This document shows positions 1 through 36,553 of a stretch of 36,553 bases of DNA, one piece after another. This DNA comes from Gemmataceae bacterium (GTDB lineage Bacteria > Planctomycetota > Planctomycetia > Gemmatales > Gemmataceae), in NCBI GenBank assembly GCA_019694755.1, contig JAIBBI010000040.1, positions 1-36,553 on the forward strand, in the 5' to 3' direction. The position numbers and the translations under genes are program-made. The stretch's first letter is position 1. Each line of letters starts with the position of its first letter. Below the pieces are notes generated by a model. It searched no databases. It had not been told where the DNA came from and was given only the letters and a program-made list of their open reading frames with translations.

Positions 1-2064
1 GCGGGGGCCGGCAGCGCGCCCGCGGCCCGCCTGCCGCTGCGCAAGATCGTGCTCTTCTCCTCCGGCGTCGGATTCTTCCAGCGCGAGGGCGAGGTCGACG
101 GCAACGCGAAGATCGACCTGACCTTCCCGGCCGGCGACGTCAACGACCTGCTCAAGAGCCTCACCATTCAGGACCTCGGCGGCGGCCGGGTCCAGGCCGT
201 CGGCTACGACAGCCACGACCCCATCGAACGCACCCTCCGCAGCTATGCCATCAACCTCGCCGACAACCCCAGCCAGGCCGACATCCTGGACCGCGCCCGC
301 GGCGAAAAGGTCGAGGTCACGCTCGTCGCCGGCGGCAGCGCGGTCACCGGGTCCATCCTCGGCATCGAGAAGCACGAGCAAGCCGTCAAGGATGCCAAGA
401 CCGTCGTCGAGTCGCTGAACCTGCTCACGGCCGAGGGCATGCGGTCGATCCGCCTGCCCGACATCGCCCGCGTCCGCTTCCTCAACCCCGCCCTCGAAGC
501 CGAGTTGAAGCGGGCCCTCGACACGCTCTCGCTCAGCCGGGATACGCAGAAGAAGGCCGTCAGCCTGAAGTTCGCCGGCACCGGCAAGCGGCCCGTCCGC
601 GTCAGCTACGTTGTCGAGAATCCGATCTGGAAGACGAGCTATCGCCTCGTGCTCGACAAGGAGGGCAAGCCGTTCCTGCAAGGCTGGGCCGTCGTCGAGA
701 ACCCGACGGACGAGGATTGGAGCGACGTCCGCATGGCCCTCGTCAGTGGCCGGCCGATCAGCTTCAAGATGGACCTGTACTCGCCGCTCTATGTGCCGCG
801 ACCCGTCGTCGAGCCGGAACTGTTCTCGTCGCTGCGACCGCCGACCTATGACGGCGCGATGGACCGCCGGCGGGCCGAGGGCGGCGAAGGCGCCCCGGTC
901 GTCGGCAAGTCGGGCACCGGTTTCGCGGGCGGCTTAGGAGGTGGCGGCGGCGGGCCGATGGCACCGGGCGCACCTGCCGCCGTGCCCGAATATGCGGCCA
1001 AGGGGCGGATGAATCGTGGACTCGTCGACCCGGCGCCATCCGCCGACAAGTCCGGCGAGTCAATGGACCTCGCTCAGGGCGTGTCGTCGGCCGCGCAGGG
1101 GGCGCAGCTCGGCGACTACTTCCAGTACACGCTTGAGGATGCCGTCACCGTCGGTCGTCAGAAGTCGTCGTTGCTGCCCATCGTCAATCAGGAAGTCGGC
1201 GGGGCCCGCGTCTCGATCTACAACCCGCGGACGCACTCCAAGTATCCACTGCTCGGCCTGCGGTTCAAGAACGCGACCAACCTCAGCCTGATGCAGGGCC
1301 CGGTGACGGTGTTCGACGGCACGAGCTATGCCGGCGACGCCCGCCTGCCGGACCTGCAGGCCGGCGAAGAACGGCTGGTGAGCTATGCCATCGACCTGGG
1401 CACGGAAGTCGAGTCGCAGGTGAAGACGCCGCCGGTCGTGTACTCGACGCTCAAGATCGTGAAGGGTGTCCTGCACAGCACCCGCAAGATCCGCGAGGAG
1501 CGCACCTACAAAGCCGTCAACAGGTCGAAGACTGATCGCACGCTCTTGATCGAGCACCCGTACCGCGCCGAGTACAAGCTCACCGGCACGGCCAAGCCGG
1601 CCGAGCGGACCCGCGACCAGTACCGCTTTGAGGTCAAACTCCCGGCCGGGGGCACCGGCACCACCGAGGTCGCCGAGGAACGCGATCTGGAGCAGGTCGT
1701 CGAACTGCTGAACACCAACGAGAACCAGATCCGATTCTACCTCCGGCTGCCCTCGATCACCCCCGCGGTGAAGCAGGCACTCGAAGAGGCGATCAACCTC
1801 CGCGGCAAGCTGGCCCAGGTGCAGAGCAGCCTCGCACTTGTCAACAAGCAACTCGACGAAATCACCAAGGACCAGGCCCGCCTCCGCGCTAACCTGAAGG
1901 AGCTGCCTCCGACCGCCGCGGCCTACAAGCGTTACCTCGAGAAGTTCGATCAGCAGGAATCGCAGATCGAAAAGCTCCAGGCGGAGCAGAAGAAACTCCA
2001 GGACGCGGAGGTTCAGGCCCGCGCCCGGTACGAACAGTTCCTGACCAACCTGAACGTCGAGTGA
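1..2064 (+). CDS. DUF4139 domain protein, 5'-truncated
   Basis: The reading frame is open from base 1, so the true start lies left of the window; the GTG at 49 falls inside the conserved block LRKIVLFSSGVGFF and is unlikely to be the start. About 687 residues are visible. The order is an N-terminal domain resembling those that precede DUF4139, a DUF4139-like beta-rich region, and a glycine/proline/alanine-rich linker near visible residues 305-330. More DUF4139-like sequence follows, and a charged helical C-terminus (roughly 595-683) rich in Glu, Gln, Lys and Leu should form a coiled coil. Related proteins are annotated as DUF4139 or mucoidy-inhibitor-like, and their biochemical role is not established. 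No membrane helix is visible in the part present; a signal peptide could lie upstream. The family call is fairly secure, the function unknown. Confidence 0.8.
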   Translation, partial: AGAGSAPAARLPLRKIVLFSSGVGFFQREGEVDGNAKIDLTFPAGDVNDLLKSLTIQDLGGGRVQAVGYDSHDPIERTLRSYAINLADNPSQADILDRARGEKVEVTLVAGGSAVTGSILGIEKHEQAVKDAKTVVESLNLLTAEGMRSIRLPDIARVRFLNPALEAELKRALDTLSLSRDTQKKAVSLKFAGTGKRPVRVSYVVENPIWKTSYRLVLDKEGKPFLQGWAVVENPTDEDWSDVRMALVSGRPISFKMDLYSPLYVPRPVVEPELFSSLRPPTYDGAMDRRRAEGGEGAPVVGKSGTGFAGGLGGGGGGPMAPGAPAAVPEYAAKGRMNRGLVDPAPSADKSGESMDLAQGVSSAAQGAQLGDYFQYTLEDAVTVGRQKSSLLPIVNQEVGGARVSIYNPRTHSKYPLLGLRFKNATNLSLMQGPVTVFDGTSYAGDARLPDLQAGEERLVSYAIDLGTEVESQVKTPPVVYSTLKIVKGVLHSTRKIREERTYKAVNRSKTDRTLLIEHPYRAEYKLTGTAKPAERTRDQYRFEVKLPAGGTGTTEVAEERDLEQVVELLNTNENQIRFYLRLPSITPAVKQALEEAINLRGKLAQVQSSLALVNKQLDEITKDQARLRANLKELPPTAAAYKRYLEKFDQQESQIEKLQAEQKKLQDAEVQARARYEQFLTNLNVE

Positions 2065-2141
2065 CGTCCTCGCCTTGATCCGGCCGGGCCGGGCGCGCAT
2101 CATAATGGGTACCCACCCTCCGCGCCCGAGTTCGGCCGACA

Positions 2142-4316
2142 ATGCTGCGCTGTCTCGTTCTCATGCTCGCCCTCCCGGCGGTCGCCCGCGCGGCCGACTT
2201 CCGCACCGACGTGATGGCCGTGCTGTCGCGGGCAGGCTGCAATCAGGGTGCGTGCCACGGCAACGCCAACGGCAAGGGCGGCTTCAAGCTCAGCCTCCGC
2301 GGCGAAGACGCAACGGCCGACTACAACGCCATCGTCCGCGACCAGTTCGGCCGGCGGTGCAACGCCCTCACCCCCGACGAGTCGCTTCTGCTCCTCAAAT
2401 CCGGCGGCCGACTGCCCCACGAGGGCGGCGTCCGGTTCAGCCGATCGTCTCCCGAATACAAGATCCTCCGCGACTGGATCGGAGCCGGCATGCCCGACGC
2501 GCCGACCCCAGCCCTGCGTGAGCTGACCGTATCGCCGGGCGAAGCGATTGTCGTCGCACCCACCGACCGCGTCGCATTGAAGGCCGTCGCACACTTTGCC
2601 GATGGTGCGACCCTCGATGTGACATCGCTCTGCACGTTCGAACTCGGCATGGCCGGCATCGCGACCGTGGACGGCAGCGGCCTGGTCACGCGGATCAAAC
2701 CCGGCTCGGTGCCGGTGCTGGTCCGCTTTCTGGATCGGCAGGTGCCGGTCATGGTGTCGTTCGTGCCGGACCGGGCCGCGGCCTGGCCGGCCGACGCGGT
2801 GGCCGAGAATGTCATTGATGAAACCGTGTTCGCACGCCTGCGCCGGCTGCACGTCGCACCGAGCGGGCGGGTGGATGATGCCACGTTCCTCCGCCGCGTG
2901 TTTCTCGACACACTCGGCATCCTGCCCACGGTCGACGAGGCACGCGCTTTCCTCGCCGACCCGGCCACGGACAAGCGGGCCCGGCTGATCGATCGACTGC
3001 TGCGCCGGCCCGAGTTCGACGAGTTCTGGGCCCAGAAGTGGTCCGACGTACTGCACAACGAGGAGCGCACGCTCGATGCGAAGGGCGTGTCGGCCTACTA
3101 CCAGTGGTTCCGCAAGCAGTCGGCCGACAACGTGACGCTCCCCGAACTGGCCCGCGCCGTGATCGCCGGGCGAGGCTCGACGTATGCCGACCCGCCGGCC
3201 AACTTCTACCGCGCATTGCGTGAACCATACGCCCGGGCCGAGGCGGTCGCGCAGGCATTCCTCGGCATCCGCATCCAGTGTGCGAAGTGCCACAACCACC
3301 CGTTCGACCGCTGGACGCAGGACGACTACCACAGCTTTGCCGCGCTGTTCAGCCGAGTGAATTACCGCGTCGTCGAGAATCGCCGGACGGACCCGAACGA
3401 TCACCACGCCTTCATCGGCGAGCAGATCGTCTTCGAATCCCCGGTCGGCGAACTGAAGCACCCGCGCGACGGGGCGGCCGTCGTGCCGCGACTGCTCGGC
3501 GAGGCCCGCGCCGTCCCGCCCGACGCGCGGTTGCAGACGCTGGCCGACTGGATGGCCGACCCGGCCAACCCGTTCTTCGCCCGCACGCAGGTGAACCGGA
3601 TCTGGTACCACTTCTTCGGCCGGGGCATCGTGGAGCCCAGCGACGACTTCCGCCTGGCCAACCCGCCCGCTCACCCGGAACTGCTCGCCGCGCTGACCGC
3701 CGAGTTCCGTAAGACCGGCGGCGACCTGCGACACATCGTGCGCCTGATCCTCAACTCGCGGGTCTACCAGTCGTCGTCGACGGCGAACGAACCGAATTCC
3801 GACGATGCATCGTTCGCGCGGTCGCTGGTGCAGCCATTGGAGGCCGAGCAATTGCTCGACGCGATCGGCCAGGCGCTCGGCCGGCCCGCCAAGTTCGATA
3901 ACTACCCGGCGGGCCTGCGGGCCGGGCAGATCCCCGAGTTACCCGCGCCGAGCCGACGCAAGGAGTCGGATGCGGCCCGCTTCCTCCGCCTGTTCGGCAA
4001 ACCGGACCGCCTTCTCGGCTGTGAGTGCGAACGCACCGAAGATGCCACGGTGGTCCAGGCGGCGCAACTGCTCACCGGCGACATCGTGCAGAAGGCGATT
4101 GCCGCCCCCGAAGGCCGGCTGACCGCGTTGATGACTCAGGGCAAGTCCGACACGGAGATTGTCGAGACGCTTTACCTTGCGGCCCTGTCCCGCTACCCGA
4201 CCGACGCGGAACGCTCGGCGGCCGGGCGTTATCTGCACGGCCGGGACCGCCGGGCCGCTCTCGAAGATTTCGCGTGGAGCCTGCTCAACACCAAGGAGTT
4301 TCTCCTGCGCCGCTGA
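2142..4316 (+). CDS. DUF1549/DUF1553 (planctomycete cytochrome-like) secreted protein
   Basis: A 724-residue protein with a short hydrophobic signal peptide ending near ARAAD (residue 19). Residues 33-39 read CNQGACH, a CX4CH haem-type motif. Residues about 126-207 look like a group-2 bacterial Ig-like domain. A PSCyt2/DUF1549 region (about 225-430) contains a second haem-type motif, CAKCH, at 380-384 followed by NHPFDRW. DUF1553 fills the C-terminus (about 460-720) with the typical ANPFFARTQVNRIWYHFFG segment. The combination is characteristic of Planctomycetes and related phyla, where such proteins are predicted to be exported; the substrate is unknown. The ATG at 2142 directly precedes the signal peptide, although no good Shine-Dalgarno is visible. 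The gap from the DUF4139 gene is 77 bp. Confidence 0.9.
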   Translation: MLRCLVLMLALPAVARAADFRTDVMAVLSRAGCNQGACHGNANGKGGFKLSLRGEDATADYNAIVRDQFGRRCNALTPDESLLLLKSGGRLPHEGGVRFSRSSPEYKILRDWIGAGMPDAPTPALRELTVSPGEAIVVAPTDRVALKAVAHFADGATLDVTSLCTFELGMAGIATVDGSGLVTRIKPGSVPVLVRFLDRQVPVMVSFVPDRAAAWPADAVAENVIDETVFARLRRLHVAPSGRVDDATFLRRVFLDTLGILPTVDEARAFLADPATDKRARLIDRLLRRPEFDEFWAQKWSDVLHNEERTLDAKGVSAYYQWFRKQSADNVTLPELARAVIAGRGSTYADPPANFYRALREPYARAEAVAQAFLGIRIQCAKCHNHPFDRWTQDDYHSFAALFSRVNYRVVENRRTDPNDHHAFIGEQIVFESPVGELKHPRDGAAVVPRLLGEARAVPPDARLQTLADWMADPANPFFARTQVNRIWYHFFGRGIVEPSDDFRLANPPAHPELLAALTAEFRKTGGDLRHIVRLILNSRVYQSSSTANEPNSDDASFARSLVQPLEAEQLLDAIGQALGRPAKFDNYPAGLRAGQIPELPAPSRRKESDAARFLRLFGKPDRLLGCECERTEDATVVQAAQLLTGDIVQKAIAAPEGRLTALMTQGKSDTEIVETLYLAALSRYPTDAERSAAGRYLHGRDRRAALEDFAWSLLNTKEFLLRR

Positions 4317-4325
4317 TCCATACAC

Positions 4326-4341
4326 CAGCGGGGTGCCGCTG
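4326..4341 (+). other. Small intergenic hairpin between the DUF1549 gene and galM
   Basis: CAGCGG and CCGCTG pair as a 6-bp stem closed by a GGTG loop, ten bases after the DUF1549/DUF1553 stop codon. There is no T-run after it, so it may be a weak terminator, an mRNA-processing element or chance in GC-rich DNA. Confidence 0.25.
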
Positions 4342-4361
4342 CACTTTCGGGAGTCGTGCCG

Positions 4362-5450
4362 ATGAAGTTCCTCGCGCTGTGTCTCGTACTGCTGCTCGTC
4401 GTGCCTGCCGTCGCCGACGAGCCCAATCCGAAAGTCGTCGGCAAGGTCGACGGGCAGGACGTCCACGAGTTTACGCTCTCGGCCGGCAAGATCACGATGA
4501 AGGTGCTGAGCTACGGCGGCATCGTCCGCGAACTGCACGTGCCGGACAAGGCGGGCAAGACCGCCGACGTGGTCCTCGGCTTCGACACGGTCGACGAGTA
4601 TGTGAAGAGCAGCCCGTACTTCGGCTGCCTCACCGGCCGGGTGGCCAACCGGATCGCCCGCGGCAAGTTCACCCTCGACGGCAAAACGTACACGCTGGCC
4701 ACGAACAACGACCCCAACCACCTGCACGGCGGCGTGAAGGGCTTCGACAAGCGGGTCTGGGCCTGTAAACAGGTCAAGCCCAACAGCCTGCAACTGAGCT
4801 ACTCGAGTGCGGACGGCGAGGAAGGCTACCCGGGCAAGCTCGACGTGACCGTGACCTACATGCTGACGCCGGAAGGCGAATGGCACATCAATTACGAGGC
4901 GAAGACCGACAAGGCGACGCCGGTCAACCTGACGCAGCACGCGTACTTCAACCTCGCCGGCCACGCGGCCGGGACGATCCTCGACCACATGCTCGAAATC
5001 CGCGCCGACAGCTACACGGAATGCGACGCGACGCTGATCCCCACCGGTGAATTGAAGAGCGTGAGCGGCACGCCGTTCGACTTCCGCGCCCCGACGGCAA
5101 TCGGCAAGCGGATCAAGGAGACCGGCCTCGAACCGGCCGGCTACGACCTCAACTACGCCCTGTCCCGTGGCCCGTCGCTCGCACCGAAGTGCGCGACTGT
5201 CAGGGACCCGAAGAGTGGCCGGGCCATGGAGGTTTACACGACGGAACCAGGCGTTCAGCTTTACACCGCCAACCATCAGACCGGCCAGACTATCGGCAAA
5301 GGCAAAGTCGCCTACCCGCAGTACTGCGGCTTCTGCCTCGAATGCCAGCACTTCCCCGATGCGATCAATCAGCCGAAGTTCGCCTCGGTGGTCCTGAAGC
5401 CGGGCGAGACCTACCGGCAGAAGACGATCTACCGGTTCCTGGCGGAGTAA
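4362..5450 (+). CDS. galM: Aldose 1-epimerase (galactose mutarotase), secreted
   Basis: A 362-residue GalM-family protein that interconverts alpha and beta anomers of aldoses. An N-terminal signal peptide (about residues 1-19, ending PAVADE) implies export, unlike the cytosolic E. coli enzyme. Family motifs are present: YGGIVREL near 51-58, GRVANRIARGKF near 92-103, NHLHGG at 119-124, the catalytic-acid histidine H193 in TQHAYFNL, and the catalytic-base glutamate E327 in GFCLECQHFPDA. The ATG at 4362 is preferred over the in-frame GTG at 4356 because CGGGAG ends eight bases before it and because the signal peptide begins MKFLAL. The cytosine deaminase start follows four bases after the stop, so the two are probably cotranscribed. 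Confidence 0.93.
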   Translation: MKFLALCLVLLLVVPAVADEPNPKVVGKVDGQDVHEFTLSAGKITMKVLSYGGIVRELHVPDKAGKTADVVLGFDTVDEYVKSSPYFGCLTGRVANRIARGKFTLDGKTYTLATNNDPNHLHGGVKGFDKRVWACKQVKPNSLQLSYSSADGEEGYPGKLDVTVTYMLTPEGEWHINYEAKTDKATPVNLTQHAYFNLAGHAAGTILDHMLEIRADSYTECDATLIPTGELKSVSGTPFDFRAPTAIGKRIKETGLEPAGYDLNYALSRGPSLAPKCATVRDPKSGRAMEVYTTEPGVQLYTANHQTGQTIGKGKVAYPQYCGFCLECQHFPDAINQPKFASVVLKPGETYRQKTIYRFLAE

Positions 5451-5454
5451 TCCG

Positions 5455-5898
5455 GTGGACCATCAGGCCATGCTCGCGGTCGCCATTGAGGAAGCCCGCC
5501 GGGGGCTGGCTGAGGGCGGCATCCCCATCGGAGCGGCCCTGTTCCGTACCGACGGCACGCTGCTGGGCAGGGGTCACAACCAGCGCGTGCAGCGCGGCGA
5601 CCCCAGCGTCCACGGCGAGACCGACGCCTTCCGCAACGCGGGGCGGCAGCGGAGTTACCGCGACACCATCATGGTCACGACGCTTGCTCCGTGCTGGTAC
5701 TGCAGCGGCCTCGTCCGCCAGTTCCGCATCCCCACCGTGATCGTGGGCGAATCAAAGACGTTTCAGGGCGGGATCGACTGGCTCCGCGAGCACGGCGTCA
5801 CCGTGATTGACATGCAGTCGAAAGAATGCATCGACCTGCTCGGCCAATTCATCGCCGCCCACCCCGAAGTCTGGAACGAGGACATCGGGGAGGAGTAG
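5455..5898 (+). CDS. Cytosine deaminase, Fcy1-type (nucleobase deaminase)
   Basis: A 147-residue zinc-dependent deaminase of the CDA fold. The zinc site is HGE (H53, with E55 as proton shuttle) plus PCWYC (C80, C83). The overall length, the VGESKTFQGG segment and the C-terminal PEVWNEDIGEE resemble yeast Fcy1 cytosine deaminase, whose end reads PQDWFEDIGE, more than tRNA adenosine deaminase TadA or guanine deaminase. The likely reaction is cytosine to uracil plus ammonia in pyrimidine salvage, in the cytosol. The start is GTG at 5455, four bases after galM. The convergent M16 gene ends three bases beyond, with no terminator between. Substrate specificity is inferred from motifs only; another base or a pterin remains possible. 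Confidence 0.85.
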   Translation: MDHQAMLAVAIEEARRGLAEGGIPIGAALFRTDGTLLGRGHNQRVQRGDPSVHGETDAFRNAGRQRSYRDTIMVTTLAPCWYCSGLVRQFRIPTVIVGESKTFQGGIDWLREHGVTVIDMQSKECIDLLGQFIAAHPEVWNEDIGEE

Positions 5899-5901
5899 TA
5901 T

Positions 5902-7128
5902 CTAGACCGTCTCCAGCGGCCCGAACGCCAGGCTGGTGGCGTTTGTCAGCGGATACCGGTCGAGCACCTGGCGGATGGTCGACAGGTCGACTGCCTCGAA
6001 CGCGCTCAATTCGTCGTCGACGCTGCGGTATTTGCCCAGATAGGTCCAGGCCATGCCGAGCGCCTGCAACCGGCCCATCGGCCGTTCGCTGCCACGCACG
6101 ACCCGGCTGAGCACCTTGCTCTTGGCCTGCTGCAACTCCTCAGCCGAGAGTCCGTCTTTCTGGACCTCGGCAAACACTCTCTGGACGCGGGCCAGGTTCT
6201 CGGCCGTCTGCCCCGGTTCGCCGCTGTATGACGTGTAGAAAATGCCCGTGCCTTCGTACTCGTGGTAGCTCGTGTCGGCCGACTCGGCATAGCCGGGGTC
6301 GACGAGTTCCCAGTAGAGTCGGCTCCCGGAATCGTCGCCGAGCGCGGTCGCCAGCAGGTCGGCGGCATGGCGGAGCGGATCGTCGGCCGCGGGCGCCGGC
6401 GCGAGCAGGACGACGTGCTCCTGCGTGACAGTCGCCTTGGTCACGGTCTTGTGCGTGCCCGGCCCCTTGGCCGGGCGGATGTTCTGCCGGCCGACCGGCC
6501 CCGACTCCCATTGCCCGCACGCCTTCGTGACCAGCGCGATGAGGTTGTTCCAGTCGTAGTTGCCGGCCGCGACCACGGTGATGTTCGGGGCGACGTACCG
6601 TCGGCGGAAGTACGAGTGCATCCGGTCGCGGGTCATGGCGCGGATACTCTCCTGCGTGCCAAGCACGGCCGGCCCGAGCGGGTGCTCGCCGAAGTAGTGA
6701 CGCTTCGCATTATCGAACGTCGCCCAGCCCGGCTGATCGTCGTACATCCCGATCTCTTCGAGGATGACGTTCTTCTCCATGTCGAAATCTTCGTCCCGCA
6801 GGCTGGGCCGGAGAATGTCGGCAAGGATGTCCGTCGCCTGCGGCAGATACTCGGGCAGCACGGCCGCGTAGAAGACGGTGTTCTCTTCGCTCGTGTAAGC
6901 GTTGTAATTCGCGCCGATGCGGTCGAAGTCCTTGTTGACGTCGAGGGCGGTCCGCCGGGGTGTCCCCTTGAAGACCATGTGCTCGAGGTAATGCGACAGG
7001 CCGGCCTCTTCGGGCGACTCGTCGCGCGACCCCGTCCGGACGAAAAAGCCGATCGCCACCGACCGGGTCTGCGGCAGTATCTCGCCGATAATGGTCAACC
7101 CGTTGGGCAGCGTGTGCTTCTGAAACAT
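5902..7128 (-). CDS. M16 family zinc metallopeptidase (pitrilysin/processing-peptidase type)
   Basis: A 408-residue M16B-size protein. The inverted zinc motif HxxEH is intact as HYLEH at residues 46-50, and the third ligand is E124 or E125 in NVILEEIGMYDDQP, at the usual distance. The C-terminal half carries the second M16 domain. There is no signal peptide, so cytosolic action is expected. M16B enzymes act as homodimers or as heterodimers with a catalytically dead partner; such a partner-like gene lies at 11778-13013 rather than next door. The ATG at 7128 begins MFQKHTLPNGLT, the standard N-terminus. Upstream lies a palindromic repeat and then leuS on the same strand. Confidence 0.93.
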   Translation of the reverse strand: MFQKHTLPNGLTIIGEILPQTRSVAIGFFVRTGSRDESPEEAGLSHYLEHMVFKGTPRRTALDVNKDFDRIGANYNAYTSEENTVFYAAVLPEYLPQATDILADILRPSLRDEDFDMEKNVILEEIGMYDDQPGWATFDNAKRHYFGEHPLGPAVLGTQESIRAMTRDRMHSYFRRRYVAPNITVVAAGNYDWNNLIALVTKACGQWESGPVGRQNIRPAKGPGTHKTVTKATVTQEHVVLLAPAPAADDPLRHAADLLATALGDDSGSRLYWELVDPGYAESADTSYHEYEGTGIFYTSYSGEPGQTAENLARVQRVFAEVQKDGLSAEELQQAKSKVLSRVVRGSERPMGRLQALGMAWTYLGKYRSVDDELSAFEAVDLSTIRQVLDRYPLTNATSLAFGPLETV

Positions 7129-7148
7129 TCTTGCCTCTCAATTCGATA

Positions 7149-7230
7149 TAGCCACAGATGAACACGGATTCACACAGATCAGAGAATCAAATTCGTGTTA
7201 TCTGCGTTCATCTGTGTTCATCTGTGGCTA
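7149..7230. repeat. AT-rich imperfect palindrome, MITE/REP-like intergenic repeat
   Basis: TAGCCACAGATGAACAC at 7149-7165 is a perfect 17-base inverted match to GTGTTCATCTGTGGCTA at 7214-7230. The next 14 bases inward pair at 10 of 14 positions, giving arms of about 31 bases around a short loop. The right arm also repeats GTTCATCTG directly. Base composition is far more AT-rich than the flanking genes. It fills the gap between leuS and the M16 gene, so it can also form a hairpin in a leuS-M16 transcript. I recall similar CCACAGATGAACAC palindromes scattered in unrelated bacterial genomes; that recollection is not checked here. Confidence 0.75.
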
Positions 7231-7238
7231 GTTTTGTC

Positions 7239-9977
7239 TTACCCCACCACGAAGTTGACCAGTCGGCCGCGGGCGACGACGACCTTGCGGATCGTCTTGC
7301 CCGCGAGGTTGGCCTGCACCTTCTCGTCGGCCCGGGCGGCCGCCTCCATTGTCGCTTCGTCGCAGTCGGCCGGGACGGTGACTTTCGACCGCAGTTTGCC
7401 ATTCACCTGCACCGGTATCTCAATCGTATCGGCCTTGAGCAGGGCCGGGTCGTGCTGCGGCCAGGGTTCGTAGGCGAGGCTCCCCGTGTGCCCGAGCGCG
7501 GCCCACAGTTCTTCGGCCATGTGCGGGGCGAACGGCGCGAGCAACAGCACGAAGGTATCGAGCGCGGACCTCGGCCGGGCGGTGAGCTTGGTCAGGTGGT
7601 TGGTGAACTCCATCATCGCGGCAATCGCGGTGTTGAACCGCAGACCGTCGAGATCGTCGGTCACCTTCGCAATCGTTTGATGCAGCAGACGGAGCGTTTC
7701 GGCATCCGGGGCAGCATCCGTCACGGCCGGGTTGAGCGCCATGGCCTCGGCCCGGTCGTCGATGATCGCCCGCCAGACCCGGCTCAGGAACCGGTAGACG
7801 CCCTCGACCCCGCGGGTGCTCCACGGTTTCACCTGCTCCAGCGGCCCCATAAACATCTCGTACAGCCGCAGCGAATCCGCGCCGTATTCGTTGATCACGT
7901 CGTCGGGGTTGATGACGTTGCCCCGCGACTTGGACATCTTGAAGGCGCGGGCGTCGACGCGGATGGCCGGGTCGGCCTTCAACACGAAACTGTCTCCGAC
8001 TTTCTCCACATCCTCTTCCGGCAGCTTGACCGATTCGTCGCTCGGTCCGACGGGCTCGCCCTTGATGTTGGTGGTTACCCACTGCCCGGCGTTCTTGAAA
8101 CCGGTGTATTCCACCTCGCCGAGGATCAGGCCCTGGTTGACCAGCCGCTGAAACGGCTCGGCCTGCGGCACGATCCCGCGGTCGAACAGCACCTTGTGCC
8201 AGAATCGGCTGTAGAGCAGATGCAGCACGGCATGCTCCGCTCCGCCGACGTACAGATCGACGGGCAGCCAGTACTTCGCCTTGGCCGGGTCGATGGCCGC
8301 GGAGCCGTTCTTCGGATCGATGTAGCGCAGGTAATACCAGCACGAGCCGGCCCATTGAGGCATCGTGTTGGTTTCCCGGCGGTACTTCCTGCCATCGATG
8401 GTGACGTAGAGCCAGTCGGCCGCCTTCATCAGCGGGCCGCCGGGGTCTCCTGTCGGGGCGAAGTCTTCGAGATCGGGCAGGCGCACGGGCAGGTCGCCGG
8501 CCTCGACCCGGCGGACGAGTCCGGTCGGCTGGCCGGCCGCGTCGAGTTCGTGCAGGATCGGGAACGGCTCGCCCCAGTAGCGTTGCCGGGAGAACAGCCA
8601 GTCGCGGAGCTTGTAATTGACCCGCCGCTGGCCGAGTTTTCTCTCTTCGAGCCAGTCGATGATCTTCGACTTGGCGGCCGGGGTGTCGAGGCCGTCGAGC
8701 GGGCCGGAGTTCACGGCCAGGCCGTCGTCGGTGTACGCTTCCGTCAGGTTGTCGATGGTGCTGCCGGTCTTTTTCAGCCAGCCGGCGTTCGGCGTCACGA
8801 CGGTCCGGATCGGCAGGCCGAACTGGCGGGCGAACGCGAAGTCGCGCTCGTCGTGGCCCGGCACGGCCATGATCGCCCCGGTGCCGTAACTGGCCAGCAC
8901 ATAGTCCGCGATCCAGATCGGCACCTTCTCGCCGTTCACCGGATTGATGGCATAACCGCCGGTGAACACGCCCGACTTAGTCTTGGCGAGGTCCGTGCGC
9001 TCGAGGTCGCTCTTCCGCGAAGCGGCCACGCGATACTGGTCCACCGCAGACTTCTGGTCCGACGACGCGACCACATCGACCAGCGCGTGTTCCGGCGAGA
9101 GCACTACGTACGTCGCGCCGAAGAGCGTGTCGGGCCGGGTGGTGAACACGCGGATGGTGGATGCACTGCCGGGCAGGGAGAAATCGACTTCGGCCCCCTC
9201 GCTCCGGCCGATCCACTCGCGCTGCATGGTCTTGATCGACTCGGGCCAATCGAGCGTGGCCAGGTCGCTTTCGAGCCGATCGGCGTAGGCGGTGATCCGG
9301 AGCATCCATTGCCGCAGTGGCCGACGCTCGCAGGGGTGGTCGCCGCGCTCGCTCTTGCCGTCGATGACCTCTTCGTTGGCCAGCACGGTCCCTAGCGCGG
9401 GGCACCACCAGACCGGCACGTGGGCCATGTATGCCAACCGATGCGCGTCCTCGTGCCGGCGGAGTGCGTCGCCCGTCAGGCCCGCGGGGTTCGGCAGTTC
9501 GCTGATGGGTCGACCTTTCCCTGCGGCCGAGTCGTACCAGGTGTCATGCAGGAGCAGGAAGATCCACTGCGTCCATTTGACGTAGGCCGGGTCGGTGGTA
9601 TCGACTTCGCGATCCCAGTCGTAGCTGAAGCCGAGAGACTTGATCTGCCGCTTGAATGTGGCGACGTTCTTGGACGTGGTGATCCGCGGGTGCGTGCCCG
9701 TCTGGATGGCGTACTGCTCGGCGGGCAGGCCGAACGCGTCCCAGCCCATCGGGTGCAGGACGTGAAAGCCCTTCGCCCGGCGGTAGCGGGTGAGGATGTC
9801 GGTCGCTGTGTAACCTTCCGGATGCCCGACGTGCAGGCCCGCCCCGCTCGGGTACGGGAACATGTCGAGAATGTAGAACTTCGGCTTATCCGAGGTGTCG
9901 GGCGTGGCAAACGTGCGGTGATCGTCCCAGTATCTCTGCCAGCGCGGCTCGACCAAACGCGGATTGTACGACGGCAT
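7239..9977 (-). CDS. leuS: Leucyl-tRNA synthetase
   Basis: A 912-residue class I aminoacyl-tRNA synthetase that charges tRNA-Leu with leucine in the cytosol. The HIGH signature is HVGH at residues 49-52 within [16 protein letters not shown]. The CP1 editing domain follows, with [19 protein letters not shown], and KMSKS is intact at 680-684 ([11 protein letters not shown]). The anticodon-binding and C-terminal domains complete a protein slightly longer than E. coli LeuS (860). The ATG at 9977 starts [14 protein letters not shown], matching bacterial LeuS N-termini, though the Shine-Dalgarno is weak. The TAA stop at 7239 abuts the palindromic repeat. Confidence 0.98.
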
Positions 9978-10246
9978 GAACGCGGTCCGGTGCGGCGGGG
10001 AATAATGACAAGAGATAAGTTACGTTGCCGGCGGTTCGGGACAACTAATTCACTTCTGCAAGCTGCAATACGACAAGCTCTTATTGAATCGCAGTAATGG
10101 GCCATCATTCCCGGGACTGGTCGTGTTGCATCCTAGCGTTGCTGGCCAAATCGATCGGTCGGCCACTACGGCCGGCTTACCGCTCGATCGCATTAAACGT
10201 GGCGCCATCGACCTTGGGTGTAAACCTTCGCGATATGATTGTGCAG
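9978..10246. other. Intergenic leader region upstream of leuS, no gene seen
   Basis: This 269-base stretch between leuS and a small unknown gene is less GC-rich than its surroundings and codes for nothing convincing. It should hold the leuS promoter and leader on the minus strand. I found no -35/-10 pair good enough to assign and no tRNA-like cloverleaf. Confidence 0.5.
10152..10190 (-). terminator. Possible hairpin after the small unknown gene
   Basis: CGATCG at 10152-10157 pairs with CGATCG at 10185-10190, and CGGCC at 10160-10164 pairs with GGCCG at 10170-10174 around an ACTAC loop. On the minus strand it lies about 57 bases past the stop of the small unknown gene and is followed by ATTT only, so as a terminator it is weak. 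It could instead be part of a leuS leader structure. Confidence 0.3.
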
Positions 10247-10561
10247 CTATGCGTCTCTCGGTTCTTCTTCGTCTTTCCGGTTCTTCCGCGGTTCTTCCTT
10301 CACCAGTTCCGGGCGGGCGTCGACCATGACGGCGTGCAGCATGGTCATGCCCATCCAGACGCCGGCCGCGCTGGCCGCTCCGTCGTCCGGCGGGGCGAGC
10401 GCGACGCGGTTGTCGTTGTCGACCTCGTCGAGCGGCCGCCAGAGCATAGCCGACTCGTCGACCCGCGACGGCGGCGGCGGCGGGAGCTGGACTTTGTCGG
10501 CGGGCGTCTCGATCATCAGAATCCGGGCCGCCGCCAGGCCGGGCAGGTCGTCGTCGCGCAT
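10247..10561 (-). CDS. Small hypothetical protein, proline-rich
   Basis: A 104-residue product I do not recognise. The ATG at 10561 is chosen because GGAGG at 10567-10571 sits five bases upstream, an excellent Shine-Dalgarno; longer versions of the frame run through the HU gene antisense and are not credible. Features are an acidic N-terminus (MRDDDLP), a run of five prolines near residues 27-31, a moderately hydrophobic Gly/Met/Ala stretch near 61-80 that may be too short for a membrane helix, and a highly charged Lys/Glu/Asp C-terminal tail. It is on the same strand as leuS and divergent from HU. Function unknown. Confidence 0.6.
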   Translation of the reverse strand: MRDDDLPGLAAARILMIETPADKVQLPPPPPSRVDESAMLWRPLDEVDNDNRVALAPPDDGAASAAGVWMGMTMLHAVMVDARPELVKEEPRKNRKDEEEPRDA

Positions 10562-10643
10562 GACATCCTCCGCAAATCCACCTTCCCGTATCATCGACGG
10601 TCGGACGAGCGGTGTCAAATCTATTCCCCGGAGTGGGCGGGAG

Positions 10644-10678
10644 CCCCGGTTGAAATACCGGATTTTCCGGGGTTTTTT
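10644..10678 (+). terminator. Intrinsic-terminator-like hairpin upstream of HU
   Basis: CCCCGG at 10644-10649 pairs with CCGGGG at 10667-10672, and an inner GAAAT/ATTTT helix extends the stem around an ACCGG loop. Six T residues follow at 10673-10678. This is a textbook intrinsic terminator on the plus strand, yet no plus-strand gene precedes it for over 4 kb. It may end an unannotated plus-strand or antisense RNA, or insulate the HU promoter. Confidence 0.6.
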
Positions 10679-10679
10679 G

Positions 10680-10708
10680 TTGACTTCGGGCTTTCTGATC
10701 CTTAGCCT
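10680..10708 (+). promoter_or_regulatory. Candidate sigma-70-like promoter for HU
   Basis: TTGACT at 10680-10685 is a good -35 box. TAGCCT at 10703-10708, 17 bases later, is a poor -10 box (3 of 6). It lies immediately after the terminator-like hairpin and about 45 bases before the HU start, a sensible position. Confidence 0.35.
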
Positions 10709-10753
10709 GAGCCGCAGACGATTTTCTTTTTGCTCCCAGTGAGGGGAATGCTC

Positions 10754-11080
10754 ATGGCTGACAAGAAGGCTGCCAAGCCGATGAACAAGAGCGCGACCTA
10801 CCAGGCGCTGGCCGAGGCCACCGGCCTGACCCGCAAGCAGGTCGCCGGTTTTTTTGAAGCCCTGGAAGGGCTGATCGCTAAAGAACTGGGCAAGAAGGGC
10901 CCCGGCGTGTTCGTGTTGCCGGGCCTCCTCCGCCTCAAGAAGGTCATCAAGCCCGCCACCAAGGGCGGCATGAAGCCCAACCCCTTCAAGCCGGGCGAAA
11001 TGATGGAAGTGAAGCCGAAGCCCGCCAGCACCCGCGTCAAGCCGGTGGTCATGAAGGGCCTCAAGAACCTCGTCAACTGA
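10754..11080 (+). CDS. HU-family histone-like DNA-binding protein
   Basis: A 108-residue nucleoid protein of the HU/IHF fold, expected to bind and bend DNA as a dimer. After a lysine-rich N-terminal extension (MADKKAAKPMNKS) come the HU helices (YQALAEATGLTRKQVAGFFEAL). The beta-arm follows, where the usual GRNPxTGE region is replaced by a Lys/Pro-rich GMKPNPFKPGEMMEV. The C-terminal helix is RVKPVVMKGLKNLV. The start at 10754 is selected because GAGGGG at 10741-10746 is seven bases upstream; the in-frame ATG at 10748 is too close to it. A strong hairpin follows the stop. The gene stands alone in its own transcription unit. Confidence 0.92.
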   Translation: MADKKAAKPMNKSATYQALAEATGLTRKQVAGFFEALEGLIAKELGKKGPGVFVLPGLLRLKKVIKPATKGGMKPNPFKPGEMMEVKPKPASTRVKPVVMKGLKNLVN

Positions 11081-11088
11081 CCGAATTC

Positions 11089-11117
11089 CCACCCCGCCGG
11101 CCCCTCCGGCGGGGTGG
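11089..11117 (+). terminator. Strong hairpin terminator after HU
   Basis: CCACCCCGCCGG at 11089-11100 and CCGGCGGGGTGG at 11106-11117 form a perfect 12-bp GC stem with a CCCCT loop, starting eight bases after the HU stop. The following TCCTCTTCTC is pyrimidine-rich but not a pure T-run. Confidence 0.75.
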
Positions 11118-11196
11118 TCCTCTTCTCAGCCCGCTTCAATATCGGTATCGTGGTAGCGAATAACCCGTCAGGGGCCCCGGCCCTCCGGGAGTTACC

Positions 11197-11769
11197 ATGG
11201 TCGAATCCAGCTTGCCCGTCAACTACGCTGCGGCCGAACACCCGTCCGAAGTCGAGTCGCGCTTGCGCCGGCTCGAAGCGTCCGTCGCCGCCCTCCAAGA
11301 CACGCAACTCATGGAAGAGCGCGTCGCCGAGCGGGTCGTCGTCCGGATGAAGCGTTCCCCCATGAAGTCGCTCCGCGACTCCGCGGGGGTCATCGTCGAT
11401 GCCGGGAAAATGCTGCTGCCCCTCAAGAGCGACCCGTCCGGCAGCATGGCCCGGCCCGTCGATGCCGCCGCCGACGCCATGCCTGTGCCGCCCGCGCCCG
11501 ACCGGCCCGGCTGGCTGCTCTTCGACCTCTGGTCGGAAATCCGAACGCTCGGAAAAATGCTCTTCGACCACCGCTACCCGTTCAGCTACGCTGGGCGGTT
11601 CGGGCCGGTCATCATCGGCTGCACATACGCGTTCAGTTGGTTATTCGTCAGCGGGATGCCGATGATCGGTGGGATCACCGAGCGCATAATCGACGTGCTT
11701 CTGGCATTCTTGCTCTACAAGATCCTGGCCCGCGAAGTCCAGCGATACCGGGCCATGTTCCCGGCCTGA
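11197..11769 (+). CDS. Hypothetical protein with coiled coil and two membrane helices
   Basis: A 190-residue protein I cannot assign to a named family. Residues about 15-50 are heptad-like and charged (SRLRRLEASVAALQDTQLMEE), suggesting a short coiled coil. A variable, proline-containing middle follows. Two hydrophobic segments lie at about 130-155 (FGPVIIGCTYAFSWLFVSG) and 160-178 (IIDVLLAFLLYKILAREV), predicting a C-terminal hairpin in the membrane with the coiled coil probably cytosolic. The ATG at 11197 is preceded by CGGGAG at a good distance. It ends eight bases before the convergent M16-like gene. Likely an envelope-associated protein; function unknown. Confidence 0.75.
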   Translation: MVESSLPVNYAAAEHPSEVESRLRRLEASVAALQDTQLMEERVAERVVVRMKRSPMKSLRDSAGVIVDAGKMLLPLKSDPSGSMARPVDAAADAMPVPPAPDRPGWLLFDLWSEIRTLGKMLFDHRYPFSYAGRFGPVIIGCTYAFSWLFVSGMPMIGGITERIIDVLLAFLLYKILAREVQRYRAMFPA

Positions 11770-11777
11770 GCCCACCG

Positions 11778-13013
11778 TCATTCCGGGATCTTCAGCGGCT
11801 CCCGGCCCAGCGTCACCATTGTGAAGTCCTTCGCCGGGTAGCGCTTCAAGTGCCCGATGATCGAGTCCGGCGTCAGCCCGTCAATCGCCGACTGGATTTC
11901 GTCGAACGTCCGCACCCGGTTCAGGTAGTACCAGTCGCTGGCGATCGATGCCGCCCGTGCGCCCGTGCTCTCTTCCTGCATGATCAGCGAAGACTTCAGC
12001 CCGGCTTTCACGCGGTCGACCTCGTCCGCCTCGATGCCATCGACGAGTCGCTTCAACTCGCGAACGGTCACGTCCAGCGTTTCCTGGGCCCGCTCGGTCG
12101 TGGTGCCGGCATAGGCCAGCACGCTGCCGCGATCGCGGAAAGTGGCATAGCTGGCCCACACGGCATAGCACAGGCCGCGCTCTTCCCGTACGTGGGTAAA
12201 TAGCCGGGAGCTCATGCCGCCCGACAGGATGTTGACCGCGCCCATCGCGGCGTAATAGTCGGCATGGCCGAACGGCACACTGGGGTAGGCGATTCCGATC
12301 TGCGTCTGGGCCGTGTCTTTGGTGATGTGCGAGCTTCCGCCCGGGGCCGAGCCGTAGGTCAGCGGATGGTCCTCCCCCGCCTGCCAGCCTGCAAACAGTC
12401 TCCCGACGAGGTCCCGCAGCGGCTCCCACTCGACGTTCCCGGCCACCGATATGATCGCACCGTTGGGCCGGATGTACTCGCTCCAGTGTTTGCGGATCTT
12501 TTCAATGGTCGTCGCCTTGATCCCCTCCGCGGTGCCCATGCGGTCGTTACTGAGCGGGGCGGGGTAATGCCGGCGGCGCAACTCCAGCAGCGCCTTCTGC
12601 CGCGGCTCGTCTTCGAGCCCCTGCAGGTCCTGCAGCGCGAGCATCTGCACGGGTTCGAGCTCGTCCTCCGGGAGGTGCGGCCGGAGCAGCACGTCGGAAT
12701 AAAGCTCCAGCGCGGCATTCAAGTTGCGCGCCAGGGTCGCCGCGGCAAACCGCATGTGGATCGAGCCAACGCTCTCGCTGCGGTCGAGCCCGAGGTTGTC
12801 GAAGGCCAGCGTGAGCGCCCGGCTGTCCAGGTCGCCCGCACCGCGGGTGATCAATTCACTGACCAGCGAGCCGATCCCGGCGTTGGCCGGCGGATCGTAG
12901 ACGCACCCGGCGGGGACGAGGATGTTCAGCGCGGCCGAGCGCACGTGCGACATCGGCTCGCAGAGCAGGGTCAGGCCGTTAGGAAACGTGTGGGAGTAAA
13001 CCGATGCGGGCAA
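11778..13013 (-). CDS. M16 family protein lacking the zinc motif
   Basis: A 411-residue protein with M16B architecture and the conserved N-terminal FPNGLTLLCEP, R25 and GCVYDPPANAG. Where active members have HxxEH, this one reads SLVSE (S49, S52 and E53 in place of the two His and the Glu), so it should not bind catalytic zinc. Such dead subunits partner with active M16B subunits in known heterodimers, where they help form the substrate chamber. The candidate partner here is the HYLEH protein at 5902-7128. The start is TTG at 13013, with GGAG eight bases upstream; no ATG lies before the conserved N-terminus. It follows the GNAT gene by 42 bp on the same strand, so cotranscription is likely. 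Confidence 0.88.
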   Translation of the reverse strand: MPASVYSHTFPNGLTLLCEPMSHVRSAALNILVPAGCVYDPPANAGIGSLVSELITRGAGDLDSRALTLAFDNLGLDRSESVGSIHMRFAAATLARNLNAALELYSDVLLRPHLPEDELEPVQMLALQDLQGLEDEPRQKALLELRRRHYPAPLSNDRMGTAEGIKATTIEKIRKHWSEYIRPNGAIISVAGNVEWEPLRDLVGRLFAGWQAGEDHPLTYGSAPGGSSHITKDTAQTQIGIAYPSVPFGHADYYAAMGAVNILSGGMSSRLFTHVREERGLCYAVWASYATFRDRGSVLAYAGTTTERAQETLDVTVRELKRLVDGIEADEVDRVKAGLKSSLIMQEESTGARAASIASDWYYLNRVRTFDEIQSAIDGLTPDSIIGHLKRYPAKDFTMVTLGREPLKIPE

Positions 13014-13055
13014 TGTCCCGTTCTCCGCTCGCAGTGTCAGGCGTAGCGGGTATTG

Positions 13056-13628
13056 TTATCGCACGGCGAGTCGTTCGGCGACCAGAGCCGGGTTCTGCTC
13101 CGCCGTCTTGTACACCGTGCGCCGGGCCCGGAAGCCCAGCCGGCGATACAACTCGAGCGCGCCGCCGTTGCGGGCGGTCACTTCCAGCACGGCTTTGACC
13201 ACGCCGACTTCGCGGAATCCGTGCAACGCCCGCAGAACGAGCAGCGAGCCGAGCCCCCTCCCGCGGTGTCGGGGGTCGATGCCGACGTTCTGAATGGCCC
13301 CGTGGCCGTGCGCGTCGCGAACGCCCTGAATGGTGCCGACGTACTCCAGCCCTCGCGCCAGCAGCCAGGTCGCGCCGGCACAGAAGCCGGGCCGGTAGCG
13401 GATCGCTTCCATGAGTTTGAGGCACCCGGCCTGCTCGGCCAGACTCGGGAACACTTCGGAATCAATCTCGTCGCGGAAGCAGCGCCACTTCGTGTCGGCG
13501 TGCCGGGCCAGCAGGCCGTCGTCCCACGGGATCAGCAGGTAATCTTCCGGTACGTCCGGTACGGGGAGCAACGGCGGACGGAGGTCGATCTCCATCCGAA
13601 ACCGCTTGAAATAGGTCAGACCGGTCAT
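13056..13628 (-). CDS. GNAT-family N-acetyltransferase
   Basis: A 190-residue product. The acetyl-CoA-binding motif A is visible as GIDPRHRGRGLGSLLVLRAL (around residues 116-135), followed by TARNGGALELYRRLGF (about 151-166), the usual motif B. The N-terminal half has no strong similarity I recognise, so the acceptor (an amino acid, sugar or peptide amine) is unknown. The start at 13628 (MTGLTYFKRF) is preferred to an in-frame ATG at 13667, because the longer version would run through an intergenic hairpin at 13639-13678. It lies between a DegT aminotransferase and an M16-like gene on the same strand. That a sugar amine is the acceptor is only a guess from the aminotransferase next door. Confidence 0.85.
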   Translation of the reverse strand: MTGLTYFKRFRMEIDLRPPLLPVPDVPEDYLLIPWDDGLLARHADTKWRCFRDEIDSEVFPSLAEQAGCLKLMEAIRYRPGFCAGATWLLARGLEYVGTIQGVRDAHGHGAIQNVGIDPRHRGRGLGSLLVLRALHGFREVGVVKAVLEVTARNGGALELYRRLGFRARRTVYKTAEQNPALVAERLAVR

Positions 13629-13638
13629 CAGGCCCAGC

Positions 13639-13678
13639 CCCGGCACAGAACGGGACAAGCATACCATTCTGTGCCGGG
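13639..13678 (-). terminator. Hairpin between DegT aminotransferase and GNAT gene
   Basis: CCCGGCACAGAA at 13639-13650 and TTCTGTGCCGGG at 13667-13678 make a perfect 12-bp stem with a 16-base loop in the 75-base gap. There is no T-run on the minus strand. It could be a weak terminator of the aminotransferase gene, a processing site, or an operator. Confidence 0.5.
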
Positions 13679-13703
13679 CCGGGTCAAAGAGAAAACCGCG
13701 GGA

Positions 13704-14852
13704 TCAGGCCGCCCGACGCATCGGCGTTGCCTGGCTGCGGAACGCGGAAATCGATTCCACCACCCGCGTCTGCTGCTCCAGCGTGATCTCCGGGAACATC
13801 GGCAGGGCTAGGACGCATCGCGTCGCGGCCTCGCTGACCGGGAAATCGCCGTGCCCGTACCCCAGGTGCTTCAGGCATTGCTGCAGGTGGAGCGGCATCG
13901 GGTAGTAGATCTCGTAGCCGATCTTCTCGGCCTGGAAGTGCTTGACCAGCGCGTCGCGGTGCCCCTCGCCGACGCGGACGACGTACTGGTTGTAGGTGTG
14001 GAAGCAGTCCTTCGCCTCGACGGGCCGGGTGATCCAGCCATCGAGACCGGCGTCGGAAATCAGCCGGTCGTACCGGGAGGCGGCGTTGCGCCGCTTCTGC
14101 AGCCAGCCGTCGACGTGCGGCAGTTTCACCCGCAGGATCGCGGCGTGGATCGCGTCGATCCGGCCCATCCACCCGACCACCTGGTGGTGGTACTTCGGTT
14201 TCATGCCGTGCAGGCGGTAGACCTGCATCCGCTCCGTCCACTCGGGGTCGCTGGTGACGCTCAGGCCGGCGTCGCCGTAGGTGCCGAGGTTCTTGGTCGG
14301 GTAAAAGCTGTAGCAGGCGATGGCCCCGAGGCTGCCGGCCTTCTTGCCCTGGTACTCCGCGCCGAACGCCTGGGCCGCGTCTTCAATGACCGGCAGGCCG
14401 TGCTTCGCCGCGATCTCCCAGATCGGCTTCATGTCGGCACACTGGCCGTACAGGTGCACGGGCATGATCGCCTTCGTGCGCGGCGTGATCTTCCGCTCGA
14501 TCTGTTCCGGGTCGATGTTGAACGTATCGGGGCAGATGTCGGCGAAGACGGGCGTCGCGCCGGTGCGGACCACGCAACCGGCCGTCGCGAAGAACGTGAA
14601 CGGCGGGATGATGACTTCGTCGCCGGCCCCGATGCCCAGCGCGTGCAGCGCGAGCGAGATGGCGTCCGTCCCCGAACCGCAGCCGACCCCGTAGGCGGCC
14701 CCGCAGTAGGACGCGACTTCTTTTTCGAGTGCGGCCACTTCGGGGCCCAGGATCGCCTGCCCGCTGGCCAGTACCCGGCATACGGCGCGTTCGATTTCGC
14801 TTTGCAGCGGACGGTACTGGGCTTGCAGGTCGCAGAGAGGTACGCCGGTCAT
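13704..14852 (-). CDS. DegT/DnrJ/EryC1/StrS-family PLP aminotransferase
   Basis: A 382-residue PLP-dependent enzyme of the sugar aminotransferase family, which transfers an amino group, usually from glutamate, to a nucleotide-linked keto sugar. Signatures are GSGTDAISLAL (59-69), PPFTFFAT (83-90), the cofactor-pyridine aspartate in VIEDAAQAFGA (D158), and the Schiff-base lysine K187 in YSFYPTKNLGTYGDAG. Length is normal. It resembles WecE/PglE/WlbE-type enzymes that build aminosugars for surface glycans, but the specific substrate cannot be read from the sequence. It is divergent from a GT2 glycosyltransferase across a 190-base gap and is probably the first gene of a unit that continues to GNAT and the M16-like gene. 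Confidence 0.93.
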   Translation of the reverse strand: MTGVPLCDLQAQYRPLQSEIERAVCRVLASGQAILGPEVAALEKEVASYCGAAYGVGCGSGTDAISLALHALGIGAGDEVIIPPFTFFATAGCVVRTGATPVFADICPDTFNIDPEQIERKITPRTKAIMPVHLYGQCADMKPIWEIAAKHGLPVIEDAAQAFGAEYQGKKAGSLGAIACYSFYPTKNLGTYGDAGLSVTSDPEWTERMQVYRLHGMKPKYHHQVVGWMGRIDAIHAAILRVKLPHVDGWLQKRRNAASRYDRLISDAGLDGWITRPVEAKDCFHTYNQYVVRVGEGHRDALVKHFQAEKIGYEIYYPMPLHLQQCLKHLGYGHGDFPVSEAATRCVLALPMFPEITLEQQTRVVESISAFRSQATPMRRAA

Positions 14853-14985
14853 GGCCGACTCCGTTCGAGGATAGGGCCCCTTCCTTGGGGGATTCGTAAA
14901 CTAATGGAGAGACGTGAAACCCGCAAGGCGAGCTGGATCGCAGAAAACGTCTGGTTTTCGTGCATTCCACCACCGATATTTCGGG

Positions 14986-15015
14986 TTGACGCGCGGTTGC
15001 CGGGCCGCGGATAAT
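14986..15015 (+). promoter_or_regulatory. Candidate sigma-70 promoter for the GT2 gene
   Basis: TTGACG at 14986-14991 and GATAAT at 15010-15015 are each 5 of 6 to consensus, with an 18-base spacer, ending 27 bases before the GTG start. Confidence 0.5.
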
Positions 15016-15042
15016 CCGGCATCTGTCGAAGGAGCGACACCC

Positions 15043-15909
15043 GTGAGTCTCGTAGCCACATCCACGCGCACATACCGGACGGCCGACGACCCCCGCCCCG
15101 CTGAACTTGACAGGCTCGTTTCTCAACTCGACGCCATTGACCGAGTTGAAGTCCTGCAGAAGCTCCTCGGCGACGGAGCGTGCCGGCAACTCGGCATCTA
15201 CCCGATCCCGACCGGCTTCAAGCTTTCCGTCGTCATCCCGGTCTTCAACGAAAAGCGTTACCTCCACGAAATCCTCCGCCGGGTCCGCGACGTGCCGATC
15301 CCCAAGGAACTCGTGATCGTCGACGACTGCTCCACCGACGGCACCCGCGACATGCTTCGCGAGTACGAGGGGCAGGACGATATCACCATCATTTATCAGG
15401 AAGTGAACCAGGGCAAAGGCGCGGCCCTGCGCACCGGCTTCAAGCACTGCACCGGAGATGTCGTCCTCGTGCAGGATGCCGACCTCGAATACGATCCGGC
15501 CGAGTACCCCCGGCTCATTCAGCCCATCATCGACAACCGGGCCGACGTGGTCTTCGGCTCCCGGTTCATCGGCGACCAGCACCGCGTGCTCTACTACTGG
15601 CACTCGGTGGCCAACACGATGCTGACCACGCTCTCCAACATGTTCACGAACATCAACCTCACGGACATGGAGACCTGCTACAAGGTCTTCCGCCGGGAGG
15701 TGCTCGACGGCATCAACCTCAAGAGCGACCGGTTCGGCTTCGAGCCGGAGATCACCGCCAAGGTGGCCAAGAAAAAGAATCCGTCGTGGCGCATTTACGA
15801 GGTGCCGATCAGCTACAGCGGCCGGACGTACGAGGAAGGCAAGAAGATCGGCCTGAAGGACGCGTTCAACGCGCTGTACTGCATCGTCCGCTACTGGATG
15901 TTCGACTGA
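15043..15909 (+). CDS. Family 2 glycosyltransferase (DPM1/polyprenyl-phosphate type)
   Basis: A 288-residue GT-A enzyme. The first beta strand reads [10 protein letters not shown] (61-70), followed by [11 protein letters not shown] (91-101), [10 protein letters not shown] (124-133) and the metal-binding DAD motif at D145-D147. The conserved acceptor region includes [12 protein letters not shown] and [14 protein letters not shown], which resembles dolichyl- or undecaprenyl-phosphate sugar transferases. There is no C-terminal membrane domain. The start is GTG at 15043, with AAGGAG eight bases upstream; a longer frame from 14914 runs back through the promoter and is rejected. The donor sugar is unknown. 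It precedes the YCF48 protein by 42 bp. Confidence 0.92.
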
Positions 15910-15951
15910 TCGCGTCGCATTTCGCCGATTCCGCTCAATGGAGAGTGCAGG

Positions 15952-18915
15952 ATGCACCTCGTTCTCTGTGCCGCTCTCCTGGCATCCACGGCCGAGCTCG
16001 ATGCCCCGCTCCATGCGGTCCGGTTCGTCGACCGCAACGAGGGCTGGGCGGCCGGAGCCGACGGCGTGGTCTGGCACACGATCGATGGCGGCGTGAGCTG
16101 GGAACGCCAGCCGGTCGCCACCCGCGGCACGATCCACTCAGTCCAGTTCATCACCCCTTACATCGGATTTATGGCCGGGCGGGAAGAAGTGCAGGCGACC
16201 GGTAGCTCGGCCGGCGTCCTCCTTACCACCCGTGACGGCGGGCTGACATGGACCCGACATGCCCGCGGCATGTTGCCTGGCCTGCACGCCGTCCACTTCT
16301 TCGACGACCGCCAGGGCCTCGCCGTGGGCGCGGGCAACGACCGATTCCCCTCGGGCATCCACCAGACCTCCGACGGCGGCGTGAGCTGGCAGGCGGTGCC
16401 GGGTCCCGCGGGCCAATGGCGCGGCGCGACCTTTACCGGCCCGGGCGCGGCTACCCTCGTCGGCGAGAGTTCGCGCGTAATGACGCTCCGCGGCCAGGTC
16501 CTGGCGCCCACCGAGGTCGATGTGCCCCGTGGCCGCATTGTTCACGCAGTCGCCCAGGCCGGCAACACCGTTGTCGCCGTCGGCCAGTCCGGGCTCATCC
16601 TCGTCAGCGACGATGCCGGCCGGAAGTTTAGCTACGCCTCGCTGCCGCTGCCCCCCGAACTTGCCGGCGTGTGCGACTTTCACGGCGTCGCCATTCACGG
16701 CGACCAGATCTGCGTCGTGGGCAACCCCGGCTCGTTCGCCCTCATCAGCGAAGATGCCGGCAAAACCTGGGCTGCCCGCGCCACCGGTCAGCCGACCCCG
16801 CTGCACGCGGTCACGCTGCTCGACGCGACCAACGGTTGGGCCGTCGGTGATCTCGGCACCATCGTCGGGACGAAGAACGGCGGGCAGACTTGGACAGTGC
16901 TCCGCGGCAACTGCCGGCCCGCGATCCTGTGCATCAGCGCTCGCGGCCGCAACGTCCCGCTCGATGTGGTCGCCCGACTGGGCGGCGCCGACGACTATCG
17001 GATCGCCAGCCTCGTCGTGGCCGCCCCCGGCGACACCGACGCTAAGCTCAGCGCGGCCGTCCGCAAAGCGGGCGGAGCCGCCTCGGCCACGTTCGCCAAC
17101 TTCGACGCGCCGGCCCACCTCGATGCCGGTGAGCGCGACGATCTCGTCAAACATTGGAACATCGCCCACTCCGGCAAGGCGCTGGAGGAACTGACTCGCC
17201 GGCTGACGGTGGCACTGCGCGTCTGGCAGCCGGATGTGGTCGTTGTCGACTTTGCCGGAAGCCCGGCCGAGTCGATCCTCGTCGAGTTGATCGAATCCGC
17301 GGTCCGCGATGCGGCCGACGCCGAGCAGTTGCTGCCCGCCCGGCTCGATGCGGCGAAGGTCAAGAAGGTGTACTGCCTCTGGGACGGCCCCGGCGCGCCG
17401 CACGTGATCGTCCCTACGTCGGACCTCGCACAGGGCCAATCGGAGACGCCGCGGGAACTCGCCCACCGACTCACGGGCCTGCTCGGCGATGGCCCCGCGC
17501 TCCCGAAGCAGCGCGGGCTCCGGCTACTGCAAACCACGCTGCCCGCCGGACAGGGTCGTGGTGGCGTGATGGACGGCATTCCGCACACGCCGGGCAGCCC
17601 GGCCCGCCGGTCGGTCGACCTGAGCCGGGCCGACCGCAAGCCCGACCGGGAAATGCAGACGCTCAACGCCCTCGCCCATTCGCAGCACCCGATCGTCGGC
17701 GACCCGGGCACCGTGTTGCCCCGCATCCAGGCGGCCCTGAACAAGATGCCCGAGGAGCAGGGCGCGAACGCGATGACCGCGCTGGCGATGCAATACGCCC
17801 GGTCGGGCCAATGGGACCTGGCGCGGGAGACGTATCAGATCGCGGCCGAGCGGTACGCCAAGGAGCCGGCCGGGCTCGAAGCCCTGCGCTGGCTGGTCCG
17901 CTATCAGTCAAGTAGCGAGGCACGCCGACGGTTCGAGCTGAGGCAGACCATCGGCCTGCAGCGCATCGAGTTCACGACGATTACCGGCGAGAAGGAAGTT
18001 TACAACAACAACAGCGGCGTCAAACCGCTGGCCGAGGGCACATCGACGCACTCCACGGCCGTCATCTCCGACCCCGTGGCCGCAAGGAAGTGGTATCAGT
18101 CGGCCATTGCCCTCGAGCCGAAAATCCGGGCCCAGGGCACGCTGGCGGCGGAAGACCCCGCGCTCATGCTCCCACTGCTCGCCGCCAAGCGTCAACTGGG
18201 CGATGCCGACGGCGGCAAGGGCTGGATTCGCCGGTTCATCGCCGATCAGGCGGGCCAGGCCGGCGACGACGCCTGGCGTACCTGCGCCCGCCAGGAACTG
18301 TGGATTGCCGAGCGGAACGGCCCGACGCCGCGGTTCGCCGCCCAGTGCCGAAAGACGTCGTCGCGCCCGATGCTCGACGGCAAGCTCGACGACAAGTGCT
18401 GGCAGGACGTCGTACCGGTCACACTCAAACCGACCGGCGACGAATACGCCACGCGCGTCCGCTACGCCTACGACGACGAGTATCTGTACATCGGCATCGA
18501 AGCGAGCCACCCCGAGGCCGGGTATCGCCCCGCCGTCGAACGGCGGACGCGCGACATGGATGTCGACAAGTTCGACCGCGTCGAGATCCTGCTCGACCTC
18601 GATCGCGATTACGCGACCTACTACCGGTTCCGAATCGACCAGCGCGGGGCTGCTGCCGAAGATTGCTGGGGCGACAACTCATGGAATCCGAAGTGGTACA
18701 TTTCCTCGGTCAGCGAGAAGACCGGTTACACGATCGAGGCGGCGATCAAACTGTCCGACCTGACCGGCGACCCGATTCCGCCGGGCAAGGCCTGGGCGAT
18801 GAATGCCGTGCGGATCATTCCCGGGAAGGGCATCCGCAGCGCGGGTGTCCCGGCCGACGTGATCCCCCGGCCCGAAGGGTGCGGTGCGATGGTGTTCACC
18901 GATCCCGGCCGATAA
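15952..18915 (+). CDS. Secreted YCF48-propeller multidomain protein with CBM9-like C-terminus
   Basis: A 987-residue protein with a short signal peptide (about 1-14). Residues about 18-320 hold repeated GWAxGxxGxxxxTxDGGxxW blades of the YCF48/BNR beta-propeller type. Residues about 323-480 look like a PIG-L/LmbE fold: a strand-initial AILCISARGRN where active enzymes have AHPDDE, then an AVRKAGG helix, WQPDVVVVD and a final KKVYCLWDGPG. Without the His/Asp ligands it should be inactive; this domain is inferred by pattern only. Residues about 584-680 are helical and TPR-like. The C-terminus (about 804-985), beginning PMLDGKLDDKCWQ and including YDDEYLYIGIEA, matches the CBM9-like domain. The ATG has GGAGAG six bases upstream. 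The role may be surface glycan binding or a scaffold; unproven. Confidence 0.85.
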   Translation: MHLVLCAALLASTAELDAPLHAVRFVDRNEGWAAGADGVVWHTIDGGVSWERQPVATRGTIHSVQFITPYIGFMAGREEVQATGSSAGVLLTTRDGGLTWTRHARGMLPGLHAVHFFDDRQGLAVGAGNDRFPSGIHQTSDGGVSWQAVPGPAGQWRGATFTGPGAATLVGESSRVMTLRGQVLAPTEVDVPRGRIVHAVAQAGNTVVAVGQSGLILVSDDAGRKFSYASLPLPPELAGVCDFHGVAIHGDQICVVGNPGSFALISEDAGKTWAARATGQPTPLHAVTLLDATNGWAVGDLGTIVGTKNGGQTWTVLRGNCRPAILCISARGRNVPLDVVARLGGADDYRIASLVVAAPGDTDAKLSAAVRKAGGAASATFANFDAPAHLDAGERDDLVKHWNIAHSGKALEELTRRLTVALRVWQPDVVVVDFAGSPAESILVELIESAVRDAADAEQLLPARLDAAKVKKVYCLWDGPGAPHVIVPTSDLAQGQSETPRELAHRLTGLLGDGPALPKQRGLRLLQTTLPAGQGRGGVMDGIPHTPGSPARRSVDLSRADRKPDREMQTLNALAHSQHPIVGDPGTVLPRIQAALNKMPEEQGANAMTALAMQYARSGQWDLARETYQIAAERYAKEPAGLEALRWLVRYQSSSEARRRFELRQTIGLQRIEFTTITGEKEVYNNNSGVKPLAEGTSTHSTAVISDPVAARKWYQSAIALEPKIRAQGTLAAEDPALMLPLLAAKRQLGDADGGKGWIRRFIADQAGQAGDDAWRTCARQELWIAERNGPTPRFAAQCRKTSSRPMLDGKLDDKCWQDVVPVTLKPTGDEYATRVRYAYDDEYLYIGIEASHPEAGYRPAVERRTRDMDVDKFDRVEILLDLDRDYATYYRFRIDQRGAAAEDCWGDNSWNPKWYISSVSEKTGYTIEAAIKLSDLTGDPIPPGKAWAMNAVRIIPGKGIRSAGVPADVIPRPEGCGAMVFTDPGR

Positions 18916-18918
18916 CGC

Positions 18919-19743
18919 CTACCGCTTGATCTGTACGCCGAGGTAAAGCTGTGCCCGGTCGATGAATGGCGTCGGCGTGGGCTGATCTTCGCTCCACCAC
19001 TTCGCCCCGAAATGAAACTGCGACGCCTGCGACAGCGGCATGGCAAACCGGACGTCCTGCTTGATCCGCTCTCTTTCGTTCGTGGTGACCGGTGGGATGG
19101 CCGCTCCGGTGTAGTTCAGGTTGATCGGCCCGACGACCGGCAGCGGCAGCTTGGTCGAGACTTCGAGAAACAACTCGGACCGTTCGGGAGTGGCCGACCG
19201 CGTCGGGTGATCGGGGTCTTCGTAACGTACGGCCGGGCCGGTACGGAGTTGGACGACCTCGTCGAGCAACCAGGGTCGGAACTTCATGCCGACGCCCGTC
19301 TTCGTCGCCCATTTGTGCTGCTGTTGCTCGACCGACTTGCTCTCGGCATCCACCGCCCCGAAGACGAAGAGCATGTCGCTGAGCGGGACCTGAACCGTCT
19401 CGTCGGTGGCCCAACCCGGGCCGCGACGCAGCGGATCGTTCCGGACGAAGTCCGGGTCGCGGATGCTCAGTTGACCGGTGACGGCGGCCCAGTCGGTGCC
19501 GACGCGGGTCCTGGCTTGTTGACGGTCACCATCGCGCCGCATGCTCAGTTCGCCGTCTCCGGCATTGCCGCGGGCGACAAAGACCCGCGGCTGGATGTCC
19601 AGCGACAGGCCGGATCCGGCCGACTCCGGGGCGACGACAACTTCCAGTGGGCTGACGGCGGCAGACGCGTCGCGCGGCAGAATGGCGGGCAGCGGACGTT
19701 CGACGTCCGGCAGCAGCGCCAACCACAGTGCGAACGGAGCCAT
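18919..19743 (-). CDS. Putative exported/outer-membrane beta-rich protein, unknown
   Basis: A 274-residue product with a hydrophobic N-terminus (MAPFALWLALLPD) that could be a signal peptide. The C-terminal half alternates polar and hydrophobic residues in the manner of beta-barrel strands (SELFLEVSTKLPLP, SQFHFGAKWWSE) and ends RAQLYLGVQIKR, similar to the final strand of outer-membrane proteins. I do not recognise a named family. AGGGG lies seven bases before the ATG at 19743, supporting the start. It is convergent with the YCF48 gene, with stop codons three bases apart, and divergent from lpxK, whose earliest possible ATG (19742) overlaps this ATG in a CATG palindrome. An outer-membrane location is inferred. 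Confidence 0.7.
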   Translation of the reverse strand: MAPFALWLALLPDVERPLPAILPRDASAAVSPLEVVVAPESAGSGLSLDIQPRVFVARGNAGDGELSMRRDGDRQQARTRVGTDWAAVTGQLSIRDPDFVRNDPLRRGPGWATDETVQVPLSDMLFVFGAVDAESKSVEQQQHKWATKTGVGMKFRPWLLDEVVQLRTGPAVRYEDPDHPTRSATPERSELFLEVSTKLPLPVVGPINLNYTGAAIPPVTTNERERIKQDVRFAMPLSQASQFHFGAKWWSEDQPTPTPFIDRAQLYLGVQIKR

Positions 19744-19765
19744 GAATCGCCCCTATACCAGAATC

Positions 19766-20833
19766 ATGAAATCGCGCAAAGCCCACGGCCGACTACTCGA
19801 CCTCGTCAGCGGGCGCGCCCGCGGACCGCTGGCGTCGTTTGCCCGCGGCGGCCTGTGGCTTGCGAGCCTGGCCTACGGCCTCGGCACCCGATGGCGTGAC
19901 CGCACGTTCACTCGTCATCCCGGGTTTCGGCCACCGGTACCGGTCATCAGTATCGGCAACCTGACCGTCGGTGGAACGGGAAAAACCCCCACCGTGGAAC
20001 TGATCGCCCGCTCCCTCCGCGACCGCGGCATCCGCCCGGTCATCCTGAGTCGGGGCTACGGTTCCGAGTCCGGGCCCAATGACGAGGCGCTGGTCCTCGA
20101 GGACAACCTGCCGGACGTTCCACATCTCCAGTCGCCCGACCGCGTCGCGATCGCCCAAACCGCCGTCGAGGAACTGGAAGCCGAAGCTCTGATCCTCGAC
20201 GACGGATTCCAGCACCGCAAACTGGCCCGCGACCTCGACATAGTGCTGATCGACGCGACCAATCCGTGGGGTTACGGACACCTGCTGCCTCGCGGCCTGC
20301 TTCGAGAGCCCGTTTCAGCATTGGGTCGGGCCGGGGCCGTCATCATCACCCGATCGGCCCAGGCCGATGCCGCCACGCTGAGCACCATCACCGCGCGTGT
20401 CCGAAAGTACTGCGCAGGGCCGTTGATCGAAGCGAATCATATTCCGCTGCAATGGCACCGGGAATCGGGCGAGACTGCGGTACCCGAGGCGTTTGCCGGG
20501 CAGCGAGTCGCAGCGTTCTGCGGGCTCGGCAACCCCGAGTCATTTCGGCAAACGCTCGCCGATCTCAAGACGGATGTGATCGCCTGGCGGACATACCCCG
20601 ATCATCACAACTACACCCGTGCCGACGTCGATGATCTGCGAACATGGGCCCAGGCACTGCCGGCCGACACACCGGTACTGACAACGCAAAAGGACGTGGT
20701 CAAATTGCGATTGCGTGACCTCGCGGGGCACGCACTCTGGTCGCTCCGCATCGGCCTGCAGTTGCGCGACGGCCCGGCCACGACTCAATTGCATGAACTG
20801 CTCGGCCGGCTGATCCCCACCGTCGACGCCTAG
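19766..20833 (+). CDS. lpxK: Tetraacyldisaccharide 4'-kinase
   Basis: A 355-residue LpxK, the inner-membrane enzyme that phosphorylates the 4' position of the lipid A disaccharide precursor in the Raetz pathway. The family N-terminus (PVPVISIGNLTVGGTGKTP) carries the Walker A motif with K73 and T74. RPVILSRGYGS, ILDDGFQHRKLARDLDIVLID and LLPRGLLREP follow in order, all hallmark LpxK blocks. The ATG at 19766 fits the usual short N-terminus; an in-frame ATG at 19742 would overlap the divergent gene's start and has a GGAG only two bases away. Its stop shares a CTAG with the stop of the MMPL transporter gene. It indicates the organism makes lipid A. Confidence 0.95.
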   Translation: MKSRKAHGRLLDLVSGRARGPLASFARGGLWLASLAYGLGTRWRDRTFTRHPGFRPPVPVISIGNLTVGGTGKTPTVELIARSLRDRGIRPVILSRGYGSESGPNDEALVLEDNLPDVPHLQSPDRVAIAQTAVEELEAEALILDDGFQHRKLARDLDIVLIDATNPWGYGHLLPRGLLREPVSALGRAGAVIITRSAQADAATLSTITARVRKYCAGPLIEANHIPLQWHRESGETAVPEAFAGQRVAAFCGLGNPESFRQTLADLKTDVIAWRTYPDHHNYTRADVDDLRTWAQALPADTPVLTTQKDVVKLRLRDLAGHALWSLRIGLQLRDGPATTQLHELLGRLIPTVDA

Positions 20834-23088
20834 GCCGCCTCGCGAATCTTGAGTGCGACGTCGGCGGACCGGGGCGGCTCTTCGTCACGCCAGACCATCA
20901 GCAGGAAGGCGGGCACCAGCAGCGGGCGGATCAGCATGGTGTCGAGCAGCACGCCCAGCGCGAGCGCGAATCCGACTTGCACCAGCGTGCCGAGCCCTGC
21001 GAGCATGAGCGTCGCGAACGTGCCCGCCATGATGACGCCGCAGGCGGTGATCGTACCGCCGGTCTTCGCGATACCCCGGCGGATGCCTTTGATTGCACCG
21101 TGCTTCTTCCGTTCCTGCACGGCCCGGGTGACCATGAGAATGTTGTAGTCTTCGCCCACGGCGACCAGAATCGTGAAAAGGAAGAACGGCACCCGCCACT
21201 CGATGGAGCCGAATTGCTGGCCGGTCCACGCGGCGGCGAAGAGCGCAGTTGCCCCGAGCGTCGCGTAATAGCTGAACAGCACGGTCGCGAGCAGATAGGC
21301 GGCCAGCCAGCCCTGGCGGACCAGCGCGAGCAGAATCAGAAACACGCCGGCGAGGACGAGCAGATTGACCTTGGTGCGGTCGCGGTCGATCACCTCGGCC
21401 ATGTCCTTCGTGTTCGCGGTCACGCCGTGCAACTCGGCTCGGACCTGCGAATTCTCGGGCAGCATCTCGTCCATCAGGTGCCGGATGGTGTCGAGGCTCG
21501 CCAGACTTTCCAGTTTGAACGGATCGGACTTCAGCACCACGTCGACGCGGGTGACGTACTTGTGCGTGCCTTCCTTGAGCGTAGACAGGTAATGCGCCCG
21601 GGCCGGGTCCATCTTGCCGAACATCGACAGGATGCCGCCCGGCTTGCCCAGCGGCTGCGACAGGCTGCGGACTTCGCTGACGTTGTCGATGCGGGCCAGC
21701 GCGGCGGTCAGTCGCTTGATCTTCGCCCGGCCGTCGGTGGATTCCCATGACTCGGGTGACGCCAGCAGGACGGTGACAGGCCCCGTCTCGCCGGCGGAGA
21801 ATCGCTTCTTGATGACTTCGAGACCGATCACGCTGCCTGCGCCCGGCCGGAGGTCGCCGACCGGCGAAAAGGCCGGCTTGACCCACAAGCCGATGGCCGC
21901 CAGTGGGAGCAGGCACGCGAATGTACCGCACCACACCGGCCCGGGGTGCCGGACGACAATCCGGGCGACCTTGCTCCAGAACGTCGGCCGAAGCTTCTCG
22001 CCGCGGACTCGCACGGCGACCCGCCCGGGCCAGAATGCCGTCGCACCGAACACGTGCAGCAGGGCCGGCGTCAGCGTCAGCGAGGCGACGAGACCCACGG
22101 CCAGGGCCAAAGCGATCACCGGCCCCGCGCTGCGGATCTTGGCGAATTCGGCAAAGCCCATCATCGCCAGCCCGCAGATCACTGTCCCCGCGCTGGCGGC
22201 CAGCGCCTCGCCGACAGCCGCGACACTCCGGCGAACGCTCTGGGCATTGTCCTTGCCACGCTCCAATTCCTCGCGGTACCGGGCGATCAGGAACAGGCAG
22301 TAATCCGTGCCCGCACCGAACAGAATCACAATGGCGAACACCTGGCTGATGTTGACCAGGCGCACTCCGGGGATCAGCGTGGCGAGCGCGAGCAATTGCA
22401 GGGCGACCCATGCCGAGATGCCGATGGTGATGAGCGGAATCAGGGCGAGCAACGGGGCGCGGTAGACGGCGAGCAGCACGACGATGACGAGGATTACCGT
22501 CGCGATCGTCGTCTGGTCCAGGCTCTCCGTGCCGGCCTTCACCAGATCCCGGCCCACGCCTGCGGGCCCGGTCACGTACAGGCTCAGCCCGGACTGCCCG
22601 AGTTCCGCACGCAGGGTCTCCTCGCAGCGATCGACAGTCACACGGGTTTGATTGGCAAGATACGGCGTGGCGAGCGACACCTGAATCAGCGCGGCATGGC
22701 CGTCACTGCTGATGAGGCGCTGCCCGATAAGTGGGTCCTTCCGCCCCGCGACGCCCGTGATTTGCAGCGCGGGTTCGTCCCGCTTCAGTTGCAGAATAGA
22801 GTCGGTGAGCTTGTCGACGGTCGCGAGGTCTTCGGTACTGAACGGCGAGCCGGGCCGCTCGACGACAAACATCGCCCGGCTGGCACACACGTCTTGCGGA
22901 AATGCCTGCTCCAACAGGGCGTACGCCCGGACGCTGGGCGTGTCGGCCGGGAGGAACCGGACGTCGTCGTCCTGCGCCTTGGCCCGCCAGGAGGGGGCGA
23001 TCAGCGTCAGCGCGATGGCGACGCCGACCCACGCCCCGCAGATCCACCCGGCATGATTGACCGCGAGGCGACCCAGGAACCGGAACAT
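20830..23088 (-). CDS. MMPL-family (RND superfamily) transporter
   Basis: A 752-residue integral membrane protein with the two-fold MMPL/RND layout: one N-terminal helix, a large periplasmic loop (about 35-200), a block of five helices, a second loop (about 400-555) and five more helices. Each half has the family motif: GAGTDYCLFLIARYREEL in the first and VGEDYNILMVTRAVQERKK in the second. Members export lipids or hydrophobic compounds by proton motive force; MmpL3, HpnN and HpnN-like proteins are examples. No periplasmic adaptor is adjacent. It converges on lpxK with a four-base stop overlap, and a lipid cargo is a reasonable guess but unproven. Confidence 0.92.
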   Translation of the reverse strand: MFRFLGRLAVNHAGWICGAWVGVAIALTLIAPSWRAKAQDDDVRFLPADTPSVRAYALLEQAFPQDVCASRAMFVVERPGSPFSTEDLATVDKLTDSILQLKRDEPALQITGVAGRKDPLIGQRLISSDGHAALIQVSLATPYLANQTRVTVDRCEETLRAELGQSGLSLYVTGPAGVGRDLVKAGTESLDQTTIATVILVIVVLLAVYRAPLLALIPLITIGISAWVALQLLALATLIPGVRLVNISQVFAIVILFGAGTDYCLFLIARYREELERGKDNAQSVRRSVAAVGEALAASAGTVICGLAMMGFAEFAKIRSAGPVIALALAVGLVASLTLTPALLHVFGATAFWPGRVAVRVRGEKLRPTFWSKVARIVVRHPGPVWCGTFACLLPLAAIGLWVKPAFSPVGDLRPGAGSVIGLEVIKKRFSAGETGPVTVLLASPESWESTDGRAKIKRLTAALARIDNVSEVRSLSQPLGKPGGILSMFGKMDPARAHYLSTLKEGTHKYVTRVDVVLKSDPFKLESLASLDTIRHLMDEMLPENSQVRAELHGVTANTKDMAEVIDRDRTKVNLLVLAGVFLILLALVRQGWLAAYLLATVLFSYYATLGATALFAAAWTGQQFGSIEWRVPFFLFTILVAVGEDYNILMVTRAVQERKKHGAIKGIRRGIAKTGGTITACGVIMAGTFATLMLAGLGTLVQVGFALALGVLLDTMLIRPLLVPAFLLMVWRDEEPPRSADVALKIREAA

Positions 23089-23123
23089 CCGTTCCCCCTC
23101 TTGTACGACGACTGTCCGTGTCG

Positions 23124-23150
23124 GCGCGCACCCGTTCGCGGGGTGCGCGC
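23124..23150 (-). terminator. GC hairpin between the TIM-barrel gene and the MMPL gene
   Basis: GCGCGCACCC at 23124-23133 pairs perfectly with GGGTGCGCGC at 23141-23150 around a seven-base loop. It lies about 50 bases after the TIM-barrel stop and 36 bases before the MMPL start on the minus strand. There is no T-run, so termination is plausible but not certain. Confidence 0.5.
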
Positions 23151-23199
23151 GTATGCGCAGAGCATCGGACCGGCGGGGCCGGAGACTTGAGTTATTCGA

Positions 23200-24129
23200 T
23201 CACGCCGACGCAAACGCTTTGCGCAGCATCTCGAGGCTTCGCGGCACCGCCTGGGCCGGATCGTCCTTGCCCTCGAACTCGAGCGAGACGTAGCCGCGGT
23301 ACTTGTGCTTGCGGAGCATCGCGGCGATCCGGTCGTAGTCCAGATCCACCTGATACCAGATCCCGCCTCCGTAATACGTCTTGGCCTGCACCAGCACCGC
23401 CTGCGGCGCGAGCATTTCGAGTCGGTCGTACGGATTCTCGAAGAAGTTGCCCGTGTCCAGCGTCACCTGCAGCCAGGGCGACTTGATCGCGTTGACGATT
23501 CGCAGCACGCCCTCGGGAGTCTTGCCGAGGCCCCAGTGGTTTTCGAGGCCGAGCGTCACGCCGCACTTCTCCGCCGTCGGCACGCACTTCGCGATGGAGT
23601 CCGTCACCCAGCCGTACGCTTCGTCCTCAGTGTGGCCGGGCAGCGACGCCTCGTTGCCCCGCTGGGCCATGAGCGCGTCGAAGCTCTTGGTCGTACCCCA
23701 CCGCCCGGTGTTGATCCGCATCGTCGGGATGCCGAGCGCGTAGGCCAGCTCGATCTGCTTGATCGTGATGTCGATGTTCTTCTGCCGGACCGCCGGGTCG
23801 GGCGAGAGGAAGGTCTGGTGGGTGGAGAAGCCCATCAGGTCCAGGCCGTTGCGGAACGCGTTCCGCTTGTGCCGTTGCAGCGCGGCATTCGATTCGTCGG
23901 TCATCTGGACGTGGAGGAGTTCCACGCCGTCGAACTCCATCTCGGCGGCGGCATCGATGCACTTGTCGACGTCGCGCCAGATGTCGCGCTTGAACTGCCA
24001 GAAGGAGTAGGTCGATACGCCGATGCGGGTGCGCCGCGGCTTGGCCGGCGTGTCGGCGGCCCGCAGACCGCTGGCGGCAACGGCGGCCGCGGCCGTCGAG
24101 AGAAAGGCCCGGCGAGATCCCATCGGCAT
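23200..24129 (-). CDS. Sugar phosphate isomerase/epimerase-like TIM barrel, Tat-exported
   Basis: A 309-residue protein of the xylose-isomerase-like TIM-barrel (AP endonuclease 2) superfamily. The N-terminus MPMGSRRAFLSTAAAAVAAS is a clear twin-arginine signal (SRRAFLS). After it come RIGVSTYSFWQ, FDGVELLHVQM, LGLENHWGL, VTLDTGNFFENP and YVSLEFEG, which supply the metal-coordinating Glu, Asp and Glu positions of the family. Exported members abound in Planctomycetes, and their substrates are usually unknown sugars or polyols. The start at 24129 is set by GGAGGAG five bases upstream; a frame start at 24375 would precede the signal peptide by 82 residues and overlap the divergent gene. Confidence 0.9.
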   Translation of the reverse strand: MPMGSRRAFLSTAAAAVAASGLRAADTPAKPRRTRIGVSTYSFWQFKRDIWRDVDKCIDAAAEMEFDGVELLHVQMTDESNAALQRHKRNAFRNGLDLMGFSTHQTFLSPDPAVRQKNIDITIKQIELAYALGIPTMRINTGRWGTTKSFDALMAQRGNEASLPGHTEDEAYGWVTDSIAKCVPTAEKCGVTLGLENHWGLGKTPEGVLRIVNAIKSPWLQVTLDTGNFFENPYDRLEMLAPQAVLVQAKTYYGGGIWYQVDLDYDRIAAMLRKHKYRGYVSLEFEGKDDPAQAVPRSLEMLRKAFASA

Positions 24130-24283
24130 AGCTGCTCCTCCATTCAGTACGGCCCGACCCCTATCGATTGAGACCGGTTGTGGTACATTGTGGCGGCAGG
24201 CGGGCCAACGACAAACTGAAACCGGATGCCGGGCCGGCCGGTATCCCTCGCAGACCTGATTCCGTCGGCCGGGGGTAACGAGT

Positions 24284-26011
24284 ATGAGATGGCTCCCCGC
24301 AATCCTCGTGGGGCTCGGCCTCGTCGGGCCGGGCCGGGCCGGTGAGCCCGCCACGCTCCTGCAACTGCTGCCCAAACAGGCCGATGCCGCCCTCGTCGTC
24401 GACCGCCCGCGGCTGCTCGTGGAATCCGTGGCCGGCTACCCGGTCCTGCAGGAACTCACGGCCTTCGAGGCTGTCCGAGAGCAACTTGCTTCCACCTCCA
24501 GCCGCCAACTTCGCGACTTGGTCCGGCACTTCGAGAAGGAACTCGGCAAGCCCTGGCCCGACCTGCTCGACGCGCTGGCGGGCAAGGGCGCGTGCCTCGG
24601 CATCCGGTTTGCCGGGGATAGCTCGGGCGTCATGCTCATCGTCCACGCGACCGACGAACCGCTTCTGAAGAAGGCTCTCGCTGTCGCCCTCGACGTGATC
24701 AAATCCGCTCCCCGGGCCGACGACGCCAAGATCGCGTCGGCCGAGTACCGGGGTGTCACCGGCTATCAGGTCGGCCCGAACGCCTTCGTGGCCTTGTCGG
24801 GCCCGGTAATGTTCCTTTCCAACAAGCGTGAAGCGATCCGCGCGGGGATTGACCTGCATCTCGACGGGCCGGCCCAGAGTTTCGAATCGGCCGGGCGGGC
24901 AAAGGCGGCCCGCGATCTCCTACCCCGCGACCCGCTCGCATGGTTCGTCGCCAGCACCGAGCGGCTCCACGAGCAGCCCGAAGCGAAGCAGGCGTACGAA
25001 TATCCCAAGGGCGACCTGATTCAGTTGATCCTGTTCCAGGGCATCATCGACACCCTGGGCAAGGCACCGGGCGTGGCCGGCGCGCTGACGCGCTCAGCCG
25101 ACGGGATGACCGGCACGATCCGGATGCCCGCGGGCCGGCAGGCGACGCCCTCCGGTCTCGCGCTGCACTACCCCGCCGACAAGTCGCCCGGATCGCTGCC
25201 GCTGCTCGAACCGAAAGACGTATTGCTTTCCACGAGTTTCTACCTCGACCTGAGCCGCCTGTGGAACGACCGCGAAAAGCTGCTTACGGAGAAGACCCGC
25301 CAGGATCTGGAGAAAGCAGAGAAGGACCTCGGCCGGTTCCTCGGCGGCCGACGACTCAGCGAGATCCTCGCCGGGATGGGCACGCACCACCGCGTCGTGG
25401 TCACCCATCAGTCGAAGCCCGGTTATGCGAAACGGCCGGATCAGCCCATCCCCGCGTTCGCCTTCGTGTCCGACATCCGCGACCCGGCCTATCCCAATGC
25501 CATGAATGCGATCCTTCGCCTTGCGGCCTTCATCGGCGGCGCGGGCGCGCAGTTCAAGTATGCCGAGGAGACTATCGGCGAAGCGAAGCTCATCACCTAC
25601 CGCTTTCCCGAATCCAAGACCGTCGAGGGCGACGGCGCGGGATTCCGCTTCAACTTCAGCCCGTGTTTCGGCCGGGTCGGAGATCAGTATGTCGTTTCGT
25701 CCACAGTTGAACTGGCCCGGGAACTGATCCCGCTGCTCAACGCCAAACCCGGAGTCGGCGAAGCCGCCACGTCCCGCCTGCGCGTTTACGGCGCGGGCGG
25801 CGCGACAGTGCTGAAGGCCGTCGAGGATCAACTGCTCACGCAGACGATCCTCGATCGCGCCGTCTCGGCCGACGACGCCCGCAAGGAGGCGGCCCGGTTC
25901 ATCGACTGGGTCCGCACGCTGGGCAGCGTCGGCATCGAGGTCAACTATTCGGCCGACGACATGCGACTCGACTTTCACCATCGCCCGGCCCGAACCGGAG
26001 GTGGCTCGTGA
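24284..26011 (+). CDS. Secreted hypothetical protein, possibly DUF3352-like
   Basis: A 575-residue protein with a signal peptide (MRWLPAILVGLGLVGPGRAG). The body resembles planctomycete proteins of the DUF3352 kind: LLPKQADAALVVDRPRLL at the mature N-terminus, short repeated beta-alpha units (MLIVHATDEPLLKKAL, VMFLSNKREAIRAGID, YVVSSTVELARELIPLL) and acidic-basic helices between. That assignment is tentative. There is no catalytic motif and no second membrane segment. Its TGA stop overlaps the GTG start of the DUF1800 gene by four bases, so the two are translationally coupled and presumably work in one process. A GGGGG run ends about ten bases before the ATG. Confidence 0.75.
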   Translation: MRWLPAILVGLGLVGPGRAGEPATLLQLLPKQADAALVVDRPRLLVESVAGYPVLQELTAFEAVREQLASTSSRQLRDLVRHFEKELGKPWPDLLDALAGKGACLGIRFAGDSSGVMLIVHATDEPLLKKALAVALDVIKSAPRADDAKIASAEYRGVTGYQVGPNAFVALSGPVMFLSNKREAIRAGIDLHLDGPAQSFESAGRAKAARDLLPRDPLAWFVASTERLHEQPEAKQAYEYPKGDLIQLILFQGIIDTLGKAPGVAGALTRSADGMTGTIRMPAGRQATPSGLALHYPADKSPGSLPLLEPKDVLLSTSFYLDLSRLWNDREKLLTEKTRQDLEKAEKDLGRFLGGRRLSEILAGMGTHHRVVVTHQSKPGYAKRPDQPIPAFAFVSDIRDPAYPNAMNAILRLAAFIGGAGAQFKYAEETIGEAKLITYRFPESKTVEGDGAGFRFNFSPCFGRVGDQYVVSSTVELARELIPLLNAKPGVGEAATSRLRVYGAGGATVLKAVEDQLLTQTILDRAVSADDARKEAARFIDWVRTLGSVGIEVNYSADDMRLDFHHRPARTGGGS

Positions 26012-27375
26012 ACATCGATCCGCGATGGGCCTGGGCCGCGTACGCGCCCTCGGCCGCCGCCCCGTGGAATCTCCAACGGGTCGGGCACCTCTATCGCCGG
26101 GCCGCCTTCGGGGCCAACTGGGCTGAGCTGCAGGCCGGCCTGTCATCGGGGCCGGAGAAGACCGTCGACGCGCTGCTCGCTGGAGGGCCGGACGCCGAAC
26201 CGTTCCCCCCGGCCATCACCAAGGCCAACAACGGCTTCCAGCTTTCCTCGTGGTGGCTCAAGCGACTTCTGGAATCGAAGCACCCGCTCCGCGAAAAGTT
26301 GACGCTCTTCTGGCACAATCACTTTGCCACCTCGAACGCCAAGGTGAACAACACCGGCGCGATGATCGGCATGTACGACCTGCTGTACCGCCAGTCGCTG
26401 GGCAACTTCGGCGACATGGCGCAGGAGATCACGCTCGATCCCGCGATGCTCGTATGGCTCGACACCGTGACCAGCACCCGCGGTCAGCCCAATGAGAATT
26501 ACGCTCGCGAACTGATGGAGCTATTCACGCTTGGCATCGGCCACTACACCGAGGCCGACATCCGCGAGGCGGCCAGGGCCTTTACTGGCTACGAGATCAA
26601 GGACGGCCGCGGGCGACTGAACCCCGCGAAGCACGACGCCACCCCCAAGACTGTATTCGGTCAATCGGGGAACTGGTCCGCGGACGACATCGTGAAAGCC
26701 TGCCTGAAACAGCCCGCCTGCCCCTACTTCATCGTGGGCAAACTCTACCGCTACCTCGTCTCGGAGGCCGACACCCCAAGCCGCGAATTGCTCGCCCCGC
26801 TCGCCGAGGCGTTTGCGGGGGACTTCGACATCGGCAAACTGGTCGCCCGTATCCTGCGATCGAACCTGTTCTTCTCAGACACGGTGTACCGGGCCCGAGT
26901 CAAGTCGCCGGTCGAGTTCGCCGTCGGCATCGTCCACGCACTTGAGGGCCGGGTGCCGGCCAGCGCGCTCGCGCTCGCCCTGGAGAGCCTCGGCCAGCGG
27001 CTCGGCTATCCGCCGAACGTGAAGGGGTGGGACGGCGGCCAAGTCTGGCTCAACGCCCAGACCCTCCTCTACCGGCAAAACCTGGCACTCGCGCTCACAT
27101 CCACAGACGATGATCGCTTCAAGAGCCGGACCGACCCGGCCCAACTCGCCAGATCGCTCGGCAAGGTCGAGGGCGATCAGCCGGTCGAACTGTTCGTCGA
27201 CCTGTTCCTCCAAGGCGACCTGCGCACGGGCACAAAGTCGCAACTGATCCAGTTCCTGCAGGAGGCCCGCCGGCAGAAGCGGCCCGCCTTCTGGTCCGAC
27301 GAGCGCGTCGAGGCCCAGCCGCTCCGCGGACTGTGTCACCTCGTCCTGGCGCAACCCGAATTCCAACTGGCGTAA
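26008..27375 (+). CDS. DUF1800 domain-containing protein
   Basis: A 455-residue protein matching DUF1800 along nearly all its length: LQRVGHLYRRAAFGANWAEL near 23-42, LTLFWHNHFATS, the PNENYARELMELFTLGIGHY block, and a C-terminal segment with YPPNVKGWDGGQVWLN. DUF1800 proteins occur next to DUF1501 proteins, as here, and their function is unsettled; a role in export or assembly of surface material has been suggested. There is no signal peptide. The start is GTG at 26008, overlapping the preceding stop (GTGA); this and the intact N-terminal family block support it. The DUF1501 gene begins 30 bases after the stop. Confidence 0.93.
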   Translation: MNIDPRWAWAAYAPSAAAPWNLQRVGHLYRRAAFGANWAELQAGLSSGPEKTVDALLAGGPDAEPFPPAITKANNGFQLSSWWLKRLLESKHPLREKLTLFWHNHFATSNAKVNNTGAMIGMYDLLYRQSLGNFGDMAQEITLDPAMLVWLDTVTSTRGQPNENYARELMELFTLGIGHYTEADIREAARAFTGYEIKDGRGRLNPAKHDATPKTVFGQSGNWSADDIVKACLKQPACPYFIVGKLYRYLVSEADTPSRELLAPLAEAFAGDFDIGKLVARILRSNLFFSDTVYRARVKSPVEFAVGIVHALEGRVPASALALALESLGQRLGYPPNVKGWDGGQVWLNAQTLLYRQNLALALTSTDDDRFKSRTDPAQLARSLGKVEGDQPVELFVDLFLQGDLRTGTKSQLIQFLQEARRQKRPAFWSDERVEAQPLRGLCHLVLAQPEFQLA

Positions 27376-27404
27376 GATACACACTCCGGAAAGCCGAGGC
27401 CGAT

Positions 27405-28619
27405 ATGTGGAGCCGCCGCAACTTCCTGAAGTCGTCGAGCCTGGTCGCCTGCTCGCCGGTCGTGCCCGCCTTCCTCGCCCGCACCGCCCGGGCCGCCCCG
27501 GCGGGCAAGGACACCATTCTGGTGATGGTCCAACTCACCGGCGGCAACGACGGCCTGAACACCGTCATCCCGCACAAGCACCCGCGCTACGCCCAGTACC
27601 GCCCGACGCTGCGCGTCCCGTCGAGTCAGGTAAAGAAGGTCGACGACCAGTTCGGCCTGCACCCGTCGCTCGACGGGTTTGCCAAGCTGCTTGAGAAGCA
27701 GGCGCTCGGCATCGTTCACGGCGTCGGGTATCCGAACCCGAGCCAGTCGCACTTCCGGTCGATGGATATCTGGAATGCCGGGAGCACGGCCGAGTCGCTC
27801 TCCGAGGGCTGGCTGGGCAAGGCGCTCCGGCAGATCGACGGCCCGGCCTTTCACCTGGCCGGCAACAACGAGTCGGCCCCGCTCGCGCTCGAGGGAGCGC
27901 CCGTCCGTGCGCCCTCCGTCCGGTCGCTCGACGACTTTCAACTGAAGCTGGGCACTACCACCGGCGCGGAATCGCGGATGCAGAAATCGATCATCGAAGG
28001 CTCGGCCGCGAACACCAGCGGCGACGGCCTCCTCGACTTCGTCCGGAAAACAGCCGGGAACACCTACGATGCGACCCGGCGACTCAAAGAGGTCGCCGCC
28101 AATTACCAGCCGAAAGTGCCGTATCCGCAGACCGGCCTCGCCAACCGTCTGCGACTGGCGGCCCAGCTCATCGACGCCGGCCTGGGTGCCCGCATCTTCT
28201 ACGTCAGCATCGACGGCTTCGACACACACTCGGGTCAGGGCGGCGCGAACGGGCCGCACGCCAACCTGCTCGCCGAGGTCGGTAATGCCATTGCCGCGTT
28301 CTACGGCGACCTCGCCGCCCGGGGGCATGGCGAGCGCGTGCTGATCGCAACCTTCAGCGAGTTCGGCCGGCGGGCCCAGGAGAACGGCTCGCGCGGCACC
28401 GATCACGGCTCCGGCGCGCCGATGTTCCTTGTCGGCGGCCGGGTCCGGCCCGGGCTGATCGGCGAGCACCCCGATCTCGAGAAACTCGAGCAGGGCAACC
28501 TCCGGCACACCTGCGACTTCCGCTCGGTGTATGCGGCGATCTGCGAGAAGTGGCTCGGCGTACCGTCGGAACCGCTGCTCGGCGCGAAGTACCCCGCGGC
28601 CAACGTCTTCCGGGCCTGA
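27405..28619 (+). CDS. DUF1501 domain-containing protein with Tat signal
   Basis: A 404-residue protein starting MWSRRNFLKSSSLVACSP, a twin-arginine signal peptide, so export in folded form is expected. The DUF1501 region follows: LVMVQLTGGNDGLNTVIPH, LHPSLDGFAKLLEKQALGIV, SQSHFRSMDIW, ISIDGFDTHS-like VSIDGFDTHSGQGG, and FSEFGRRAQENGSRGTDHGS. These resemble the alkaline-phosphatase/sulfatase-like fold to which DUF1501 is related, but activity has not been shown for the family. The ATG at 27405 has GAGG five bases upstream; an in-frame start at 27333 would add 24 residues ahead of the Tat signal and overlap DUF1800. It is the partner gene of DUF1800. Confidence 0.93.
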   Translation: MWSRRNFLKSSSLVACSPVVPAFLARTARAAPAGKDTILVMVQLTGGNDGLNTVIPHKHPRYAQYRPTLRVPSSQVKKVDDQFGLHPSLDGFAKLLEKQALGIVHGVGYPNPSQSHFRSMDIWNAGSTAESLSEGWLGKALRQIDGPAFHLAGNNESAPLALEGAPVRAPSVRSLDDFQLKLGTTTGAESRMQKSIIEGSAANTSGDGLLDFVRKTAGNTYDATRRLKEVAANYQPKVPYPQTGLANRLRLAAQLIDAGLGARIFYVSIDGFDTHSGQGGANGPHANLLAEVGNAIAAFYGDLAARGHGERVLIATFSEFGRRAQENGSRGTDHGSGAPMFLVGGRVRPGLIGEHPDLEKLEQGNLRHTCDFRSVYAAICEKWLGVPSEPLLGAKYPAANVFRA

Positions 28620-28673
28620 CACCCGGCCGGCATGTAAACTCTCTGAGTTCCACCCGCGACTCCGAGATCTGCC

Positions 28674-31040
28674 ATGCCGCCGACGGCGACACCACCCCCG
28701 CGAAGCCCGGCCCTCATTCGCCGGCTGTTCGCCGGCGTTCTCCTCATGGGCCTCGGCGTGTTGGCCGGGGCCCTTCCCCTGCTGCCATTCCACTCGGCCG
28801 CGTTCTGCCTCGGGCTGATTCTGATCAGCTCGGGCATCATCGACACGGTCGTGGCCCACGCGGGGCTCGCCACCCGCCGGTTGGAGTCCGCGTGGTTCGG
28901 CGGCAGCGTGTCGATCGTCGCCGGAGTGCTGCTCCTCGCGGTCGAGCGTTTCGTTTTTCCCGCCCTGGCGATGCTGCTCGGCGTCTCGTGGGTAATCGAC
29001 GGCGGCTTCCGCGTCGCCTCGGCCGTCCGCGGCGGCAAGAGTTCGCAGGGCCTCTTCGGGTTCCTCGACGGCGTGCTCAACATTCTCGTCGGCGCGGCCA
29101 TCGCCCTGCAATGGCCCGTTTCGGGCGCTTTTTCGCTCGGCATCGCCATCGCCCTGCGGCTGATCTCCGACGGCTGGACGACGCTCGTCGGCCGGTCGGG
29201 TGATGTGGCATTCAAGCCGGGCACGCCCGACTGCCACCCCGACGCCCGCCTGGGATTGCCGGCCCACGCCGAGTTCGCGACTTTGCGCCAGCAGTGGGAA
29301 TCGGAGGTCGACACGCGCGAGCGGCTCAACCGCTACTGGCGCGTGATGTTCATCATCACGTTCTTCGCGATCCACTTCGGCCGGATGAACGCCACGTGGG
29401 ATCTCGTCGGCATGATCTCGCCGGTCGGCGCGGTACTCGGCGACGTGGTTCTCGGTCTGCTCATCACCTATGTTCTTTTCGCGCCGACCCGTTGGTTCAT
29501 CCTGTGGCTGACTCGGCCGATCGAACGGCGAAGCTGGTCCAAGACCATGGCCGCCTACGACTCGGGCGGCGGCCGGGGCCCCGTCGCCCGGCTGCGGTCG
29601 GCCTGGCTGATGCGGCGACTTCGCGGGTCGTACGAGGCCGAACGCAATGCCGGCTCACTGACCGGCCTGCTCGGCTGGGGCATGCAGGTCGGCCTGCCAA
29701 TCGCCGCCGTGCTGATCGCCCTGAACCCGATCTGGGGGTTCACCTGGTACTTCAACAGCGAAAACTGGGTCACCGGCATCTGGGAGCACTGGGCGGCACA
29801 CCGCACCGACGATTGGCGACTGGAAATGGTTCGCGCCGTCCGCCGGGCCGAGCCCGACGGCGAAAGCCCCGAGTTTCACCGCCTGCGGCCGCCGGGCATC
29901 GACGGCACCGGCGATTTCGGTTTCATCGTGATCGGCGATACCGGCGAAGGCGACCCCTCGCAGCTTTGCCTGAAAGACCGGATCATCGACGTCGGCCGGC
30001 AGGACCACGTCAAGTTCCTCGTTGTCTCCTCCGACGTGATCTACCCCTCGGGCACGATGAGCGACTACGAGCCGAAGTTTTACCTGCCGTTCAAGGGGTT
30101 CACGAAGCCGATTTACGCCATCCCGGGCAATCACGACTGGTTCGATGCCGGCGAGTCGTTCATGGCCCATTTCCTGACGCCGACCTCGGCCCGGGCCGCA
30201 CTGCTCGGCCGGCGCGAAGCCGACCACGGACTCACGACCACCACCGAAAACAAGATCGACGGCATGGTCGCGGAGGCCCGGCGGTTGCAATCGTTGTACG
30301 GCATCGCCTGCGGCAAGCAGCACGCACCTTACATGGAAATCCAGACCGACCGGTTCGCGATGATCATGGTCGATACCGGCATCGTGAAGTGCATTGACGA
30401 AGACCAGCGGAAGTGGCTCAACGCGGCCCTGGCACGGGCGAAGGGGAAGTTCATCTTCGCCCTGACCGGGCATCCGTTCTATGCCGGGGGGTTCGACCAG
30501 CGCGTCGACAACCCCGGTCTTCGCGACCTCTCGGCCACGCTGATCGAGGCCGGCGCATCGATCTGCATGGCCGGCGATACGCACGACTTCGAGTATTACG
30601 ACGAGCCGACGGCGAAGCGGACCGTCCGCCACTTCGTCAACGGCGGCGGCGGCGCGTACCTGAGCATCGGTACCGCGCTCGACTGGCCGCGGACGCTCCC
30701 CGTCGAGCGGTGCGGGCATTACCCGCGGGCCGACGCGATCGTCCGGAAGTTGAACGAGGAGACGCCAACCCTGAAATGGCCGCTCTGGCGGTGGGTGCGC
30801 GACTGGCACGCCTGGCCGATGACCTCCGAAGCGATGGCCTCGGCCTTCAACTACAACCGTGCGCCGTTCTACCAGAGCTTCATGGAGGTGCGCGTCGAGC
30901 GGAGCAAAAACCAGGTCCGCCTGCTGCTGCACTCGGCCGACGGGCAATTGCGCTGGAAAGACCTTTACCGGTCCGGCCCGCCGGGCGGCTCACCGGCTCC
31001 GGACGACTTCGTCGAGTTCGTTGTCCCGATGGACGGCTGA
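28674..31040 (+). CDS. HdeD-like (DUF308) membrane domain fused to calcineurin-like phosphoesterase
   Basis: A 788-residue protein with two parts. Residues about 15-180 have six hydrophobic segments with an HdeD/DUF308 look (LISSGIIDTVVAH, LGVSWVIDGGFRVASA, LISDGWTTLVGR). Three or so further helices lie between 220 and 370. The soluble end is a metallophosphatase: IGDTGEG (D422), SSDVIYP (D454, with Ser where Gly is usual), GNHDW (N486, H487, D488), TGHPFY (H600) and GDTHD (H637). Together these supply the usual two-metal site, so it should be an active phosphoesterase or phosphatase of unknown substrate, anchored in the membrane. The orientation of the catalytic domain cannot be told. Its last 76 bases overlap the convergent plsY fusion gene. 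Confidence 0.85.
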   Translation: MPPTATPPPRSPALIRRLFAGVLLMGLGVLAGALPLLPFHSAAFCLGLILISSGIIDTVVAHAGLATRRLESAWFGGSVSIVAGVLLLAVERFVFPALAMLLGVSWVIDGGFRVASAVRGGKSSQGLFGFLDGVLNILVGAAIALQWPVSGAFSLGIAIALRLISDGWTTLVGRSGDVAFKPGTPDCHPDARLGLPAHAEFATLRQQWESEVDTRERLNRYWRVMFIITFFAIHFGRMNATWDLVGMISPVGAVLGDVVLGLLITYVLFAPTRWFILWLTRPIERRSWSKTMAAYDSGGGRGPVARLRSAWLMRRLRGSYEAERNAGSLTGLLGWGMQVGLPIAAVLIALNPIWGFTWYFNSENWVTGIWEHWAAHRTDDWRLEMVRAVRRAEPDGESPEFHRLRPPGIDGTGDFGFIVIGDTGEGDPSQLCLKDRIIDVGRQDHVKFLVVSSDVIYPSGTMSDYEPKFYLPFKGFTKPIYAIPGNHDWFDAGESFMAHFLTPTSARAALLGRREADHGLTTTTENKIDGMVAEARRLQSLYGIACGKQHAPYMEIQTDRFAMIMVDTGIVKCIDEDQRKWLNAALARAKGKFIFALTGHPFYAGGFDQRVDNPGLRDLSATLIEAGASICMAGDTHDFEYYDEPTAKRTVRHFVNGGGGAYLSIGTALDWPRTLPVERCGHYPRADAIVRKLNEETPTLKWPLWRWVRDWHAWPMTSEAMASAFNYNRAPFYQSFMEVRVERSKNQVRLLLHSADGQLRWKDLYRSGPPGGSPAPDDFVEFVVPMDG

Positions 31041-32146
31041 CCGATACAGCCGGCCAGCGCGAGCCCCGGCACCAGCAGCGCGAGCGATCCGAGGTTCAGC
31101 CCGAGGCTCACGAGGTGCCAATTGGCAAAGGCCGACCGCGCGGCCGTGCTCTCGAACCGCGTCGCACGCATGTCGCTGACCTTGCGGTTGATCGGCCAAC
31201 CGACGGCGACACACACCAGCGCAACAAAGAGCAATGCCGCCCGCCAGCGGGATGTACGACCCGGCCGGCTGATGAGCCAGCCGATGGCCGTGCCGGTGGC
31301 GATTACGCCGCAGATCGCCTGCATGAAAAAGTAACGCGGGAACATGGGGCCGATCGCCGTCCCGGCCAATCGGCTGCCGAGTTCCTCCACCGGCTCCGCA
31401 AGGCGGAACCAAGCGGGCAGCGCCTCGGCAAACTGCTTGAACGTGTCGAACAGTGACGTCGCGATCCCGAGGGAGAAGAACAGTCCACCCCCGGCCCAGA
31501 GCCCGATCGCGAGCGCATGCACGGGCGGCATCCACGAGTCGAACCGAAACAGACTGGCCAACCGCGACTCGGTGCCCGCGCGGATCCGGCCGATGTTGCT
31601 GCGGTGCCGGGCGATCACCAGCCCGGAGATGACGAGCGCGAGAAAGTTGGCCGGCGCGAATGCTTCGGGCGACATCGCCAGTTGCGATACTGCCAGCACG
31701 GTGGCCGCCACAATCGACGCAAGCGACATCGTCTGCCCGGCCAGGATCGTGCAGGCGAAACCGAGAATCGCCAGCCCGGCAGCGCCCGGCATCAGGACCG
31801 TCAGCGTGCCGCCGGCCGTGGCCACGCCCTTGCCACCGCGGAACCGGAGGAACGGCGAGAACGTGTGCCCCATCACGGCAGCGAGGCCGGTGACCGCGGG
31901 CCAGACTGTTGCCGGCGCGAGGTAGGTCGCCGCGGCCGCGGGGCCCGCGCCTTTGAGGAAGTCGAAGAAGAACACGAGGAAGCCGTACTTCTTGCCGAGC
32001 ACCCGGCCGACGTTGGTCGCGCCGACGTTGCCGCTGCCCGCCTGAAAGATGTCGACGCCTCGGGCCCGCGCCACCACCACGCCGAACGGGATCGCGCCGA
32101 CGAGATAGCCGGCGACCGCGAGCAACCAGTGCAGGGAATCGGGCAT
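30965..32146 (-). CDS. plsY: Glycerol-3-phosphate acyltransferase PlsY fused to DUF4149 domain
   Basis: A 393-residue membrane protein. Residues 1-200 are PlsY, which transfers acyl from acyl-phosphate to glycerol-3-phosphate in the first step of phospholipid synthesis. The three signature loops are intact: GSGNVGATNVGR (37-48), FRGGKGVAT (102-110) and RHRSNIGRIRAGTES (180-194). Normal PlsY is about 200 residues. Here a further domain (about 206-375) with four hydrophobic segments follows, including HALAIGLWAGGGLFF, YFFMQAICGVI and WPINRKVSDMR, which looks like DUF4149 (TMEM205-like). The start at 32146 has GAGG six bases upstream. The hydrophilic tail is encoded antisense to the end of the phosphoesterase gene. 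It follows the GT4 gene by 74 bp and may be its last cotranscribed gene. Confidence 0.9.
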   Translation of the reverse strand: MPDSLHWLLAVAGYLVGAIPFGVVVARARGVDIFQAGSGNVGATNVGRVLGKKYGFLVFFFDFLKGAGPAAAATYLAPATVWPAVTGLAAVMGHTFSPFLRFRGGKGVATAGGTLTVLMPGAAGLAILGFACTILAGQTMSLASIVAATVLAVSQLAMSPEAFAPANFLALVISGLVIARHRSNIGRIRAGTESRLASLFRFDSWMPPVHALAIGLWAGGGLFFSLGIATSLFDTFKQFAEALPAWFRLAEPVEELGSRLAGTAIGPMFPRYFFMQAICGVIATGTAIGWLISRPGRTSRWRAALLFVALVCVAVGWPINRKVSDMRATRFESTAARSAFANWHLVSLGLNLGSLALLVPGLALAGCIGQPSIGTTNSTKSSGAGEPPGGPDR

Positions 32147-32220
32147 GCCTTGCCTCATCCGTCGACGAAGAGCTGGGATGAGGGAACGATACGGCGGCGG
32201 CGGTTCAACGCAAAGCCGGG

Positions 32221-33396
32221 CTAACCCGCCCGGCGCGCCCGCGACGCGATGACGCCGCCGAGGATTCGCTCGAACGCCTGGACGTGGTGGTCGAAGGTCC
32301 ACCGGCCGGCCGCGCCTCGTGCGGCTCGACTGATCTCCGCGCGACGATTGTCATCGAGCAGGTCGAGGATCGGGCGGGCCATTTCGCCGGGGTCGTGCGG
32401 GTCGCGGATGACATAGCCCTCGGCCGGGAGGCGGAGCAACTCGCTCGCGCCGTTGTTGGTCGTGGTGACCACCGGCAGACCGCAGGCCAGCGCCTCGAGG
32501 ACGACCAGCGAGCACGGATCGTAGAAGGTCGGGTGAATGAAGAAGTCGGCGGAGTAGAACACACGCCGCACGTCGGCACAGTGCCCGACGAAGCGGACCC
32601 GGTCGGCCACGCCGAGCCGATGGGCCAGCCGGCGCCAGGGCCGGGTCTGCGGGCTGCCCGCGACGACGAGCCGGAATTTCGATTCCTTCGGGATCAGCGG
32701 CAGGCATCGCAGGAGCGGTTCGAGCCCCTTGAGCCGGTAGTTCATGGCCACCACCGCGCCGACGATGTCGTCGGCCGCCAGGTCCCACGCCTTGCGGTTG
32801 GCGACACGCACGGCCGGGCGGTCGTGCTCGGGGAACCGCGACGGGTCGATGGCGTTGTGAATCACCGGGACGGTGGCCGGGTCGACGCCGTAGTACTTCC
32901 GCGCGTGCTCGCGCACGAGCGCGGAGTTGGCCACGAACAGCGGGCGGTCCGGCGCGGTGAGCAGGCGGCGCTCCATGCGCGAGTACGACCAGTTGGCCGA
33001 CTCGACGTATTGCGCCATCCGGGCGATGGTCCGCGGGAATCCGGGCTGGTGCTTCAGGAGGTTATGCGCGGCCGTCGCCACGTGCAGGCCGCCGAGCGGG
33101 TAGTACACGTCGGTGCCGAAGAGCTTGTCGAAGCTGATGGAGACTTCCGGCCGGTCGACGGCGAGCGCCTGCCGGAGCGTCGCGCTGAATTTCCAGGGCC
33201 GGCCGGCCCGCGGACCGCGCGACTTGCGGAGCGGGTGAATCACCACGTCGGCCGGCAGCGCGGTCGGGTCCCACCGGGCGGCGTACAGGTGCAACTCGTG
33301 CCCCGCGGCCGACAGTCGCCGGACGAGGTCGGCGACGTACATCTCCGCGCCGCCCCGCCGGGGTAGAACATTCTCGTGACAAACCGCGATCTGCAT
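32221..33396 (-). CDS. Family 4 glycosyltransferase, WaaG-like
   Basis: A 391-residue GT-B glycosyltransferase. The N-terminus MQIAVCHENVLPRRGGAEMYVADL resembles WaaG (RfaG), the LPS core glucosyltransferase, with its R-x-GGAE loop. The C-terminal donor site has HPTFYDPCSLVVLEALACG with the EX7E-type spacing and GLPVVTTTNNGASELL. Its position beside WaaP-like kinases and a GT9 enzyme supports a role in LPS core assembly at the cytoplasmic face; the sugar donor is not known. The start at 33396 is the natural family N-terminus, with a weak AAGGGA upstream. A longer frame reaching 33681 runs into the kinase gene and is rejected. It lies 23 bp after that kinase's stop. Confidence 0.92.
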   Translation of the reverse strand: MQIAVCHENVLPRRGGAEMYVADLVRRLSAAGHELHLYAARWDPTALPADVVIHPLRKSRGPRAGRPWKFSATLRQALAVDRPEVSISFDKLFGTDVYYPLGGLHVATAAHNLLKHQPGFPRTIARMAQYVESANWSYSRMERRLLTAPDRPLFVANSALVREHARKYYGVDPATVPVIHNAIDPSRFPEHDRPAVRVANRKAWDLAADDIVGAVVAMNYRLKGLEPLLRCLPLIPKESKFRLVVAGSPQTRPWRRLAHRLGVADRVRFVGHCADVRRVFYSADFFIHPTFYDPCSLVVLEALACGLPVVTTTNNGASELLRLPAEGYVIRDPHDPGEMARPILDLLDDNRRAEISRAARGAAGRWTFDHHVQAFERILGGVIASRARRAG

Positions 33397-33419
33397 CGCG
33401 CCACTGTTCCCTTCAATAG

Positions 33420-34232
33420 CTACGCCGCGTGCTGCGACGTGTTGTGATCCCGGTAGTTGTTCCAACGGACGATGACGAACTTCCGCCACCAGCCCTGAAG
33501 CCCGCGATTCCGGCCCGGGCCCGCGTACAGCCGCCAGAAGCGCACGCGGTCGCGGGCCGTCACCCCGGGCACTTCGGACGAGAACGCGAGCTGGGCCAGA
33601 TCCTTCAGCATCCACCACGGCCCGGTGATCGGGTGATGGCCGAGCCGGTGCAGATCGATCATCGCAATCCGGCCGCGCCACTGCTCGGGCGGCACGCTCG
33701 CATACACCGTCGGCGCGAAGAAGTGGCAGAGATACAGGTCTTTGTGATAGTGGCTGCGGTCGTGCAGGTTCCTGGCGAGTCGAGCCAGCTCCGCCACGGC
33801 CCCACGCTTCCAGGCGAGGAAGCGGTCCGCGTCGAGCGTCTCGTACGCCAGCGGAACGAGCTCGTGAAGGGCCAGTTGATCGGTCAGCTCTTCGACCGCC
33901 AGGAAGCCGGCGAGTCGCGGCATCCGGGTGCCGACGGCCACGGGCCGCGGCACGGCGAAGCCGCAGCTCGCCGCCCAGGTGAGGTTGCGATACTCCTGCC
34001 AGGCGGACGACCAGCGCCGCGATCGCGTAACGGCGGCGATGAGGCTGCGCCAGCGCGATTCGACGTAGTGCCGCTTGAGGTACACGGTCGGGCCGCCGGG
34101 CAGCGCCCAGCGTGCGATCGACCGGCCCTGTTTCGCGTGCCGACGGTCGCCGACGTCGGCCGCCATGACCATTTCCGGGTCGGCGGGTGCGGCGGCCTTC
34201 CAGTCTTCGTGAGCGCGGACGCGCCAGCTCAT
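33420..34232 (-). CDS. Lipopolysaccharide kinase (WaaP/InaA/Kdo-kinase family)
   Basis: A 270-residue member of the LPS-kinase family, a eukaryotic-kinase-like fold that phosphorylates core heptose or Kdo with ATP. The ATP-lysine is K53 in TVYLKRHY, the catalytic loop is HYHKDLYLCHFF with D165, and the metal-binding aspartate is D193 in AMIDLHRLG. The hallmark HxKDLY sequence matches E. coli WaaP, and the length is similar. The ATG at 34232 overlaps the stop of the upstream double-kinase gene (ATGA), so the two are translationally coupled. It appears fully active. The phosphorylated sugar position cannot be inferred. Confidence 0.92.
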   Translation of the reverse strand: MSWRVRAHEDWKAAAPADPEMVMAADVGDRRHAKQGRSIARWALPGGPTVYLKRHYVESRWRSLIAAVTRSRRWSSAWQEYRNLTWAASCGFAVPRPVAVGTRMPRLAGFLAVEELTDQLALHELVPLAYETLDADRFLAWKRGAVAELARLARNLHDRSHYHKDLYLCHFFAPTVYASVPPEQWRGRIAMIDLHRLGHHPITGPWWMLKDLAQLAFSSEVPGVTARDRVRFWRLYAGPGRNRGLQGWWRKFVIVRWNNYRDHNTSQHAA

Positions 34233-35734
34233 GCCGCCCTCCGCTGCTCGCGGGGTGCCGACTCGTCGGCAGATGGCATCGGCATCGGCTGGTTATACCC
34301 TTGTGCCACGCACTGGCGATCCTCGTGGCGCGTCAGGCCGAGTTCACGCAACACGCGAATGAACTCAGCCGCGGCCTGACCGGGCCGGCCGGCTCCGAGT
34401 CGCGGGCCGACGGACAAGGCGATCCGCGGACGGTCGCGCTCCAGGACGATTAACTGATCGCCACGCACGCCGGCCGAGCCGGCATCGTGACAGCCGCGGA
34501 GCAACCGGCCGATGTCGCGCAAGACGGCCGCCCGACCGGGGCGATCGACGGCGAGCCATCTCTTGGCCGCGGTCCACGGTCCGGGAATCTTCGTGAGCAG
34601 GAAGCCGCCGCCATCGGCCCGACCGCCGAACGCCAGCACCGGCGCGACCGGGACCTTGTGCCGCATCAGGCGGAACGCCCAGCCGGCCAGTTGGATCCCC
34701 CGCGACTGCAAGGGCCGACCGCTGACCCGGGCCCAAACCTGTCGCAGCCATGATGCATTCGGAAACCGGTGCAGAACGCCGGCCCGGCCGACGGAGGAAC
34801 ACGTGTCAGCCGCGACCCGGTCGTGTGCCGCGGTGAGCAGCCAGGCCGGCACGTTGCCCGCGATCTGGCCGTGGTACTCGCGGGTAACGCACAGTGCCTC
34901 GCCGGCCAGCCAGCGCAGCCGGGGCGAGTGCGCGGGCTGGAGTTGTTCGCGGATCGAGCGTCGCCGCCCGAGTCCGATCGCGAGTTGGAGAATACGCCGG
35001 GCCAGCGGTGCGGCCGGACCCCAGAAGCCCAATTCCCCCATCCACGCTTTCAGCACGGCCATTCGGTCCCGCGGTGAAGCGAGTCGCGGCGCGGCCGACG
35101 CATGCAATCCCGCCAGCGCGGCGAGACAACGATCCGTGTCCAGCGTTGGTCGCCGGGTCGCCCGCGGCCAATCGAGCAGCACGACCGTGCCGCACTTCCG
35201 CACGCACACATGCTTGGCCGAAAGGTCCGGCGCGTCGAAGCCCGCCCGATGAACGCGGGCGATCGCTTCGCCGAGCGACTTGCGCATCCGCCAGCGGGCG
35301 AAGCCATTCATCCGGCCCGGCCGCAACGCCGACCGCAGGTCCCGGCCACGCACCCGGCGAAGAAGTAGAAACTCCCGGCCCTGCTCGTCGGCCCCATGAG
35401 CCACGACGCGCGGCACCGGCACGCCGGCCCGGCGAAGTTCGCGAAGCGTCTCGGCTTCGCGGGCCGACAGCGAGATCGCGCCGAACCCGTCCCACCAGTT
35501 GTGCAACCGGATCGACCGGCTGACGCGATGCTCGACCTTGAGGAAGAATCGCTGCCGGCCCAGTTCTACGGCACGCACGTGCCGGTCGCGGTGCCCGCTG
35601 ACGATGTCGCCCGGCAGGTCGATGAACTCTTCCGGCCGGGTTAAGCCCTGCCGCCGCATCCAATCCTGCCAGCGCAGTGAAACTGTCAGGTTCAAGGGCC
35701 CGGCCGATGTTCGCGTGCGTTCCTTAACCGACAC
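34229..35734 (-). CDS. Double LPS-kinase-like protein: kinase plus degenerate second kinase
   Basis: A 501-residue protein, about twice the family's length. The first half (about 40-230) is a WaaP/Kdo-kinase-like domain with ATP-lysine K66 (RFFLKVEH), a catalytic loop HRAGFDAPDLSAKHV with D170, and D188 in VVLLDWPRA. The second half (about 300-465) repeats the outline (VPVAPVLAFGG, GFLLTKIPGP, LGRLLRGCHDAG-type helix IGRLLRGCHDAG) but lacks the lysine, has GVRGDQLIV for the loop and LSVGPRL where the metal aspartate belongs, so it is probably a pseudokinase. The GTG at 35734 is chosen because GGGAGG lies six bases upstream; a start at 35776 would extend further into the GT9 gene. It overlaps GT9 by 11 bases and the next kinase by four. 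Confidence 0.85.
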   Translation of the reverse strand: MSVKERTRTSAGPLNLTVSLRWQDWMRRQGLTRPEEFIDLPGDIVSGHRDRHVRAVELGRQRFFLKVEHRVSRSIRLHNWWDGFGAISLSAREAETLRELRRAGVPVPRVVAHGADEQGREFLLLRRVRGRDLRSALRPGRMNGFARWRMRKSLGEAIARVHRAGFDAPDLSAKHVCVRKCGTVVLLDWPRATRRPTLDTDRCLAALAGLHASAAPRLASPRDRMAVLKAWMGELGFWGPAAPLARRILQLAIGLGRRRSIREQLQPAHSPRLRWLAGEALCVTREYHGQIAGNVPAWLLTAAHDRVAADTCSSVGRAGVLHRFPNASWLRQVWARVSGRPLQSRGIQLAGWAFRLMRHKVPVAPVLAFGGRADGGGFLLTKIPGPWTAAKRWLAVDRPGRAAVLRDIGRLLRGCHDAGSAGVRGDQLIVLERDRPRIALSVGPRLGAGRPGQAAAEFIRVLRELGLTRHEDRQCVAQGYNQPMPMPSADESAPREQRRAA

Positions 35735-36553
35735 GGCGGGCCTCCCGGTGTCCGGAGAGCAGGCGAATCGACGCACGGAAGGCGGAGTCCGGCGACAGGC
35801 CGGTCATGCACTTGTGATCGAGCGGGCAGACCCGCTTCTGGCACGGGCCGCAATCGACCTCTTCCTGCAGGTGAATCGCGCCGGGGTGATACGTCTCGGT
35901 CCATCCGATGTGCGTCGGACCGAAGAGAGTCACGACGGGCCGGGCGAACGCCGCCGCGAAGTGCCGCGGCCCCGAGTCGGTCGTCACCAGCAGGTCGCTG
36001 CGGCGGACAATCGCCTTCGTCAGCCCGATCGAGAGCTTTTCGTCGCTCAGCGAATGCACGTCGCGGTGCCCGGCCTGCTCCACGATGTCGCGGGCCAGTC
36101 CCCGCTCGCTCGGTCCGCACAACACGAGCACGCCCGCGCCGCGTTCCTCGGCCAGTCGCCGGCCCAACTCGGCAAACGACTTCGTCGGCCAGTGCTTGGC
36201 CGCGCCGTAGGCCGCGCCGGGATTCAGGGCGATCACCTCGGGATACCGGGCCAGGCCGAACTTCTGCCAGACTTCCTCGGCCGCCGCCTCATCGACTTTG
36301 TTCGTGAACAGTCGCATGCGCCGGCCGGGGACCGCCCCGAGTTCCGCGACCAGCCGGTTGTACGCGTCCAGAATTGGGGCGATGGCGATCCGCCCGTTGG
36401 TGTCCCGCAGGGGCGGCATCGCGTCGGTCAGCAGCACCGATCGGCCGTGCCGGGCGTACCCGAGTCGCCGGGGAATGCCCGCAAACCGCGCGATGAACGC
36501 CGAGCGGAACGAGTTGGGGAAGAGTACCGCGACATCGCACCCGGCCGCACGAA
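35724..36553 (-). CDS. Family 9 glycosyltransferase (LPS heptosyltransferase), 5'-truncated
   Basis: The frame is open to the right edge, so the N-terminus lies beyond the window; about 276 residues are visible. Upstream residues LFPNSFRSAFIARFAGIPRR are typical of heptosyltransferase II, and the donor site follows: IALNPGAAYGAAKHWPTKSF, VLCGPSERGLA, LVTTDSGPRHFAAAFARPVV and TLFGPTHIGWTETYHP. A cysteine cluster near the end (CGPCQKRVCPLDHKC) is also characteristic of WaaF/WaaC-type proteins. The enzyme should add a heptose, or another sugar, to the LPS core from an ADP-sugar. It is the first visible gene of the operon continuing to two kinases and a WaaG-like enzyme. Whether the sugar is heptose is unproven, since no heptose synthesis gene is in view. 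Confidence 0.92.
   Translation of the reverse strand, partial: RAAGCDVAVLFPNSFRSAFIARFAGIPRRLGYARHGRSVLLTDAMPPLRDTNGRIAIAPILDAYNRLVAELGAVPGRRMRLFTNKVDEAAAEEVWQKFGLARYPEVIALNPGAAYGAAKHWPTKSFAELGRRLAEERGAGVLVLCGPSERGLARDIVEQAGHRDVHSLSDEKLSIGLTKAIVRRSDLLVTTDSGPRHFAAAFARPVVTLFGPTHIGWTETYHPGAIHLQEEVDCGPCQKRVCPLDHKCMTGLSPDSAFRASIRLLSGHREARRVG

Follow-up and report, generated by a model that had tools for sequence, protein, structure and literature searches.

A PlsY acyltransferase fused in frame to a DUF4149 membrane domain in one planctomycete family, with an internal start apparently kept in most of its members

In the present study, we analysed a 36,553-nucleotide stretch of DNA from a member of the Gemmataceae (hereafter, the window) and found that it encodes a fusion between PlsY, a glycerol-3-phosphate acyltransferase, and a membrane domain of the DUF4149 family. 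The fusion is real and is built of known parts; the literature searched holds no description of it, and none was known to the earlier note on this DNA, made from the sequence alone. Its most interesting aspect is the start codon that most relatives of the gene appear to retain inside the joined frame. We favour, as reasonably probable, an origin by loss of the plsY stop codon, with the internal start of the second gene kept in most members of the family and decayed in the species from which the window comes.

The fusion protein and its two halves

The fusion gene lies on the minus strand of the window as one stop-free frame, which runs from an ATG at 32146 to a stop codon at 30965-30967 and encodes 393 amino acids (Table 1). 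The earlier note had placed a single-frame fusion correctly at positions 30965-32146, leaving the strand unstated, and its two proposed domains are both recognised in the one protein by their profiles, each above the respective cut-off.

Table 1. Features of the plsY-DUF4149 locus and its conserved neighbours in the window
Feature	Residues	Position	Strand	Basis
plsY-DUF4149 fusion gene	393 aa plus stop	30965..32146	-	Open frame, Pfam, 70 homologous fusions
PlsY half, glycerol-3-phosphate acyltransferase	1-197	31556..32146	-	Pfam, NCBIfam, solved-structure alignment
PlsY motif 1, GSGNVGATNVGR	37-48	32003..32038	-	Sequence; invariance in fusions
PlsY motif 2, GHTFSPFLRFRGGKGVAT	93-110	31817..31870	-	Sequence; invariance in fusions
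PlsY motif 3, RHRSNIGRIRAGTE	180-193	31568..31609	-	Sequence; invariance in fusions
Linker; in most relatives holds an internal ATG and a Shine-Dalgarno-like site	194-209	31520..31567	-	
In-frame ATG of the window copy, 13 codons past E193, without a Shine-Dalgarno-like site	M206	31529..31531	-	
DUF4149 half, four hydrophobic segments	206-368	31043..31531	-	
GT4 glycosyltransferase immediately upstream (open frame; true start probably further in), conserved neighbour		32221..33681	-	
Kdo/WaaP-type lipopolysaccharide kinase, conserved neighbour		33420..34232	-	
Second Kdo/WaaP-type kinase, conserved neighbour		34229..35776	-	

In most bacteria, PlsY catalyses the committed step of phospholipid synthesis; it is also an antibacterial target, and its C-terminus is cytoplasmic. 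In the window protein, residues 13-188 match the Pfam family PF02660 with 156.1 bits (E 1e-45; cut-off 24.1), the NCBIfam model TIGR00023 scores 155.6 bits, above its cut-off of 137.2, and a search against solved structures aligned the Aquifex PlsY structure 5xj5 to residues 9-199 (E 1e-38). The three active-site motifs, previously reported to be intact, are so. The residues of Aquifex PlsY tested by mutation for binding of glycerol-3-phosphate or acyl-phosphate, S35, R45, K104, S142, H177 and N180 (PMC5700162), correspond in the solved-structure alignment to S38, R48, K106, S144, H181 and N184, all of which are invariant in 70/70 fusions. The first half thereby shares with the characterised enzyme (5xj5, PMC5700162) the seven-helix core, the three motifs and every mutated active-site residue; unlike the free enzyme of about 200 residues, however, it lacks a stop codon of its own and runs on into DUF4149. 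Given that the active-site residues are invariant, that the fusion gene is the sole PF02660 match in the window's genome, and that the genome also encodes PlsX, the partner that makes the acyl-phosphate donor (PF02504, 317 bits, G000:C247), the natural reading is that the gene would encode an active PlsY.

The second half matches PF13664 (DUF4149) at residues 212-317, barely above the cut-off (25.9 bits, E 1e-5, cut-off 24.6). Across the family, 29 of 29 scanned fusions, each of a different genus, match both PF02660 and PF13664, with a best DUF4149 E of 9e-10. The assignment to DUF4149 suggested earlier therefore holds, and the reservation that such a match might be missing falls away. The four hydrophobic segments described for this half are seen in the family mean, and together with the W-x-G and F-x3-H-x2-S motifs they are features in common with DUF4149 proteins at large; the conserved positions are H210, W217, G262, F269, R327, F340, H344 and S347. 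Elsewhere, DUF4149 is usually a free protein of ~160-250 residues, whereas here it is tethered to an enzyme. The short linker is predicted to lead straight into the first helix of DUF4149. Of the loops of this half, the second is the most positively charged, and the distribution of loop charge fits a cytoplasmic N- and C-terminus, be the domain tethered or free.

Structure prediction from six sequences was too poor for use or for a fold search (mean pLDDT 50), and sequence search found no solved structure related to the DUF4149 half. A common H-x6-W-x-G pattern suggested HemJ (PF03653) and the anthrone-oxygenase-like proteins (PF08592) as candidate relatives of DUF4149, an idea that was set aside: in a scan of 59 genomes, HemJ had no match and PF08592 was too rare to be aligned. 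Human TMEM205 has been assigned to DUF4149 (PMC9333335), and its link to the present protein is this shared assignment, nothing further. We note that the window's genome also encodes a second, free DUF4149-like protein, L004 (G000:C94:4885-5145), which scores below the family cut-off.

Distribution and origin of the fusion

A match was obtained in 82 of the 95 genomes of the window's family, which gene content (DUF1501 among others) would place as Gemmataceae-like within the Planctomycetota, and 70 full-length fusions, representing 32 genera of that family, were extracted. The distance from E193, at the end of the last PlsY motif, to H210, the first conserved histidine of DUF4149, is 17 residues in nearly all of them (range 16-18), and this constant linker length points to a single joining event. 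The taxonomic range of the fusion, a matter raised in the earlier note, is confined to the family within the class and phylum samples: among 397 genomes of the class, every full-length match fell within the family, and no fusion was seen in the other families of a phylum-wide sample, where DUF4149 is free and mostly of 160-250 residues by open frame. A contig scan, which reports close matches alone and may omit records near the window, gave only free PlsY relatives. A different C-terminal extension, of ~350-400 residues and comprising a membrane segment and then perhaps a beta-propeller, was observed in PlsY of family f3 (L051:1603-3342, L057:510-2317 and L058:560-2360); two of these were scanned, and Pfam gave no match to the extension in either.

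The same survey bears on whether a sequencing or assembly error might have merged two genes in the window's genome; the earlier note had named such an error, at about 31530-31570, as a possible refutation. That genome consists of 335 contigs and is probably metagenome-derived, but the fusion recurs, its linker constant, in 70 independent genomes, several of which are single-contig assemblies, and the occurrence of homologous fusions in 32 genera excludes a local sequencing error, so that the probability of such an artefact is negligible. We also considered and rejected a frameshift that would release free PlsY, there being no conserved out-of-frame stop codon at the junction.

The gene belongs to an operon of conserved order, i.e., two Kdo/WaaP-type kinases, a GT4 glycosyltransferase, PlsY and DUF4149. 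In a sister family of the same order, plsY and the DUF4149 gene are separate, adjacent and co-directional in 4 of the 7 genomes examined. Since the two are separate operon neighbours there, the fusion probably arose through stop-codon loss: in the ancestor of the family, the two genes would have stood side by side in an operon of glycolipid type (Kdo kinases, GT4, plsY, DUF4149) and been joined once plsY lost its stop codon, which would also explain the constant in-frame junction. One genome (G027) has an in-frame TAA (TAAGGA) that parts the two halves just before the DUF4149 ATG, the stop codon being still, or again, in place. With plsY deprived of its own stop, every PlsY made would carry DUF4149, the C-terminus of the enzyme leading through a short linker into a four-helix membrane domain. 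At its 3' end, the fusion gene overlaps by 76 bases (30965-31040) with that of a metallophosphatase gene on the plus strand, and positions 28674-31040 of the window encode a membrane protein in which DUF308-like repeats are linked to a calcineurin-type phosphatase domain.

An internal start at the junction

An in-frame ATG is located 8-10 codons past E193 in 43 of the 70 fusions, at the position where the free DUF4149 proteins of the sister family begin. In 37 of these 43, it is preceded by a Shine-Dalgarno-like motif (scored as GGAG, AGGA or GAGG, 5-18 bases upstream of the ATG), against 16.1 expected from synonymous-codon shuffles. The same motif precedes 7% of the other in-frame ATGs of these genes and is present in 5 of the 27 fusions without the internal ATG, one of which has GTG in its place. 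When each genus is represented by one sequence, the motif occurs in 16 of 22 against 8.8 expected, a count matched by 4 of 5000 synonymous shuffles, and pairing with the 16S tail has a mean energy of -6.1 kcal/mol against -4.1 expected, a value reached in none of 5000 shuffles. A set of 135 control ATGs displays no excess (8 motifs observed, 6.7 expected). The 16S tail itself carries the anti-Shine-Dalgarno sequence GGATCACCTCCTTT in 11 of the 11 genomes checked. The site thus exceeds what codon constraint would produce, which is good evidence for selection on the internal start across most of the family. With a former start codon and ribosome-binding site kept in frame, free DUF4149 may also be made, and there is moderate evidence that most members make it beside the fusion.

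It is possible, if doubtful, that the gene is a plain fusion yielding one protein, with the internal ATG and its upstream site being unused remnants or reflecting amino-acid requirements of the linker. The frame is conserved in members that have no internal ATG, including that of the window, as such a fusion would have it, and a tree-based paired test of the ATG against the Shine-Dalgarno site, although it points the expected way (3.6 pairs against 0.2), is not significant, the pairs being too few (median p 0.25). Amino-acid requirements, however, do not readily account for an excess over synonymous shuffles in independent genera, nor for a motif that is encoded through differing residues (LKD, LED, IGD, IGE, FQEN and LSEG). 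Likewise, the codons for the dipeptide KD are AAAGAT in the clade that lacks the ATG and AAGGAT or AAGGAC in members that have it, although base composition may differ as well. Remnants preserved by descent are also hard to reconcile with synonymous sites that are nearly saturated between genera (0.41 identical against 0.37 expected without shared ancestry), so that shared ancestry explains little of the motif excess.

A start that is kept for use, the reading we prefer, need not be as old as the fusion. A deep clade of 11 fusions has neither the ATG nor the motif, and the rooting of the tree is unsure; the internal start could thus be a later gain instead of a leftover. At the PlsY start of the fusion gene, the motif is found in 4 of 20, which indicates that these bacteria often start without a Shine-Dalgarno motif. 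In the window copy, the only ATG is at +13 codons and the Shine-Dalgarno-like signal is absent; its internal start has apparently been lost, and the fusion alone is expected in that species.

Internal in-frame starts that give rise to a second, shorter protein have been described for archaeal Cas11b (PMC11899642) and the endolysin CTP1L (PMC4777826), both of which resemble the present case in that, at a domain border, an in-frame ATG follows a Shine-Dalgarno-like site. Unlike in those systems, the internal site of the fusion would be where a once separate gene began, and it is known here from sequence conservation alone. We see an even chance that the gene is a two-product gene family-wide, with PlsY obligatorily tethered and the embedded former gene start supplying free DUF4149.

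DUF4149 without PlsY

One genus of the family (g32) holds the DUF4149 half only, in all six of its genomes (G031 and G112-G116). It sits deep among the fusions on the DUF4149 tree, which indicates that the fused gene came first and PlsY was lost later. The DUF4149 of G112 starts at the internal ATG, directly behind an in-frame, decayed PlsY tail, AGMEHRVGDVSM. No match to PlsX or PlsB (TIGR03703) was found in this genus; G047 and G052 are also without a PlsX, PlsY or PlsB match. The DUF4149 gene of g32 is located in the kinase-GT4 operon in 4 of 6 genomes, the fetched stretch being too short in the other 2, and two genomes of the sister family have the arrangement KdoK1-GT4-DUF4149 without PlsY. 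For 15 free DUF4149 genes from other families of the phylum, no PlsY, GT4 or kinase gene was found within ~4 kb, as far as the contig ends allowed. One genus has, in two genomes, a free DUF4149 gene flanked on both sides by peroxiredoxin-type genes (L131:3391-5115 and L134:3494-5162), hinting at a redox role for DUF4149 in that genus.

These observations bear on the reading that DUF4149 serves PlsY as a functional subunit or a regulator, handling, e.g., lysophosphatidic acid or acyl-phosphate, so that the fusion would report a shared function. The two genes are neighbours in the sister family and permanently fused across the whole of the present one, as a subunit would be. Yet DUF4149 persists in genomes that lack both PlsX and PlsY, is not found near PlsY elsewhere in the phylum and stands beside peroxiredoxin genes in one genus, and we regard this role as unlikely. 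Because DUF4149 is kept where PlsY is missing and lies apart from it in the rest of the phylum, it can work without PlsY. Of the earlier proposal that the fusion provides a functional clue to DUF4149, the genuine fusion stands, but the clue is weak for these same reasons.

Conclusions

Most likely, DUF4149 does a separable membrane task, and its tether to PlsY would provide co-location or a fixed dosage. In the simplest model, two membrane proteins of one operon are held together, or in fixed proportion, by the fusion, and an extra pool of free DUF4149 is present where the internal start is kept: in most members, the old DUF4149 start and ribosome-binding site inside the joined frame would yield the free protein too, whereas in the window's species, with the internal start decayed, only the fusion would be made.

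A family that makes PlsY only as a fusion offers a natural way into the study of the uncharacterised DUF4149/TMEM205 proteins. At the same time, it cautions against reading function straight from a fusion, since DUF4149 outlives both PlsX and PlsY in one genus. The genomes compared here form a series, from separate genes through fusions with and without the internal start to loss of the enzyme half, which bears on how gene fusions retain or lose independent expression of their second part. If our reading is true, the gene would represent a frozen intermediate of gene fusion, in which operon neighbours have become one protein while independent dosage is kept, and it would also show how the tail survives later deletion of the enzyme half.
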